A DNA stretch of 64,000 nt from Thioalkalivibrio sp. ALJ7 (GTDB lineage: Bacteria; Pseudomonadota; Gammaproteobacteria; Ectothiorhodospirales; Ectothiorhodospiraceae), in the NCBI RefSeq assembly GCF_000376865.1, contig NZ_AQXQ01000009.1, positions 62,001 through 126,000 of the forward strand. The letters run 5' to 3'. The position numbers were made by a program, and so were the translations under genes. The number at the start of each line of letters is the position of its first letter. Position 1 is the stretch's first letter. Shown here piece by piece: positions 1 through 64,000 of this stretch. Below the pieces are notes generated by a model. The model saw only the letters and a program-made list of their open reading frames with translations, did no database searches and was not told the DNA's origin.

Positions 1-9
1 CCGCGAAGA

Positions 10-621
10 TCATGCGGGACTCCCGGCCTGCAATTGCCGCGTGATGCGGCCGACGCGCTCGCCCAGTGCGTCGGCGATGCGCTGCTCTTCGCGGGTGACT
101 GGATGTTCGCCCTGGCCGCCGGCCACGTGGCTGGCGCCATAGGGCGACCCGCCCGAGGTGGTGGTGCTCAGTTCAGGCACGGTGTAGGGCACGCCCACCC
201 ACAGCATGCCCTGATGGATCAGCGGCAGGGCCATGGTCAGCAGGGTGGTCTCCTGGCCGCCGTGCTGGGTCGCCGTGCTGGTGAACAGCCCGAACGGGCG
301 ATCCACCAGTCCACCGCTGGCCCACAGCCCACTGGTGCCATCGAGGAAGTGCTTCAGGGGCGCGGCCATGTTGCCGAAGCGGGTGGGCGAACCCATCACC
401 AGTCCGGCGCATTCCTCCAGGTCGCGGGTCTCCGCATAGGGTGCCCCAGCGTCCGGGATCGCCGGGGCATCGCTCGTGATGTTGGTACTGACGGGCGGCA
501 CGGTGCGGACACGGGCGACCGCGCCGGCGCGCTCGACGCCACTGGCCACGTGGCGTGCCAGCTCGGCTGTGGCGCCGTAGCGGCTGTAATACAACACCAG
601 GACCTCGGGGGCGGCGCTCAC
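10..621 (-). CDS. wrbA: NAD(P)H:quinone oxidoreductase, WrbA family
   Basis: 203-aa flavodoxin-fold protein expected to bind FMN and reduce quinones by two electrons in the cytoplasm, avoiding semiquinone radicals. An FMN phosphate-binding loop YYSRYGATAELA lies at about residues 11-22. The WrbA-type segment GSPTRFGNMAAPLKHFLD lies near residues 77-94, and a GG-rich flavin-contact region follows. Length matches the family (about 200 aa). The start is a GTG at 621 that overlaps the stop of the upstream arsC-like gene by 4 bp (GTGA), so the two are translationally coupled. The pairing of a thiol-linked reductase with a quinone reductase suggests redox or metalloid stress, which is inference. 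Confidence 0.93.
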   Translation of the reverse strand: MSAAPEVLVLYYSRYGATAELARHVASGVERAGAVARVRTVPPVSTNITSDAPAIPDAGAPYAETRDLEECAGLVMGSPTRFGNMAAPLKHFLDGTSGLWASGGLVDRPFGLFTSTATQHGGQETTLLTMALPLIHQGMLWVGVPYTVPELSTTTSGGSPYGASHVAGGQGEHPVTREEQRIADALGERVGRITRQLQAGSPA

Positions 622-974
622 GACAGGATCTCCAGCACCTGTTCCGGAGGACGCCCGATGCGGGCACGGTCACCGCGGACCAGGATCGGCCGTTCGATCA
701 GTTTCGGGTGCTGGACCATGGTCTGGATCAATGCCTCGTCGTCCAGTTCCGCATCCTTCAGGCCCAGTTCGCGGTACTCCGCCTCGCCGGTTCGCAGCAG
801 GTCGCGCGGCGAGATGCCGAGTTTGTCGACGATTGCGCGCAGGGTGGCCGCATCCGGCGGCGTCTTCAGATACTCGACGATCTCTGGCTCCACACCCTGT
901 GCACGCAGCAGCTCCAGGGTCGCGCGCGACTTGCTGCAGCGCGGGTTGTGGTACAGCGTAGGGGTATCGGACAT
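618..974 (-). CDS. ArsC/glutaredoxin-dependent arsenate reductase family protein
   Basis: 118-aa thioredoxin-fold protein of the ArsC/YffB/Spx family. It begins LYHNPRCSKSRATLELL with the family cysteine at residue 13, and carries the late motif ERPIL followed by IGRPPEQVLEIL, typical of glutaredoxin-type arsenate reductases. It would reduce arsenate to arsenite using glutathione/glutaredoxin; YfgD-like relatives have uncertain substrates. The start was placed at ATG 974 because the family N-terminus begins there; a longer in-frame reading upstream would run into the oppositely oriented acyP. It overlaps the wrbA start by 4 bp and is divergent from acyP, with only about 22 bp between the two starts. 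Confidence 0.9.
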   Translation of the reverse strand: MSDTPTLYHNPRCSKSRATLELLRAQGVEPEIVEYLKTPPDAATLRAIVDKLGISPRDLLRTGEAEYRELGLKDAELDDEALIQTMVQHPKLIERPILVRGDRARIGRPPEQVLEILS

Positions 975-996
975 GAATCCACTCCGGAGGACAGCA

Positions 997-1287
997 ATGA
1001 CGGAGGCCAATGATAACCATGCCCGCCGCTGGCGTGTCAGGGGACGGGTGCAGGGTGTGTTCTTTCGTGCATCCGCCCGCGACGAGGCGCAACGTCTGGG
1101 CCTGGCCGGGTATGCCCGCAACGAGTCAGACGGCAGCGTCGAGGTCATGGCCGTGGGGCCCAGGGCCGCCCTGGACACACTGGAGGAATGGCTGGCCGAT
1201 GGCCCGCGCATGGCACGGGTGGACGCCGTCGAGGCCGAAGAGCTCCCGGTGCCCGCGCAGCGTCCAGTCGGTTTCGCGACGGCTTGA
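997..1287 (+). CDS. acyP: Acylphosphatase
   Basis: 96-aa acylphosphatase that hydrolyses carboxyl-phosphate mixed anhydrides such as acetyl-phosphate or 1,3-bisphosphoglycerate in the cytoplasm. Both family signatures are present: RGRVQGVFFR, with the phosphate-binding arginine at R24, and GYARNESDGSVEV, with the catalytic asparagine at N42. Length is typical (about 90-100 aa). The ATG at 997 is preceded by a good ribosome-binding site (CGGAGG, 985-990). A much longer in-frame reading that starts near 34 is rejected because it runs antisense through wrbA. The stop lies 2 bp upstream of the target duplication of repeat copy 1. Confidence 0.94.
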   Translation: MTEANDNHARRWRVRGRVQGVFFRASARDEAQRLGLAGYARNESDGSVEVMAVGPRAALDTLEEWLADGPRMARVDAVEAEELPVPAQRPVGFATA

Positions 1288-1289
1288 AC

Positions 1290-1577
1290 TTAGGGAGACG
1301 CTGATTTAATCGCGCGTCCGCGTTGGTGCCCCCTGTTTTCCGAGACAAGGCGCGTCGTGTAGCGGGTAGTGGTTCTACCCGCAAGCGGCGCAACGCAGGA
1401 TCGGGGAACAGGGGACACCAACCCCACAAGCTATTGAAGGCAGGGGCTCGGCCGCTTTTGCTCGGGAACGGCGTTGCGGTTCCCTTGTGCAGAGTGACTG
1501 CACGGCAGTCACCGCGCCTTGTTCCCACGCAAAAGCGACTCGAGCGCGGACGCGCGATTAAATCAGCGTCTCCTTAG
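1290..1577 (+). mobile_element. MITE-like structured element, copy 1 (with TTAG target duplication)
   Basis: A 280-bp non-coding element (1294-1573) is flanked by TTAG on both sides (1290-1293 and 1574-1577). Its 29-bp terminal inverted repeats are perfect, beginning GGAGACGCTGATTTAATC. Inside are a sub-terminal stem (TTGGTG.CCCCTGTT at 1323-1337 with AACAGGGG.CACCAA at 1407-1421), a hairpin GCGGGTAG/CTACCCGC (1362-1369 with 1375-1382), and on the right a CGCTTTTGC/GCAAAAGCG stem enclosing GTGACTG/CAGTCAC. A 4-bp YTAR-type duplication is characteristic of the IS5 group of the IS5 family, so mobilisation by such a transposase is inferred. No transposase is present. An 84-codon frame inside is not considered a gene. 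Confidence 0.85.
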
Positions 1578-1589
1578 GGTTTGGGCGGC

Positions 1590-2204
1590 TTAGTGCCGCC
1601 GAATCGGGCGCCCGGGTGGCGGGATCACCTGGACGAAGGCTATGACGTCGCGCAGGCGGTGGGGTCCGTCCGAGCGGATGCGGGTCTCTGCGCCCTGCAT
1701 CCAGGCCCCGTCCCAGGGCACGCGCGCGGCCCCGGCGCGGGAATGGCGCGGCAGGTCGATTAGCAGCAGCCCGTCATCGAAGGCGACGTCCAGCTCGCTT
1801 CGATAGCGATCGGCGTGGATCTCGATCGTGCGGGTCTCGCCGTTCGCCAGAGTGAACGAAGTACTCTCCAGGGCTCGGTCGCGACCGCCAATTCGCACGG
1901 TGCCGGCGCGCAGACTGACGCGGATCAGATCACCAGGGAGGCCCGCCGCGCCGCTGCGGATGGCCGCTACTCGCTCGGCCTGTTCGGCCGCCAGGGCTGC
2001 CTCCCGTTCGGCCTCGGCCTGTAGCCGCGCCTCGCGCGCCTTCTGGACCGATTCCCAGGCCCGGATGGCCTCCATGCGTTCGGCCTCGCCCATCGCATCC
2101 CATTGCTCTTCGCTTACCCCGTAGATCCGCGAGCTGCAGGCGGCTAGGAGCAGCGCGAACATCATGACCAGCGGGACAAGACCTCGGGGAAGCGTTAGGA
2201 ACAT
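1590..2204 (-). CDS. Putative lipoprotein with coiled coil, function unknown
   Basis: 204-aa protein with a type II signal peptide: a short charged start, a hydrophobic stretch, and the lipobox LLAAC ending at about Cys23, so it should be lipid-anchored in the cell envelope. Residues about 30-85 are rich in E, A, R and Q and look like a continuous helix or coiled coil (EQWDAMGEAERMEAIRAWES and onward). The C-terminal half is a beta-rich domain with no family I recognise. It follows the SLC13 gene in the same direction after a 70-bp gap and may be the last gene of that unit. Its stop lies just beyond repeat copy 1. Confidence 0.75.
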   Translation of the reverse strand: MFLTLPRGLVPLVMMFALLLAACSSRIYGVSEEQWDAMGEAERMEAIRAWESVQKAREARLQAEAEREAALAAEQAERVAAIRSGAAGLPGDLIRVSLRAGTVRIGGRDRALESTSFTLANGETRTIEIHADRYRSELDVAFDDGLLLIDLPRHSRAGAARVPWDGAWMQGAETRIRSDGPHRLRDVIAFVQVIPPPGRPIRRH

Positions 2205-2274
2205 CTCGGGCTCCGGGGGGCGGGAATCGGTAGGGCGCCAGTTTGTCCGCCGAGGCTGTACCGGGCCTGAATCG

Positions 2275-4137
2275 TCAGAAGATCAGATTGATGACGAGAA
2301 GGGCGACGACCATGAAGAGAAGGGTTACGCCGGCACCGGCGCGCAGGTAATCGGCTACGCGATAGCCGCCCGGATCCATGATTAGGGCGTTGACCTGGTG
2401 GGTGGGCAGGATGAAGGAATTCGATGCGGCGATCGCAACGATCAGGGCGAAGACTCGCGGGTCGGCATCGATACCCATGCCCTGGGCGACGCTGGCGAAA
2501 CTGACTGCCAGTGGCACCAGCAGTACAGTCGCCCCGACGTTGGACATGACCAGGGTGAAGAAGGTGGTCAACAGGAATACTGCGACCTGCAGCACCCAGA
2601 CCGGCATGCCTTGCAGCTGTTGCATGCCGTTGGTGGCGATCCACTCGCCAGCACCCGAGTTCTCCACGGCCAGCCCCAGCGGGATCAGAGAGGCCAGCAG
2701 GAACACGGTCTTCCAGCTGATGCCGCGATAGGCCTCGTCCATGTTGATCACGCCGGTCAGGATCATCCCTAGTGCACCGCCCAGCAGCGCCAGGGCGAGC
2801 GGCAGATCGGTGAACAGCACGAGCCCCAGCCCCAGTACCAGTGAGCCCAGCGCCGCCAGTGGTCGGTGGGTCTTCGAGGTCTCCTGCTTGCGGCGCGGAT
2901 AGCGGCTCGTGATGACCACGAAGTCACGGTCATCCTCCAGCCTCTGCAGGTTCTCCCATGGGGTGTGCACGACCAGGGTGTCGCCCGCCTTGAGGAGGGT
3001 GTCCGGGACCTCGTCGATGAGTAGATCATCCCCGCGCTGGATGCGTAGCACCGAGATCCCATAGGTGCGGCGCATGCCCTTGTCGCGCACTGTCTGGCCG
3101 ATGAGCTCGGAGCCGGGCGGGACGATGATCTCGGCGATCCCTCCGTAGCGGGCGGACAAGGCGCGAGCGAATACGTCCAGTTCGTCTTTCAGGACCGTGC
3201 CGGTGGTGTCGCAGGTCTTCTCGATGGTGGTGACCGGGCCGAGGATGGCGAGGTGGGCCCCGCGTTCCAGCTCGATGTCCCGGTTGGGTTCGATACGGGT
3301 CTCGTCGTCCGTGGTCACCCCGACCACATGCACGCCGAAGGCCGCCTCGAAGTCGCCGACGCTGCGCCCGGCCAGCGAGCTGTCTTCGCCCAGGCGTGCC
3401 TCGCGCACCCCGAAATCCATGCCATAGACATCGCGGAACCAGGCCGAGGTGGTTTGCACCCGGCTCTCGTCGGGATCTTCGGCCAGTGCGTCCCTGGCGG
3501 GGAGTACCCATCTCCCGAATAGGGCGAAGTAGAGGATGACCATCGCCAGCAGGGCCAGTCCGATCGGGGTCACGTCGAACAGGCCGAAGCCCTCGACATC
3601 GCTGGGTAGCAGGTCGTTTAGCAGGATCAGCGGGCTGGAGGCGACCAGGGTCAGGGTGCCCCCGACAATCGCCGCGAAACCCATTGGCATCAGCAGCCGT
3701 GAGCGGGGGATATGGGCGGCTGCCCCGATGCGGTTGATGACCGGCATGAAAAGCGCGGCGGCGCCGATGTTCTGCATGAAACTGGTGATGATGCCCACAG
3801 CGCCGGAGGTGGTGGCCATCACCCGGCGTTCGGTTTGCCCACCAAAGCGCAGGATCAGGTCCGCCAGGCGGTTCATGACCCCGGAACGGTCCAACCCCGT
3901 GCCGATGATCATCACCGCGATGATCGCGATCACCGCGTTCGATGCGAAGCCGGAGAACAGCGCCTCGCCCTCCACGATCGGTGCAACCCCGGGCACCAGC
4001 GCCACCATCCCCAACAGGAACAGCACACTCAGCGCGGCCAGGTCGATCCGGATCACCTCCGTCACGAACAGCAGGATCGTCAGCCCCAGCAGGCCAAACA
4101 CGATCCCCATCTCCAGGGTGAAATGGATCTCGTCCAT
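2275..4137 (-). CDS. SLC13/DASS-family anion permease with two TrkA-C domains
   Basis: 620-aa membrane protein of the divalent anion:Na+ symporter superfamily, in the group often annotated as sulfate or dicarboxylate permeases. A first membrane half (residues about 1-210) has family-type segments such as NAVIAIIAVMIIGTGLDRSG and SFMQNIGAAALFMPV. It is followed by two cytoplasmic TrkA-C (RCK-C) regulatory domains (about 225-400) and a second membrane half that includes SNVGATVLLVPLA and NSFILPTHQVNALI. The start at 4137 is chosen because upstream codons are Arg-rich non-protein sequence lying inside proS. It lies 14 bp behind the proS stop, so the two are probably co-transcribed. Substrate is not determinable here; sulfate or a carboxylate is plausible. 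Confidence 0.88.
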   Translation of the reverse strand: MDEIHFTLEMGIVFGLLGLTILLFVTEVIRIDLAALSVLFLLGMVALVPGVAPIVEGEALFSGFASNAVIAIIAVMIIGTGLDRSGVMNRLADLILRFGGQTERRVMATTSGAVGIITSFMQNIGAAALFMPVINRIGAAAHIPRSRLLMPMGFAAIVGGTLTLVASSPLILLNDLLPSDVEGFGLFDVTPIGLALLAMVILYFALFGRWVLPARDALAEDPDESRVQTTSAWFRDVYGMDFGVREARLGEDSSLAGRSVGDFEAAFGVHVVGVTTDDETRIEPNRDIELERGAHLAILGPVTTIEKTCDTTGTVLKDELDVFARALSARYGGIAEIIVPPGSELIGQTVRDKGMRRTYGISVLRIQRGDDLLIDEVPDTLLKAGDTLVVHTPWENLQRLEDDRDFVVITSRYPRRKQETSKTHRPLAALGSLVLGLGLVLFTDLPLALALLGGALGMILTGVINMDEAYRGISWKTVFLLASLIPLGLAVENSGAGEWIATNGMQQLQGMPVWVLQVAVFLLTTFFTLVMSNVGATVLLVPLAVSFASVAQGMGIDADPRVFALIVAIAASNSFILPTHQVNALIMDPGGYRVADYLRAGAGVTLLFMVVALLVINLIF

Positions 4138-4151
4138 CGTGGACGTTCTCG

Positions 4152-5864
4152 TCAGCCGCGCAGGCGTTCGCGGAGGGTGTCGACCAGGTTGTCCAGGGAC
4201 AGGTGTTCGGCCTCGGTCGCGGTGCGTGCCTGGTATTCGAGTTCGCCGGCGTCGAGGCCGCGTTCGCCGATTACGACCCGGTGCGGGATGCCGATCAGCT
4301 CCATGTCGGCGAACATCACGCCGGGGCGCTGTTCGCGGTCGTCCAGCAGGACCTCGAAGCCGGCGGCCTGTAGCTCGTCGTGCAATTGCTCGGCTGCTTC
4401 GCGCACCCGCTGTGACTTCTTCGCGCCGATCGGGCAAAGGGCGATGTCGAAGGGCGCGATGGCGGTGGGCCAGCAGATGCCGCGCTCATCAAAATTCTGT
4501 TCGATGGCCGCGGCCACGACGCGCGACACGCCGATGCCGTAGCAGCCCATGGTCACGATCTGTTCGCGGCCGTCTTCGTCCAGCACGCGCGCGCCCAGGG
4601 CCTGGGAGTACTTGTCGCCCAGCTGGAAGATGTGTCCGACCTCGATGCCGCGGCGGATTTCGATTGGCCCGGAGCCGTCCGGGGCGGGTTCGCCCTCGGT
4701 GATGTTGCGCAGGTCGGCGTGCTCCGGCTGCGGCAGGTCGCGGCCCCAGTTGACGCCGGTCAGGTGATGACCGTCCTCGTTGGCACCGACCACGAAGTCG
4801 GCCATGCCGAGCATGGCGTGATCGGCCAGCACCGGGATCGGGCTGTTCACCGGGCCCAGCGAGCCAGGGTCGGCGCCAAATGCGGTGCGGATCTCGGCCG
4901 CCTCGGCCATGCGCAGGGGCTCCGCGATCCAGGGGTGCTTCTCGGCCTTGACCGCGTTCAGCTCGTGGTCGCCGCGCAGCACAATGGCCACCAGGTCGGC
5001 GTCGATCTCTTCCGAGGCGGCAACCACCAGGGTCTTCACGGTCCGGTCGGTGGGGATGCCCAGGAAGTCCGCCAGCTCGTCGATGGTATGCACGTTGGGC
5101 GTCGCGATCTTTTCCATCGCCGCGCCGGGGGTCGGGGCCGCAGCGGGCTGCGGGCAGGGGGCGAGCTCCACGTTGGCGGCAAAACCCGCTGGGGAGAAGG
5201 CGATGGCATCCTCGCCGGAGCTGGCCAGCACGTGGAATTCGTGCGAGGCATTGCCGCCGATGGCGCCGGTATCGGCCTCCACCGCGCGGAAATCCAGGCC
5301 GCAGCGTTCGAAGATGCGGGTATAGGCCGTGTGCATGTGCTGGTAGGTGTCGGTCAGCGAGTCGCTGTCGATATGGAAGGAGTAGGCGTCCTTCATCAGG
5401 AATTCTCGGGCGCGCATGACGCCGAAGCGGGGGCGGCGCTCGTCACGAAACTTGGTCTGGATCTGGTAGTAGTTCACCGGTAGCTGGCGGTAGCTGCGGA
5501 CCTCGCGGCGCACCAGATCGGTGATGACCTCCTCGTGGGTCGGGCCAAAGCAGAAGTCACGCTCGTGACGGTCCTTGATGCGCAGCAACTCGGCGCCGTA
5601 GAAGTCCCAGCGCCCGGATTCCTGCCACAGCTCGGCCGGTTGCACCGCCGGCATCAGCACCTCCAGTGCGCCCGCCCGGTTCATTTCCTCCCGCACGATG
5701 CCCTCCACCCGGCGCAGCACGCGCAGGCCCAGCGGCAGCCAGGTGTACAGGCCGGAGGCCAGCCGCCGGATATAGCCGGCGCGCAGCATCAGCTGGTGGG
5801 AGATGATCTCGGCGTCGGCCGGGGTTTCTTTCAGGGTGTTCAGCGGGAATTGCGAGACGCGCAT
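4152..5864 (-). CDS. proS: Prolyl-tRNA synthetase (bacterial type with editing insertion)
   Basis: 570-aa class II aminoacyl-tRNA synthetase that charges tRNA-Pro. The N-terminal part ([20 protein letters not shown]), motif 2 region [15 protein letters not shown] with [17 protein letters not shown], a YbaK-like editing insertion (about residues 230-380, [13 protein letters not shown]), motif 3 ([17 protein letters not shown]) and the anticodon-binding C-terminal domain follow the standard bacterial order. Length is typical (about 570). The start at 5864 fits the conserved N-terminus. Downstream is the SLC13 permease (14 bp) and upstream the tautomerase gene (55 bp). Confidence 0.97.
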
Positions 5865-5919
5865 CGGGGGCAGTCCGTTGTTGAGTGCGTGAAAGGGCGG
5901 GTAGTCGTACTTGGAACGT

Positions 5920-6261
5920 TCAGAAGGTGGTGCTGTTGGTGCCCCAGAAATGGCGCGGGGCGTCGGCGAACTCGATGTACACACGGGCCGGGTCCAGGCC
6001 CAGCTCCGTCTGCAGGCTGTCACACAGCTTGCGCGACAGCTCGCGAGTCAGGCCCTCGGGCAGACCGATGCTCTTCAGCTCGCAGTAGGCGAGGGGGTCA
6101 GTGCTGCCGCCGAAGCACATCGCGGGGTTGTGCGTGCAGGCCACCATCACGTAGCCCTCCGGCTTGCCCAGCCAGTCCGCGACTTGAGCGGAGAGGCGGG
6201 TGCACAGTCCTGCGGTGTCGTCGGGCAGGTCGGTGTTGGTCTCGACTCGCAGCAGCGGCAT
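5920..6261 (-). CDS. MIF/tautomerase-family protein
   Basis: 113-aa small protein of the macrophage migration inhibitory factor-like tautomerase fold. After Met removal it would start with Pro (MPLLRVETN), the catalytic base of the superfamily, and MIF-type segments [15 protein letters not shown] and [15 protein letters not shown] are visible. The start at 6261 is preferred over one 21 bp upstream because GGAGG sits 5-6 nt before it and because Pro must be residue 2 for the tautomerase mechanism. Its physiological substrate is unknown. It precedes proS in the same direction. Confidence 0.85.
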
Positions 6262-6448
6262 GAGGTCCTCCGGGGCGTTCATGGCTTGGGAACGGTGGCT
6301 ATGATACGGGGAGCGCGGGAGGCGTGCAGCGGTGCGGCTTCCGGTGGCGCGCGTGAAACTCGAGCGTGCATCGCTATACTCGCTGCGAGGGCGCTATTCT
6401 GGATCCGCGGAAGGATTCCGCATTGCGTTCATTATCAGGAAGTAATAA

Positions 6449-6464
6449 ATTAGCAAAAGCTAAT
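6449..6464. promoter_or_regulatory. AT-rich palindrome, candidate operator for the RND operon
   Basis: A perfect inverted repeat ATTAGC-AAAA-GCTAAT lies in an unusually AT-rich patch about 70 bp before the adaptor start, overlapping a TAATAT that could serve as a -10. No regulator gene is adjacent. The repressor type is unknown; the role as operator is inference from position and symmetry. Confidence 0.4.
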
Positions 6465-6533
6465 ATATGAGATCGGTAGGCGCTGGACCGCACGGGCCCC
6501 GCGTGACCGACCCCAAGCAAGGACAGACGCCTC

Positions 6534-7574
6534 ATGACACGAATCCGGATGCGCCACACCCTGTGGGCCCTGCTACTGTTGCCGTTCTCGGCCCAGGCCG
6601 AACTGCCGTTCGAGACGGCCACTGCCGAACGTCAGACCATCACCCAGGAGCGCATTCTGGACGGCCGCGTCGAGGCCGTGCAGCGGTCGACTATCTCCGC
6701 GCAGACCTCGGGTCGCGTCCGGGAGATCTACGTGGACGTGGATGATTTCGTCGAGGCCGACGAATTGCTCGTGCGGGTCAGCGATTCCGAGCAGCAGGCC
6801 CGTGTGAGCCAGGCCGAGGGGGACTTGGCCGAGGCTCGCGCCCGCTTCAACGAGGCCCGTTCGGAATTCAACCGGATCGAGGATGTGTTCGAGCGCGGAG
6901 TCGTCTCGCGGTCCGAGTTCGAACGCGCCGAGGCCGAGCTGCAATCGGCCCGCGCGCGCTTGCGTTCGGCGGAAGGCCGGGTGGAAGAGGCCCGCGAACA
7001 ACTGGGCTACACCGAGGTGTACGCGCCGTACTCCGGCATCGTGACCGAGCGTCACGTTGAGGTGGGCGAGTCCGTAAGCCCAGGTTCACCGCTGCTCTCC
7101 GGTATCAGCCTTGACCAGCTTCGGGTTGCTGTGGATGTTCCGCAGCGATTGATCCAGGGCGTGCGCGAGAAGCGCACGGCCGAGGTGCTGCTGAACGGTG
7201 ACCGGGTGGCCGCCGAAAGTCTGACCATCTTCCCCTATGCCGATCCCGCCAGCTCCACCTTCCGCATCCGCGTGAACCTGCCGGAACAACAGGATCTGGG
7301 GCTGTTCCCCGGCATGTTCGTGAAGACCGCCTTTGTGATCGACGACGTCGAACGCCTGCTGGTCCCGGTGGATGCGGTTGTCTACCGCAGCGAAGTGGTG
7401 GCCGTGTATGTGGTGGACGAGGATGACCGGGTCGCTTTCCGCCAGGTTCGGGTCGGGCGTCAGCATGACGGCATGATCGAGATCCACGGTGGCCTGACCG
7501 AGGGTGAGCGTGTGGCGATGGATCCGATCCACGCGCAGATCTGGTTGAAAGAACATCAGCAGGTGAACCGATGA
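6534..7574 (+). CDS. RND efflux periplasmic adaptor (membrane fusion protein)
   Basis: 346-aa HlyD/AcrA-type adaptor that would link an inner-membrane RND pump to an outer-membrane channel. It has an N-terminal signal peptide (hydrophobic ALLLLPFSAQA, cleavage near residue 22). A split lipoyl domain (ISAQTSGRVREIYVDVDDFV and YAPYSGIVTERHVEVGE) surrounds an alpha-helical hairpin of about 80 residues, followed by beta-barrel and membrane-proximal domains. RBS AAGGA is at 6519-6523. The last codons overlap the start of the pump gene by 4 bp (ATGA), so the two are translated together. No lipobox is seen, unlike AcrA. Confidence 0.92.
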   Translation: MTRIRMRHTLWALLLLPFSAQAELPFETATAERQTITQERILDGRVEAVQRSTISAQTSGRVREIYVDVDDFVEADELLVRVSDSEQQARVSQAEGDLAEARARFNEARSEFNRIEDVFERGVVSRSEFERAEAELQSARARLRSAEGRVEEAREQLGYTEVYAPYSGIVTERHVEVGESVSPGSPLLSGISLDQLRVAVDVPQRLIQGVREKRTAEVLLNGDRVAAESLTIFPYADPASSTFRIRVNLPEQQDLGLFPGMFVKTAFVIDDVERLLVPVDAVVYRSEVVAVYVVDEDDRVAFRQVRVGRQHDGMIEIHGGLTEGERVAMDPIHAQIWLKEHQQVNR

Positions 7575-10500
7575 GCGATGCCAGCACGGACGAGGCGTCC
7601 GGTCGCATGGGAATCTCGGGACGCATTGCCAAGGCCTTCCTGACCACACAGATCACTCCCTTGCTGGCCTTGTTGGGCCTGCTGCTGGGCCTGTTCGCTA
7701 TCCTGGTGACCCCGCGCGAGGAAGAGCCGCAGATCAATGTGACCATGGCCGACGTGTTCATCCCGTTCCCTGGGGCGAGCGCGCAGGAGGTGGCACAACT
7801 GGTCGCCACCCCGGCCGAGCAGGTGCTCTCCGAGATCGAGGGCATCGACGACATCTACTCCACTTCGCGCCCGAACATGGCGCAGATCACCATTCAGTTC
7901 GAGGTCGGCGAGGACCGCACCGCGGCACTAGTGCGTCTGTACAACCAGGTGTTCTCCAACCAGGACTGGTTACCCGAGGGCCTCGGGGTGGGCGAGCCGA
8001 TCATCAAGCCGATGGGGATTGATGACGTCCCCATCGTGAACGTGACCCTGTGGACCGATGACCCTGAGCGGGGCGGACATGACCTGCTGCGCGTCGCCCA
8101 CGGGATCGAGTCGGAGCTCAAGCGTGTGCCGGGCACCCGGGACATCTACACCGTCGGCGGGCCGGACCATGTGGTCCATGTGCGTTTCAAGCCAGAGACG
8201 CTGGCCGCCTTCAATCTTTCGGTGGACGATCTGCGTGACAGCCTGCAGGCCTCCAACTTCTCTCGAGACGCCGGACGTTTGTACCAGGACGACGAAGAGA
8301 TCCTGGTCCAGGCCGGTGACTTCATCACCGAGCCAGAGGCCTTCGCAGCCCTGGTCGTCGGGCTGCACAACGATCGACCGGTCTACCTCTCGGATGTCGC
8401 CGAGGTCGTGCAAGGGCCGGCCTACGCGACCGAGCATGTGCGATTTGCCCATGGCGCTGCCGCCGGCGATCTCGCCCGGACAGGCGAAAGTCATCCGGCG
8501 GTTACCGTGGCCATTGCCAAGCAACCGGGCACCAACGCACCGGATATCGCAGACGCCCTGATCGAGCGTCTGGATCAGCTGCGCGGAACCTACATCCCCG
8601 ACGGCATTGAGACCACCATTACGCGCAACTACGGCGAGACCGCTGACGACAAGGCCAACACGCTGATCCAGAAGCTGATTCTGGCATCCGCCTCGGTGGT
8701 GATCCTGGTCTGGATCGCGCTCGGCTGGCGCGAGGCCTTCATCGTCGGTGTGGCCGTGGTGATCACGCTGGCGATCACGTTGTTCGCCTCCTGGGCCTAC
8801 GGCTTCACGCTTAACCGGGTGTCGCTGTTCGCGCTGATCTTCTCCATCGGGATCCTGGTGGATGACGCCATCGTGGTGGTGGAAAACATCCACCGGCATA
8901 TGGTCAAGGGCGGCAAGAAATTCTTGGAATCCATCCCGCTGGCGGTGGACGAGGTGGGCGGGCCCACGATTCTGGCGACGTTTGCGGTCATCGCGGCGTT
9001 GTTGCCGATGGCCTTCGTGACTGGCCTGATGGGCCCGTACATGAGCCCAATCCCGATCAACGCCAGCATGGGGATGATCATCTCCCTGGCGGTTGCCTAT
9101 GTCGTTACACCATGGCTGACCTACAAGGTCCTGCGGCGTCAGGCCGAGCAGCACGAACACGCCGCCCCTGGGGCGGTCGGCGGAAATCATGGCCACGACT
9201 CCGAAGCGGCCTCCGATGGGCTGATGAAGCTGTTCAACCGCCTGTTGCTCCCGTTCCTCGGTGATGGTCGTGGCAAGAAGATGAACCGCCTGGCGCTGTG
9301 GGCGGGAACGCTGGTGCTGATCCTGGCGTCAGTGTCGCTGGCCTACTTCCAGCTCGTGGTCATGAAGATGCTGCCGTTCGACGACAAGTCGGAGTTCCAG
9401 GTGGTGCTGGATATGCCAGAAGGCACCAGCCTGGAGCGCACTTCGCGGGTGCTGGCGGAGATGGGCGACTATCTGAAGACGGTGCCCGAGGTGCATAACG
9501 TGCAGACCTACGCGGGCACCGCGGCCCCCATCAATTTCAACGGGCTGGTGCGGCAGTACTACCTGCGCGAGGGTTCGCATGTCGGCGACATCCAGGTGAA
9601 TCTGGTGGATGCCTCCGAGCGCTCGCGCCAGAGCCATGCGGTGGCGCTCGGTGTGCGCGAGGCAATCAACGAGATCGCGGATCGTCACGGTGCCGCGGTG
9701 AAGGTGGTCGAGGTGCCGCCGGGCCCGCCGGTGATGTCGCCGATCGTGGCCGAGATCTACGGTCCGGACTACGACGGCCAGATCGAGATCGCTCGCCAGG
9801 TGCGCGAGCGCTTCGAGAACACCGACGGCATTACCGATATTGACGACTCGGTGGAATATCCGGGGCAGAAGAAGATCCTGCAGGTGGACCGCGAGCGGGC
9901 CGCGCGTCTGGGCGTGTCGCAGCAGGCAGTAGTGCAGGCGATCGAGACCGCGCTGTCCGGCGAGGACGTGACCTACCTCTACGGCTCCAACGTGAAGTAC
10001 GCGGTGCCCGTGCGGCTCGAGTTCGAGCAGGCCGAGAAGGGCAGTCTGGACCCGGTGCTGGGGCTCAAGGTGCGCTCGCGCGACGGCACCCTGGTGCCGC
10101 TGTCCGAGGTGGTCAATGTGGTGGACTCGACCCTTGAGCACTCGATCCATCACAAGAACCTGCTGCCGGTGGTCTACGTAATGGGCGACCTGGCCGGTGG
10201 GCTGGACAGCCCGCTGTATGGCATGTTCGACATGTTCTTCGGGCTGCGGGATCAGCCGATGGCCTATGGCGAACCGCTGGAGCAGCTGTTCATCAGTCAG
10301 CCGGACAACCCGTACAACTTCTCGTTGAAGTGGGACGGCGAATGGCAGGTGACCTACGAGACCTTCCGCGACATGGGCATTGCCTATTCCGTGGGTCTGC
10401 TCCTGATCTATCTGCTGGTGGTCGCGCAGTTCCGGTCGTACATGGTGCCGTTGATCATCATGGCGCCCATCCCGCTGACGGTGATTGGGGTGATGCCGGG

Positions 10501-10882
10501 GCATGCGTTCATGGACGCCTTCTTCATGGATGCCAAGTTCACCGCGACCTCGATGATCGGGATGATCGCTTTGGCCGGGATCATTGTCCGCAACTCCATC
10601 CTGCTGGTGGATTTCATCAACGAGGAGATCCGCCGCGGGGTCGATGTGATCGAGGCGGTGGTGCACGCCGGCGCCGTTCGCGCCAAGCCAATCGTGCTGA
10701 CCGGTCTGGCGGCGATGGTGGGTGCCGGATTCATCCTGGATGACCCGATCTTCTCCGGCCTGGCAATCTCGCTGATCTTTGGCGTGTTCGTCTCTACGCT
10801 GCTGACGCTGGTAATCATTCCGGTGCTGTACTACCTGTATGTCCGCAACCGCACCGAACTGATCCGAGCCCAGGCGGCGTAA
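7571..10882 (+). CDS. RND-family multidrug/solute efflux permease (AcrB-like)
   Basis: 1103-aa inner-membrane proton-driven pump. After the first TM segment come two porter loops, and the TM4 motif SIGILVDDAIVVVENIHRH carries the paired acidic residues used for proton relay. The second half repeats the layout with another large loop and a C-terminal TM block (LAGIIVRNSILLVDFINEEI). A His-rich cytoplasmic insert between the halves (near residues 520-545, EQHEHAAPG and NHGHDSEA) is unusual. No outer-membrane factor or regulator is encoded nearby, so a TolC-like partner must lie elsewhere. Substrate unknown. Confidence 0.94.
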   Translation: MSDASTDEASGRMGISGRIAKAFLTTQITPLLALLGLLLGLFAILVTPREEEPQINVTMADVFIPFPGASAQEVAQLVATPAEQVLSEIEGIDDIYSTSRPNMAQITIQFEVGEDRTAALVRLYNQVFSNQDWLPEGLGVGEPIIKPMGIDDVPIVNVTLWTDDPERGGHDLLRVAHGIESELKRVPGTRDIYTVGGPDHVVHVRFKPETLAAFNLSVDDLRDSLQASNFSRDAGRLYQDDEEILVQAGDFITEPEAFAALVVGLHNDRPVYLSDVAEVVQGPAYATEHVRFAHGAAAGDLARTGESHPAVTVAIAKQPGTNAPDIADALIERLDQLRGTYIPDGIETTITRNYGETADDKANTLIQKLILASASVVILVWIALGWREAFIVGVAVVITLAITLFASWAYGFTLNRVSLFALIFSIGILVDDAIVVVENIHRHMVKGGKKFLESIPLAVDEVGGPTILATFAVIAALLPMAFVTGLMGPYMSPIPINASMGMIISLAVAYVVTPWLTYKVLRRQAEQHEHAAPGAVGGNHGHDSEAASDGLMKLFNRLLLPFLGDGRGKKMNRLALWAGTLVLILASVSLAYFQLVVMKMLPFDDKSEFQVVLDMPEGTSLERTSRVLAEMGDYLKTVPEVHNVQTYAGTAAPINFNGLVRQYYLREGSHVGDIQVNLVDASERSRQSHAVALGVREAINEIADRHGAAVKVVEVPPGPPVMSPIVAEIYGPDYDGQIEIARQVRERFENTDGITDIDDSVEYPGQKKILQVDRERAARLGVSQQAVVQAIETALSGEDVTYLYGSNVKYAVPVRLEFEQAEKGSLDPVLGLKVRSRDGTLVPLSEVVNVVDSTLEHSIHHKNLLPVVYVMGDLAGGLDSPLYGMFDMFFGLRDQPMAYGEPLEQLFISQPDNPYNFSLKWDGEWQVTYETFRDMGIAYSVGLLLIYLLVVAQFRSYMVPLIIMAPIPLTVIGVMPGHAFMDAFFMDAKFTATSMIGMIALAGIIVRNSILLVDFINEEIRRGVDVIEAVVHAGAVRAKPIVLTGLAAMVGAGFILDDPIFSGLAISLIFGVFVSTLLTLVIIPVLYYLYVRNRTELIRAQAA

Positions 10883-10897
10883 CGCCACGACCCCGTC

Positions 10898-11171
10898 CTA
10901 GGGAAACACTGATCAATGTACACGCTCGTGTTGGTACCCCAGGTTTTTCGAGACCAGGCGCGGTGCGCAGCCGGTAGTGGTTCTACCGGCAAGGGCCGCA
11001 ACGCAGGATCGGGGAACCTGGGATGCCAACCCCGAAGGGGCTCGGCCACTTTTGCCTGCGCACGGCGTTGCGGTTCCCTTGTGCAGAATGACTGCACGGC
11101 AGTCACCGCGCCTTGTTCGCACGCAAAAGCGACTCGAGCGCGAGCGTGTGCATTGATCAGTGTTTCCCTAG
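10898..11171 (+). mobile_element. MITE-like structured element, copy 2 (with CTAG target duplication)
   Basis: A 266-bp element (10902-11167) is flanked by CTAG at 10898-10901 and 11168-11171, and lies in the same orientation as copy 1. The ends begin GGAAACACTGATCAATG and match each other with two differences, both G-T compatible. They differ from copy 1 at several positions, each mirrored at the other end. Inner stems also co-vary: CCCAGGTT/AACCTGGG replaces CCCCTGTT/AACAGGGG, and GCCGGTAG/CTACCGGC (10970-10977 with 10983-10990) replaces GCGGGTAG/CTACCCGC. The central linker is 14 bp shorter than in copy 1. It begins 16 bp after the RND pump stop, including the duplication. Confidence 0.85.
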
Positions 11172-11215
11172 CGAGGCCCTGCAAGGGGCCGTGGCACGAG
11201 CGCCGTGGCGGGCAC

Positions 11216-11334
11216 CGTCATTGCGAGGAGCCGAAGGCGACGCGGCAACCTTCCGAAGCTGGCAGAGTGCCAGTGTCAGCGATCCGGTGGTTCCGGGCGG
11301 GGATTGCTTCGTCGCTGCGCTCCTCGCAATGACG
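11216..11334. repeat. Dispersed palindromic repeat, CGTCATTGCGAGGAG type, copy 1
   Basis: A 119-bp imperfect palindrome begins CGTCATTGCGAGGAGCCG and ends CTCCTCGCAATGACG. A closely related 120-bp copy is at 27804-27923. Both are non-coding and sit between genes. This GTCATTGCGAGGAG type of sequence is a widely dispersed intergenic repeat in environmental bacteria; its function is unknown. Together with MITE copy 2 it accounts for most of the 580-bp gap between the RND pump and the next gene. The remaining stretch (about 11335-11460) contains a possible TACAAT -10 element at 11428-11433 and nothing else that I recognise. Confidence 0.8.
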
Positions 11335-11464
11335 TTGTGGGGGGCGGGCGCTGCCTCACTCCAACACGTGGGGCCTGGCAATGACGGGGTTCCGTTCCGG
11401 TGTTTTCGCCGTACGCCGGCATGCGGCTACAATCGGCGGCACTCAAACGAACCGGAGACGCTCG

Positions 11465-11683
11465 ATGGATGTCGAGATGGGAGAAGAGGGCCTGAACGTC
11501 CTCGGGATTAGCCGTGAACAGTGTGCGACCCTGGTGGAGGTGTTGAAGGCCAGCGAAGATCAGCGTTTCATGGACGACCCCGAGCTGCGCAAACTGTTCA
11601 AACTGCTGGCCGTTCTACAGAGTGACCTGTGGGACGACATGACCGCCGGGCAGTTCGATTTTGCCCCCTACAAAAAGCAATAG
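11465..11683 (+). CDS. Conserved small acidic protein, function unknown
   Basis: 72-aa soluble, acidic, mostly helical protein (for example ISREQCATLVEVLKASEDQ) with one Cys and no signal or membrane segment. I do not recognise the family. Support for coding: ATG at 11465 with GGAG seven bases upstream, a plausible -10 (TACAAT at 11428-11433), and codon use like its neighbours. It precedes the 68-aa membrane protein gene by 27 bp and may be co-transcribed with that gene and the histidine kinase. Confidence 0.6.
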   Translation: MDVEMGEEGLNVLGISREQCATLVEVLKASEDQRFMDDPELRKLFKLLAVLQSDLWDDMTAGQFDFAPYKKQ

Positions 11684-11710
11684 CGCCGCGCGCTCGCACC
11701 GGAGCCCTCC

Positions 11711-11917
11711 ATGCCCGACAACGAATCCCGTCGCCCGTCCAATTTTCTGATCGGCAACATCCTGCTGGGCGCCGCCGCCGTCATGTTGTTCTTTTTCGTC
11801 ACCCTCTGGGAGGTGTTTGGTGTGTTCGCTCTGCTCATGTGGATGGGGCTGGCGGCCGTTGGGGTCTACTTCATCGTGAAGGACAAGGACATCAACCCGG
11901 GCGGCCCGCCGAACTGA
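11711..11917 (+). CDS. Small two-helix membrane protein, function unknown
   Basis: 68-aa protein with two predicted membrane helices (FLIGNILLGAAAVMLFFFV and GVFALLMWMGLAAVGVYFIV) joined by a very short turn, and a charged C-terminal tail KDKDINPGGPP. It lies 4 bp before the GTG start of the large hybrid kinase, so co-transcription is likely. It could be a membrane accessory of that kinase, but nothing in the sequence proves this. Confidence 0.65.
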   Translation: MPDNESRRPSNFLIGNILLGAAAVMLFFFVTLWEVFGVFALLMWMGLAAVGVYFIVKDKDINPGGPPN

Positions 11918-11921
11918 TCAC

Positions 11922-14900
11922 GTGACACAAGCCGCACGGGGTACCCCCAGCCAGGATTACCCGCGCTCCCCGACGCTGTCGGGTCTGCGCAACGAGTTTG
12001 TCGAGACCCTCGGCGAACGCGCCGTCGGTCTGGCGCGGCTGGTGGAGCAGTTGGACGGCTCTCCCGCTGACCGCGAACGTCTGGACCGCCTGCGCCATGA
12101 GGTTCAGGCGCTGGCGCAGGCGGCCCGAGTATTCAATATCGACCTGGTGCGGGATGTGGCGGAGTCCCTGCGGGCCTCCCTCACGGGTGTGCGTCGGGCC
12201 CCTCCTGGCGCTGACCGCGATCTGATCCAGGCGGGTGTGCAACGCCTCAACTCCGGTGTGGAGGCGTTGCGCCAACGGGCCCAGCCGGCCGCTCAGGCGC
12301 GCCCGCAGCCCCAGATCACGCGCCCGGCGGATTCCCGTGTACTGGTCATCGATGATGGCGGAGAGGTGGGGGATGCCGTTGTTGGCATGCTCGATGGTCG
12401 AGGTTTCCGAGTGGTACGGAGTACCCCCGAGCCGGCGCGGGCGCCGGACGATGACCCTTTCACGGCGGTGGTTCTCTGCGCCGACGCGGTGGCGGCGGAT
12501 GGCGGCGGGTTTCCCGAGCGGATCCGGGAGACTGGGTCGGGGCTCCCCTTTCTAGCCGTGGCGGGGCGCTGGAGCCCCGGGGCGAGGCTGGCATGCGTCC
12601 GTCATGGTGTGGCGCGGTGCCTGGATCATCCTCTGGCCACCGACACGCTGATCGAGCAGCTCACCCAGATTGGCGGCCTGATGGTCGAGGCCGACTATCG
12701 CGTGCTATTGGCCACGGTGGAGGCCGGGCACAAGGGGCTGCCCCAGCATCTCGAAGCGGTGGGATTCCGGGTGACGACAGCCGGTGACCCCGAAGCGGCC
12801 CGGCAGCAGCTCGACGAATCCGGGGCGGATGTACTGATCTTGGACCTGCCGGGGTTGGCGGAACCGCCGGAGTCTTTCGCGGCACTCCTGCGGACCCACG
12901 ACAATGGCGGGTCCATTCCCATGCTGATGCTGACGGACGATGCCAGTGCGGTGAATCGCCTGATGACGCTGCATCCCGGCGTGATGGGCGTCTTTCTGAA
13001 GCCGGTGGAGCCGTCGCGCCTGGCCGCGGCGGTGGCGGCTCGCGGGCGCCAGCTGCGGCAGATCGATGGAGTGAGCCGATCCTATCGCGAGGCGTTGTAC
13101 GAGCGCGAGCGCGAGCATCTGGCGGTCAACGAACATGCCCTGGTCAGTATCGCCGATGTCGCCGGTACCATCGTCTATGCCAACGAGCGCTTTTCACGCG
13201 TCAGCGGCTACGCCATTGACGAGCTTCTTGGGCGCAACCATCGCATCCTGAAATCCGGGCAGCATCCGCCCGAGTTCTATGCCGACTTGTGGGCCACCGT
13301 CGCCGCCGGCCACATATGGCAGGGCGAGGTCTGCAACCGTGCCAAGGATGGGGCGTTGTACTGGGTGGAGACGACCATCGTGCCGTATCTCGGCGCCAAT
13401 GGGCGGCCCTACCAGTACGTCTCCATCCGCACCGAGATCACCCAAGTGAAGCACCAGGAGCATCGCCTGCGTTCCAGCCAGGTGTTCGCGAACATGGGCA
13501 CCTGGGAATGGGCCCCGGGGAGCGAGGCCCTGGGCTGGTCCGAGCGCATCCCGCCATTACTCGGCTATGCGGAGGGAGAACTGGAGCCCACCGTGACCAA
13601 CTTCATCCGGGCGGTGCACCCGGAAGACCGCGACCGAGTGCGCACGGCCATCGCCAGCAGTCTGCGCCGGGGTTCCTATCTCGAACTGGAGCACCGGGTG
13701 TTGTGGCCGGATGGCTCCGAACACTGGCTGCTGGAACGCGGTGACGCGGTTCGTAACGAGGCCGGCGAGGTCCTCTACATGCTGGGGGTGATGCAGGACA
13801 TCACCAAGCGCAAGGCCTCCGAGCTGGCGCTGTCCGAGTTGTCCACCCGCTTGTTGGAGGCGCAGCGGCTGGCGCGCATCGGCAACTGGGAGATGGATGT
13901 TCCGACCGGTCAGCTTGTCTGGTCGCGCGTGGTCTGCGAGATCTTTGAGCTCGACCCGGGCCGCACGGTCCTGGACCGTGAGGATTACCTCGCCCTGGTG
14001 CATCCCGAAGATCGCGCGCAGGTGGCCGGCCTGCAGGATCGTCTGGCGACCCATCGTCAGCAGGAGATGGACCATCGCGTGCTGCTGGCCGATGGCCGGG
14101 TTCGTCACGTGCACGTGATCGCCACCGGGGAGTTCGATGATGCAGGCCGTCTGGTGCACGCGAGCGGGACCCTTCAGGACATCACCGAGCTACACGAGGC
14201 GCAGGAGCACCTGGCCCTGTTCCAGCGGATCTTCGAGTCCTCCGAGCAGGGGATTGCCGTGATCGACCGCCAGGGGTGTTTCGTCTACGTCAATCCCGCA
14301 GCCCTGGAGATGGTGGGTTATCGGGCAGAAGACCTTCTCGGCCATAGCTTTCGCGAGTTGGAGATGATCCCCGAGGAGAACGCCCGCGAGGCCCGCGAGA
14401 TCGATCAGGTACTGGCCGAGGGTGGTGCCTGGAGCGGCCTGTTGCCCCACCGCTGTGCCAGCGGGGCGGTATTCATCACCGCCAGTACCATCGGGGTCGT
14501 GCACGATGATCGTGGGGAGCCGCAATATGGCTTCAACATCTTCAGCGATTTCACCGATGAGCTGCGCCGGCGTGCCGAGTTGCACCGCGCCCGCGAGGAG
14601 GCAGAATCGGCGAACCGGGCCAAGTCGGATTTCCTGTCCAACATGAGTCACGAGCTGCGCACGCCGATGAACGCGGTGCTGGGTTTCGCCCAGTTGCTGG
14701 AACGCGACCCCGAGCTGGGGGAGGGGCAGCGTGCCCACCTCGGCGAGATCACGCGCGCTGGACGCCATCTGCTGGAACTGATCAACGAGGTCCTGGACCT
14801 CGCGCGCATTGAGGCCGGTCGGATGCAGGTCGAGCCGGAGTCGGTGGTACTCGAAGCGCTGTTGCAGGACTGCCTCTCGCTGATGCGGCCACTGGCCGAG

Positions 14901-15758
14901 GAACGCGGCATCCGCATTCACCTTGAGCTCGAGGATCTGCCCACCGTTCAGGCGGATCCACGGCGATTCAAGCAGGTCGTGATCAACCTGGTCTCCAACG
15001 CGATCAAGTACAACCAGCGTGAGGGTCAGGTCTGGTTGCGTGCCCGCCCCGCCGACGGAACCGTGCGCATCGCGGTGGTGGATGATGGCCCGGGTATCTC
15101 GCCGGAGGCCCAGGAACGACTGTTCCAGCCATTCGAACGCCTCGGGGCCGACCGCGACAGCATCGAGGGCAGTGGTGTCGGCCTGGCGATTACCCGGAGT
15201 CTGGTCGAGATGATGGGCGGGCAGGTCGGCATCGAGAGTATGCCGGGACAGGGCAGCACGTTCTGGTTCGAGTTGCCGAGCACGGTCGGTGCCGCACGAC
15301 CGAGTCTCGCTGCGGAATCGGCGGCATGCGTGGATGCGTTCGGCACCCCGGCCCAGACCTTGGCCCCGAGGTGTCGGGTGCTGTGTATTGATGACCACGC
15401 CGCGAATCGCCATCTGGTCGACGAGATGCTGCGCCAACACGGGGTGGCCGAATGCCGCCTGGCCGAGTCGGCTGAACAGGGACTGGATCAGGCCCTGCGC
15501 GACCCACCCGATCTGATCCTGCTGGATCTGAACCTGCCCATCATGAATGGCTTTCAGGTGATGAGTGCACTCCAGGCGGAACCTGCTCTGGCCTCGATCC
15601 CGGTGGTTGCGGTAACGGCCGACGCCACCGATGCCACCCGGGAACGGGTCGAGCAGGCTGGCTTCAGCGCACTCCTGCTCAAGCCTATTGGCGCGGGGGA
15701 GATGGCCGGGGTGCTAGCGAGGTGCCGGGGTTCGACACCCGCAGGAGACACCGAATAG
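11922..15758 (+). CDS. Hybrid sensor histidine kinase with multiple REC and PAS domains
   Basis: 1278 aa, GTG start at 11922. Order: helical N-terminal region (1-130, faintly Hpt-like); two receiver-like domains (about 140-250 and 255-370); four PAS domains with PAC-like tails (about 395-890); HisKA with phospho-acceptor His910 in NMSHELRTPMN; HATPase with N box (NLVSNAIKYN) and G boxes (DDGPGIS, GSGVGLAI); and a C-terminal receiver with Asp1202 (LILLDLNLP) and a conserved Lys (LLLKP). The first receiver-like domain lacks the phosphorylatable Asp and the second lacks the N-terminal acidic pair, so both look regulatory or degenerate. No transmembrane segment is seen, suggesting a cytoplasmic sensor. 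No partner response regulator is adjacent. Confidence 0.92.
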   Translation: MTQAARGTPSQDYPRSPTLSGLRNEFVETLGERAVGLARLVEQLDGSPADRERLDRLRHEVQALAQAARVFNIDLVRDVAESLRASLTGVRRAPPGADRDLIQAGVQRLNSGVEALRQRAQPAAQARPQPQITRPADSRVLVIDDGGEVGDAVVGMLDGRGFRVVRSTPEPARAPDDDPFTAVVLCADAVAADGGGFPERIRETGSGLPFLAVAGRWSPGARLACVRHGVARCLDHPLATDTLIEQLTQIGGLMVEADYRVLLATVEAGHKGLPQHLEAVGFRVTTAGDPEAARQQLDESGADVLILDLPGLAEPPESFAALLRTHDNGGSIPMLMLTDDASAVNRLMTLHPGVMGVFLKPVEPSRLAAAVAARGRQLRQIDGVSRSYREALYEREREHLAVNEHALVSIADVAGTIVYANERFSRVSGYAIDELLGRNHRILKSGQHPPEFYADLWATVAAGHIWQGEVCNRAKDGALYWVETTIVPYLGANGRPYQYVSIRTEITQVKHQEHRLRSSQVFANMGTWEWAPGSEALGWSERIPPLLGYAEGELEPTVTNFIRAVHPEDRDRVRTAIASSLRRGSYLELEHRVLWPDGSEHWLLERGDAVRNEAGEVLYMLGVMQDITKRKASELALSELSTRLLEAQRLARIGNWEMDVPTGQLVWSRVVCEIFELDPGRTVLDREDYLALVHPEDRAQVAGLQDRLATHRQQEMDHRVLLADGRVRHVHVIATGEFDDAGRLVHASGTLQDITELHEAQEHLALFQRIFESSEQGIAVIDRQGCFVYVNPAALEMVGYRAEDLLGHSFRELEMIPEENAREAREIDQVLAEGGAWSGLLPHRCASGAVFITASTIGVVHDDRGEPQYGFNIFSDFTDELRRRAELHRAREEAESANRAKSDFLSNMSHELRTPMNAVLGFAQLLERDPELGEGQRAHLGEITRAGRHLLELINEVLDLARIEAGRMQVEPESVVLEALLQDCLSLMRPLAEERGIRIHLELEDLPTVQADPRRFKQVVINLVSNAIKYNQREGQVWLRARPADGTVRIAVVDDGPGISPEAQERLFQPFERLGADRDSIEGSGVGLAITRSLVEMMGGQVGIESMPGQGSTFWFELPSTVGAARPSLAAESAACVDAFGTPAQTLAPRCRVLCIDDHAANRHLVDEMLRQHGVAECRLAESAEQGLDQALRDPPDLILLDLNLPIMNGFQVMSALQAEPALASIPVVAVTADATDATRERVEQAGFSALLLKPIGAGEMAGVLARCRGSTPAGDTE

Positions 15759-15792
15759 CGTGCGGCTCCGCTGGCGCCACCCGCCAAGGTGG

Positions 15793-17175
15793 TTACAGGA
15801 ACAGGAAGCCGACGATCGCGACGGCGGCGATGACGGCCACGGCATCTGCGGTCAGGGCGGCGGCCAGGGTATGGCGCACGCGCTTGATGCCAATGGCGCC
15901 GAAATACACCGCCAGTACGTAGAAGGTGGTCTCGGTGGAGCCTTGCAGGGTGGAGACCAGCAGGCCGACGTGGGTGTCCGGCCCGGTGGCCGGGTCCTGC
16001 ATGATCCCGGCCATGATGCCGTAGGCCCCCGAGCCGGACAGCGGCCGCAACAGGGCCATGGGCAGGGCCTCGGCCGGTAGCCCGAACGGCGTGGTCAGCG
16101 GGCCGACCAGGCCCACGAACATCCCCAGCGCGCCGCTCTCCCGCAGCATGCCTACCGCGACCAGGATGGCCACCAGGTACGGGATGATGCGCAGTGCGAC
16201 GTTAAACCCCTCCTTGGCCCCCTCGACAAACACCTCGTATACCGGAACACCGCGGATCACGCCGTAGGACAGGAAGCCGACGACCAGCCCGGGAATGATC
16301 CAGGGCGCAATCGCCTGGCCGTACACGATCGTTAGCGGGATGATCGCCAGCACACCCAGTAGGACCAGGATCGAGACCCAGGTCGGGTACCCTTCGGTGG
16401 GCACCTCGATGTTCATCGGCTGCTGCTCACCGTCTTTTTCATCAGCTCCCCTGTCGCGGATTTCGCCCGTCGAGCGATCCTGCGCTTGCGATTCGCCCAA
16501 TGGGGCGTCCGTTGCTGCGCCGGTCTCCGCCGGGTCCGTTGCATTGGGGTCGATCGAACGAGTCGCGGGTGGCGGCAGGAAATAACGCTGCAGGATCAAG
16601 GCGCTGGCGATGCCGGCGATGGTCGCGAACAGGGTGGCGAACAACGTGGTCGGCAGGATCGCGGCGGGTACCTCGGAGCCCAGCGAAGCCCGCAGGGCAA
16701 TGACGCCGGTCGGCAACAGGGTGATGCTGGAGGTGTTGATCGCCAGGAACAGGGCCATCGCGTTGGTGGCCGTGCCCGGGTGTGGGTTCAGCTTCTCCAG
16801 CTCCTGCATCGCGCGGATGCCGAACGGCGTGGCCGCGTTGCCAAGCCCCAGGATGTTGGCGGAGAAGTTCAGGATCATCGCGCCCATCGCCGGGTGTTCC
16901 GGCGGGACCGACGGGAACAGACGCACCATCAGCGGGCGCAGCAGGCGGGCCAGCACGGTCAGCAACCCGCCCGCTTCGGCGATCTTCATCAGCCCCAGAA
17001 ACAGGGCCATGACCCCGACCAGGCCCAGGGCCAGCTCCACGGCCGAGCCGGCGGCGTCGATCGCGCCCTCGGACAGGGCCTGCATCGGTTGTTCGTCGGG
17101 ATCGGTGGAGCGGATCTCGCGGATCGCGGCCGTGGCCACGGCGATCACGATCAACGCGAGAAAGATCAGATTCAT
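15793..17175 (-). CDS. Nucleoside-recognition (Gate) membrane protein, SpmA-SpmB fusion type
   Basis: 460-aa membrane protein containing two Gate/nucleoside-recognition domains in one chain, equivalent to SpmA joined to SpmB. The N-terminal half carries NFSANILGLGNAATPFGIRA and the C-terminal half LRPLSGSGAYGIMAGIMQ and STETTFYVLAVYFGAIG, the typical conserved stretches. A charged Asp/Glu/Gln-rich linker (about residues 215-265) separates the halves. The start is placed at ATG 17175 because the hydrophobic N-terminus begins there. Transport function in non-sporulating bacteria is undefined. It follows the SDR gene by 19 bp and is convergent with the kinase. Confidence 0.85.
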   Translation of the reverse strand: MNLIFLALIVIAVATAAIREIRSTDPDEQPMQALSEGAIDAAGSAVELALGLVGVMALFLGLMKIAEAGGLLTVLARLLRPLMVRLFPSVPPEHPAMGAMILNFSANILGLGNAATPFGIRAMQELEKLNPHPGTATNAMALFLAINTSSITLLPTGVIALRASLGSEVPAAILPTTLFATLFATIAGIASALILQRYFLPPPATRSIDPNATDPAETGAATDAPLGESQAQDRSTGEIRDRGADEKDGEQQPMNIEVPTEGYPTWVSILVLLGVLAIIPLTIVYGQAIAPWIIPGLVVGFLSYGVIRGVPVYEVFVEGAKEGFNVALRIIPYLVAILVAVGMLRESGALGMFVGLVGPLTTPFGLPAEALPMALLRPLSGSGAYGIMAGIMQDPATGPDTHVGLLVSTLQGSTETTFYVLAVYFGAIGIKRVRHTLAAALTADAVAVIAAVAIVGFLFL

Positions 17176-17194
17176 GCGGGCGAGTGTGCCATGG

Positions 17195-18049
17195 TCAACG
17201 GTTCTCGCCGCGTGACACGCCGCGCAGGACCGTATCCATGCCACGGGCCGGCAGCAGCCACTTGAGGAAGGCGAACAGGCGGGTGGGGAAGGTCACGTGG
17301 TAGCGCACGCGGGGCCGGCGCGCCTCTAGGGCGTGAATCACGCAGCGTGCCACGGCCTCGGGGCCCAGTGTGAATGGCGCATCGGCCTCGGCGTTCGCCA
17401 TGCGCGCCTCGGCGGCCCGGTAGGTCTCTTCCCAGGGGCTGTGCTGGCGCTGAATATGGTAACGAAAGGCCTTCAGCGCATTGGTGCGGAATTCGCTGCG
17501 GATGGGGCCCGGCTCGATCAGCGAGACATGGATGCCGGTCCCATGCAGCTCCTGTCGGAGGGTATCGCTCATGCCCTCGATGGCGAACTTGGAGGTCACG
17601 TAGGCGCCACGCAGACGCAGCGCGACCAGGCCGAGTACCGAGCTGTTCTGGATGATCCGACCCTCGCCGGCGCGACGCATCGCGGGCAGCACGGCGTTGG
17701 TCAGCTCCAGCCAGCCGAGGACGTTGGTCTCCAGCTGTGCGCGCAGCGTCGCGCGGTTGAGGTCCTCCACCGCCCCGGGCTGGCCGTAGGCGCCATTGTT
17801 GAATAGGGCGTACAGATGGCCATCGGTACGGTGCAGGATCTCGTTGACCGCGCTGTGGATGCTGGCGGAGTCGTCCAGGTCCAGCTGCAGGGCCTCGAAG
17901 CCGTCCTTCTTCAGCCGTGCAACATCTTCACTGCGCCGCGCGGTGGCGAACACGCGGTAGCCGCGATCGCGCAGCACCTGTGCGGTGCAGGCCCCGATGC
18001 CGCTGGAGCAGCCGGTGATCAGGACCGCGCGCTGGGAGGGTTCGCTCAT
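17195..18049 (-). CDS. SDR-family oxidoreductase
   Basis: 284-aa short-chain dehydrogenase. The Rossmann glycine motif TGCSSGIG is near residue 12, NNGAYG follows near residue 90, and the active site includes the Ser of NSSVLG and YVTSK with catalytic Tyr and Lys. The C-terminal extension (FPTRLFAFLKWLLPARGMD) resembles members acting on hydrophobic or ketone substrates. Cofactor preference is probably NADPH, given the Arg pair after strand 2 (TARRSED). Start at 18049 just before the fold begins. It is probably expressed with the downstream Gate protein; the DsrE-like gene lies upstream by 10 bp. Confidence 0.88.
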   Translation of the reverse strand: MSEPSQRAVLITGCSSGIGACTAQVLRDRGYRVFATARRSEDVARLKKDGFEALQLDLDDSASIHSAVNEILHRTDGHLYALFNNGAYGQPGAVEDLNRATLRAQLETNVLGWLELTNAVLPAMRRAGEGRIIQNSSVLGLVALRLRGAYVTSKFAIEGMSDTLRQELHGTGIHVSLIEPGPIRSEFRTNALKAFRYHIQRQHSPWEETYRAAEARMANAEADAPFTLGPEAVARCVIHALEARRPRVRYHVTFPTRLFAFLKWLLPARGMDTVLRGVSRGENR

Positions 18050-18059
18050 CGCGGCGGGG

Positions 18060-18437
18060 TCAGTAGGTGAGCGTGGCAACGCCGTCTTCGACGACCTCGC
18101 CAATGAAGGCGCCGCCGCCGCGCATGCCGTCCAGCTCGGGCACTGCGTTGTCCAGGGTCAGGCCGTTCTCGTCCATGGCCCCGGCGCAGGCGTAGAAGGC
18201 GCAGCCGGCCTCGTGGGCGTCCTGCATGAAGCTGTAGACGGATTTCTCCTTGGCCTCACCGGGGTAGATCTGATCCGCCACGCCCTGCCGTAGCAGGCGA
18301 GTGGTCCCGGCGGCGAAGTAGATCTCCACCTCGAGATCCATGGCGGCGGCCACGGTGGCCTGGAAGAACGGGGCCCCCAGGGTGCCGGGTCGATCCAGGT
18401 CCAGGTTCAACAGCATGATCACGATCTTTTCGGCCAT
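18060..18437 (-). CDS. DsrE/DsrF-like family protein
   Basis: 125-aa protein of the DsrE/YchN fold. It starts MAEKIVIMLLNLDLDRPGTL, and a conserved Cys lies in GCAFYACAGAM. Members of the fold handle sulfur as persulfide carriers or have peroxiredoxin-like roles, and the family is common in sulfur-oxidising bacteria. The start at 18437 is chosen from the conserved N-terminus. It lies 10 bp upstream of the SDR gene on the same strand, suggesting a three-gene unit DsrE-like, SDR, Gate protein. Exact role unknown. Confidence 0.8.
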   Translation of the reverse strand: MAEKIVIMLLNLDLDRPGTLGAPFFQATVAAAMDLEVEIYFAAGTTRLLRQGVADQIYPGEAKEKSVYSFMQDAHEAGCAFYACAGAMDENGLTLDNAVPELDGMRGGGAFIGEVVEDGVATLTY

Positions 18438-18592
18438 GGTTCGGTCCTTGTGCTTCGTTCTGTCGGGTATCGCGCGAATGATCGACGGTGAGGGCGATTT
18501 GCGCAAACCGTGAACATTCTGTCGGGCACTCTTTTATTCCCTGGAAACGGCCGCATAATAGCTGCCAAAGCGTGTGTTCCTGGAGACGACGG

Positions 18593-18913
18593 ATGCCCAT
18601 TTACGAATATCAGTGCAAGCAGTGCGGGGAGTTGAGCGAGATCCTGCAAAAGGTCTCCGATCCGCCGGCCACCACCTGTCCGGCCTGTGGTGCCGAGGCC
18701 CTGACCAAGCAGGTCTCGGCGGCCGGCTTCCGTTTGGCCGGCGGCGGCTGGTACGAGACCGACTTCAAGAAGGATGGCAAGCGCAATCTGAAAGAAGGCA
18801 GCAGCAGTTCGGGGACCCGTTCCAGTGGTGGCAGTTCGACAAAAGCGGAGTCCACCGGAAAGTCCGGGTCTTCCGGCAGCGCCAAGACCGGTACCGCCGC
18901 AACCGGCACCTGA
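18593..18913 (+). CDS. FmdB-family zinc-ribbon protein
   Basis: 106-aa protein with an N-terminal zinc ribbon (YEYQCKQCGELSEIL, then TTCPACGAEALTKQVS), a linker, and a low-complexity Ser/Gly/Thr/Lys tail of about 40 residues. FmdB-type proteins are putative regulators or RNA-associated factors. The start ATG 18593 has GGAGA about 8 nt upstream. It sits 3 bp before the DUF502 gene and ahead of aspS, an order common in purple-sulfur-type gammaproteobacteria. Confidence 0.9.
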   Translation: MPIYEYQCKQCGELSEILQKVSDPPATTCPACGAEALTKQVSAAGFRLAGGGWYETDFKKDGKRNLKEGSSSSGTRSSGGSSTKAESTGKSGSSGSAKTGTAATGT

Positions 18914-18916
18914 TCG

Positions 18917-19567
18917 ATGCTGGTCACCCTGCGCCGCTATCTGATTGCAGGGCTGCTGGTCTGGCTGCCGCTGATCGTCACCGGCTTCATTATCAAGCTG
19001 CTGGTGGATCTGCTCGACTTCACGATCCTCCTCCTGCCGCCGGGCTGGCGCCCGGAGGCACTGCTGGGTTTTTCCATTCCCGGTGCCGGCATTGTGCTGG
19101 CGGTCATCGTCGTGCTTGTCACCGGGGTGATTGCCGCCAACATCGTGGGCAAACGACTGGTGCACATGGGCGAGTCCATCGTGCGGCGTATCCCGTTGGT
19201 CAGCTCGATCTACGGGGCGGTCAAGCAGGTGACCGAGACGGTCTTCAGTGGCGGGGGGCAGGCTTTTCGCAAAGTGGTCATGGTGGAGTACCCGCGCCGT
19301 GGCCTGTGGTCGGTGGGCTTTATGACCGGCGTCGGGATGGGGGAGTTGCAGCGCCGCACCGAACATGAAGTCATCACGGTTTTTATCCCGACGACCCCGA
19401 ACCCGACCTCCGGATTCGTGATCATGGTGCCACGCGACGAAGCCGTAGAACTCGACATGACGGTGGAGGACGGGCTCAAGTTCGTGATGTCCATGGGCGT
19501 GGTCACGCCCCTGCGAAGCCCCGAGGATGCGCCCGCTCCGGTTGCGCAAGAGCAGGGCAAATCGTAA
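18917..19567 (+). CDS. DUF502-family membrane protein
   Basis: 216-aa protein with two N-terminal membrane helices ([20 protein letters not shown] and [20 protein letters not shown]), then the family-conserved soluble segment ([48 protein letters not shown]). The function of DUF502 is not established; it is frequently located next to aspS. It starts 3 bp after fmdB and ends about 100 bp before aspS. Confidence 0.9.
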
Positions 19568-19670
19568 GATTTCCGCCCTTTTCACGGGCGCAGATGCGAC
19601 GTTTGCCCCGTTTTCCCGACTAACCGCGTGCGACCCGGAAGCGGTCGTGCCCTTCGGCTGGAACAGCGCA

Positions 19671-21455
<1,785 letters not shown>

Positions 21456-21476
21456 GTCCGCGCCCGGTCGCACGCG

Positions 21477-22106
21477 ATGGCCGGCATGCGCACCAGCGTC
21501 GTCACCGTCCACGGTTGGCACATGACGGGGCTGGAGATGGCCCTGCTGCGCCGCCGCCTGCGCGCAGGTGGCCACGAGGTGTACCCGTTTCGCTATGCCT
21601 CCCGCCGGCGGACGCCGGAGCAGGCTGCCCGCGCCCTGGCCGCGTTTCTTGACGACGTTCCCGGGGACCTGGTGCACCTGGTCGCGCACAGCCTGGGCGG
21701 AGTGATCGTCCGCCACCTGTTCGAGGTCGCCCCAGTGCAGCGCCCCGGCCGTATCGTAATGCTGGGGTCGCCGCTTCAGGGCAGCCGGGTGGCCGCGCGC
21801 CTGGCGCAGAACCGGATTGGTCGCTGGTGGCTGGGCGCGGCCCTGGATCGCGGTCTCCTGGGTGGCAGCCCCATCCTGCGTGGGCGCGATATCGGCATGA
21901 TTGCCGGCAGTCGCGCACGGGGCCCGGGTCCGCTGTTCACGCGGCTACCCCATCCGCATGACGGCATGGTCGCGGTGGAGGAGACCCAGGGGCCGGATGT
22001 CTTCCGCCATCTGACCCTGCCGGAATCCCACATGGGGATGCTGGTCGACCGCGCCGTTGCGCAGGAGACCCTGCATTTCCTGGAGACAGGCGAGTTCCTG
22101 CCGTAA
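21477..22106 (+). CDS. Alpha/beta-hydrolase (lipase/esterase-like)
   Basis: 209-aa hydrolase with an N-terminal HG motif (VTVHGWHMTG), nucleophile elbow AHSLGG with the catalytic Ser, a probable acid in HPHDGMVAVEET, and a probable catalytic His in LPESHMGML. This is the short lipase/PGAP1-like type often annotated as acetyltransferase or hydrolase. No signal peptide is evident, so a cytoplasmic location is likely. Two in-frame ATGs (21477 and 21486) are possible starts. It lies between aspS and yebC on the same strand. Substrate unknown. Confidence 0.85.
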   Translation: MAGMRTSVVTVHGWHMTGLEMALLRRRLRAGGHEVYPFRYASRRRTPEQAARALAAFLDDVPGDLVHLVAHSLGGVIVRHLFEVAPVQRPGRIVMLGSPLQGSRVAARLAQNRIGRWWLGAALDRGLLGGSPILRGRDIGMIAGSRARGPGPLFTRLPHPHDGMVAVEETQGPDVFRHLTLPESHMGMLVDRAVAQETLHFLETGEFLP

Positions 22107-22268
22107 TTGGGGTCTGCGTGGCCGCGTTATCGCGCCGAGCGTGGAGACGAACGACGCCGGCGCCACTCCCATCCGTGATTAGCGCCGGCCCAGCGATTAG
22201 ACTGTATGAATCTCATGGGTCCTGGCGTGCATCAGGGCCTTCAATCCAATCCAAGGAGTCGTGACCGA

Positions 22269-23009
22269 ATGGCAGGCCACAGCAAGTGGGCGAACATCCA
22301 GCATCGCAAGAACGCCCAGGACGCCAAGCGCGGCAAACTCTTTACCAAGTTGATCCGCGAGATCACCGTCGCGGCGCGTCAGGGCGGCTCGGACCCGGAG
22401 ACCAACCCGCGCCTGCGTCTGGCGACCGACAAGGCGCTGGGCGCCAACATGACCCGCGACACGATCGAACGCGCGGCTAAGCGCGGCGCCGGTGAATCCG
22501 ACGGCGACAACGTCGAAGAGATCCGCTACGAGGGCTATGGTCCGGGCGGGGCAGCGGTCCTGGTCGACTGCATGACCGACAACCGCAACCGTACGGTTGC
22601 CGAGGTGCGTCATGCCTTCTCCAAGATGGGCGGCAACCTGGGGACCGACGGCTCGGTTGCCTACCTGTTCCAGAACAAGGGCGTGATTCGTTTCGCCCCC
22701 GGGCTGGACGAAGAGACCGTGATGGAGGCGGCCCTGGAGGGTGGTGCCGAGGATGTGCAGGTCGAGGATGACGGCGCGATCGAGGTGATCACCGAACCAG
22801 ATACCTATCAGGACGTGCGCCAGGCCCTGCTGGATCGCGGGATGGAACCGGAGAACGCCGAAGTCACCTGGCGACCGGACACTCTGGCACCGCTGGATGC
22901 GGAGACCGCCGAGTCGGTCCTCAAGCTACTGGAAATGCTGGACGATCTCGACGACGTGCAGAACGTCTTTACCAACGCCGATTTCCCCGAAGAGGTCAGC
23001 AGTGACTGA
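22269..23009 (+). CDS. yebC: YebC/PmpR family transcriptional/translation regulator
   Basis: 246-aa protein starting [20 protein letters not shown], the highly conserved YebC N-terminus, followed by the family segments [12 protein letters not shown] and [16 protein letters not shown]. It is known as a DNA-binding regulator, and recently YebC homologues were linked to ribosomes stalled at proline stretches. A good RBS (AAGGAG) precedes ATG 22269; an earlier in-frame ATG at 22206 is rejected because it lies before this RBS. The gene order yebC-ruvC-ruvA is common in gammaproteobacteria. Confidence 0.95.
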
Positions 23010-23040
23010 TCGCCTTCTGCGCGCGGGTCGGTAGCCGGGT

Positions 23041-23556
23041 ATGCGAATCCTCGGGATTGATCCCGGCTCCCGGGTCACCGGTTTTGCGGTGATCGAGTTC
23101 GATCGCAGCCGCGGCCGATCCTGCGGGCATGGCGTCATCCGGCCCAAGGCCAAGGGCTTTCCCGAGCGTCTGGGCGAGATCTTTGCCGGGGTGGTCGAGG
23201 TGATCGACGAGTTGAAGCCCGACGTCCTGGCAATCGAATCGGTGTTCGTGGCGCGCAACGCCCAATCCGCGATCAAGCTGGGGCATGCCCGAGGAGCGGC
23301 CATCTGCGCGGCCACTCAGGCCGGGCTCCCGGTACATGAATATGCCCCGCGCGCGATCAAGCTGGCCGTGGTTGGTGTCGGTGGCGCGGACAAGGAACAG
23401 GTCCAGCATATGATGCAGCAACTGTTACGCCTGGCCGAACCGGCCAGCAGCGATGCCGCCGACGCCCTGGCGGTCGCGCTTTGCCACGCCCATACCCAGC
23501 AAAACGAGGCCCGCCTGCTGGGCGCGGCCTCTGCCATGATCGGAGGGCGCCCATGA
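23041..23556 (+). CDS. ruvC: Holliday-junction endonuclease RuvC
   Basis: 171-aa RNase H-fold resolvase that cuts Holliday junctions bound by RuvAB. The first catalytic Asp is in MRILGIDPGSRVTGF (Asp7), the second acidic residue in VLAIESVF, and the C-terminal acidic pair in SSDAADALAVALCHAH. Length is typical. The stop overlaps the ruvA start (ATGA, 23553-23556). Confidence 0.97.
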   Translation: MRILGIDPGSRVTGFAVIEFDRSRGRSCGHGVIRPKAKGFPERLGEIFAGVVEVIDELKPDVLAIESVFVARNAQSAIKLGHARGAAICAATQAGLPVHEYAPRAIKLAVVGVGGADKEQVQHMMQQLLRLAEPASSDAADALAVALCHAHTQQNEARLLGAASAMIGGRP

Positions 23557-24161
23557 TCGCGCGGCTGGAGGGACGGCTGATCAGCCGTGAGGTGAATGGC
23601 GTCGTGATTGACGCTGGTGGTGTGGGCTACGAGGTGGATGTCTCACTGTCCACGCTGGCGGCCCTGCCAGAGCCGGGCGAGACCGTGGTGCTGGCCACTC
23701 ATCTGGTTGTGCGTGAGGACGCTCATCAGCTGTTCGGGTTCATGAACAAGCGCGACCGCGATCTGTTCCGACGTCTGATTCGCGTGAACGGGATCGGTGC
23801 GAAGCTGGCGCTGGCCATGCTGTCCACCTACGCCGGCGACGAGCTGGCGGGCCTCATTAGCGGGGGCGATGTTACCGGCCTGGCCAAGGTGCCGGGCATC
23901 GGCAAGCGCACCGCCGAACGCATCGTGCTGGAGCTCGGCGAACGCCTCGCCGAGATGGGGTTTACCGGTAGCCCCGTCGGCGGTGTGCCCGGCAGCGAGC
24001 CGACGCCCGCCGCCGCGATGGAGGGCGAGGCCCTGGCGGCCCTGGAAACGCTTGGCTACCCGCGCGCCAGCGCTGAGAAGATGGTGGCCGCCGTGCGCGG
24101 CGAGGCCGACTCCGTTGAGACGCTGGTCCGTCTCGCCCTGCGAGCTACCGTCAAGCGCTAA
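23553..24161 (+). CDS. ruvA: Holliday-junction DNA helicase subunit RuvA
   Basis: 202-aa protein. Domain I (MIARLEGRLISREVNGVVID), domain II helix-hairpin-helix motifs (VNGIGAKLALAML and VPGIGKRTAERIVLEL), a flexible linker rich in Gly, Pro and Ala, and C-terminal domain III (ALAALETLGYPRASAEKMV), which binds RuvB. Translation is coupled to ruvC. The expected next gene, ruvB, is absent; 212 bp of non-coding sequence and the convergent nadC follow instead. Confidence 0.97.
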   Translation: MIARLEGRLISREVNGVVIDAGGVGYEVDVSLSTLAALPEPGETVVLATHLVVREDAHQLFGFMNKRDRDLFRRLIRVNGIGAKLALAMLSTYAGDELAGLISGGDVTGLAKVPGIGKRTAERIVLELGERLAEMGFTGSPVGGVPGSEPTPAAAMEGEALAALETLGYPRASAEKMVAAVRGEADSVETLVRLALRATVKR

Positions 24162-24373
24162 CACGCGTTTCCACGCGGACATCTGGAGGTCGTTGGTCCT
24201 GGGTGCCAGCCACGACCACCGGTAAGCTGGACCGGAGGAGACACCGTAAACACGGACATCGGACCCAACCTGGCCACCAGTGGTAGGCCGTTAGACGAGG
24301 CCACGCAAGTACTGGATGCGCCGCGGCGGCCTTCTCACCGGGGCGTCTGGCGCTGAGAGGGGGCAGGGGCGGG
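24162..24373. other. Intergenic region where ruvB would be expected; no gene seen
   Basis: The 212 bp between ruvA and the convergent nadC hold no reading frame with protein-like composition and no RuvB motif. There are short inverted matches (such as GGTCGT/ACGACC) but no clear terminator with a T-tract. Confidence 0.5.
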
Positions 24374-25282
24374 TTAGTCGAGGCGGAGGGAGTAGTCGAT
24401 GGCGTGGAGATGCTTGGTCAGGGCGCCGACCGAGATGTAGTCCACGCCGGTGGCCGCGATCGCCGTCAGGGTGTCCGGTGTGACCCCACCGGAGGCCTCG
24501 GAGATCGCACGGCCGCGGATGTGTTGCACGGCGGTGGCCAGGTCTTCCGGGGACAGCTCGTCAAGCATGATCACGTCGGCCCCGGCCGCCAGGGCCTGCT
24601 CGACCTCGTCGAGATTCTCCGTCTCCACCTCCACCCAGCGCCCGGCACCCCGTGTGCGTGCCCGTTCGACCGCTGCGGCGATGGAGCCGCAGGCGGCGAT
24701 GTGGTTTTCCTTGATCAAGACGGCATCCCACAGGGCGAGGCGGTGGTTGTAGCCGCCGCCGCAGCGCACCGCGTATTTCTGTCCGTGCCGCAGCCCGGGC
24801 AGGGTCTTGCGGGTATCGAGGATGCGACTTCCCGTGCCGTCCAGGCGCGCGACCCAGCGAGCGGTCTCGGTGGCCGTTCCGGACAAGGTCTGTAGTAGGT
24901 TCAGTGCGGCGCGTTCCGCAGCGAGCACCGCGCGGGCCGGGCCTTCCAAAGTCGCGATAGTCTGCGGGCCATGGGGGATGTCCACGTGGCTGCCCTCGGC
25001 GACCAGCCAGGCGATCCGGGTTTCCGGGGCGAGACTGGTGAACGCGCGCTCGAACCAGGCCTGGCCGCAGACGATGGCGGGCTCCTTGAGCAGCAGGGTC
25101 GCACGGGCCATGTGGTCGGCCGGGACCAGAGCGGCGGTGAGGTCGCCCTCCATTCCATTAGGGCCCAGGTCCTCGCTCAGGGCGGCCTCAACCTCGCGCA
25201 CCAGCGTTGCCGCATCCGGGCGTGCAGGGCCTTGCGCGAACGGATCGGTGGCAGCGGCCGTGCCGTTACCCCTATCCGTCAT
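24374..25282 (-). CDS. nadC: Quinolinate (nicotinate-nucleotide) phosphoribosyltransferase
   Basis: 302-aa enzyme converting quinolinate and PRPP to nicotinate mononucleotide in NAD synthesis. Visible signatures: ALSEDLG at the N-terminus, LNLLQTLSGTATET, the RILDTRKTLPGLR motif, KENHI, EVETENLDE and SEASGGVTPDT. It starts at ATG 25282, inside the last codons of the upstream symporter gene (11-bp overlap), so translation is probably coupled. Upstream in-frame codons belong to the symporter's antisense-free overlap and do not resemble NadC. Confidence 0.95.
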   Translation of the reverse strand: MTDRGNGTAAATDPFAQGPARPDAATLVREVEAALSEDLGPNGMEGDLTAALVPADHMARATLLLKEPAIVCGQAWFERAFTSLAPETRIAWLVAEGSHVDIPHGPQTIATLEGPARAVLAAERAALNLLQTLSGTATETARWVARLDGTGSRILDTRKTLPGLRHGQKYAVRCGGGYNHRLALWDAVLIKENHIAACGSIAAAVERARTRGAGRWVEVETENLDEVEQALAAGADVIMLDELSPEDLATAVQHIRGRAISEASGGVTPDTLTAIAATGVDYISVGALTKHLHAIDYSLRLD

Positions 25283-26663
25283 GGCGATCCGGCATCGGGC
25301 GATGCGCCACGTAGTCGTCACGCAGTTTCTTGACGAGGCCGGCCAACAGGATGAGCGCAATCAGGTTGGGGGCGGCCATCGCGATGTTGGCGATGTCGGA
25401 GAAGTTCCAGACTACGCCCAGCGGGATGGTCGCGCCGATCACGATCAGGATGACGAATACGATGCGATATGGCATCACCGCGTTCTCGCCGAACAGGAAG
25501 TAGGCCGAGCGGTCGCCATAGTAGGACCAGGCGATCATGGTGGAAAAGGCGAATAGCATCAGACTGATCCCGACCACCATGGCGCCAAACGGACCCAACG
25601 TGGAGCTAAAGGCGGTCGCGGTCAGCGAGGCCCCGACGACGTCGTCGGCACGGTCGATATAGGCGCCGGTGACGACGATGGCCAGACCGGTCAGGGTGCA
25701 GACCACGATGGTGTCGATGAAGGGTTCGAGCATGGCCACCGAACCCTCGCGCGGCGGATCACCGTTCTTGGCCGCGGCGTGCGCCATGGCCGACGAACCC
25801 AGACCCGCCTCGTTGGAGAACATGCCGCGCGCGACCCCATACTGGATGGCGAGACCAATCGCGCCACCGCCTGCAGCCCAGGGGTTGAGCGCGAGGTTCA
25901 AGATGGTACCAATCGCGGCCGGGACGGCCTCGATGTTGGCGACGATCACCACGAAGGCGCCCAGCATGTAGATCACGGCCATGAACGGGACGATGGTGGA
26001 GGCGATCATCGCGATACGCTTGACGCCACCAATGATGACCAACGCCACCAGCACCGCCATGGTGAGGCCGATGATCAGGGCCATCCAGCCCATGATGTCG
26101 TCGTCGGCGCGCAGGTCCGGCACGATGAAGGTCAGGCCGTCGACGACCGAGTTGGCCTGCACCATGTTGCCGATGCCGAAGGAGGCGATCAGGGTGAAGG
26201 CGGCGAACAGGATCGCCAGCTTCCTCATCTTGAGTCCGTGGAGCAGGGTGAACATCGGCCCGCCGGCGATGCTCCCGTCCGGGGCAATCTCGCGGTAGCG
26301 CACCGCCAGGGTGGTTTCGGCGAACTTGGTTGCCATGCCGAAGAATGCGGTCACCCACATCCAGAATAGGGCCCCGGGGCCGCCGAGGGCGATCGCTGTG
26401 GCCACGCCCGCGATGTTCCCGGTGCCGATAGTGCCAGACAGCGCGGTCGACAGCGCCTGGAAGGGCGATATCTGGCCGGTGCCACCGGCACGCCCGTCGG
26501 TGCCGCGCAGGGCGCGCCAGCCTTCGCGGAATGCCACCACCTGGACCAGACCCAGGCGAATGGTGAGATAGAGCCCGGTGCCCAGAAGCAGGATCAGGGT
26601 GATCGGGTTGCCCCAGAGCAGGCCGGCGGTGTCGCCGAGGAACTGGTCGATGGTGTCGAGCAT
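25272..26663 (-). CDS. Sodium:alanine/glycine symporter (AGCS family)
   Basis: 463-aa membrane protein with about 10-11 helices. The AGCS signature GTGNIAGVATAIALGGPGALFW is visible in part, together with SNEAGLGSSAMAHA and TLTGLAIVVTGAY. It would import alanine or glycine with Na+. GTG at 26666 or ATG at 26663 could serve as start; ATG is preferred because AAGGA lies 7 nt before it. It overlaps nadC by 11 bp and is divergent from the ZIP transporter. Glycine import would connect it to the glycine-cleavage operon 2 kb away, an inference from substrate type. Confidence 0.93.
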   Translation of the reverse strand: MLDTIDQFLGDTAGLLWGNPITLILLLGTGLYLTIRLGLVQVVAFREGWRALRGTDGRAGGTGQISPFQALSTALSGTIGTGNIAGVATAIALGGPGALFWMWVTAFFGMATKFAETTLAVRYREIAPDGSIAGGPMFTLLHGLKMRKLAILFAAFTLIASFGIGNMVQANSVVDGLTFIVPDLRADDDIMGWMALIIGLTMAVLVALVIIGGVKRIAMIASTIVPFMAVIYMLGAFVVIVANIEAVPAAIGTILNLALNPWAAGGGAIGLAIQYGVARGMFSNEAGLGSSAMAHAAAKNGDPPREGSVAMLEPFIDTIVVCTLTGLAIVVTGAYIDRADDVVGASLTATAFSSTLGPFGAMVVGISLMLFAFSTMIAWSYYGDRSAYFLFGENAVMPYRIVFVILIVIGATIPLGVVWNFSDIANIAMAAPNLIALILLAGLVKKLRDDYVAHRPMPDRHDG

Positions 26664-26854
26664 CACGAGGTCCTTGTGGTCCGTTGGTGCCGCTGCAGCA
26701 TGGTCTGAAAACTCTACCGCGCGTCGCCCGTGTTTACGATAGGTTATGCGTACCTCAGTGATAGTAATTTGCTGTGGAACACCATGGGCTGGCGGGGCTC
26801 CATGAAGTAAGTCGATGGGTACTCTCCCACCACCCCAACGTTCAAGGATCGAGC

Positions 26855-27775
26855 ATGAGCGACGCCCCCCATTCTTTGCCTGAGGACGATCACACCAAGC
26901 CGGTGCCCCGGATCTTCCTGGTCGGCTCGCTGGTCGCGCTGGCGGCCTTTATCTGGCTGATCAGCCTGGTCTGGCCCACGCTGGAAGACCGGGCCGCGGA
27001 CATGAGTACGCTGCAAATTGGGCTTCTGGCGAGTTTTGTCGCCGGCCTGATGACGGCGGTGGGCGCCATCCCGATCTTCTTCCTGCGCCGCATCAGTCAG
27101 TCGGTGGAGGACGCAATGATGGGCTTTGGCGCGGGTGTAATGCTCTCCGCCACGGCCTTCGAGCTGGTCCTGCCATCGGTGGAGCAGGCGGAGCTTCAGT
27201 ACGGTGGGGTGGGCATGGCGATCGTTGTACTGTCAGTGGGCATGGCCCTTGGCGGTGGTGCGTTGCTCGCGTTGCACAAGTGCGTCCCGCACGAGCATTT
27301 TCACATTGGCCCGCAAAGTGGGGCGGACCCCGCGAAGATTCGCCGGGTCTGGCTGTTCATCTTTGCCATTGCCCTGCACAACCTGCCAGAGGGTCTGGCC
27401 GTGGGTGTGGGCTTCGGCGGGGATGATGTCAGCGATGGGATCACCCTGGCGATCGCGATTGGTCTGCAGAACATGCCCGAAGGTCTGGTGGTGGCAATCG
27501 CCCTCTTGTCGCTGGGCTACAGCAAGTGGTCGGCCTTCGGCGTGACGCTGCTGACAGGACTGGTTCAGCCGATTGGGGGGCTGATCGGGGCGGGTGCCGT
27601 TACGCTGATGGAGTTCCTGTTGCCCTGGGGACTGGCGTTTGCGGCCGGCGCGATGCTGTTCGTGATCAGCCACGAAATCATTCCCGAGTCGCACCGGAAA
27701 GGGCATGAGGCCCAGGCCACGGTGGGGGTCCTGGTCGGCTTCGTCGTCCTGCTTGCGATCGACATGGCGTTGTAG
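26855..27775 (+). CDS. ZIP-family divalent metal transporter
   Basis: 306-aa membrane protein of the ZIP family (zinc and related divalent cations). Key metal-binding helices are visible: ALHNLPEGLAVGVGFGG (TM4), IGLQNMPEGLVVAIALL (TM5) and VISHEIIPESHRKGHE. A His-containing loop (KCVPHEHFHIG) lies between TM3 and TM4. ATG 26855 follows AAGGA after about 7 nt. The 190-bp divergent region upstream contains no operator I can assign. Confidence 0.9.
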   Translation: MSDAPHSLPEDDHTKPVPRIFLVGSLVALAAFIWLISLVWPTLEDRAADMSTLQIGLLASFVAGLMTAVGAIPIFFLRRISQSVEDAMMGFGAGVMLSATAFELVLPSVEQAELQYGGVGMAIVVLSVGMALGGGALLALHKCVPHEHFHIGPQSGADPAKIRRVWLFIFAIALHNLPEGLAVGVGFGGDDVSDGITLAIAIGLQNMPEGLVVAIALLSLGYSKWSAFGVTLLTGLVQPIGGLIGAGAVTLMEFLLPWGLAFAAGAMLFVISHEIIPESHRKGHEAQATVGVLVGFVVLLAIDMAL

Positions 27776-27803
27776 GGCGCGCGCAGAGTGTCGCCACTGG
27801 CAC

Positions 27804-27923
27804 CGTCATTGCGAGGAGCCGAAGGCGACGAAGCAACCTCCGAAAGCTGGCGGAGCGTCACGATCAGCATCCGGTGGTTTCGGACGGAGGTTGCCGCGTC
27901 GCCTTCGGCTCCTCGCAATGACG
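27804..27923. repeat. Dispersed palindromic repeat, CGTCATTGCGAGGAG type, copy 2
   Basis: A 120-bp palindrome running from CGTCATTGCGAGGAGCCG to CTCCTCGCAATGACG, related to the copy at 11216-11334. It begins 28 bp after the ZIP stop. Its arms (about 35 bp) pair almost fully and could form a cruciform or an RNA hairpin at the 3' end of the ZIP transcript. Confidence 0.8.
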
Positions 27924-28000
27924 GTGCTTTTTGGATGCATGAGGGGGTAGGTGACGGGGCAGGCCGCGGCGGCGGAATAGTGGCGCGGCCCGTCCGGGCT

Positions 28001-28029
28001 TTCGCAGCGAGGGTATTTTGGTCTACAAT
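28001..28029 (+). promoter_or_regulatory. Predicted sigma70 promoter of the glycine-cleavage operon
   Basis: TTCGCA (28001-28006) and TACAAT (28024-28029) are separated by 17 bp, placing transcription start about 30 nt ahead of the first glycine aptamer. The -35 matches the consensus at four of six positions and the -10 at five of six. Confidence 0.5.
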
Positions 28030-28067
28030 TAGTTTCGTCTGCGGGTGCTCGACAATGCCCGCACACC

Positions 28068-28270
28068 GTTCTGGAAGAGATCTGCGATCGCGAGTCGATT
28101 GGCAGACGCCGAAGGCGCAACATCCGCCCGGAATCGCTCAGGCTACAGGACCGGAACGGTGCAGGAGACACACTCTGGAGAGCGGCCGGAAACGGTCCAC
28201 CGAAGGGGGCGGCCGTGCAGCGCAGATGCAGCTGACACGGCGCAAACTCTCAGGTTTCAGGACAGAGGGG
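28068..28270 (+). promoter_or_regulatory. Tandem glycine riboswitch
   Basis: Two successive glycine aptamers. The first (about 28068-28158) contains GTTCTGGAAGAGATC, GCCGAAGGCGCAA and GCTCAGGCTACAGGACCGGA. The second (about 28171-28270) contains CTCTGGAGAGCGG, CCACCGAAGG, GCGCAAACTCTCAGGTT and AGGACAGAGGGG. These are the conserved blocks of the gcvT RNA element. The closing stem of aptamer II (CTCTG with CAGAG) touches the left arm of the terminator that follows, providing a simple on/off switch. By comparison with known examples, glycine binding should allow read-through into gcvT. Confidence 0.93.
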
Positions 28271-28308
28271 CGGCTGGCAGATTCACTCTGCCGGCCGCCC
28301 CTTTTTTT
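28267..28308 (+). terminator. Intrinsic terminator acting as riboswitch expression platform
   Basis: A 15-bp stem GGGGCGGCTGGCAGA/TCTGCCGGCCGCCCC (one G-U pair) with a TTCAC loop is followed by seven T. It overlaps the 3' edge of glycine aptamer II and lies before the gcvT start, so it is a regulated attenuator rather than an operon end. Confidence 0.9.
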
Positions 28309-28395
28309 ATGCCCGGAGCACGGCGGCCGGGCCTCGTGGTTCCACTGGCGGATGCCGGCGAACTGACCACCATACGGACGCAAGGCGAGAATGTG

Positions 28396-29496
28396 ATGAC
28401 GACGTTGAAGACAACTCCGCTCCATGCCGCGCATCAGCGCGCGGGGGCCAAGCTGGTCGATTTCGCCGGCTGGGAGATGCCTCTGCACTACGGCTCCCAG
28501 ATGGAAGAGCACAAGCGCGTACGCGAATCCGCTGGCATGTTCGATGTCTCGCACATGCAGGTCGTGGATATCCACGGCCCGCAGGCTCAGGCGTTTCTGC
28601 GTTACCTGCTGGCGAACGACGTGGCCAAGTTGAAGACCGAAGGCCGCGCCCTGTACAGCTGCATGCTGAACGAGTCCGGCGGCGTGATTGATGACCTGAT
28701 CATCTATTGGACCGGTGGCGCCAGCTACCGCGCCGTGGTGAATGCGGCGACCGCCGAGGGTGATATCGCGCACATGCAGAAGGTGGCGCAGGACTTCGAC
28801 GCCACGGTCGCGCCGCGTCCGGAGTTTGCGTTGATCGCGATCCAGGGCCCGCAGGCAGTGGAGAAGACCCTGCCGTTGCTGCCACCCGATCTGCGCTCGG
28901 CCGGGGATCTCAAGCCGTTTTCCGCGGTCTGGAATGACAAGTGGTTCGTCGCCCGCACCGGGTACACCGGCGAAGATGGCTTCGAGGTGATGCTGCCGGC
29001 GGAGGAGGCCGACGGTCTCTGGGAGAAGCTCAAGGACGCTGGCGTGCACCCCATCGGCCTCGGCGCCCGCGACACCCTGCGCCTGGAGGCCGGCATGAAT
29101 CTCTACGGCACGGATATGGACGACCAGACCAATCCGCTGACGGCCAACCTTGGCTGGACCATCGCCCTGAAGGATGCTGATCGCGATTTCATTGGTCGCA
29201 AGCCGATCGAGCAGTCAAAGGCCGAGGGTGTGAAGGAACACATGGTTGGGCTGGTGCTGGACGGTCGCGGGGTGCTGCGTGGTGGCACCCGCATCGAGAC
29301 CGAGGCCGGCGATGGCGTGGTGACCTCCGGTAGTTTCTCCCCCAGTCTCGGTGTGTCGGTCGCCTTTGCGCGAATCCCGGCCGGGGTCGAGGCAGAGGAG
29401 CTGCACGCGGACATCCGCGGACGCAAGCTGCCGGTGCGGGTGGTGAAGCCGGTGTTTGTCCGAAATGGCGAGCCGCAGATCGAACTCAAGAGCTAA
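28396..29496 (+). CDS. gcvT: Glycine cleavage system aminomethyltransferase (T protein)
   Basis: 366-aa T protein that moves the methylene group from the lipoyl arm of GcvH to tetrahydrofolate, releasing ammonia. Family segments: TTPLHAAHQRAGAKLVDFAG, FDVSHMQVVDI, the folate site DDLIIYW, and RTGYTGEDGFEV with GARDTLRLEAGM. Start at ATG 28396 with AAGGCGAG upstream; the long in-frame extension before it runs through the riboswitch and is not translated. First gene of gcvT-gcvH-gcvPA-tpx-gcvPB. Confidence 0.96.
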   Translation: MTTLKTTPLHAAHQRAGAKLVDFAGWEMPLHYGSQMEEHKRVRESAGMFDVSHMQVVDIHGPQAQAFLRYLLANDVAKLKTEGRALYSCMLNESGGVIDDLIIYWTGGASYRAVVNAATAEGDIAHMQKVAQDFDATVAPRPEFALIAIQGPQAVEKTLPLLPPDLRSAGDLKPFSAVWNDKWFVARTGYTGEDGFEVMLPAEEADGLWEKLKDAGVHPIGLGARDTLRLEAGMNLYGTDMDDQTNPLTANLGWTIALKDADRDFIGRKPIEQSKAEGVKEHMVGLVLDGRGVLRGGTRIETEAGDGVVTSGSFSPSLGVSVAFARIPAGVEAEELHADIRGRKLPVRVVKPVFVRNGEPQIELKS

Positions 29497-29510
29497 CTAG
29501 AATTGCCTCA

Positions 29511-29545
29511 TCCCGCCTGCGCCGGACTACACTGCGCAGGCGGGA
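29511..29545. repeat. Hairpin in the gcvT-gcvH gap
   Basis: A 12-bp perfect stem TCCCGCCTGCGC/GCGCAGGCGGGA with an 11-nt loop and no T-tract. It may protect or process the operon mRNA. It is one of several hairpins found between genes of this operon. Confidence 0.6.
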
Positions 29546-29569
29546 TCCAACAAGCAAAAGGAAGACGTC

Positions 29570-29962
29570 ATGAGCGAAGCACCGAAGGACCTGAAGTACA
29601 CCAAAAGCCACGAGTGGGTGCGCAGCGAGGCGGATGGCAGCGTGACCGTGGGGATTACCGATCACGCGCAGGAACTGCTGGGTGATCTGGTGTTTGTCGA
29701 AGCCCCGGAGGCTGGCAGCAGCATCGAGGCCGGCAGCGCCTGTGCGACCGTGGAATCGGTCAAGGCCGCCTCCGATATCTATGCGCCGATCTCTGGCGAG
29801 GTGACCGAGATCAACGAGGAGCTGGCCGACAGCCCCGAGAAGGTCAATGAGTCGCCCTTCGAGGACGGCTGGCTGTTCAAGGTGCAGCCGTCCGATGCCG
29901 GCGAGCTGGATGCCCTGATGGACGCGGATGCGTATGCCGCGCACGTCGAGGCGGAATCCTGA
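29570..29962 (+). CDS. gcvH: Glycine cleavage system H protein (lipoyl carrier)
   Basis: 130-aa lipoyl carrier that shuttles the aminomethyl intermediate among P, T and L proteins. The lipoylated lysine is Lys65 in VESVKAASD, and the N-terminus ([12 protein letters not shown]) and GDLVFVEAP block are typical. RBS AAAAGGAAG precedes ATG 29570. Length matches the family (about 128). Confidence 0.97.
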
Positions 29963-29980
29963 GCGTAGCCGCGTATCACC

Positions 29981-30006
29981 GGTCCCGGCCGCGTCCGGCC
30001 GGGACC
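29981..30006. repeat. Hairpin in the gcvH-gcvPA gap
   Basis: A 10-bp stem GGTCCCGGCC/GGCCGGGACC with a 6-nt loop and no T-tract, so it is more likely an mRNA-stability or processing element than a terminator. Confidence 0.55.
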
Positions 30007-30046
30007 CAACCGAACGTTGCCGTAACCGGCAAAAGCGAGACCTGAC

Positions 30047-31405
<1,359 letters not shown>

Positions 31406-31469
31406 GTCTATACATAACCCCAGGGTCACCGACCCAACGTGCCATATACACAACGCCTAGGAGGCAATC

Positions 31470-31997
31470 ATGGCCGAAATCAAGCTGCAAGGTAATCCGA
31501 TCAACACCAACGGCGACCTGCCGCATGTGGGCTCGCCGGCCCCGGACTTCAAGCTGACCAACAAGGATCTGCAGGACGTCTCGCTGGGCGATTTTGGCGA
31601 CAAGCGCAAGCTGATCTCCATCGTACCCAGCCTGGACACCCCGGTCTGTGCCGACTCGACCAAGAAGTTCAACGAGATGGTGGCCAGCCGTCCGGACTTG
31701 GAGATCCTGATCGTCTCCGCCGATCTGCCGTTCGCGATGAGCCGCTTCTGCGCCGCCGAGAGCCTGGAGCGCGTGACCGTGCTGTCGATGATGCGCGATC
31801 GCAATTTCGCCAAGGACTACGGCGTGCTGATCCAGGACGGCCCGCTGGCCGGGATCACCGCGCGTGGCGTCGTCGTGCTGGACACAGACAACCTGGTGAT
31901 GCACGCCGAGCTGGTCTCCGAGATCGGCGACGAGCCGGACTACGACGCCGCGTTCGCGGCCCTGGATGACCGGGCCAACCTGAGTCCGACCCAGTAA
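31470..31997 (+). CDS. tpx: Thiol peroxidase (atypical 2-Cys peroxiredoxin, Tpx)
   Basis: 175-aa peroxiredoxin reducing hydroperoxides with thioredoxin. The peroxidatic Cys60 is in SLDTPVCADSTKKFN and the resolving Cys94 in MSRFCAAE, matching the spacing of E. coli Tpx. RBS TAGGAGG precedes ATG 31470. Unusually it lies between gcvPA and gcvPB, whose products form one enzyme, so it is presumably co-transcribed with the glycine-cleavage genes. The 64-bp and 81-bp flanking gaps leave room for an internal promoter, but none is obvious. Confidence 0.96.
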   Translation: MAEIKLQGNPINTNGDLPHVGSPAPDFKLTNKDLQDVSLGDFGDKRKLISIVPSLDTPVCADSTKKFNEMVASRPDLEILIVSADLPFAMSRFCAAESLERVTVLSMMRDRNFAKDYGVLIQDGPLAGITARGVVVLDTDNLVMHAELVSEIGDEPDYDAAFAALDDRANLSPTQ

Positions 31998-32022
31998 TCG
32001 GCCGGACCGGATCCGCGCCGCC

Positions 32023-32048
32023 GGTGCCCGGGTTTGTGCCCGGTCACC
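32023..32048. repeat. Hairpin in the tpx-gcvPB gap
   Basis: An inverted repeat GGTG-C-CCGGG / CCCGG-T-CACC with a short TTTGTG loop. The core CCCGGGnTTnTGCCCGGT recurs at 33606-33623 after gcvPB, so it is a small dispersed palindrome. Confidence 0.5.
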
Positions 32049-32078
32049 GTTACCCGAATACGCAAGCGAGAAACCGCT

Positions 32079-33587
32079 ATGAGCACCACTGATGCCAATC
32101 TGATCTTCGAACGTTCCCGCGCCGGCCGCTCGGCCGTGGCCCAGGCCCCGCGCGACCACGCGGCGACCCGCATCCCCGCGAACCTGCAGCGCAAGTCAGC
32201 CCCGGGTCTTCCGGCTGCCTCGGAACTGGACGTGGTGCGGCATTACACGCGGTTGTCGCAGAAGAACTTCTCCATCGACACCGAGTTCTACCCGCTGGGC
32301 TCGTGCACGATGAAGTACAACCCGCGCGCCTGTAACAGCCTGGCGATGCTGCCCGGATTCCTGAACCGGCATCCACACGCCCCGGCCAGCCACAGCCAGG
32401 GCTTCCTGCAGACCATGTTCGAGCTGCAGGAGATGCTGAAGGAAGTGACGGGCATGAAGGCCGTGTCGCTGGCGCCGATGGCAGGTGCGCAGGGCGAGTA
32501 CACCGGCGTGGCCATGATCCGGGCTTACCACGACGCCCGCGGCGATACCGAGCGCCGCGAGATCATCGTCCCGGATGCCGCACATGGCACCAATCCGGCG
32601 ACCGCGATCATGTGCGGCTACGAGGTGCGCGAGATCCCCACCGACGAGACCGGCGACGTGGATATCGAGGCCCTGAAGGCCGCGGTGGGCCCGCAGACGG
32701 CTGGGATCATGCTGACCAATCCGTCCACCGTGGGCGTGTTCGAGCGGCGGATCTCCGAGATCGCGAAGATCGTCCATGACGCCGGCGGCCTGCTGTACTA
32801 CGACGGCGCGAACCTGAACGCGATCCTCGGCAAGGTGCGCCCGGGCGACATGGGCTTCGACGTGATCCATATGAACCTGCACAAGACCTTCTCCACGCCG
32901 CACGGCGGCGGTGGGCCGGGTTCTGGTGCCGTGGGCGTCTCCGAGCGTCTGCTGCCGTTCATGCCGATCCCGCACGTGATCGAGGCGGAGCAGGGTGGTT
33001 ATCGCCTCGCCGAGGAGTCTGATCGTCCGCAGAGCATCGGGCGCTTGTCGGCCTTCGGCGGGAACGCCGGCGTGCTGCTGCGCGCCTACGTCTACATGCG
33101 CATGCTGGGGCGCGAGGGCATGGTGCGGGTCTCTGAATTCTCGACCCTGAACGCCAACTACCTGGCGCGAGAACTGGCGGCGGCCGGTTTCGATCTGGCC
33201 TATCCCAAGCGCCGCGCCACTCACGAGTTCATCGTGACGATGAAAAAGCAGGCCAAGGAGCGCGGCCTGACGGCCGGGGACGTGGCCAAGCGGCTACTCG
33301 ACCACGGTTACCACGCGCCGACCACCTACTTCCCGCTGCTGGTCCCGGAGTGCCTGCTGGTGGAGCCGACCGAGACCGAGTCGAAGGAGACGCTGGACGG
33401 CTTCGTCGAGGCGATGGCCTGCATCCTGGCCGAGTCGGAGAACGACATGGAAACCATCAAGAGTGCGCCGCATAACCTGCCGAACCGCCGCTTCAACGAA
33501 GTGGCCGCGGCCAAGGCGCTGGATGTGGTCTTCCAGCCGGTAGACGAGGGGGACGACAACGCCCCGCGGACCGGTACCCACGGTTAG
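32079..33587 (+). CDS. gcvPB: Glycine dehydrogenase (decarboxylating) subunit 2, GcvPB
   Basis: 502-aa C-terminal subunit of the P protein. It contains the PLP-binding Lys269 in [20 protein letters not shown] and the conserved [13 protein letters not shown] and [14 protein letters not shown] segments. Start at ATG 32079 with AAGCGAG upstream. It is the last gene of the operon, followed by a strong terminator at 33624. Confidence 0.96.
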
Positions 33588-33623
33588 AGGTACGTCTGTC
33601 TACATCCCGGGCTTATGCCCGGT

Positions 33624-33657
33624 AAAACGCCCCCGTAGATCGGGGGCGTTTTCGTTT
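33624..33657 (+). terminator. Intrinsic terminator after gcvPB
   Basis: A 12-bp stem AAAACGCCCCCG/CGGGGGCGTTTT with a TAGAT loop, followed by a CGTTTT run. A second small hairpin (CCGGGC-TTAT-GCCCGG, 33607-33622) immediately precedes it. Confidence 0.9.
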
Positions 33658-33748
33658 TGAGGGGGAGTAAGCGTGTTTCTGTAGGGAAAAGCCCCAACCC
33701 AACGGGTTATCTGGTATTTTTGAATCAAGTCTACCAATCCATTGTCAG

Positions 33749-33818
33749 GTCCGAGGGCAAGGGAAACGCTCATTACGTTTCCGGCAAAGCCTCCACATAG
33801 AGGGGTAGCAAGACGGGC
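33749..33818 (+). promoter_or_regulatory. Candidate c-di-GMP riboswitch (GEMM-I-like) upstream of a diguanylate cyclase
   Basis: A closing stem GTCCG (33749-33753)/CGGGC (33814-33818) encloses AGGGCAA, then a perfect hairpin GGAAACG/CGTTTCC (33762-33768 with 33776-33782), then GGCAAAGCCTCC (33783-33794), a short CCTC/GAGG hairpin, and GGGTAGC. The blocks GGGCAA, GCAAAGCCTCC and GGTAGC in this order are hallmarks of GEMM-I RNAs. The first hairpin lacks the usual GNRA loop. The closing stem abuts the AAGGA ribosome-binding site, suggesting translational control. Confidence 0.65.
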
Positions 33819-33828
33819 AAGGAAAACA

Positions 33829-36201
33829 ATGAGTGAGCTTTGTGCCATCCACGGCTATGCGGCGCTGTTCGAACAAGCGCCGGTGGGGCTGGCCGAGATG
33901 GATACCGACGGGCGCATCCTGCGCGCTAATCCCTGCCTTGGGGCCCTGCTGGCCTGTGATCCGGCGGATCTGGCCGGCGCCACCCTGGAAGCGCACGTCT
34001 GTCCGGACGACCGCGAACAGGTGACGGCTCACCGCCACGCCCTGCTGAAGGGCGAGTGCGGCAACAGCAAGGTAGAGGCTCGGCTGCTGGATGCCACCGA
34101 CGAGGCATGCTGGGTGGAGTTGACGACCAGCCGTATCCCGGCAACTGAAGACTGCCCCGAGGCCCTGCTCGTGGTGGTCGCCGATATCGGCACGCGCAAG
34201 GCGGCCGAACAGCGTACCGAGACCCTGCTGCGGGCCAGCCCGGCGGTGATCTACACCATGGACCCGTCGGACCTGGGCACGATGACCTGGCTCAGCCGCA
34301 ATGTGCAGACGGTGACCGGCTGGACCCCTGAGCAGATCATGCGCGAGCCGGACTGGCTCGTCACCCATCTCGCCCCCGAGGACTACCGGCGCTGTGCAAG
34401 CCAGATCAAACGCTGGTTGGCGGAACGCGCTCGCGGATTCTGCCGCCTGAACTATCGCCAGCGCATGCCTGGCGGGCACTGGCAGTGGCTGGAGGACCAG
34501 ATCACCGCGATCCGGGATGACCAGGGGGCGGTGGCCGAGCTGATCGGCGCCTACCAGGACGTGGGCGCTCGGGTGGAAACGGAGCGTTACCTCGAGAAGA
34601 TCGCGCAGAACCTGCCGGGGGTGATCTATCAGTACCGGCAGTTCCCGGACGGGCATGCGGCGTTCCCGTATGCCAGCGAGGGGATCACGGACATCTACGG
34701 CGTGACGCCCGAGGCGGTGATGCGGGACGCCTGCCACGTCTTCGAGGTGATTCATCCGGAGGACGTGGATCGCGTGACGGCGAGCATCGAGGCATCCATG
34801 CGCTGCCTGGAGCCCTGGCGTCAGCGCTACCGGGTGCGTCACCCCGAGCGCGGCGAGATCTGGGCCGAGGGGCATGCGAGCCCCGAGGCCCTGGAGGATG
34901 GCAGCGTGCTGTGGCATGGCGTGATCCTTGATATTACCGAGCGGGTGCAGGCCGAGGAGGCGCTCCATCTGCGCGAGCACGAACTGGCCGAGGCCCAGCG
35001 GATTGCCCACATCGGCAACTGGGTGTCCGACTTCGTGCGTAACGAGATTCGCTGGTCGGACGAGGTCTACCGTATCTTCGGGATCCACCGCGGTACGTGG
35101 GACGGGACTCACGAGGCGTTCATGCAGGCGGTACATCCGGCGGATCGCGAGCGGGTCCAGTCCGATGTGGATGCGGCGCTCGCCGGGGAATCGCCTTTCG
35201 ATACCACGCATCGCATCCTGCGTCCGGATGGCGAGGAGCGGGTGGTCCGCGAGCGTGGCCATGTGGAATTTGGTTCGGACGGGAAGCCGTTGCGGATGAT
35301 TGGGACTGTCCAGGATGTTACCGAGCAACACCAGCTTGAACAGGAGCAGCGCCTGCTGGCCGCAACCTTCGACAGCAGCCAGGCTATCTTCATCACCGAC
35401 GTGGAGGGGACCATCCAGCGGGTCAACGCGACCTTTACCGAGTTGACCGGATTTTCCGAGGAAGAGGCGGTGGGGCAGAACCCTCGCATCATGAACTCGG
35501 GCTACCAGGGTTACAGCTTCTATCAAGACATGTTCGCGACCGTTCGTGAATATGGCTCCTGGGCGGGCGAGGTATGGAACCGGCGCAAAGACGGAGTGGT
35601 ATTCCCCCTGCACGAGATCGTGACCGCGATCCACGACGCCAACGGGGCTATCGAGAACTACATCGCCGTGTTTCATGACATCACGCGACAAAAGGAACTG
35701 GAGGCCGCACTCGAACATCAGGCCTTCTACGACACACTGACGGAAGCCACCAACCGAGGCCATTTCGAGGCCCTTCTGGAACAGGAGGCCCGGCGGGCCG
35801 ACCGCTACGAAGATCCCTGTTCACTGGTGATGCTGGATCTCGACCACTTCAAGCAGATCAACGATACCTTCGGGCACGATATTGGCGATGAAGTCCTGCG
35901 GAGGGTCGCGGGTGCGGTCCGCAGCCGCCTGCGCAATGCCGATGTGCTGGGCCGTTGGGGTGGCGAGGAGTTCATGGTTCTGCTCCCGGGGACGGGTGCT
36001 GATGCGGCCGTTCAGCTAGCGGATGATCTGCGCGCCAAGGTGGCGGCGCTGGACCTGCCGCTGGTGGGAAACGTCACCATCAGCCTGGGTGTGGCCGAGT
36101 GCCGCCATGGCGAGGCCATCAAGGACTGGACCAAGCGCGCGGACGATGCCATGTACCGCGCCAAGCATTCGGGCCGCAATCAGGTGGTACAAGGGAATTG
36201 A
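33829..36201 (+). CDS. PAS-domain diguanylate cyclase
   Basis: 790-aa protein with about five PAS/PAC sensor repeats (residues about 5-620) followed by a GGDEF domain that would make c-di-GMP from two GTP. The active site is GGEEF at 711-715 and an inhibitory RxxD site (RNAD, 702-705) lies nine residues before it, so product feedback is expected. There is no membrane segment, so it is a cytoplasmic sensor. AAGGA precedes ATG 33829 by 5 nt; upstream in-frame codons lie inside the candidate riboswitch. It is followed after 31 bp by a second cyclase with a similar PAS unit. Confidence 0.92.
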   Translation: MSELCAIHGYAALFEQAPVGLAEMDTDGRILRANPCLGALLACDPADLAGATLEAHVCPDDREQVTAHRHALLKGECGNSKVEARLLDATDEACWVELTTSRIPATEDCPEALLVVVADIGTRKAAEQRTETLLRASPAVIYTMDPSDLGTMTWLSRNVQTVTGWTPEQIMREPDWLVTHLAPEDYRRCASQIKRWLAERARGFCRLNYRQRMPGGHWQWLEDQITAIRDDQGAVAELIGAYQDVGARVETERYLEKIAQNLPGVIYQYRQFPDGHAAFPYASEGITDIYGVTPEAVMRDACHVFEVIHPEDVDRVTASIEASMRCLEPWRQRYRVRHPERGEIWAEGHASPEALEDGSVLWHGVILDITERVQAEEALHLREHELAEAQRIAHIGNWVSDFVRNEIRWSDEVYRIFGIHRGTWDGTHEAFMQAVHPADRERVQSDVDAALAGESPFDTTHRILRPDGEERVVRERGHVEFGSDGKPLRMIGTVQDVTEQHQLEQEQRLLAATFDSSQAIFITDVEGTIQRVNATFTELTGFSEEEAVGQNPRIMNSGYQGYSFYQDMFATVREYGSWAGEVWNRRKDGVVFPLHEIVTAIHDANGAIENYIAVFHDITRQKELEAALEHQAFYDTLTEATNRGHFEALLEQEARRADRYEDPCSLVMLDLDHFKQINDTFGHDIGDEVLRRVAGAVRSRLRNADVLGRWGGEEFMVLLPGTGADAAVQLADDLRAKVAALDLPLVGNVTISLGVAECRHGEAIKDWTKRADDAMYRAKHSGRNQVVQGN

Positions 36202-36232
36202 AGGAGGGGCGCAACCTTCCTGGAGGGACTTG

Positions 36233-38968
36233 ATGGGCCAGACGGGGGCGAAAGAGACCCGCCTTTTTGATCGCGTGGCCATGGGTCTCGTGTATCTGGA
36301 GCCTGGCGGCATTATCCGCGTAGCCAATGCGCGACTGGCCGAATGGCTGGGCTGCACCCCGGATGATCTCCGCGCTGTGTGGCTGGGTGACTGTGTCCCA
36401 CAGGGACAACGCAAGACGCTGATGGATGCCCTTGCACGCTCGGGCTCAGCCGAGGTGACCCTGGATCTCTCGCTGACCGCGCCGACTGTTTCGAATGCAA
36501 CGGCGGTCGCTTGCACAATGGTGCTGGCGCCGGATCCGGACGGGCGACTCGCGACTGTGCAGCGCGGGATGGGGGGCGACTCCGCCGCCCAGGTCTACGA
36601 ACAGACCTTTACTGCCAACACCGCCCCGAAGCTTCTGATTGATCCCGACGATGGCGGGATCGTCGATGCCAATCCGGCCGCGGAGGCGTTCTACGGCTAC
36701 TCAACCGATACGCTCAAGACCATGCATATCCAGGATATCAATACGCTCTCGGCGGAAGAGGTGCGCGCGGAGATGGACCGGGCGGTACGCGAGGAACGTC
36801 GGTTCTTTCGCTTTCGCCATCGCATCTGTGGAGGCGAGATCCGCGATGTCGAGGTGTATTCCGGGCCGGTGGTTCTGGACGGGACACACTACCTCTACTC
36901 GATCATCCACGATGTCTCGGAGACCCGCCACTACGAATGTGAGCTGGAGTTCTACGGGGTGGCGTTCGGCCGGCTGCCGGTGGGCGTGTACCGCAATACA
37001 CCGGGGCCGGAGGGCCGCTTCGTGCGGCTCAACCCGGCGATGGTGGAGCTGTTCGAGGCCGCGACCGAGACCGAGCTGCGATCGACGCCGGTCCGCGAGT
37101 TGTACCGGGACCCCGCCGAGCGGGCGGCGCTCAGTCGCGATCTGGCGGCGTACGGGCGGGTGGTCGGACGCGAGGTGGACCTGAAGACGCTGCGGGGGCG
37201 TCCCTTCCGTGCCCGGATCACCGCCTACCGGACCGAGGACGCGGACGGTCAGTGCGTGTTCGACGGGGTGATCGAGGACATCACCGAGCTGCGCGCGGCC
37301 GAGGCCTTTCAGACGCGTCTGCTGGCGAACCTGGCCGAAGGGGTCTTCGGCCTGGATCGCTATGGGCGCTATACCTTCCTGAATCCGGCGGCCTGTCGTC
37401 TGCTGGGGTTCGAGACCGAGGGCGATGCCCTGGGGCGGGATGCCCATTCGACCAGCCACCACGTGCTCGAGGATGGGTCGGTCTACCCGCCCGAGGCCTG
37501 CCCGATCCATCACGTCCTCGAGACGGGCAAGCCACTGGAGGCCTGGGAAGATCACTTCGTCCGCACCGACGGCACGCGGGTTCCGGTCAGTGTGTTTGCC
37601 GCGCCCACCTTCGATGCGGCCGGCCGGGTGGATGGCGCCGTGGTCTCGTTCCAGGATCAGACTGCCCGGCGCGAGCGCGAGGCACACCTGAACAAGGCCA
37701 CCAGCCACCTACCCGGTGCGATCTACCAGTACCGGGTGTTCGCCGACGGGCGCCATGAATTCCCGTTCATCAGTGAAGGCGCGCAGCTCGTGTTCGGGTT
37801 GTCTCCCGACCGGATCCAACAGGACGCCGATGCCGCCTTCGCGCGCGTGAACCCGGAGGATCTACAGCGTATCCAGGCCAGCATCGATGAATCGGCGCGC
37901 GAACTCGCCCCCTGGCGCGAACGCTTCCGCATGCATCACCCGGTACGCGGGACCATCTGGATCGAGGGCCGAGCGACTCCGGAGGCGTCGCGAGCGGATG
38001 GCAGCATCGTCTGGCACGGCGTGATGATCGACATCTCCGATCAGGTGGCGATGGAAGATGCTCTGCGTGCGAGCGAGGCGCGTTTCCGCCAGCTGGCGGG
38101 CTCGGTGAACGAGGTCTTCTGGCTGCAGGACGCGGACAAGATTCTGTACGTCAACCCGGCGTACGAGCGGGTCTGGGGGTACAGTCGCGAGCGCCTGTAC
38201 CAGGATTCGGTCGCGATGCTGGAGGCCGTGCACCCGGACGACCGACCGCGGGTGGAGGCGGTTTTCCTGTCTGCCGATTTCGGGGATGGCACGGCCGACG
38301 AGACCTTCCGGATCCGTCGGCCGGACGGCGAAGAACGCTGGGTCCGGGTCCGCCGCTACCCGATCACGGATGCCGACGGGCAGGTGACGCGTGTGGCGGG
38401 GACGGCGGTCGATATCATCGAACTGAAGGCGACCCAGCAGGCACTGGAGCGTAACCAGGCCGAGCTCGAGCGTCAGGCCTTCTACGACCGACTGACGGGG
38501 GTCGCCAACCGGCGCTACTTCGAAAGCCTGCTGGATCGGGAGGTCCAGCGTGCCGAGCGCTACGGCCAGGTTTTTTCGCTGGTAATGTTCGATCTGGATC
38601 ATTTCAAGGACGTGAACGATACCTACGGACACGCCATAGGGGATGCCGTTTTGCAGGACGTTACGCGGGTCGCAGGCGAGCGCCTGCGCAGCTCGGATGT
38701 GCTCGGACGCTGGGGCGGCGAGGAGTTTATGGTTCTGCTTCCAGGTGACGGGGCGGAGACCGGTGCTCGGGTGGCCGAGGCAATCCGAGCGCGGGTGGCC
38801 GGGCATGCCTTCCCTCGTGTGGGTGAGGTCACCGTCAGTCTCGGCGTGGCGGAGTTTTATGCCGAAGAGCCGCGCAGTGAACTGCTCCGAAGGCTCGACG
38901 AAGCCATGTACCGCGCCAAGCGCGAGGGCCGAAACCGAGTGGCGGTGGCGGCGCCTCCCGCGTCATGA
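36233..38968 (+). CDS. PAS-domain diguanylate cyclase (tandem paralogue)
   Basis: 911-aa cytoplasmic protein with five to six PAS/PAC units and a C-terminal GGDEF domain. Active site GGEEF at 828-832, I-site RSSD at 819-822, so it is probably an active, feedback-inhibited c-di-GMP synthase. One PAS unit (LPGAIYQYRVFADG to IVWHGVMIDISD) closely resembles a unit in the preceding gene (LPGVIYQYRQFPDG to VLWHGVILDITE), pointing to domain or gene duplication. The start at 36233 has TGGAGGG six bases upstream; a reading from 36023 would overlap the first cyclase's GGDEF domain in another frame. Confidence 0.92.
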   Translation: MGQTGAKETRLFDRVAMGLVYLEPGGIIRVANARLAEWLGCTPDDLRAVWLGDCVPQGQRKTLMDALARSGSAEVTLDLSLTAPTVSNATAVACTMVLAPDPDGRLATVQRGMGGDSAAQVYEQTFTANTAPKLLIDPDDGGIVDANPAAEAFYGYSTDTLKTMHIQDINTLSAEEVRAEMDRAVREERRFFRFRHRICGGEIRDVEVYSGPVVLDGTHYLYSIIHDVSETRHYECELEFYGVAFGRLPVGVYRNTPGPEGRFVRLNPAMVELFEAATETELRSTPVRELYRDPAERAALSRDLAAYGRVVGREVDLKTLRGRPFRARITAYRTEDADGQCVFDGVIEDITELRAAEAFQTRLLANLAEGVFGLDRYGRYTFLNPAACRLLGFETEGDALGRDAHSTSHHVLEDGSVYPPEACPIHHVLETGKPLEAWEDHFVRTDGTRVPVSVFAAPTFDAAGRVDGAVVSFQDQTARREREAHLNKATSHLPGAIYQYRVFADGRHEFPFISEGAQLVFGLSPDRIQQDADAAFARVNPEDLQRIQASIDESARELAPWRERFRMHHPVRGTIWIEGRATPEASRADGSIVWHGVMIDISDQVAMEDALRASEARFRQLAGSVNEVFWLQDADKILYVNPAYERVWGYSRERLYQDSVAMLEAVHPDDRPRVEAVFLSADFGDGTADETFRIRRPDGEERWVRVRRYPITDADGQVTRVAGTAVDIIELKATQQALERNQAELERQAFYDRLTGVANRRYFESLLDREVQRAERYGQVFSLVMFDLDHFKDVNDTYGHAIGDAVLQDVTRVAGERLRSSDVLGRWGGEEFMVLLPGDGAETGARVAEAIRARVAGHAFPRVGEVTVSLGVAEFYAEEPRSELLRRLDEAMYRAKREGRNRVAVAAPPAS

Positions 38969-38992
38969 GCCGGCGATCCCGGGAGTACCCGT

Positions 38993-39352
38993 ATGGCGGA
39001 TAGCGGGCGGCGCGGGTTCAGCCGCGTGTGGCATGCGTTTGGCTATTCCTGGCGGGGTCTTTGCGAGGCCTTCCGTCATGAGTCCGCGTTCCGTCAGGAG
39101 CTCGCGTTGGTGGCGGTACTGGTGCCCGTCGCCGTTTGGCAGGGCGAGACCGGGGTGGAGCGGGCGTTGTTGGTGGGGAGCCTGTTGTTGATTCTGGTGG
39201 TGGAGCTGCTGAACTCTGCGGTGGAGGCGGCGGTTGACCGTTTCGGCGACGAACGCCACCCGCTATCCGCCCGCGCCAAGGACATGGCCTCGGCGGCGGT
39301 GCTGCTCAGTTTCGTGAATGCCGGCGTGGTCTGGTTGCTCGTGCTTTGGTGA
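38993..39352 (+). CDS. dgkA: Diacylglycerol kinase (DgkA type)
   Basis: 119-aa integral membrane kinase that phosphorylates diacylglycerol to phosphatidic acid. Family motif VVELLNSAVEAAVDRFGDERHP and ARAKDMASAAVLL are present, with three hydrophobic segments as expected. RBS GGGAG lies about 7 nt ahead of ATG 38993. It follows the second cyclase by 24 bp and is convergent with znuA. Confidence 0.94.
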   Translation: MADSGRRGFSRVWHAFGYSWRGLCEAFRHESAFRQELALVAVLVPVAVWQGETGVERALLVGSLLLILVVELLNSAVEAAVDRFGDERHPLSARAKDMASAAVLLSFVNAGVVWLLVLW

Positions 39353-39393
39353 TCCCCCGGCGGCCGGCGGGCCACCAGGGGCGTACTTACACC

Positions 39394-40443
39394 TCAGTTG
39401 GCGGTCAGGCATTCCTCAAGGCTATCGGCCATCCCACGCATCAGTTCGAACCAGGCGTCCGGGCCGGGTTCCAGGTCGGAGCCGACGGGGTCCAGTATGC
39501 CCAGGCGCGTATCGGTGCCTTCGGATACGGTCTCCGCCAGGGCCGGACGGAACTGAGGTTCGGTAAACAGGCAAACGACGTCGCCATCGGCGACCCGTTC
39601 GCGCAACTCGCTAATGCGCCGTGCGCCGGGGCTGCGCGAGGGGTCGATACTGATCGAGCCGGCGGCGGTCAGCCCGTAGTGTTGTTCGAAGTATTGGTAG
39701 GCGTCGTGGAAGACGATAAAGGCCCGATCGCGTATCGGCTCGAGCTGTTGAGCCAGTTGATCATCCAGGTCATCGATGCGTTCAAGCAGGGCATCCCGGT
39801 TGGACGCGATAGTGTCTGCGCGTTCCGGGTCCCATCCCATCATGCGGTCGGCGAGTTGCTCCGTAATCGAGCGCACCAACACCGGTGACAGCCAAATGTG
39901 AGCATCGTAATGACCGTGATGATGGTCGTGCTCGTGTCCATGGTCGTTGTGGTCATGCCCGTGGTCGTGCTCGTGTCCATGGTCGTTGTGGTCATGCCCA
40001 TGGCCATCCTCGTGCCCATGATCGTCATCATGGCCGTGATCATGGTGATCATGTTCCCAGACACCGCCTTCGCGGGTGGGCTTGAGTTCTAGATCGAGGT
40101 CGTCCATCAGGCTGACGATCTCGCGGTTCCCGGATCGACGTAACGGGCGTTCGAGGAAGGTTTCCATGTCCGGCCCAACCCAGACCACCATGTCCGCGTT
40201 TTGCAGGCGGCGAGCCTCCGAGGGGCGCATGGAATAGCCATGGGGGGATGCGTTGGCCGGGACCAGCAGCTCGACCTCGTAGGCATCCCCGGCCAGCGCG
40301 GCAACGATACTGTGAATCGGTAGAATGGTCGCCACGATGCGCGGCTTGTCCGCAAGGGCACTGGCCGGGACCGTAAGGGCGAGCACGGTAACCAGACTGG
40401 TCAGGAACGCGAGCCCAAAGGGGCGGCGGTGGTGCGATGGCAT
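39394..40443 (-). CDS. znuA: Zinc ABC transporter periplasmic binding protein ZnuA
   Basis: 349-aa periplasmic zinc receptor for the ZnuBC transporter. Signal peptide at residues 1-31 (cleavage near ASALA). Metal ligands are likely in ILPIHSIV, SPHGYSMRPSEA and the AHIWLSP helix. A His/Asp-rich loop (about residues 130-180, 23 or so His) sits at the usual position but is long and contains a 13-residue unit repeated exactly. Start ATG 40443. It is divergent from znuCB, with a Zur-like palindrome between them. Confidence 0.95.
   Translation of the reverse strand: MPSHHRRPFGLAFLTSLVTVLALTVPASALADKPRIVATILPIHSIVAALAGDAYEVELLVPANASPHGYSMRPSEARRLQNADMVVWVGPDMETFLERPLRRSGNREIVSLMDDLDLELKPTREGGVWEHDHHDHGHDDDHGHEDGHGHDHNDHGHEHDHGHDHNDHGHEHDHHHGHYDAHIWLSPVLVRSITEQLADRMMGWDPERADTIASNRDALLERIDDLDDQLAQQLEPIRDRAFIVFHDAYQYFEQHYGLTAAGSISIDPSRSPGARRISELRERVADGDVVCLFTEPQFRPALAETVSEGTDTRLGILDPVGSDLEPGPDAWFELMRGMADSLEECLTAN
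39922..39999. repeat. 39-bp tandem repeat within the znuA His-rich loop
   Basis: Two 39-bp units (39922-39960 and 39961-39999) are almost identical at DNA level and encode a 13-residue His/Asp-rich unit, so the loop can lengthen or shorten by in-frame slippage. Confidence 0.8.
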
Positions 40444-40479
40444 GGTGTGGTCTCCAAGGGTGTCTGAAACAACGTTCCT

Positions 40480-40498
40480 AACGTTATAGTATATCAAT
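40480..40498. promoter_or_regulatory. Zur-box-like operator between znuA and znuC
   Basis: The imperfect palindrome AACGTTATAGTATATCAAT is centred on G40489 and resembles the known Zur site core GTTATAnTATAAC. It lies 37 bp from the znuA start and 25 bp from the znuC start, so one site could repress both transcripts when zinc is sufficient. The right half deviates at one core position. Confidence 0.7.
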
Positions 40499-40522
40499 TT
40501 GTAGAAGGGAAGCCCCGTCACC

Positions 40523-41332
40523 ATGCCCAAGCCCGAACTCGACCAAAAGCCACTGCTGGATGCCCGCGATATCTCCCTGGAATTCGGTGGCAAGCTGATC
40601 CTTGACCGGGTTTCGGTGCAGATTCAGCCTGCCGAAGTCGCGGTGGTGATTGGTCCCAACGGCGCGGGCAAGACTTCGCTGTTGCGCGTCTTGCTGGGGC
40701 TCTGGTCGCCGACGCGGGGTCGCGTCCAGCGACGATCCGGTTTGCGTATTGGCTATATGCCCCAGCGCTTGCAGATCGAGCCGGTATTGCCACTGTCCGT
40801 GCATCGCTTTCTAACCCTGCGCCAGCGGGCCGCGAAGGAGGAGCTACTTGCACGCCTGGAGCAGGTGGGCGTCCCGCACCTGTTAGGCAAGGCGGTGCAA
40901 TCGCTCTCCGGTGGCGAAATGCAGCGAGTTCTGCTGGCGCGCGCCCTGCTGAATCGACCGAATCTGTTGGTGCTGGATGAGCCGGCTCAAGGGGTCGATG
41001 TTGTTGGCCAGGGGGAGGTCTTCCGCCTGATTGACGACATTCGCAGAGAGACCGGCTGCGGGGTCCTGATGGTCTCGCACGACCTGCACCTGGTAATGGC
41101 CGGCGCCGATGCCGTGATCTGCTTGAACCAGCATGTCTGCTGTACCGGGCGACCGGAGGAAGTTTCGCGCCATCCCGAGTACCAGCGCCTTTTCCCGACG
41201 GGCGATGTGCAGGGCATTGGGATCTACAGGCACGACCACAACCATGTCCACGACCTCCATGGCGAGGTGCATGACCTGCATGGACATGGCACGGACGATT
41301 GCCATCACGAACATGGATCAACCAAACGATGA
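40523..41332 (+). CDS. znuC: Zinc ABC transporter ATP-binding protein ZnuC
   Basis: 269-aa ABC ATPase: Walker A IGPNGAGKTS, Q-loop region YMPQRLQIEP, signature LSGGEMQRVLLARALL, Walker B LLVLDEPAQGVD, and switch His in SHDLHL. The C-terminal 40 residues are His-rich (HDHNHVHDLHGEVHDLHGHG), unusual for an ATPase and possibly a cytoplasmic zinc sensor or store. ATG 40523 is preceded by GAAGGGAAG. It overlaps znuB by 4 bp (ATGA). Confidence 0.95.
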   Translation: MPKPELDQKPLLDARDISLEFGGKLILDRVSVQIQPAEVAVVIGPNGAGKTSLLRVLLGLWSPTRGRVQRRSGLRIGYMPQRLQIEPVLPLSVHRFLTLRQRAAKEELLARLEQVGVPHLLGKAVQSLSGGEMQRVLLARALLNRPNLLVLDEPAQGVDVVGQGEVFRLIDDIRRETGCGVLMVSHDLHLVMAGADAVICLNQHVCCTGRPEEVSRHPEYQRLFPTGDVQGIGIYRHDHNHVHDLHGEVHDLHGHGTDDCHHEHGSTKR

Positions 41333-42150
41333 TCGAGGGGTGGCTGGACGATTTCCTGGTGCGCGCCGTGCTGGCGGGGCTAATGGTGGCTGCCGTGGCC
41401 GGGCCGCTGGGTGCGTTCGTGGTCTGGCGGCGCATGGCCTACTTTGGTGACACGATCTCGCATTCCGCCTTACTGGGCGTGGCGCTTGGCTTCCTGCTCG
41501 GGTTGAACCTGAACCTGATGGTCACGCTGGTCTGCGTCTTGATCGCGGTATTGCTGGTGTTCCTTCAGCGGCGCCAGGAGCTGGCCTCGGACACCCTGCT
41601 CGGCATCCTGGCGCATAGCGCTCTGTCGCTAGGGATTGTTGCGGTCACGTTCATCGAGGGTTTGCGGGTCGATCTGATGGCCTATTTGTTCGGGGATATC
41701 CTCGCGGTGGGTACGAACGACCTGTTGGCGATTGCAATCGGTGGAGGCATTGCGCTGGTGATGCTGATGCTGTTGTGGCGTCCCTTGCTCGCGCTGACGG
41801 TTCATGAAGAACTGGCGCGCGTCGAAGGGGTTCCCGTAGTGGCCGTGCGTCTGGGTTTGATGCTCCTGATCGCATTGGTGATTGCGGCAGCGATGCAGGT
41901 GGTGGGGGTGCTGCTGATTACCGCGCTGATGATCATCCCGGCGGCCAGTGCGCGTCGCTTCGCGGCCACCCCCGAGCAGATGGCTGTACTCGCGGCGGTC
42001 CTTGGGATGCTGGCCGTGGGAGCCGGACTATGGGGTTCGTTTGTCTACGACACGCCGACGGGGCCGTCCATCGTGGTGGCCGCCATGCTTGGCTTCATCC
42101 TGATCCACCTGTTGCCCGGCCGCCTCTTCGCCCCGTTTGGAGGACGCTGA
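41329..42150 (+). CDS. znuB: Zinc ABC transporter permease ZnuB
   Basis: 273-aa membrane permease of the metal ABC-3 family with about eight helices. Conserved stretches: GPLGAFVVWRRMAYFGDTISHSALLGVALG at the N-terminal side (seen in parts) and GVLLITALMIIPAASARRFA. ATG 41329 overlaps the znuC stop. Within 50 bp of its stop the compound repeat region starts. Confidence 0.95.
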   Translation: MIEGWLDDFLVRAVLAGLMVAAVAGPLGAFVVWRRMAYFGDTISHSALLGVALGFLLGLNLNLMVTLVCVLIAVLLVFLQRRQELASDTLLGILAHSALSLGIVAVTFIEGLRVDLMAYLFGDILAVGTNDLLAIAIGGGIALVMLMLLWRPLLALTVHEELARVEGVPVVAVRLGLMLLIALVIAAAMQVVGVLLITALMIIPAASARRFAATPEQMAVLAAVLGMLAVGAGLWGSFVYDTPTGPSIVVAAMLGFILIHLLPGRLFAPFGGR

Positions 42151-42153
42151 AAC

Positions 42154-42746
42154 CCTTTATTCACCACGAAGCACACGAAGGCACGAAGAAAAGCTAGGGT
42201 GACGCTGATTGAATCGCACGTCCGCGCTCGAGTCGCTTTTGCGTGCGAACAAGGCGCGGTGACTGCCGTGCAGTCATTCTGCACAAGGGAGCTGCAACGC
42301 CGTTCCCACGCAAGAGCGGCCGAGCCCCTGCTTTCAATGGCTTGTGGGGTTGGTGCCCCCTGTTCCCCGATCCTGCGTTGCGCCGCTTGCGGGTAGAACC
42401 ACTACCCGCTGCACGACGCGCCTTGTCTCGGAAAACAGGGGGCACCAACGCGGACGTGCGATTCAATCAGCGTCTCCCTAGGTCAAGGGCGATTGCACCA
42501 CAGAGGACACAGAGATCACGGAGAAAGATTTTTAGTTATGAACGTCGGCTCTGATCGAAGATTGCTGGCACCTCTGAACCCGAGTTTCTTCAGGACCTAC
42601 AACTGGAATGGCCGCAAGTACGCTAGCAGCGACTTTTTTCAACCCGAAGCCCTTCTCCGTGTCCTCTGTGCCCTCTGTGGTGCAATCGCCCTTAATCTTT
42701 AGCCCTTTCTTCGTGTCTTCGTGCGCTTCGTGGTGAACAAAAAGGG
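42154..42746. repeat. Nested palindrome of short CACGAAG- and CACAGAG-type repeats
   Basis: Outer arms at 42154-42193 (TTCACCACGAAGCACACGAA...) and 42705-42746 (reverse complement) enclose inner arms at 42485-42528 (GCACCACAGAGGACACAGAG...) and 42651-42694 (reverse complement). The central spacer, 42529-42650, is non-coding as far as I can see. MITE copy 3 sits between the left outer and left inner arms. The arms encode TTKHTKTRR- or HHRGHRDHG-type peptides in some frames, which are spurious. Together with the MITE this fills the 611 bp between znuB and folA. Confidence 0.85.
42194..42481 (-). mobile_element. MITE-like structured element, copy 3 (inverted, CTAG target duplication)
   Basis: A 280-bp element (42198-42477) with CTAG at 42194-42197 and 42478-42481. 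It is inverted relative to copies 1 and 2. Terminal repeats match except for one base and carry two changes relative to copy 1 (near GATTGAATCGCAC) that are mirrored at the opposite end. The inner hairpin GCGGGTAG/CTACCCGC is at 42389-42396 with 42402-42409. It starts 47 bp after the znuB stop and interrupts the left arm of a nested palindrome. Confidence 0.87.
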
Positions 42747-42761
42747 TGCCGGGACACTGTG

Positions 42762-43256
42762 TCAGCGGCGGCGTTCGAGGCGTTCGAAGGTGAAGGGGCA
42801 GGCGTGGCGGTCGTCGGCCTCGTGGTGTTCGGACCAGACGACGCCCCAGTCCGCGGGGTCGATCGCGGGGAAGTACGTATCCCCGGCGTGGCACTCGTGC
42901 ACGCGCGTCAGGTGCAGCACGTCGGCCCGGGACAGGGCCTCCTCGAACAGACCCGCGCCGCCGATCACGAAGGCCGGGCCTGTCTCGATGGTGGCCAGGG
43001 CGGCGTCCAGGTCGTTGTAGACCTCGACCCCGTCGGCCTGCCAGCCGGCCTGGCGGGTCAGGACCAGGTTGCGCCGCTTCGGTAGCGGCCGCCCGATGGA
43101 CTCGAAGGTGCGCCGCCCCATGATCATCGGGTGGCCGTCGGTCACGCGCTTGAAGTGCTGCAGGTCCTTCGGCAGATGCCAGGGCAGGTCGTTGTCGCGC
43201 CCGATCACATGATCCGGATCAAGCGCGACCATCAGGTGGATCTCGGGTTGAGCCAA
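42762..43256 (-). CDS. folA: Dihydrofolate reductase
   Basis: 164-aa DHFR reducing dihydrofolate with NADPH. Typical segments: MVALDPDHVIGRDNDLPWHLPKDLQHFKR at the N-terminus (seen in parts), MIMGRRTFESIGRPLP, and FVIGGAGLFEEAL. Length matches the family. It is the last gene of lgt-thyA-folA and lies 11 bp after thyA. Confidence 0.95.
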   Translation of the reverse strand: MAQPEIHLMVALDPDHVIGRDNDLPWHLPKDLQHFKRVTDGHPMIMGRRTFESIGRPLPKRRNLVLTRQAGWQADGVEVYNDLDAALATIETGPAFVIGGAGLFEEALSRADVLHLTRVHECHAGDTYFPAIDPADWGVVWSEHHEADDRHACPFTFERLERRR

Positions 43257-43267
43257 GGCGGGACTCC

Positions 43268-44086
43268 TTAAACGGCGATGGGCGCCTTGATTGGGGGGTG
43301 CGACTGGTAGTCGCGGACCTCGATGTCGTCGAAGGTGAAGGCGAACAGGTCGGTCACGTCCGGATTCAGGTGCAGGCTGGGGAGGGGCAGGGGCTCGCGC
43401 CCGAGCAGCTCTTCCACTTGTTCCTGGTGGTTTCGGTAGAGGTGCGCATCGCCGAAGGTGTGCACGAACTCGCCAGGCTTCAGGCCGACCACCTGGGCAA
43501 TCATGTGGGTCAGCAAGGCATAGCTGGCGATGTTGAACGGCACCCCGAGGAACACATCCGCGCTGCGCTGGTAGAGCTGGCAGGACAGGCGGTCGTCCGC
43601 CACGTAGAACTGGAACAGGGTGTGGCAGGGCGCGAGCGCCATGCGCCCGGCCTGGGCGTTTTCCTGGGGCGAAACCGATTCGTCCGGCAGGTCCGCCACG
43701 TTCCAGGCACTAATGATGTGGCGCCGGGAATGCGGCCGGTTTTTAAGATTGTCGATCAGTTCGACCAGCTGGTCATGGCCGGCCCAGTTGCGCCATTGCG
43801 CGCCGTAGATCGGACCCAGGTCCCCAGAGTCGGTGGCCCACTCGTCCCAGATGCGGACCTTGTGCTCGCGCAGGTAGTCGATGTTGGTGTCGCCGGCGAT
43901 GAACCACAGCAGTTCATGGATTACCGAGCGCAGGTGAGTGCGCTTGGTGGTGACCAGCGGGAAGCCGTCGGCCAGGTCGAAGCGCATCTGGTAGCCAAAC
44001 ACCGAGCGCGTGCCGGTTCCGGTGCGGTCCGGGCGATCCGAGCCGTGGTCGCGGATGTGGCGCACCAGGTCCAGGTATTGCTGCAT
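43268..44086 (-). CDS. thyA: Thymidylate synthase (ThyA)
   Basis: 272-aa enzyme methylating dUMP to dTMP with methylene-tetrahydrofolate. The catalytic Cys is in [12 protein letters not shown], with [19 protein letters not shown] and [10 protein letters not shown] also present. It is slightly longer than E. coli ThyA (264) because of a short insert ([11 protein letters not shown]) before the catalytic strand. It lies 1 bp after lgt and 11 bp before folA, an order common in proteobacteria. Confidence 0.96.
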
Positions 44087-44087
44087 C

Positions 44088-44903
44088 TCAGGGGGTCTCC
44101 GGGGCAGGGCGCGCGGCCGGCAGCGGGTTGCGCCGCGACCAGACGATCAGGATTACGCCGAACAGGATGACTGGCAGGCTCAGGACTTGCCCCATGGTCA
44201 GCCAGTCGAATGCGAGGTAGCCGATATGCGCATCCGGTACTCGGACGAACTCGACCAGGAAGCGGAAGCTGCCGTACAACGTCAGGAACAGGCCCGAGAT
44301 CAGGCCGGTGCGGCGCGGCTGGCGCGAGACCAACCACAGCACCACGAACAGCACCAGGCCCTCAAGGAAGGCCTGATAGAGCTGCGAGGGGTGACGCGGG
44401 ACGTAGTCCGCGGCCGGGAAGACCATGGCCCAGGGCAGCTCGGTGGGCTTGCCCCAAAGTTCGCCGTTGATCCAGTTGCCGATGCGTCCGGCCCCGAGGC
44501 CGATCGGGATTAGTGGGGCGATGAAGTCGGTCAGCCGGAAGAAGGGCTGGCCGATCTTGTGCGCATACAGCCAACAGGTGACCAGCACCCCGGCGAGTCC
44601 ACCGTGGAAGGCCATGCCACCTTCCCATACGCGGAACAGGCTCAAAGGGTCGGCGAGGGTGGTATCCAGGTTATAGAACAGCGCGTAGCCGAGCCGTCCG
44701 CCGATGATGACCCCAAGCACACCCCAGAAGAGCAAATCGCCGACCTGCCAGGGGTGTAGCGGGTCCCAGTTGCGGGTGCGCGTGCGCCAGACGCCGAGGC
44801 CCCAGAACGCGGCGAAGCCGACCAGGTACATCAGCCCATACCAGTAGAGCGTCAGCGGGCCAACGGACAGGGCGACCGGATCGATAAACGGGTGCGTGGG
44901 CAT
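44088..44903 (-). CDS. lgt: Prolipoprotein diacylglyceryl transferase
   Basis: 271-aa inner-membrane enzyme adding diacylglycerol to the lipobox Cys of prolipoproteins. The signature [24 protein letters not shown] and [13 protein letters not shown] are visible along with about seven membrane segments. Start at ATG 44903 ([21 protein letters not shown]). First gene of lgt-thyA-folA and divergent from the DUF255 gene. Confidence 0.96.
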
Positions 44904-45004
44904 GGGCGCTTGCGGATGAAAAACCGGCTGCACATGCTACTCGGCCTGGCGACCTTGTGCACCTGCATGTTGTTCGCCGGATTCACTTGCAAGGAGGCCG
45001 CGCG

Positions 45005-47041
<2,037 letters not shown>

Positions 47042-47080
47042 AACGCCTGGTCGCATACCCACGGTAGAATGAGTCGGGTG

Positions 47081-47158
47081 GTAGGAGCCTGCTTGCAGGC
47101 GAATGCTCCTGCCCATGTCCGGCTCTGGCAGGGGCTTCGCCTGCAAGCAGGCTCCCAC
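47081..47158. repeat. REP-like inverted pair
   Basis: GTAGGAGCCTGCTTGCAGGC at 47081 and its near-complement GCCTGCAAGCAGGCTCCCAC ending at 47158 form a REP-pair of the GTAGGAGC..GCTCC type common in gammaproteobacterial intergenic regions. Each half is itself a small palindrome (GCCTGCTTGCAGGC). It lies just after the DUF255 stop. Confidence 0.8.
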
Positions 47159-47194
47159 AAAAACATCCAGATTATTGCAGAAGGGAAGGTTCGA

Positions 47195-47608
47195 ATGAGC
47201 GAGAAGAAGTTGATGGATTTCGTCGCCGAGGCGCGGAAGAACGTGAAGGAGATCGCCCCGGACGACCTCGCCGAGAAGATGGAGCACGGCGAGGACTGGC
47301 TGGTAGTCGACGTGCGCGAGCCCTACGAGTACGAAAAGATGCATGTGCCGAACTCCATCCTGGTCCCGCGTGGTCTGCTCGAGGGCGCGGCCGATCCGAA
47401 TACCCCGCACCGCATCGACGCGCTGGTGAATGCGCGCGAAAAGCCGGTCGCCGTGATGTGCGCCACCGGTGGCCGTGCGGCCATGTCGGTGCAGCGCTTG
47501 CAGGATATGGGTTTCACCCAGGTGTTCAACATCGCGGGCGGCATCAAGAGCTGGGAAGGCGAAGACCTGCCGGTCGAGTCCGGCGCCTATACGGGTCCGC
47601 TGCCATAG
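47195..47608 (+). CDS. Rhodanese-domain sulfurtransferase
   Basis: 137-aa single-domain rhodanese preceded by about 25 helical residues. The DVREPYEYEKMHVPNSILVPRG segment is typical (CDC25 face), and the active-site loop MCATGGRAAMS contains the persulfide-forming Cys. Likely cytoplasmic sulfur carrier; the substrate is not indicated. ATG 47195 with AAGGGAAGG upstream. A strong hairpin follows the stop. Confidence 0.9.
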   Translation: MSEKKLMDFVAEARKNVKEIAPDDLAEKMEHGEDWLVVDVREPYEYEKMHVPNSILVPRGLLEGAADPNTPHRIDALVNAREKPVAVMCATGGRAAMSVQRLQDMGFTQVFNIAGGIKSWEGEDLPVESGAYTGPLP

Positions 47609-47614
47609 TGTTGT

Positions 47615-47651
47615 CGGCGGCACGGGGACGATGAGTGCGCCCGTGCCGCCG
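47615..47651 (+). terminator. Hairpin after the rhodanese gene, probable terminator
   Basis: A perfect 12-bp stem CGGCGGCACGGG/CCCGTGCCGCCG with a 13-nt loop is followed by a modest T/G stretch (TTGGTTGTG). The weak T-tract makes it an imperfect intrinsic terminator. Confidence 0.6.
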
Positions 47652-47688
47652 TTGGTTGTGAAGATCATCAGGCATCGATCGGACGAAG

Positions 47689-47717
47689 GATTCATCCGGT
47701 CGTCATCATTTCTACAT
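47689..47717 (+). promoter_or_regulatory. Three 11-bp-spaced half-sites, weak Pho-box-like
   Basis: GATTCAT, TCGTCAT and TCTACAT follow one another with 4-bp spacers (11-bp period), the geometry of PhoB half-sites (CTGTCAT, 7+4). Individual matches are only 3-5 of 7. They lie 56-84 bp before olsB. A role in phosphate-starvation control is a hypothesis. Confidence 0.3.
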
Positions 47718-47772
47718 GGGGTGGTCAAACGGGCGGCGTAGTCTCCGGGACAGTTCAATCGGAGGTCGCCCC

Positions 47773-48588
47773 ATGACCGCACCGCATCTCGCCCCGCCGA
47801 TCCCGGACGCGGGCACCGAAAGTGCCTACCGTGTCCACCTGGCCTCCAGCCCCGCAGACCTGGAAGCCGCCCAGCGTCTGCGCCACGAGGTCTTTGCCGG
47901 TGAGATGGGTGCGAATCTCCCGGATGGCGAAACGGGGCTGGATCGCGATCCGCTGGACCCGTTTTGCCATCACCTCCTGGTGCGCGACCGCCATTCCGGC
48001 GATGTCGTGGCCTGCACGCGCCTGCTGACCGAAGAGAGCGCCAGCACCGCTGGCGGCTTCTACTCGCTCTCCGAGTTCGAGTTGGGACCGCTGATGAATC
48101 TGCCGGGGCGGACACTCGAGATCGGTCGTACCTGCGTGGCGTCGAGCCATCGCCAGGGCGCCGCGATCAATGCCCTGTGGGCCGGGTTGGCGCGCTTCAT
48201 GAACGCTCATCGCTACGACTACTTGATCGGGTGCGCGAGTCTGCCACTGAGCGAGCAGACGCCGTCTCAGCTGGCTTGGTTGCGCCTGTTTCACCGGGCC
48301 CCGTCACGCCTGCGGGTAACACCGCGTCGACCGCTGCCCAATTCCCTGACCATCTGCCATGGCACACCCAGCCGCACCGGCATGCCGCCATTGCTGAAGG
48401 CCTATCTGCGTCTCGGGGCCCGCGTGTGCGGGGAGGCGTGCTTTGATCCTGACTTTAATGTGGCCGACGTGCTCATTCTGCTGGATGTGCGCACCATGCC
48501 GGACCGTTACCATCGGCACTTCATGGGCGCTACGGCGCCGGTAAGCCGAGGAACGGAGCATGATCGGAACACTGCGGGCACTGGCTAG
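47773..48588 (+). CDS. olsB: OlsB-like ornithine N-acyltransferase
   Basis: 271-aa GNAT-fold acyltransferase predicted to transfer a 3-hydroxyacyl group from ACP to ornithine, giving lyso-ornithine lipid. Family stretches: RLRHEVFAGEMGAN, EIGRTCVASSHRQGAAINALWAG and YDYLIGCASLP. GGAGG lies about 8 nt before ATG 47773. Its stop overlaps the olsA start by 29 bp, and the adjacent acyltransferase supports the assignment. Hemolysin-like acyltransferases share the fold, so substrate remains an inference. Confidence 0.83.
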   Translation: MTAPHLAPPIPDAGTESAYRVHLASSPADLEAAQRLRHEVFAGEMGANLPDGETGLDRDPLDPFCHHLLVRDRHSGDVVACTRLLTEESASTAGGFYSLSEFELGPLMNLPGRTLEIGRTCVASSHRQGAAINALWAGLARFMNAHRYDYLIGCASLPLSEQTPSQLAWLRLFHRAPSRLRVTPRRPLPNSLTICHGTPSRTGMPPLLKAYLRLGARVCGEACFDPDFNVADVLILLDVRTMPDRYHRHFMGATAPVSRGTEHDRNTAGTG

Positions 48589-49333
48589 GCTGATGCGTAT
48601 CGCGTTGCACATGCTGAGTGCGATCTGGTTGACCTGGCGAATGGCGCGCCGGGGCGACGACTTCGAGCAGCGCAGCCGGGTGCGTCGGGCCTGGTATGAC
48701 CGCGCCCTGTGGATCGCCGGAGTCCGCGTGCGCGTCGAGGGCGAATTGCCGCCCCGCCCATCGCTGGTGGTGGCCAACCATGTCTCTTGGCTGGATATCC
48801 CGCTGATCGGGTCTACCGTCGACCCGTGCTTCCTGTCGAAGGCCGAGATCGCGCGCTGGCCGATCATCGGCTGGTTGGCGCGTCAGCACGATACCCGTTT
48901 CATCGAGCGTGGCGCTCATCAGGCCTCAGCCCATGTCGAGGCCATGCGCCAGGGGCTCGATGATGGGCGCCATTTCGTCGTGTTTCCCGAAGGGACGACC
49001 AGTCGTGGGGAGTTCGTGCGCCGCTTTCACCCCCGTCTGTTTGCAGCGGTCACGGGAAGTGGACATCCAGTGCAGCCGGTGGCGCTGGACTACGAGCGCG
49101 CGCCCAGCGGTCAGGTGCCTGCATCCTATGCCGATGATGATCGTCTGGTGGTGAGCGTCTGGAAGCTGCTGTGCCGCCGTGAGACGCCGGTGACACTGCA
49201 CTTCCTGGCGCCGATGGAAACCGCTGATCAGGAGCGGCGCGACCTTGCTGAAGGGGCCCGCAATGCCATCGTCGGTACGTTGGGCCTTCCGGTCGACCCG
49301 CCTTCAGGACGCCAAACGCGCCGCGCCTCGTAG
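48560..49333 (+). CDS. olsA: 1-acylglycerol-3-phosphate acyltransferase family, OlsA-like
   Basis: 257-aa PlsC-fold acyltransferase with one N-terminal membrane helix, acyltransferase motif I NHVSWLD (HX4D) and motif III FPEGTTSRG. Overlapping olsB strongly suggests it completes ornithine lipid by O-acylating lyso-ornithine lipid; a general phosphatidic-acid role is also possible. RBS GGAGC lies just before ATG 48560, inside olsB. It is followed 23 bp later by a GT4 gene. Confidence 0.82.
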   Translation: MIGTLRALARLMRIALHMLSAIWLTWRMARRGDDFEQRSRVRRAWYDRALWIAGVRVRVEGELPPRPSLVVANHVSWLDIPLIGSTVDPCFLSKAEIARWPIIGWLARQHDTRFIERGAHQASAHVEAMRQGLDDGRHFVVFPEGTTSRGEFVRRFHPRLFAAVTGSGHPVQPVALDYERAPSGQVPASYADDDRLVVSVWKLLCRRETPVTLHFLAPMETADQERRDLAEGARNAIVGTLGLPVDPPSGRQTRRAS

Positions 49334-49356
49334 CGGCGACCGGGGCGGGGATCATC

Positions 49357-50598
49357 ATGTCGTCACAGCCGAACACGGAATCCCGCCGCCCCTCCCGCAT
49401 TTACCTCAAAGTCGCTCTGGTGACCGAAACCTGGCCGCCGGAGGTGAACGGTGTTGCGCATACCCTCGCACGTCTCGTCGAGGGTATGCGCGGCCGCGGT
49501 CACCATGTGCAGGTGCTGCGGCCGCACCAGCCGGGTAACCCGCAAGTCATTGTCGTGGATCCAGCGGAGCTGGACGCGCCCATGGATGAGCGGGCCCTCC
49601 CGGGTCTGCCGCTTCCGGGCTACAGCGGGTTGCGTCTGGGGCTTCCGGCCGGGCGGCGCCTGAAGGCGTGGTGGACCGAGGACCGGCCCGATGCGGTGTA
49701 TATCGCAACCGAAGGCCCTCTTGGCCATTCGGCCTTGCGGGTCGCGCGCCGACTCGGGATTCCGGTCGCCTCGGGATTTCACACCCATTTTGACGGGTAT
49801 GCCCGCTACTACGGCGTGGGTTGGCTGACGCCTCTGGTGCGGGCCGTTCTGCGGCGCTTCCATAATCGCTGTGATGTCACCCTGGCGCCCACGCAGGTGC
49901 TGGCGACCCATCTTGCCGAGTACGGTTTCGAACGGGTGCGGGTGATGGCAAGAGGTGTGGATACCCGGCGCTTCAGTCCGGCGCGACGTTCCTCGCGTCT
50001 GCACAAGCAATGGCGTGCAGGGGGTGCGGGGCCGATCGTGTTGTACGTGGGCCGCCTCGCGCCGGAGAAGAATCTGGATTTGGTGGTGGAGGCCTTCCGT
50101 TCGTTGCAGGACCGCCTGCCGGATGCCCGCCTGGTGCTCGTGGGCGACGGTCCGTCGCGGGTGGCACTGCAGCGCGCCCATCCGGACCTGATCTTTACCG
50201 GGCAACAGGTTGGGCAGGCCCTGGCCCAACATTACGCCAGCGCGGATCTGTTCCTGTTTCCGTCTACCTCGGAGACCTTTGGCAACGTGGTGATCGAAGC
50301 CATGGCCAGCGGGCTTCCGGTGCTGGCCTTTGACACTGCCGCGGCGCATGAACATGTCCTCAGTGGTGTCAGTGGCGCGCGCGTTCCCTACACCGGTGAC
50401 CCCAATACCGACGCGGCCGCGTTCGTGACCGCCGCGGCGGAACTCGCCCAGGCCCCGGAGGCTTGGGACGAGATGGGACGGTATGCCCGGACCCGTGCCC
50501 GGGGTCTCGACTGGGTCGAGGTGGTCGCGCAGTTCGAAACGGTTTGTATGGACATCCTCAAGGAGGCGCGCGATGCGAGTCCTGCAATGGATGGATGA
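49357..50598 (+). CDS. Glycosyltransferase family 4 protein (lipid glycosyltransferase type)
   Basis: 413-aa GT-B-fold glycosyltransferase. N-terminal domain starts LKVALVTETWPPEVNGVAHTL, with SGFHTHFDGYARYYG. The C-terminal nucleotide-sugar domain has VLYVGRLAPEKNLDLVVEAF and the EX7E-type motif SETFGNVVIEAMASGLPV. This style resembles mannosyl-, sulfoquinovosyl- and glucosyl-diacylglycerol synthases. With olsBA upstream and a PAP2 phosphatase overlapping downstream (26 bp), a role in glycolipid synthesis from diacylglycerol is inferred; acceptor and sugar are unproven. Confidence 0.85.
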   Translation: MSSQPNTESRRPSRIYLKVALVTETWPPEVNGVAHTLARLVEGMRGRGHHVQVLRPHQPGNPQVIVVDPAELDAPMDERALPGLPLPGYSGLRLGLPAGRRLKAWWTEDRPDAVYIATEGPLGHSALRVARRLGIPVASGFHTHFDGYARYYGVGWLTPLVRAVLRRFHNRCDVTLAPTQVLATHLAEYGFERVRVMARGVDTRRFSPARRSSRLHKQWRAGGAGPIVLYVGRLAPEKNLDLVVEAFRSLQDRLPDARLVLVGDGPSRVALQRAHPDLIFTGQQVGQALAQHYASADLFLFPSTSETFGNVVIEAMASGLPVLAFDTAAAHEHVLSGVSGARVPYTGDPNTDAAAFVTAAAELAQAPEAWDEMGRYARTRARGLDWVEVVAQFETVCMDILKEARDASPAMDG

Positions 50599-51103
50599 GC
50601 TGGAGCTGGCGGTCTGCCAGCAGTTCAATCATTACAACCGCCGCCGGGCCATCAGCCGCTTCTTCGGTGCGGTCAGTCGCCTGGGCGACGGGGTATTGTG
50701 GTACGCGTTGATGCTCGCGCTGCCCGTGATCCACGGACCGGAGGCGGCCTGGGTGAGCCTGCAGATGGCGGTAGTGGGGCTGGCCTCGCTGCCGGTGTAC
50801 AAATGGCTCAAGCGGCGCACCAGCCGGCGCCGCCCCTGCCACCGTGATCGGCCCTTCGCGCGTACAGTTGCGCCCCTGGACGAGTTCAGCTTCCCCTCCG
50901 GACACACCATGCATGCGGTGGGCTTTAGTGTGATCCTGGTGGCCTGGTTGCCAGTCTGGGGCTGGCTGGTCGTGCCGTTCGCGCTACTGGTCGCCGCCTC
51001 GCGGCTGGTCCTGGCGCTGCATTATCCGAGCGACGTTGCGATGGGTGCGCTAATCGGGGCCTCGATGGCCGCCGCTGTCCTGGGAGTGGTCAGCCTGTTC
51101 TGA
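50573..51103 (+). CDS. PAP2-family phosphatase
   Basis: 176-aa integral membrane phosphatase with the PAP2 motifs: a KxxxxxxRP-like KRRTSRRRP, SFPSGHTMHAVGFS (PSGH) and RLVLALHYPSDVAMGALIG (RxxxxxHxxxD). It would dephosphorylate phosphatidic acid or prenyl-pyrophosphates. AAGGAGG lies before ATG 50573, within the end of the GT4 gene. Release of diacylglycerol would supply the neighbouring glycosyltransferase, which is inference. Confidence 0.88.
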   Translation: MRVLQWMDELELAVCQQFNHYNRRRAISRFFGAVSRLGDGVLWYALMLALPVIHGPEAAWVSLQMAVVGLASLPVYKWLKRRTSRRRPCHRDRPFARTVAPLDEFSFPSGHTMHAVGFSVILVAWLPVWGWLVVPFALLVAASRLVLALHYPSDVAMGALIGASMAAAVLGVVSLF

Positions 51104-51160
51104 GCCAAACCGCCATCGGTCTCGACGTCAGCTCGGCCGGGGCGCAACCGCCTTCATGCA

Positions 51161-51257
51161 GTCATCCCGGCCGCCGCGCGGCGGCCGGGATCTCCGTGAA
51201 CATCCCGGATACAAGCAACCCGATCCCGGATAACCGCTACACGGTTTCCGGAATGAC
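51161..51257. repeat. GTCAT...ATGAC-bounded palindromic intergenic repeat
   Basis: It starts GTCATCCCGG and ends CCGGAATGAC, and includes a perfect 26-bp palindrome at 51165-51190 (TCCCGGCCGCCGC and its complement). It lies between the convergent PAP2 gene and the unknown 109-aa gene and could end transcription from both sides, although no T-tract is present. Confidence 0.6.
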
Positions 51258-51280
51258 ATTCATTGGAGATGGTGGGGGGG

Positions 51281-51610
51281 TTAGCCGCGCGAGGCGAGGG
51301 CCTCTTCGTTGTAGGCGGCGTCGATGGTGACGATGGTCTTTTCCACCAGGCGGAAGCCCTCGACCGGGGCGTCGTCGCCCATGTACTTCAGTCGGGTCGG
51401 GCCGATGGACTTCACCGCTTCGGCGCGTTCCATGGTGGCGTCTGGGCTGTCGGAACCTGCGCCGTCCATCAGGGCGACCAGAACCTCGGCCGCAATGGGG
51501 TTGCGGTGTTCGCCGCTGCGCGCCTTCTCCAGTGACGCGGCGGGGTCTCCGTCCAGGAACACGCCGTCCATGTGTTCGTCCAGGTACTGCAGCAGTTCAC
51601 TTAGCGTCAT
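51281..51610 (-). CDS. Unknown 109-aa protein at the end of the glycolate operon
   Basis: 109-aa acidic soluble protein starting MTLSELLQYLDEHMDGVFLD and rich in E, D and A, with no signal peptide, Cys motif or recognised domain. A longer version with 14 more N-terminal residues is possible, but ATG 51610 lies directly before the protein-like sequence. It follows the aminotransferase gene by 72 bp on the same strand, so it may belong to the same operon. Function unknown. Confidence 0.6.
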   Translation of the reverse strand: MTLSELLQYLDEHMDGVFLDGDPAASLEKARSGEHRNPIAAEVLVALMDGAGSDSPDATMERAEAVKSIGPTRLKYMGDDAPVEGFRLVEKTIVTIDAAYNEEALASRG

Positions 51611-51682
51611 GGTGCGCCTCTCGTTGGGTCTCGAGGAGCCGCCAGCGCCCACAGGCGTGGCGACTACCGGTGATCGGTGGAT

Positions 51683-52867
51683 TCAGCCCTGCTGCGCGTA
51701 GGCGGCCCGAGCGGCGGGCATGGCCCGGCCCGGGGTTACCGCGCCCATGTCGGCCAGCACGGCCTCCAGTGCGGATAGACACAGCAGTACGTTCTTCTCG
51801 TTCGCGCCATAGCCCATCAGGCCGATGCGCCAGACCTTGCCGGCGTACGGGCCAAGACCCGCACCGATCTCCAGGCCGTAGCGCTGCAGGAGTTCGCCGC
51901 GCACTGCGGCCTCGTCCACGCCTTCCGGCACGTGCACCGCGTTCAGCTGTGGCAGACGATGCTCGGCATCCACCAGGAAACTGAGGCCCATGGCCTCGAG
52001 GCCGGCACCCAGTGCGTCGTGGTGCTGGTTGTGGCGTGACCAGCTGTTCTCCAGGCCTTCCTCGGCCAGGATCACCAGCGATTCGTGCAGCGCGTAGAGG
52101 GCATTGATCGGGGCGGTGTGGTGGTAGGCGCGTTTGCCGCCCCCGCCCCAGTAGCCCATGACCAGGTTCAGGTCGAGGAACCAGCTCTGGACCTTGTGGC
52201 TGCGCGCCTGAATGCGCTCCACCGCGCGCTCGCTGAAGCTGACCGGCGACAGACCGGGGGTGCAGGACAGGCACTTCTGCGAGCCGGAGTAGATCGCGTC
52301 CACGCCCCAGTCGTCGACGTACAGCGGGCTACCGGCGAGGCCGGTCACGGAGTCGACGATGGTCAGGCAGTCGTGGTCCTGTGCGAGCTTGCAGAGGGTC
52401 TCGACATCCGAACGTGCGCCGGTGGAGGTCTCGGCGTGGACGAAGGCCAGGACCTTCGCATCCGGGTTGCCCTTCAGCGCGTCCTCGACCTTCTGCGGGG
52501 AGACCGGCGCGCCCCAGTCGTCCTCCACCACCACGGCAGTGGCGCCACAGCGCTCGACGTTCTCCTTCATGCGCGTGCCGAACACGCCGTTGATGCAGAC
52601 GATGACCTTGTCACCCGGTTCGACCAGGTTGACGAAACAGGTTTCCATGCCGGCGGAGCCGGGGGCGGAGACCGGCAGGGTCAGCGCGTTGTTGGTCTGA
52701 AAGGCGTACTGCAGCAGGCCCTTCATCTCCTCCATCATGCCGACGAAGACCGGGTCCAGGTGGCCGATGATCGGGCGGCTCATCGCGCTCAGAACACGCG
52801 GGTTCACATCGGAGGGGCCAGGGCCCATCAGGGTGCGCTGCGGGGGGAGAAAGGATTTTGCCTGCAT
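51683..52867 (-). CDS. Serine/alanine-glyoxylate aminotransferase family (class V PLP)
   Basis: 394-aa class V aminotransferase. Signatures: LMGPGPSDVNPRVLSAM at the N-terminus, VSAPGSAGMETCF, HAETSTGARSD, DSVTGLAGSP, and PLP Lys198 in YSGSQKCLS. It would convert glyoxylate plus serine or alanine to glycine. The genomic place behind glcE and glcF supports a glyoxylate-using role. ATG 52867 has only a weak Shine-Dalgarno sequence, though no better start with the conserved N-terminus exists. Confidence 0.88.
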   Translation of the reverse strand: MQAKSFLPPQRTLMGPGPSDVNPRVLSAMSRPIIGHLDPVFVGMMEEMKGLLQYAFQTNNALTLPVSAPGSAGMETCFVNLVEPGDKVIVCINGVFGTRMKENVERCGATAVVVEDDWGAPVSPQKVEDALKGNPDAKVLAFVHAETSTGARSDVETLCKLAQDHDCLTIVDSVTGLAGSPLYVDDWGVDAIYSGSQKCLSCTPGLSPVSFSERAVERIQARSHKVQSWFLDLNLVMGYWGGGGKRAYHHTAPINALYALHESLVILAEEGLENSWSRHNQHHDALGAGLEAMGLSFLVDAEHRLPQLNAVHVPEGVDEAAVRGELLQRYGLEIGAGLGPYAGKVWRIGLMGYGANEKNVLLCLSALEAVLADMGAVTPGRAMPAARAAYAQQG

Positions 52868-52931
52868 GGATGCGTCTACCGGATTGGAAAAGAGGGAATC
52901 TAGATCGCTGTCCGGGCGCGGGCAAGCGCCC

Positions 52932-54197
52932 CTACGCACTGGCGGGAGTTGCGGGGCAGTGACGTTCGAGCAGTGTGAGCCAGTGCTCGACCGGCGTCTC
53001 GGTCCCGGACTGCAAATGCGTCTGGCAGCCGATGTTCGCGGTGACGATGCGTGCAGGGCGCGCGGACTCGAGGTGGTCCAGTTTGCGCTGGCGCAGCCGG
53101 CCCGCCATTTCCGGCTGGAGGATCGAATAGGTGCCGGCCGAGCCGCAACAAAGGTGCGGTTCGGAGACCGGAAGCAGATGGAAGCCGGCGGCCTGCAACA
53201 GGGGTTCCACGCGACCCGCAAGCCCCTGGCCATGTTGCAGGGTACAAGGGGCGTGCCAGACGATGGATGGGTGGTCCGCGGGCGCCCGGATGCCGATGCG
53301 GCGGATGGTCTCGGTGTCGAACAGTTCAACCGGGTCCCGCACCAGTGCCGCAAGGCGGGTGGCGGGTTCGGCATACGCAGGGTCTTCGGCCAGCAGATGT
53401 CCATAGTCGCGCAGCATCACGCCGCAGCCGCTGGCGGTGCTGACGACGGCGTCCACGCCATCCTCGAGCAGCGGTTCCCAGGCATCCAGATTGGCTCGGA
53501 CCCGTTGGCGGGTGCGCTCCTCGAACGCCAGGTGGTGTTCCACCGCGCCGCAGCAGCGGGCCGCGCCGGCCTCGACCACCTCGATGCCGAGGCGCCCCAG
53601 CAACTGGCGGAGCGCGGCATTGATGCGGGCGTCGATCACATCGTGCACGCAGCCACCCAGCAGTAGGACGCGCCCGTGGGGGAAGCCCTTGGGTCTGTGT
53701 GTTCCGGCATCCGGATTGGTCTCTCGTGGCCGGTGTCGCTCGGGTACGCGGCGACGCAGCGCTCGGGGGAGGGCCGGCCGCGCGAGACGCCCCAGCCCGA
53801 GGGCCATACGGAACGGCCAGCGTGCGGGCAGGGTCCGCACCAGCAGGCTGCGCAGCAGGCGTTCGCGCCAGGGGCGCTGGAGGTCTTCCTCGATGACCTC
53901 GCGGCCAAACGCGACCAGGTGGTTGTAGTCCACGCCAGAGGGACAGGTGGTCATGCAGTTGAGGCAGGTCAGGCAGCGATCCAGATGGGTACGCGTGGTG
54001 ACATCCGCCTCGCCGCTCTCCAGGACCTGCTTGATCTGGTAGATACGTCCGCGCGGGCCATCCAGCTCGTCGCCCTGTTCCTGGTAAGTGGGGCAGGTCG
54101 CGTTGCAGAAGCCGCAGTGGACGCAGGCACGCAGGGCATCTTCCGCGATGCGGGCGGCGGGGTCGTCCTTGAAGCGTTCGTGGAGGCGGGTTTCCAT
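52932..54197 (-). CDS. glcF: Glycolate oxidase iron-sulfur subunit
   Basis: 421-aa GlcF. Two 4Fe-4S ferredoxin motifs at the N-terminus (CVHCGFCNATCPT and CLTCLNCMTTCPS) and two CCG-type domains (LLLGGCVHDV, ARCCGAVEHH; HAPCTLQHGQ, LCCGSAGTYSILQ) that bind further redox cofactors. With GlcD and GlcE it oxidises glycolate to glyoxylate, passing electrons to quinone. Start ATG 54197 lies 4 bp from the glcE stop. Gene symbol by family and context. Confidence 0.93.
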   Translation of the reverse strand: METRLHERFKDDPAARIAEDALRACVHCGFCNATCPTYQEQGDELDGPRGRIYQIKQVLESGEADVTTRTHLDRCLTCLNCMTTCPSGVDYNHLVAFGREVIEEDLQRPWRERLLRSLLVRTLPARWPFRMALGLGRLARPALPRALRRRVPERHRPRETNPDAGTHRPKGFPHGRVLLLGGCVHDVIDARINAALRQLLGRLGIEVVEAGAARCCGAVEHHLAFEERTRQRVRANLDAWEPLLEDGVDAVVSTASGCGVMLRDYGHLLAEDPAYAEPATRLAALVRDPVELFDTETIRRIGIRAPADHPSIVWHAPCTLQHGQGLAGRVEPLLQAAGFHLLPVSEPHLCCGSAGTYSILQPEMAGRLRQRKLDHLESARPARIVTANIGCQTHLQSGTETPVEHWLTLLERHCPATPASA

Positions 54198-54201
54198 TCG
54201 A

Positions 54202-55311
54202 TCAGCCTGCCCGGTCGGTGAGCGTGGGCGGCGTGACCAGCGGGGCATAGAATACGCCGTCCGGATCCAGTGCCGCGCGGACCTGGCCCTCCAGCCGTGC
54301 ATGGGCCGGGGGGCGGGGGTGTAGCCAGGCCGCGCCGGATGGATTGCCGGCCCATAGCCGTGCGTGCCCGCCCGCTGCCTCGACGGCCGCACGGACGGCC
54401 TCCGGGGTGGCCTCGGAGCGCAGCCAGCGTTCGCCGCCACCCCAGTTCAACAGCCACTCGCCGGGTAGGCCCAGGGGCGGGGTGGCCGGTGGCAGGCTCA
54501 GCCGCCACAGGCGTTTTCCCGGAACCAGGGTGCTTGTGAAAAAGGGCAGGTGCCGGTCGCGCAGCCCGGCCCAGAACGCGGGGCCTTCCGTATCCGGTTC
54601 TGCTCCCAGGCGCTCGGCGGCCTCCTGCACGGCCTCCTGACCGCCGCCCAGCCGGATGTGCGTGACCCCGTTGGCCCAGGCCAGCCCGGAGAATGGCAGG
54701 GCGGTTCGGCCCCAGTCGCGGGCCTGCTCAATGAATGCGTCGGCGGGGGTCGTCTGACGCAGCCATGCCTGATAGGGCGGGGCGGGGAGGAGCTTGAAGC
54801 TGGCCTCCAGGATCAGGCCCAGTCCCCCCAGGCTGCCGGCCATCAGGCGCGAGACATCGAAGCCGGCAACGTTCTTCATGACCTCACCACCAAAGCGCAG
54901 GATCTCGCCCTGTCCGTTGACGATGCGGATGCCGAGCAGAGCATCGCGCAATGAGGCCGTCCAGGGCCGCCGTGGGCCGGATAGTCCAAGCGCCACCATG
55001 CCCCCCACGGTGCTCGAGGGGGTGGGCATGGCGGGCTCGAAGGGGAGCATCATGTCGACCGCGTCGAGTGCGGCCTGTAACTCGCTGACGGGAGTCCCCG
55101 CTCGAACGGTGACGACCAGTTCGCTGGGGGCGAGATGGACGATGCCATGGTGGCCGCTGATCTCCAGACGTTGCACATCCGCCTCGAAGCCTTCGGGGAA
55201 GGACAGGTCACGCTGGCTGCCGCCCCCGACGAGAGCGAGTCGATGCCCGGCGCTGGCGGCCGAGCGGATACGCTCGGCCAGCGTTGCGGACTGGTCGTGA
55301 TCGGATGGCAT
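54202..55311 (-). CDS. glcE: Glycolate oxidase FAD-binding subunit GlcE
   Basis: 369-aa PCMH-type FAD-binding protein. FAD motifs: LALVGGGSQRDLSFPEG, GTPVSELQAAL, PTPSSTVGGMVALGLSGPRR and FGGEVMKNVAGFDVSRLMAGS. It is shorter than GlcD (about 500 aa) and lacks its C-terminal oxidase extension, matching GlcE. GlcD itself is not encoded in this window. Starts at ATG 55311, 21 bp after the DUF302 gene. Confidence 0.9.
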   Translation of the reverse strand: MPSDHDQSATLAERIRSAASAGHRLALVGGGSQRDLSFPEGFEADVQRLEISGHHGIVHLAPSELVVTVRAGTPVSELQAALDAVDMMLPFEPAMPTPSSTVGGMVALGLSGPRRPWTASLRDALLGIRIVNGQGEILRFGGEVMKNVAGFDVSRLMAGSLGGLGLILEASFKLLPAPPYQAWLRQTTPADAFIEQARDWGRTALPFSGLAWANGVTHIRLGGGQEAVQEAAERLGAEPDTEGPAFWAGLRDRHLPFFTSTLVPGKRLWRLSLPPATPPLGLPGEWLLNWGGGERWLRSEATPEAVRAAVEAAGGHARLWAGNPSGAAWLHPRPPAHARLEGQVRAALDPDGVFYAPLVTPPTLTDRAG

Positions 55312-55332
55312 CGCGTGGAATCGTGGCCGGGG

Positions 55333-55737
55333 TTAGCCGGTCTCCAGGGTCAGGCGGACGCGCTCAAGGCGATGGCGCACATCGTTGGCCAGGTCCTCGA
55401 CGCCGGGCTTGTCGACCAGGCCCATCACCGCAACGGGGTCCATAAACCCGACCGTGCAGCTGCCGTTCTCGTTGTCCTGCACCAGCACGTTGCAGGGCAG
55501 CAGCAGCCCGATGTTCGGATCCGCCTCGATCGCCTGGCGGGCCAGGTTCGGGTTGCAGGCGCCGAGGATGCGGTAGGCCCGATGATCGAGGTCCAGTTTC
55601 TTCTTGAAGGCCGCGGCTACGTCGATATCGCTGAGGATGCCGAAGCCTTCCTCGCCGAGGGCGGCCGTGGTGCGCTCGATCACCTGATCGATATCGCCCT
55701 TCACGATTATATTGAAGCCGTAGATGGGTTGTTCCAT
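55333..55737 (-). CDS. DUF302-family protein
   Basis: 134-aa soluble protein: MEQPIYGFNIIVKGDIDQVIERTTAAL, with a Cys-containing segment LGACNPNLARQAIEADPNIGLLLPCNVLV, typical of DUF302. The family's role is not established. It lies between the TRAP permease (22 bp) and glcE (21 bp), which puts it inside the glycolate-linked operon. No secretion signal is visible. Confidence 0.88.
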   Translation of the reverse strand: MEQPIYGFNIIVKGDIDQVIERTTAALGEEGFGILSDIDVAAAFKKKLDLDHRAYRILGACNPNLARQAIEADPNIGLLLPCNVLVQDNENGSCTVGFMDPVAVMGLVDKPGVEDLANDVRHRLERVRLTLETG

Positions 55738-55759
55738 GTCTTGCTCCTCCGCGTTGCGG

Positions 55760-58543
55760 TCATGCCGACAGGGCGGGCGCATCCGCGCTGGGCCCCGGCC
55801 CCGACGGCGGCGCCCGCCGCCGCTGGTTCCAGGCCACGAGCAGTCCAAGGGCCAGAGCCGGTAGATAGAACCAGTAGGGGCTCGGACGGTCGGTCGGCAC
55901 CAGCACGCCGGTGATGGACCAGCCACCCTCCAAGCCTACGCGGCCGGCCGGGCTGCCGAAAGCAACCGTCTGAATCTGCGCCTTCTGTGCGTCGGGGTCG
56001 AAGCGCACATCCAGTCCGGCATCCGCCAGGCGTTCGCGTGGGGCGAGTTCGGGATCGCCCAGCGGGAACATAACGGTGCGGGTAATCTCGCGCCCTTCCA
56101 GATCGATGCCGGTGGCCTCCACGCGCAGCGAGTCACGATCCGGGATGGTCTCCACAACCTCCAGCAGAGTCTCCGGCGGCTGGTGTTGATAGGGCGCGGC
56201 GATGCGGTCCATCAGGACCGTGGGGACTAGTAGCACGAAGGCGACCACCAGTAGCGCGGCGGACTCCCAGTAGCGGCTGCGAGTCAGGAACCAGCCCTGG
56301 GTGGCCGCGGTAAAGGCGAGGATGCCGGCCAGCGAGGCGAAGAACACCAGTGCCAGCTGGAATACGTTGTCCACGCCGATCAACAGCAGCTGGCTGTTGA
56401 AGATGAAGAAGAACGGCAGCGCAATGGTGCGCAGGCTGTAGGCGAAGGCCTGGATCCCGGTACGGATTGGGTCGGCCTTGGCGATCGCCGCGCCGGCGAA
56501 TGAGGCCAACCCTACCGGTGGCGTGACGTCCGCCATGATGCCGAAATAGAACACGAACAGGTGGGCCGCGATCAGCGGGATCAGGATGTCGTGCTGGGCG
56601 CCCAGATCGACGATGATCGGCGCCATCAGGGTGGCGACGATGATGTAGTTCGCGGTGGTTGGCAGACCGAGCCCGAGCACCAGGCTGATCAGCGCGGTCA
56701 GCACCAGCACGAGCAGCAGGTTACCGCCGGAGAGGGTGTCCACTAGATCGGTCAGGACCAGCCCGACTCCGGTCATCGCAACCGTCCCGACGATGATCCC
56801 GGCCGCGGCGGTGGCCAGGCCGATCCCGATCATGTTGCGTGCCCCGGTCTCGAACCCCTGGAACAGCTCCCAGACCCCGACCCAGGTCGCCTGGAGCAGA
56901 CGGCCCTGACGCCGAAACAGTGCCACCAGCGGGCGCTGGGTCAGCACGATGAAGATCATGAAGGCCACCGCCCAGAATGCCGCCAACCCCGGCGACAGGC
57001 GTTCCACGACCAGCGCCCAGACCAGCACCACCAGCGGCAGCAGGTAGTGCAGGCCGCTCAGAACCGTGGGAGCGACACGCGGCAAGGGTTGCTCGGTATC
57101 CAGCGCCTCGGGTTCCGGTTCCCGGGCCACGATCCAGACCAGTACCAGGTAGGTGAACAGCAGCAGCGCGGCGATGATCCACGCGGCGGCATCTCCGGCG
57201 ACGGTCTTGATCCAGCCCAGTCCCCAGTACACTGCTCCGGCCAGGATGATCAGGCTGGAGACGGTCAGACCGAAGCTGATCAGGCGCCCGCGCCAGGTGG
57301 TGACGGTGGCGCGCTTCAGGCCTTCCATGCCGTTCTTGCAGGCCTCCAGGTGCACGATGTAGATCAGTGCGATATAGGCGATCAGTGCCGGCAGGATCGC
57401 GTGCTTGAGCACCTCGACATAGGGGATGCCGACGTATTCGACCATCAGGAAGGCGGCGGCGCCCATCACCGGCGGCATCAGCTGGCCGTTGACCGAGCTG
57501 GCCACCTCCACCGCGCCGGCCTTGTGCGGGGCGAAGCCGACGCGCTTCATTAGCGGCACGGTGAAGGTCCCGGTGGTGACCACGTTGGCGATCGACGAGC
57601 CGGAGACCACGCCGGTCATCCCCGAGGCCATCACCGCGGCCTTGGCCGGGCCGCCGCGCATATGACCCAGCAGGGAGAAGGCCACGCGTATGAAGTAGTC
57701 GCCAGCCCCGGCGCGTTCCAGCAACGCGCCAAACAGCACAAACAGGAACACGAAGCTGGTGGAGACCCCCAGCGCGATCCCGAACACGCCTTCGTTGGAA
57801 AGCCACTGCTGGGCCATTGCACGCGGATAGCTGGCGCCACGGTGGGCGATCAGGTCCGGCATCAGTGGCCCGGCAAAGGTGTAGAACAGGAAGATCGCGG
57901 CGATGATGGTCAGGGCCGGGCCGAGCACCCGGCGGGTGGCCTCCAGCAGCAGGATCAGCCCGATCCCGGCCATGATCAGGTCCAGTTCCGTGGGCGCGCC
58001 GGGTCGGGCCGCCAGGGCCTCGTGGAACAGGTACAGGTAGAGCGCGCTAAAGGCGGCGACCACCGCGAATACCCAGTCGCCCAGCGGCACGCGATGGACG
58101 GGGTCGTTCCCGCGCAGCAGCGGCCAGGCGACCACAACCAGGGCGATGCCGAGCGCGAGGTAGACCTCGCCCAAACGTTCCAGGCCGAGGAACTGCCACA
58201 GACCCAGTGCGATCAGCGCAAGCCCGCCGAGGGCGTAGAGGATGCCGAAGGCGTGTTGCCAGCCCGTGCCCCGGGCGGTGGCCCGCACTGCCGGAAAGAG
58301 CAGGTAGCCGAGGAAGATCGCGAAGGCCAGATGGATCGACCGCGCCTCGGTCTCGGACACGGTGAACAGGTCGAACCAGTCCGCGATCGGCGCGGCAATC
58401 CAGATCTGGAACAGCGACCAGGCCACCGCCGTGATCCAGATCAGGCTGCGGGTGGCACGACCGGGGTGACGCCAGCCGGACTCGAGTTCGGCGACCGCCT
58501 CTTGGTCCGGGGTGCCGGGATTCACTGTGCGGGTATCAGTCAT
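55760..58543 (-). CDS. TRAP transporter fused permease (DctQM type) with DUF3394 tail
   Basis: 927-aa inner-membrane protein. The small DctQ-like permease (residues about 30-220) is fused to the large DctM permease (about 220-720) with typical segments such as GASYPRAMAQQWLSN, SGMTGVVSGSSIANVV, MPPVMGAAAFLMVEY and GLPTTANYIIVATLMAPI. A C-terminal DUF3394-like region (about 740-900) follows. Fused permeases pair with TAXI binding proteins, as here, using Na+ or H+ gradients. The start overlaps the end of the binding-protein gene by 8 bp. Substrate unknown; a small carboxylate fits the neighbourhood. Confidence 0.93.
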   Translation of the reverse strand: MTDTRTVNPGTPDQEAVAELESGWRHPGRATRSLIWITAVAWSLFQIWIAAPIADWFDLFTVSETEARSIHLAFAIFLGYLLFPAVRATARGTGWQHAFGILYALGGLALIALGLWQFLGLERLGEVYLALGIALVVVAWPLLRGNDPVHRVPLGDWVFAVVAAFSALYLYLFHEALAARPGAPTELDLIMAGIGLILLLEATRRVLGPALTIIAAIFLFYTFAGPLMPDLIAHRGASYPRAMAQQWLSNEGVFGIALGVSTSFVFLFVLFGALLERAGAGDYFIRVAFSLLGHMRGGPAKAAVMASGMTGVVSGSSIANVVTTGTFTVPLMKRVGFAPHKAGAVEVASSVNGQLMPPVMGAAAFLMVEYVGIPYVEVLKHAILPALIAYIALIYIVHLEACKNGMEGLKRATVTTWRGRLISFGLTVSSLIILAGAVYWGLGWIKTVAGDAAAWIIAALLLFTYLVLVWIVAREPEPEALDTEQPLPRVAPTVLSGLHYLLPLVVLVWALVVERLSPGLAAFWAVAFMIFIVLTQRPLVALFRRQGRLLQATWVGVWELFQGFETGARNMIGIGLATAAAGIIVGTVAMTGVGLVLTDLVDTLSGGNLLLVLVLTALISLVLGLGLPTTANYIIVATLMAPIIVDLGAQHDILIPLIAAHLFVFYFGIMADVTPPVGLASFAGAAIAKADPIRTGIQAFAYSLRTIALPFFFIFNSQLLLIGVDNVFQLALVFFASLAGILAFTAATQGWFLTRSRYWESAALLVVAFVLLVPTVLMDRIAAPYQHQPPETLLEVVETIPDRDSLRVEATGIDLEGREITRTVMFPLGDPELAPRERLADAGLDVRFDPDAQKAQIQTVAFGSPAGRVGLEGGWSITGVLVPTDRPSPYWFYLPALALGLLVAWNQRRRAPPSGPGPSADAPALSA

Positions 58544-59543
58544 TGATCAGCCCTGCCTCACGGAAGTAGCGCCGGGCACCGGGGTGCATCGGCGCGGACA
58601 GACCCTCGTCCACCATCCCTTCGCGTTCGAGCGCGCTAAAGGCCGGGTGCAGGCCGCGAAACGTGTCGAAGTTCTCGAACACCGCACGGGTCAGCTCATA
58701 GGCGGCGGTGTCGGATGTGCGGCTGGAGGTCACTAGGGTGGCCCCGACACCGTAGGTGTGGACGTCCTCGTCCTGGCCGGGGTAGGTGTCGGCCGGGATT
58801 ACGGCTGTGAGGTAGTAGGGGGTGGAGTCGATCAGGGCCTCTATGGCCGGGCCCTCGATGGAGACCAGGCGAGCGTCACAGGTGGCGATGGGTTCCTGGA
58901 TGGCCGCGGAGGGGTGCCCCACCGAGAACACGAAGGCGTCGATGCGGTTGTCGCAAAGGGCCTGGGCTTGCTCGCGCGAGGGCAGTTCGCTGACCCGACG
59001 GAAGGTGTCATGGTCCCAGCCCAGTTCCTCCATCAGCTCCTCCATCAGCGTGCGCTGGCCGGAGCCGGGGTTGCCGATGTTGACGCGCTTGCCGGGGAGG
59101 TCGTCGATGCCCGCGATATCCGCATCGGGGCGGACCACCAGGGTCAGCGGCTCCGGATGCAGGCTGAACATGGCACGCAGGTGGTCCGCGGGACCGAAGT
59201 CCTCGAAGCGGCGGCTGCCATGATAGGCGTGATATTGCAGGTCGGACTGGGCCACGCCGAAGTCCATGTCCCCCGAGCGCACCATGTTGAGGTTGAATAC
59301 CGAGCCGCCGGTGCTCTCCGCAGTGCAACGCATCCCGTGGCTGTCGCGGCGGGTGTTGAACAGCCGGCACAGGTGTTGCCCAGCCGGGTAATAGACGCCG
59401 GTGACCCCGCCGGTGCCGATGTTGATGAAGCGCTGTTCCGCCTGGGCCAGTGGCGCGATCAGCAGCAGTCCGAGCACCAGCAGGCCGCCGGCCCATCGGC
59501 GGGGGTGACGTGTCGGTGCGCAGCGGTCAGGGGATGCTCGCAT
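58536..59543 (-). CDS. TAXI-family TRAP transporter solute-binding protein
   Basis: 335-aa periplasmic receptor. Signal peptide ([17 protein letters not shown], cleavage near residue 37), then the TAXI signature [21 protein letters not shown], with [16 protein letters not shown] and [19 protein letters not shown]. Start ATG 59543 has CCGGAG upstream. First gene of the minus-strand operon that includes the TRAP permease, DUF302, glcE, glcF and the aminotransferase. Divergent from the transglutaminase gene. Confidence 0.93.
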
Positions 59544-59602
59544 ACGTGCTCCGGGCAACAGGGGTCGTTTCGGAAGTTTAGGGAATCGCGAGGCAATGTA
59601 CA

Positions 59603-59624
59603 CCGTTCGGGACTTCCCGAACGG
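59603..59624. promoter_or_regulatory. Perfect palindrome in the TRAP/glycolate operon promoter region
   Basis: CCGTTCGGGA-CT-TCCCGAACGG (22 bp, perfect arms) lies 60 bp upstream of the TAXI gene and 70 bp upstream of the divergent gene. Position and symmetry suggest an operator; the regulator is not identifiable. Confidence 0.5.
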
Positions 59625-59693
59625 GCGTCAAAGGGGTCGCTCGGCTGCGGGGTAGGGCGTAGTGTGTGCGGTTCACCCAAAGAGGCCCCGCTT

Positions 59694-60488
59694 ATGTGGC
59701 TCGAGACCCGCTGTGACTTCGAGTTCGAGATCGTCGCGCCCACGCCGTTTGTGCTGATGCTGCGACCGCGCAGCGGCCCGCTGCAATGGATTGCTCGCGA
59801 GGAGTATCGCCTGGTGCCGAGCGCCCCGATCTCCGAGTTCGTGGATATCTACGGCAATCTTTGTCAGCGCCTGATCGCGCCGCCGGGTCCGTTCTCCATC
59901 CATACCGCCGCGGAGGTGCAGACGGCGGATGCCCTGGACCGGGCGCCTGGTGCGCCGTTTGTCGAGGTGCAATCCCTGCCAGATGCCGTGCTGGGATATC
60001 TCCTGCCCAGTCGGTTCTGTGAGTCGGATCGCTTCAACCTGATGGCAACCGAGATTACCGCCGGCCAGTGGCTGGGCTACGATCAGGTGGCCGCGATCGA
60101 GCAGTGGCTGCGCGAGCGGATCGAGTATCTGCCGGGCACCAGTGACATCCCGATCTCGGCGGTGGAGGTCAACCAGCGCGGGAGTGGCGTGTGCCGCGAT
60201 CTGGCGCATCTCGGCATCGCGCTTTGCCGCAGTCTCAGCATCCCGGCACGCCTGGTGGTCGGGTATCTGCACGGGCTGCAGCCGATGGATATGCATGCCT
60301 GGTTCGAGGCCTTTGTCGGGGGGCGCTGGTATACCTTCGATCCGACACAGCCCGAACTGCGCGGCGGCTATGTCGTTGTCGGTTACGGGCGTGACGCGAC
60401 AGATGTGGCGATCTACAACCAGTTCGGCCTGCCGGTATACCCGACCCGTCACGAGGTCGATGTACACCGCATTGAGGGGCCGGCCTGA
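59694..60488 (+). CDS. Transglutaminase-like domain protein
   Basis: 264-aa protein with an N-terminal beta-rich domain and a transglutaminase/protease-like catalytic core: Cys in [18 protein letters not shown], His in [12 protein letters not shown], Asp in [12 protein letters not shown]. This is the bacterial type often next to cyanophycin or peptide-ligase genes, which are not seen here. It lacks a signal peptide. ATG 59694 has AGAGG upstream; the long in-frame extension before it is antisense to the TAXI gene. Confidence 0.85.
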
Positions 60489-60684
60489 CCTTTCCGGCCG
60501 TCCGGATATAGGAGGTTGTGCAGGGAGGGGGCTGTAGTCGAGAAAGTCACTGATTTCACTTCGAAATCCAGGCGCTCGCGTTCGGCTTGAGCACGGGCAG
60601 GGCGTGCCTTCTGGCGCGGTGCGGCCTGAAAAGAGGGGCCGGATGGCGTATGCTTAGCGGCCTTTTTGACGGCCGTGCCCCCAG

Positions 60685-60771
60685 GGCGACGCCGATCAAC
60701 TTGCACCTCCTCGCCCGAGTGAATACTTGCTCGATGACTAAGCTTGGCGAGGTAAGTTGATCAGCGTCTCC
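60685..60771. mobile_element. Miniature, degenerate relative of the MITE-like element
   Basis: An 87-bp sequence whose left end (GGCGACGCCGATCAACTT) and right end (AAGTTGATCAGCGTCTCC) form an inverted repeat that continues into CACCTCCTCGCC / GGCGAGGT. The tips match those of the 280-bp elements, but the interior stems are gone and no flanking duplication is visible. It lies 55 bp before glyA. The rest of 60489-60826 holds a small hairpin (CGGCC/GGCCG around 60658-60675) and no gene I can support. Confidence 0.6.
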
Positions 60772-60826
60772 CCGACGATTGGCGCGCCGAAATCCGCAGA
60801 ATCCAACGCTTGAACGGGAGAACCGA

Positions 60827-62086
60827 ATGTTTTCGATCAACATGAGCATCCACGGCTACGACGACGAACTCTGGGGCGCTATCAGCAAGGAAGCGCAGCG
60901 CCAGGAAGAGCACATCGAGCTGATCGCGTCGGAGAACTACACCAGCCCGCGCGTGATGGAGGCACAGGGTTCGGTGCTGACTAACAAGTACGCCGAGGGC
61001 TACCCGGGCAAGCGTTACTACGGTGGTTGTGAGCACGTCGACGTGGTCGAGCAGCTGGCTATTGACCGCCTCAAAGAGCTGTACGGTGCCGACTACGCCA
61101 ATGTGCAGCCTCACTCCGGCTCGCAGGCCAACGCGGCCGTCTACATGGCCCTGCTGCAGCCGCACGACACCGTGCTCGGCATGAGCCTGGACGCCGGTGG
61201 TCACCTGACTCACGGTGCCAAGCCGAACTTCTCCGGCAAGATCTACAACGCGGTGCAGTACGGCATCACTGACGAAGGGCTGATCGACTACGACGAGGTC
61301 CAGCGCCTGGCCACCGAGCACCAGCCGAAGATGATCGTCGCCGGCTTCTCCGCCTATTCGCGTGTGGTGGATTGGAAGCGCTTCCGCGAGATCGCCGATT
61401 CCGTGGGCGCCTACCTGATGGTGGACATGGCCCACGTCTCCGGACTGATCGCTGCGGGCGAGTACCCGAACCCGATCGACCACGCTCACGTGGTCACCTC
61501 CACCACGCACAAGTCCCTGCGCGGGCCGCGTGGCGGCTTCATCATCACCAAGGGTCAGCCGGAGCTGAACAAGAAGTTCCAGTCGCTGATCTTCCCCGGC
61601 ACCCAGGGCGGTCCGCTGATGCACGTGATCGCCGGCAAGGCGGTGGCGTTCAAAGAAGCCCTGGAGCCGGAATTCAAGACCTACCAGAAGCAGGTGATCG
61701 CCAACGCCCGCGCGATGGCCGAAGTGCTGGTCGAGCGCGGTTTCGACATCGTCTCCGGCGGTACCGACAACCATCTGTTCCTGCTGAGTCTGGTCGCCAA
61801 GGGCATCACCGGCAAGGCCGCGGACGCCGCCTTGGGGCGCGCCAACATCACGGTCAACAAGAATGCGGTGCCGAACGACCCGCAGTCCCCGTTTGTCACC
61901 TCCGGCATTCGCATCGGCACCGCCGCGCTGACGACCCGTGGCTTTACCGAGGCCGAGTCCCGTGAGCTGGCCGGCTGGATTGCGGACGTGCTGGATGACG
62001 TCGAAAGCGAGCAGGTGATCAACGCGACCCGTGACAAGGTCGTCGAGATCTGCCGGCGCTTCCCGGTTTACGGCGTCAGCGAGTAA
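60827..62086 (+). CDS. glyA: Serine hydroxymethyltransferase
   Basis: 419-aa PLP enzyme that interconverts serine and glycine with tetrahydrofolate. PLP Lys229 lies in [16 protein letters not shown]; other signatures are [20 protein letters not shown] and [15 protein letters not shown]. The start ATG 60827 with GGGAG upstream fits the conserved N-terminus; an upstream in-frame start at 60779 is not needed. Together with the glycine-cleavage genes it converts two glycines to one serine. nrdR and ribD follow. Confidence 0.97.
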
Positions 62087-62117
62087 GCCTGTCGAAGCGC
62101 CGGGCTGACGGCTCGCG

Positions 62118-62699
62118 ATGCGCTGTCCGTCCTGTCATGACCAGGACACCCGCGTGATCGACTCGCGGGTGGCCGGACCGGAGCAGGAACAGATCCGGCG
62201 GCGGCGCCAGTGCCGCGCCTGCGGTGCGCGCTTTACCACCTTCGAGCGCGCCGAGTTCAGCCTGCCGCGGGTGGTCAAGCGTTCCGGCGAACGGGTCGCC
62301 TTCGACGAGGAAAAGTTGCGCAGCGGTCTGCGCCGGGCGCTGCACAAGCGCCCGGTGAAAACCGATGATGTCGAGCGTGTGATCGACGACATCAAGCGTC
62401 AGCTCTCGGCCCTCACGGCCCCCGAGGTCAAGTCGGACCGGATTGGCGAAATGGTGCTTGCGGCCTTGCATGGCCTCGACCATGTGGCCTATATCCGGTT
62501 TGCCTCCATTTATCTCAGTTTCGCCAGCGTGCAGTCTTTCCGCGAGGCCATCGAACGGCTGGAAGAAGACCTAAGCCCGGAGATGCGCCGCTCGCAGATG
62601 CGCCTGATCGACGAGGAGGCAACCGGACCCGTCCCGGACCCGGCGGTGAAGGGACGAGCCCTCCCGGATGCGGACGACGGCTCGCAGGAGGGGAAGTAA
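62118..62699 (+). CDS. nrdR: Transcriptional repressor NrdR
   Basis: 193-aa regulator of ribonucleotide reductase genes. N-terminal zinc ribbon MRCPSCHDQ ... CRACG with RFTTFER, followed by an ATP-cone (VVKRSGERVAFDEEKLRSGL). About 40 residues longer than the usual 150-160, due to a C-terminal acidic tail (PDPAVKGRALPDADDGSQ). It lies 31 bp after glyA and overlaps the ribD start by 1 bp. Confidence 0.95.
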   Translation: MRCPSCHDQDTRVIDSRVAGPEQEQIRRRRQCRACGARFTTFERAEFSLPRVVKRSGERVAFDEEKLRSGLRRALHKRPVKTDDVERVIDDIKRQLSALTAPEVKSDRIGEMVLAALHGLDHVAYIRFASIYLSFASVQSFREAIERLEEDLSPEMRRSQMRLIDEEATGPVPDPAVKGRALPDADDGSQEGK

Positions 62700-63874
62700 T
62701 GGAGGCGCCCACCACCCAGCAGGCGATCGCCGACCGCCGCTACATGGCACATGCCCTGGAACTGGCGGACCACGGGCGTTTCACTGCTGACCCAAACCCA
62801 CGGGTGGGTTGCGTGATCGTGCGCGATGGCCACGAGGTGGGCACCGGCCTGCATTGGCAGGCGGGTGAGGCCCATGCGGAGGTCAACGCGCTGCAGGTTG
62901 CAGGCGAGCAGGCGCGCGGTGCGACCGTGTACGTAACGCTAGAGCCCTGCAGTCATCACGGGCGCACCCCGCCGTGCACCGAGGCGTTGATCCGTGCGGG
63001 CGTCGCGCGGGTGGTGATCGCGATGCAGGACCCGAACCCGAAGGTCTGCGGGGGTGGTGTTCAGGCGCTGGAAGCGGCTGGTGTCCAGGTCGAGAACGGC
63101 GTTTTGGAGGCAGAAGCCCGAGCGCTGAACCCGGGGTTCGTGCACCGTATGGAACAGGGACGGCCCTGGGTGCGGGTCAAGCTCGCCGCGAGCCTGGATG
63201 GTCGAACCGCAATGGCGTCTGGCGAGTCGCAGTGGATCACCGACGAGGCCGCACGGCGTGATGTCCAGCTATGGCGGGCACGTGCCGGGGCCATCCTGAC
63301 GGGCAGTGGCACCGTAGTCAGCGACGACCCGCGTATGAATGTGCGCATGAAGCCGTTCGACCTGGCAGCCCATGCCGGTTTTCCGGATGACCCGCGCTAT
63401 CACGATCTGCCCAGTCGCCAGCCCCTGCGGGTGATCCTGGATGCCCGTCTGCGCACCCCCCCGGGTTCGCAGATCCTGCGCGAGGGGCCCGTATGGATCC
63501 TCACCGGCCACGATGTAGTGGATTCACCGACCGCCGACGCATTGCGTGGTAAGGGGGCCGAGGTACGAGCGGTGCCGCTGGCGGAGGAATTGGCGGAGGG
63601 CGGGCTCGATCTCGGCGCGGTGCTGGCGGAGTTGGCGCGTGCCGAGGTCAATGAGCTCCACGTAGAATCCGGCCCCGGCCTGGCCGGGGCGCTGGCCCGT
63701 GGCGGCTGGGTCGACGAGTGGCTGATCTACCAGGCGCCCCTGCTGATGGGTTCCAGTGCCCGTCCCCTGGTGGAGTGGCCCCTGGCCCGGATGTCCGAAC
63801 GCGCCGAACTCGAGATCATCGACTCCCGCTGGGTCGGCGAAACCCTCCGCCTCCGCGCCCACCCACGTTCCTGA
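62699..63874 (+). CDS. ribD: Bifunctional riboflavin deaminase/reductase RibD
   Basis: 391-aa riboflavin-synthesis enzyme. The deaminase domain has zinc ligands in HAEVNAL (His59, Glu61) and EPCSHHGRTPPC (Cys84, Cys93). The reductase domain (about 150-385) carries VKLAASLDGRTAMASGESQWIT and VESGPGLAGAL. Somewhat longer than E. coli RibD (367). AGGAGGGG lies just upstream, and the ATG overlaps the nrdR stop (TAATG). Confidence 0.95.
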   Translation: MEAPTTQQAIADRRYMAHALELADHGRFTADPNPRVGCVIVRDGHEVGTGLHWQAGEAHAEVNALQVAGEQARGATVYVTLEPCSHHGRTPPCTEALIRAGVARVVIAMQDPNPKVCGGGVQALEAAGVQVENGVLEAEARALNPGFVHRMEQGRPWVRVKLAASLDGRTAMASGESQWITDEAARRDVQLWRARAGAILTGSGTVVSDDPRMNVRMKPFDLAAHAGFPDDPRYHDLPSRQPLRVILDARLRTPPGSQILREGPVWILTGHDVVDSPTADALRGKGAEVRAVPLAEELAEGGLDLGAVLAELARAEVNELHVESGPGLAGALARGGWVDEWLIYQAPLLMGSSARPLVEWPLARMSERAELEIIDSRWVGETLRLRAHPRS

Positions 63875-63881
63875 AAGCCGA

Positions 63882-63943
63882 TTTCACCACGAAGCACACG
63901 AAGACACGAAGAAGGTCAAAGGCGATTCACAGGAAGATGGGAA
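63882..63943. repeat. CACGAAG-type repeat at the window end
   Basis: TTTCACCACGAAGCACACGA and GACACGAAGAA are followed by GGTCAAAGGCGATTCACAGG and a GAAGATGGGAAGATAGGAAG stretch. The first and linker parts match the left arm at 42154-42193 plus 42482-42500. No MITE is inserted here. After it, an ATG at 63984 with GGGAG upstream may start another gene that is cut by the window end. Confidence 0.75.
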
Positions 63944-64000
63944 GATAGGAAGGGTCTTTCGGTAAAGAAAATAGGGAGTGGTCATGGCCTGCCCCTGCGA

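Follow-up and report, generated by a model that had tools for sequence, protein, structure and literature searches.

Bacterial MITEs of the IS5 family are short, occur in many copies, have inverted ends in common with an autonomous IS and are bordered by a YTAR-type 4-bp duplication, YTAR being the 4-bp target duplication of IS5. The elements described here resemble them in these respects but differ in their 29-bp arms, whose outer part of about 18 bp the IS shares, in carrying two ends that correspond to one IS end, and in their cloverleaf interior, interchangeable blocks of about 15 bp and GC content of 62%. Another structured MITE is the Correia repeat enclosed element of Neisseria, for which part of a review reports in-place inversion (PMC10969869), so that this behaviour of a MITE is already known. 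The Correia elements belong to another bacterial group and have other ends, and the same part of the review describes them as carrying promoters (PMC10969869), whereas a promoter consensus scan limited to the surroundings of copy 1 of the present family found none. The GTAG REPs are palindromic repeats of the genus Thioalkalivibrio itself and measure 20-40 bp according to a portion of their description (PMC3733652), whereas the MITEs here are 265-341 bp long and have target duplications. In yeast, template switching is described in a section of PMC8604942 as homogenising the arms of inverted repeats and inverting their spacers; the inversions in that section involve a few bases, whereas here an interior of about 220 bp within a mobile element is concerned. 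An excerpt of PMC8794818 also proposes that template switching can generate compensatory changes in hairpins. No description of the Thioalkalivibrio family itself was found among titles and the openings of abstracts, a search in which subscription journals were thinly covered.

The window, that is, the whole stretch of 64,000 nucleotides from Thioalkalivibrio sp. ALJ7 that was analysed, contains three copies of the element at exactly the positions given in a preliminary description of this DNA (Table 1). The arm pairs reported there were also recovered: GCGGGTAG/CTACCCGC is present in copies 1 and 3 and GCCGGTAG/CTACCGGC in copy 2, and a second pair, CCCCTGTT/AACAGGGG, is replaced by CCCAGGTT/AACCTGGG. 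The terminal repeats match within each copy, as had been stated (29 identical nt in copy 1, 31 nt at 97% in copy 2 and 33 nt at 97% in copy 3), and the ends of copy 1 are paired in its predicted fold as well. Additionally, each copy is flanked by a 4-bp direct repeat that the description had not mentioned, and copy 3 lies in the orientation opposite to copies 1 and 2. Taken alone, the stem differences among these three copies mostly represent one difference, between two subfamilies (types I and II). The longest complete ORFs inside copies 1, 2 and 3 encode 45, 69 and 65 aa, and the element apparently carries no genes. The GC contents of the three copies are 62.5, 61.3 and 63.2%, with a mean of 62.1% over 210 elements and 65.6% for the window; the elements are thus GC-rich and slightly below the window, which departs from the base composition that a section of PMC10969869 gives for MITEs.

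Table 1. Positions of the three element copies, their target duplications and their stems in the window.
Feature	Position	Strand	Remark or basis
Target duplication TTAG, left of copy 1	1290..1293		non-palindromic; direct repeat at 1574-1577
Copy 1, type I, 280 bp	1294..1573	-	P2 comes first on the minus strand
Terminal arm P1 of copy 1, 29 nt	1294..1322		partner 1545-1573; first 17 nt equal an IS right end
P4 hairpin of copy 1, tip GCGGGTAG/CTACCCGC	1322..1422	-	copy 3 element numbering carried over
P2 hairpin of copy 1	1446..1545	-	copy 3 element numbering carried over
Terminal arm P1 of copy 1, 29 nt	1545..1573		partner 1294-1322
Target duplication TTAG, right of copy 1	1574..1577		sequence
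Target duplication CTAG, left of copy 2	10898..10901		sequence
Copy 2, type II, 266 bp, short P3 loop	10902..11167	-	first 17 nt of both ends equal an IS left end
Target duplication CTAG, right of copy 2	11168..11171		sequence
Target duplication CTAG, left of copy 3	42194..42197		sequence
Copy 3, type I, 280 bp	42198..42477	+	reference for element numbering
Terminal arm P1 of copy 3 (element 1-29)	42198..42226		partner 42449-42477
P2 hairpin of copy 3 (element 29-128)	42226..42325	+	fold
P3 short hairpin of copy 3 (element 129-151)	42326..42348	+	fold
P4 hairpin of copy 3 (element 152-252)	42349..42449	+	fold
Terminal arm P1 of copy 3 (element 252-280)	42449..42477		partner 42198-42226
Target duplication CTAG, right of copy 3	42478..42481		sequence

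On either strand, the three window copies are predicted to fold into a four-way cloverleaf, in which the 29-nt arms at the two ends pair as P1 and the interior forms P2, P4 and, between them, a short P3. The energy is close to -185 kcal/mol in copies 1 and 3 and to -160 kcal/mol in copy 2. The RNA folds of copy 1 (-184 kcal/mol, z -14.1) and copy 2 (-162.3 kcal/mol, z -11.8) and the DNA fold of copy 3 (-104.3 kcal/mol, z -11.7) were each more stable than all of 200 shuffles. In the predicted fold of a fourth copy, which is longer and carries inserted blocks, P1 and the larger part of P2 persist and P4 is rearranged.

In the source genome (2.71 Mb, 12 contigs), 46 complete copies, each having both ends, were identified, and another 4 are partial. 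The end motif, at up to 2 mismatches, matched 117 times genome-wide and 2 times in the reversed control, which argues against a family produced by chance. Among the 58 genomes searched, the element was present in 16 of 30 Thioalkalivibrio genomes, the source genome included, and in 0 of 28 others. Furthermore, a core-motif scan of named genomes returned at least 106 stretches, and all 80 of the matches listed belong to Thioalkalivibrio. Phage and plasmid collections, in which records very near the source genome may be absent, gave no match to the element. The elements are a MITE family of Thioalkalivibrio.

Elements of the relatives were picked first from the best matches of one query and later by a scan with an exact motif, so the sample leans to similar copies. 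The 4 partial copies of the source genome and 10 incomplete matches were not counted as elements. From the set of 157 elements, one shorter than 260 bp was omitted from the alignment, tree, covariation, module, end, flank and orthologous-site analyses and from the first rare-allele test. Three elements have a wrongly called end (G001_L096_718, G002_L204_89 and G009_L211_121); they were omitted from the pairwise orthologue, module, IS-end, flank and site analyses, two of them also from the first rare-allele test, and were retained in the pair counts, the tree-based null, the G-U/A-C tests, the end-mismatch comparison and the tree change counts.

Element lengths cluster at 266, 280, 295 and 310 bp, with a few near 325 and 341 and an overall range of 265-341 bp, because optional blocks of about 15 bp are present or absent. 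Among the 46 copies of the source genome, all four combinations occurred in 17 of 28 module pairs, which points to recombination between copies; the regular expressions that defined the module states were loose, and some cells remained unassigned. The type of the ends and the type of the P4 base were fully linked in this genome (16 and 26 copies, no hybrid, 4 unassigned). In the multi-genome set, three elements combine type I ends with a type II core.

Evidence of mobility was found at the flanks. Identical 4-bp flanks border 92 of 153 elements (shuffled mean 40.6, maximum 55), and among the 55 elements with a non-palindromic left 4-mer there were 11 direct repeats against 3 inverted matches; CTAG and TTAA are the commonest flank words. 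The site of copy 1 is empty in four relatives, in which the flanks are joined within 8 bases, and in two more within 19 bases. The target word TTAG was not seen at these empty copy-1 sites, and no clear empty site for copy 3 was found in the relatives. In one relative (L170 1001-1578), two elements lie 4 bp apart, and in another (L110 1002-2515) a MITE and an IS lie 4 bp apart with one CTAG common to both; both arrangements look as though the target duplication of one copy had served as the insertion site of the other.

The outer ~18 bp of the MITE are common to an IS of 1169-1220 bp, of which eight copies were found in five relatives. The putative transposase of one of these (321 aa) scored 319 bits against the IS5 model NF033581 (cut-off 140) and 99.6 bits against PF01609, and by these model scores it is an IS5-family DDE transposase. 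An IS with such matching ends would be what moves the MITE. The source genome gave 0 matches to PF01609 and 0 to the IS transposase; its copies are therefore stranded or moved by something not found. Other candidates were rejected. PF13586 matched in 2 of 30 genomes, and neither locus carries the MITE end motif when fewer than 2 mismatches are allowed; a segment of about 1 kb between MITE-type ends (L049), considered as an autonomous copy, holds a thioredoxin gene and not a transposase; and similarity between the MITE interior and the IS was not regarded as homology, since the dozen or so matches listed, among 1012 at E up to 1, measured 12-17 nt at E of at least 0.25.

The two ends of each IS differ from one another at 4-7 of 18 positions. 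Both ends of copy 1 show 0 differences in 17 to an IS right end, both ends of copy 2 show 0 differences in 17 to an IS left end, and those of copy 3 differ from a right end at 1-2 positions, so that each such copy carries two copies of one IS end. On positions 13-18 only, 153 elements were assigned as 106 right/right, 16 left/left and 1 left/right, with 30 tied at one end at least; we attribute the ties to a single degenerate IS right end with a resemblance to type II. The left/left claim is weaker than the right/right claim because it rests on the 17-nt comparison of copy 2.

Orthologous sites, defined as elements with both flanks homologous in register, were occupied in at least two genomes in 17 cases, and at 4 of the 17 the element is inverted between genomes (4 of 12 sites in the first element set, counted by hand). 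At three of the four flipped sites, an inverted pair is 98.0-98.9% identical and of mutual rank 1-2 of 151. At the fourth, the ranks are 4 and 5, the flanks are 78% and 84% identical, and a rare hybrid make-up is common to both partners. Such near-identity of inverted partners argues for one insertion that was inverted rather than two insertions. The 8 inverted pairs include three at ranks 1-2, one at 4 and 5, and four that are less alike (up to 120 of 151) because modules changed too; at one site, the module differences do not fit the grouping by orientation, so this site changed more than once. Indels of at least 14 bp separate copies at 10 of the 17 sites. As a unique flank within tens of bases fixes the orientation, draft assemblies should, on this argument, give it correctly, and inner modules may be mis-assembled in drafts.

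The two ends of an element also carry matched rare alleles, defined as those at a frequency of at most 8% within a subfamily. Among the 194 of 210 elements with the same clear type at both ends, 45 rare alleles were present at both ends of one element and 124 at one end only; re-dealing the right ends within a type predicted 2.2 both-end alleles on average and never more than 8 in 500 repeats, and shifted positions gave 0-4. The first rare-allele test, on 153 elements, counted 23 both-end alleles for P1 (1.5 expected; 0-1 in the slid control), 3 for P2 (0.2; 0-2), 2 for P3 (0.3; 0-1) and 27 for P4 (2.4; 0-6). End pairs are perfect over 29 nt in 60 of the 194 elements, with a mean mismatch of 1.25. 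At positions 21 and 23 of the same elements, a P2-side G faces a P4-side A in 45 and 36 cases, and the reverse occurs in 4 and 4. Orthologous sites allowed a direct comparison of 21 pairs (13 of 15 in the same orientation and 8 of 8 inverted); in one of them a matched double change had occurred in place (pair 14; flanks 98% and 97%), and the remaining end differences were unmatched.

The best explanation of this pattern, to which we give a probability of about one in two, is a non-autonomous MITE moved by an IS5-family element, with blocks of about 15 bp swapped between copies and terminal arms exchanging sequence at the DNA level. An IS5-family IS that shares the outer ~18 bp and the YTAR-type 4-bp duplication would mobilise the MITE. 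The ends probably exchange sequence by conversion or crossover between the arms, which, as mutual inverted repeats, could swap sequence through crossover or template-switch conversion. A crossover between the arms would flip the element in place, and conversion would copy a mutation at one end to the other, so that "compensated" changes would arise without selection on RNA. Arm exchange would account for the flips, the matched rare alleles, the two copies of one IS end and the mostly strand-neutral deviations from pairing. We infer both the molecular step of the exchange and a single process behind flips and matched ends. The exchange would be restricted to the outer ~18-20 bp, a limit that fits the directional bias at positions 21 and 23, the uncorrected P2 and the single in-place double change; conversion of whole arms would predict neither this bias nor the concentration of matched alleles in positions 1-18. 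Homogenisation is incomplete, since the ends differ on average at 1.25 of 29 positions, which speaks against arm conversion. Some of the matching between ends could be due to small subfamilies or to selection acting on transposition, and small subfamilies outside the sample could have spread some of the matched pairs.

The preliminary description had named conversion of the arms against each other as one possible cause of changes on both strands. For the terminal arms this idea gained ground (45 matched rare alleles against 2.2 expected; flips at 4 of 17 sites), and P2, with 4 compensated against 238 one-sided changes, is not corrected in this way. Mapped on the tree of the full alignment, compensated two-sided changes numbered 56 in P1, 4 in P2, 0 in P3 and 23 in P4, and one-sided changes 171, 238, 59 and 155, respectively; P2 is almost without compensated changes, so correction of hairpins is not general. 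On a tree from unpaired columns only, the compensated counts were 279, 4, 4 and 85, and we take the higher values to reflect ends and cores moving apart by recombination rather than more events.

Compensatory changes are commonly taken as proof of functional RNA. The covariation check that had been proposed for the family was run with a purpose-written, R-scape-like script (not R-scape itself), using 60 null alignments in which substitutions were re-dealt along a tree that is itself blurred by recombination. Beyond phylogeny, only 1 of 38,226 column pairs was significant, pair 14-267, which shows all four Watson-Crick types. The next-ranked pairs mix stem pairs with columns diagnostic of type I or II, whether paired or not. 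Most of the "compensation" in the stems corresponds to one old split into two subfamilies together with block exchange between copies, and part of the P4 signal comes from the three elements that join a type II core to type I ends.

These results are compatible with an explanation by subfamily history alone, in which the old split between types I and II and later small subfamilies were spread by transposition, with no present exchange between arms. The tree-based null leaves one pair, many next-ranked pairs involve diagnostic columns, every assigned copy of the source genome agrees in the types of its ends and its P4 base, and the end mismatch within an element (1.76 in an earlier element set) is not far under that between elements of the same type (2.73). 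This history is nevertheless unlikely to suffice: it does not account for the excess of both-end rare alleles or for the orthologous site at which both ends changed in place, and the matched ends of each subfamily would still need a cause.

The placement of the 45 matched rare alleles, with 41 in positions 1-18, the part common to the IS, and 4 in positions 19-29 (Fisher p 8e-6), is what would be expected if elements with a matching outer ~18 bp were better synapsed by the transposase and matched ends were over-represented in consequence. As a matter of argument, such selection during transposition does not explain what advantage a rare base would have over the common one when each is present at both ends, and the two ends of the IS are themselves unequal. 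Matching extends to positions 24 and 25 (in type I, both-end alleles number 11 and 13, one-end alleles 3 and 4), and the transposase of this IS was not found in the source genome. We therefore regard selection for synapsis as a doubtful, rather improbable cause of the matched ends.

Deviations from Watson-Crick pairing showed no clear strand preference by pair and a lean to G-U in other counts. Counted by pair, G-U and A-C were balanced at 38 against 34 (p 0.72); by event they numbered 212 against 178 (p 0.09) and, on the second tree, 227 against 190 (p 0.08), and by cells 129 against 90 and 124 against 91. P1 leaned to G-U (68 against 45, p 0.04) because of positions 21 and 23, without which the counts are 43 and 40. 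A selected single-stranded RNA should favour G-U on one strand throughout, so the balance by pair gives no clear RNA signature. Selection for a structured RNA from the element, such as a processing site, terminator or regulatory RNA, is very improbable: the fold is very stable (z -12 to -14), non-coding copies lie between convergent genes in 12 of 24 cases against 16 of 53 non-coding random points (crude gene calling, 34 of the 46 own copies), and G-U leads by event, by cell and in P1, but the balance per pair, the loss of the P1 lean without positions 21 and 23, the about equal folding of both strands, the two orientations at orthologous sites, the one-sided decay of P2 and an Rfam scan of the window without a match over the elements stand against it. 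The suggestion that the paired structure is maintained as RNA or single-stranded DNA thus found no clear support in the covariation test, in the G-U/A-C counts or in P2.

Exchange between the terminal arms, the reading preferred here, can be taken one step further, tentatively and at less than even odds, to a self-inverting and self-homogenising MITE in which the unequal IS ends became right/right or left/left by repeated copying and compensation arose without RNA selection. If true, such an element would caution users of covariation methods by a natural example and would preserve the traces of arm conversion in many copies. Under the preferred reading, this is a family, represented by 46 complete copies in the source genome, in which compensated changes are best explained by DNA-level arm exchange, with the flips as visible by-products. 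The family would offer a natural data set for separating RNA selection from arm conversion and a tractable route to how MITEs gain symmetrical ends.

Other features were observed in the window and in the source genome. A dispersed repeat of the CACGAAGGCACGAAG type lies to the left of copy 3 (window ~42142-42190) and has dozens of matches across the genus, and a similar CACAGAGGACACAGAG stretch was seen by eye to the right of copy 3 (42490-42530). Tandem glycine riboswitch aptamers of ordinary type were found on the + strand at window 28062-28275 (61.9 and 47.7 bits). Solitary single ends with no partner in reach occur at three loci of the source genome (L055, L058 and L060). In the segment L049 (source genome C9:201144-202744), the stretch 305-1297 is bounded by MITE-type ends at a distance of about 1 kb and holds a gene for thioredoxin (PF00085, 96.8 bits; Thioredoxin 2 zinc ribbon, 52.5 bits); the gene may have been captured between the ends, or these may be a pair of solo ends. 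Finally, fused element ends with almost no interior form bare palindromes at L051 305-331, L054 492-515 and L056 488-515.
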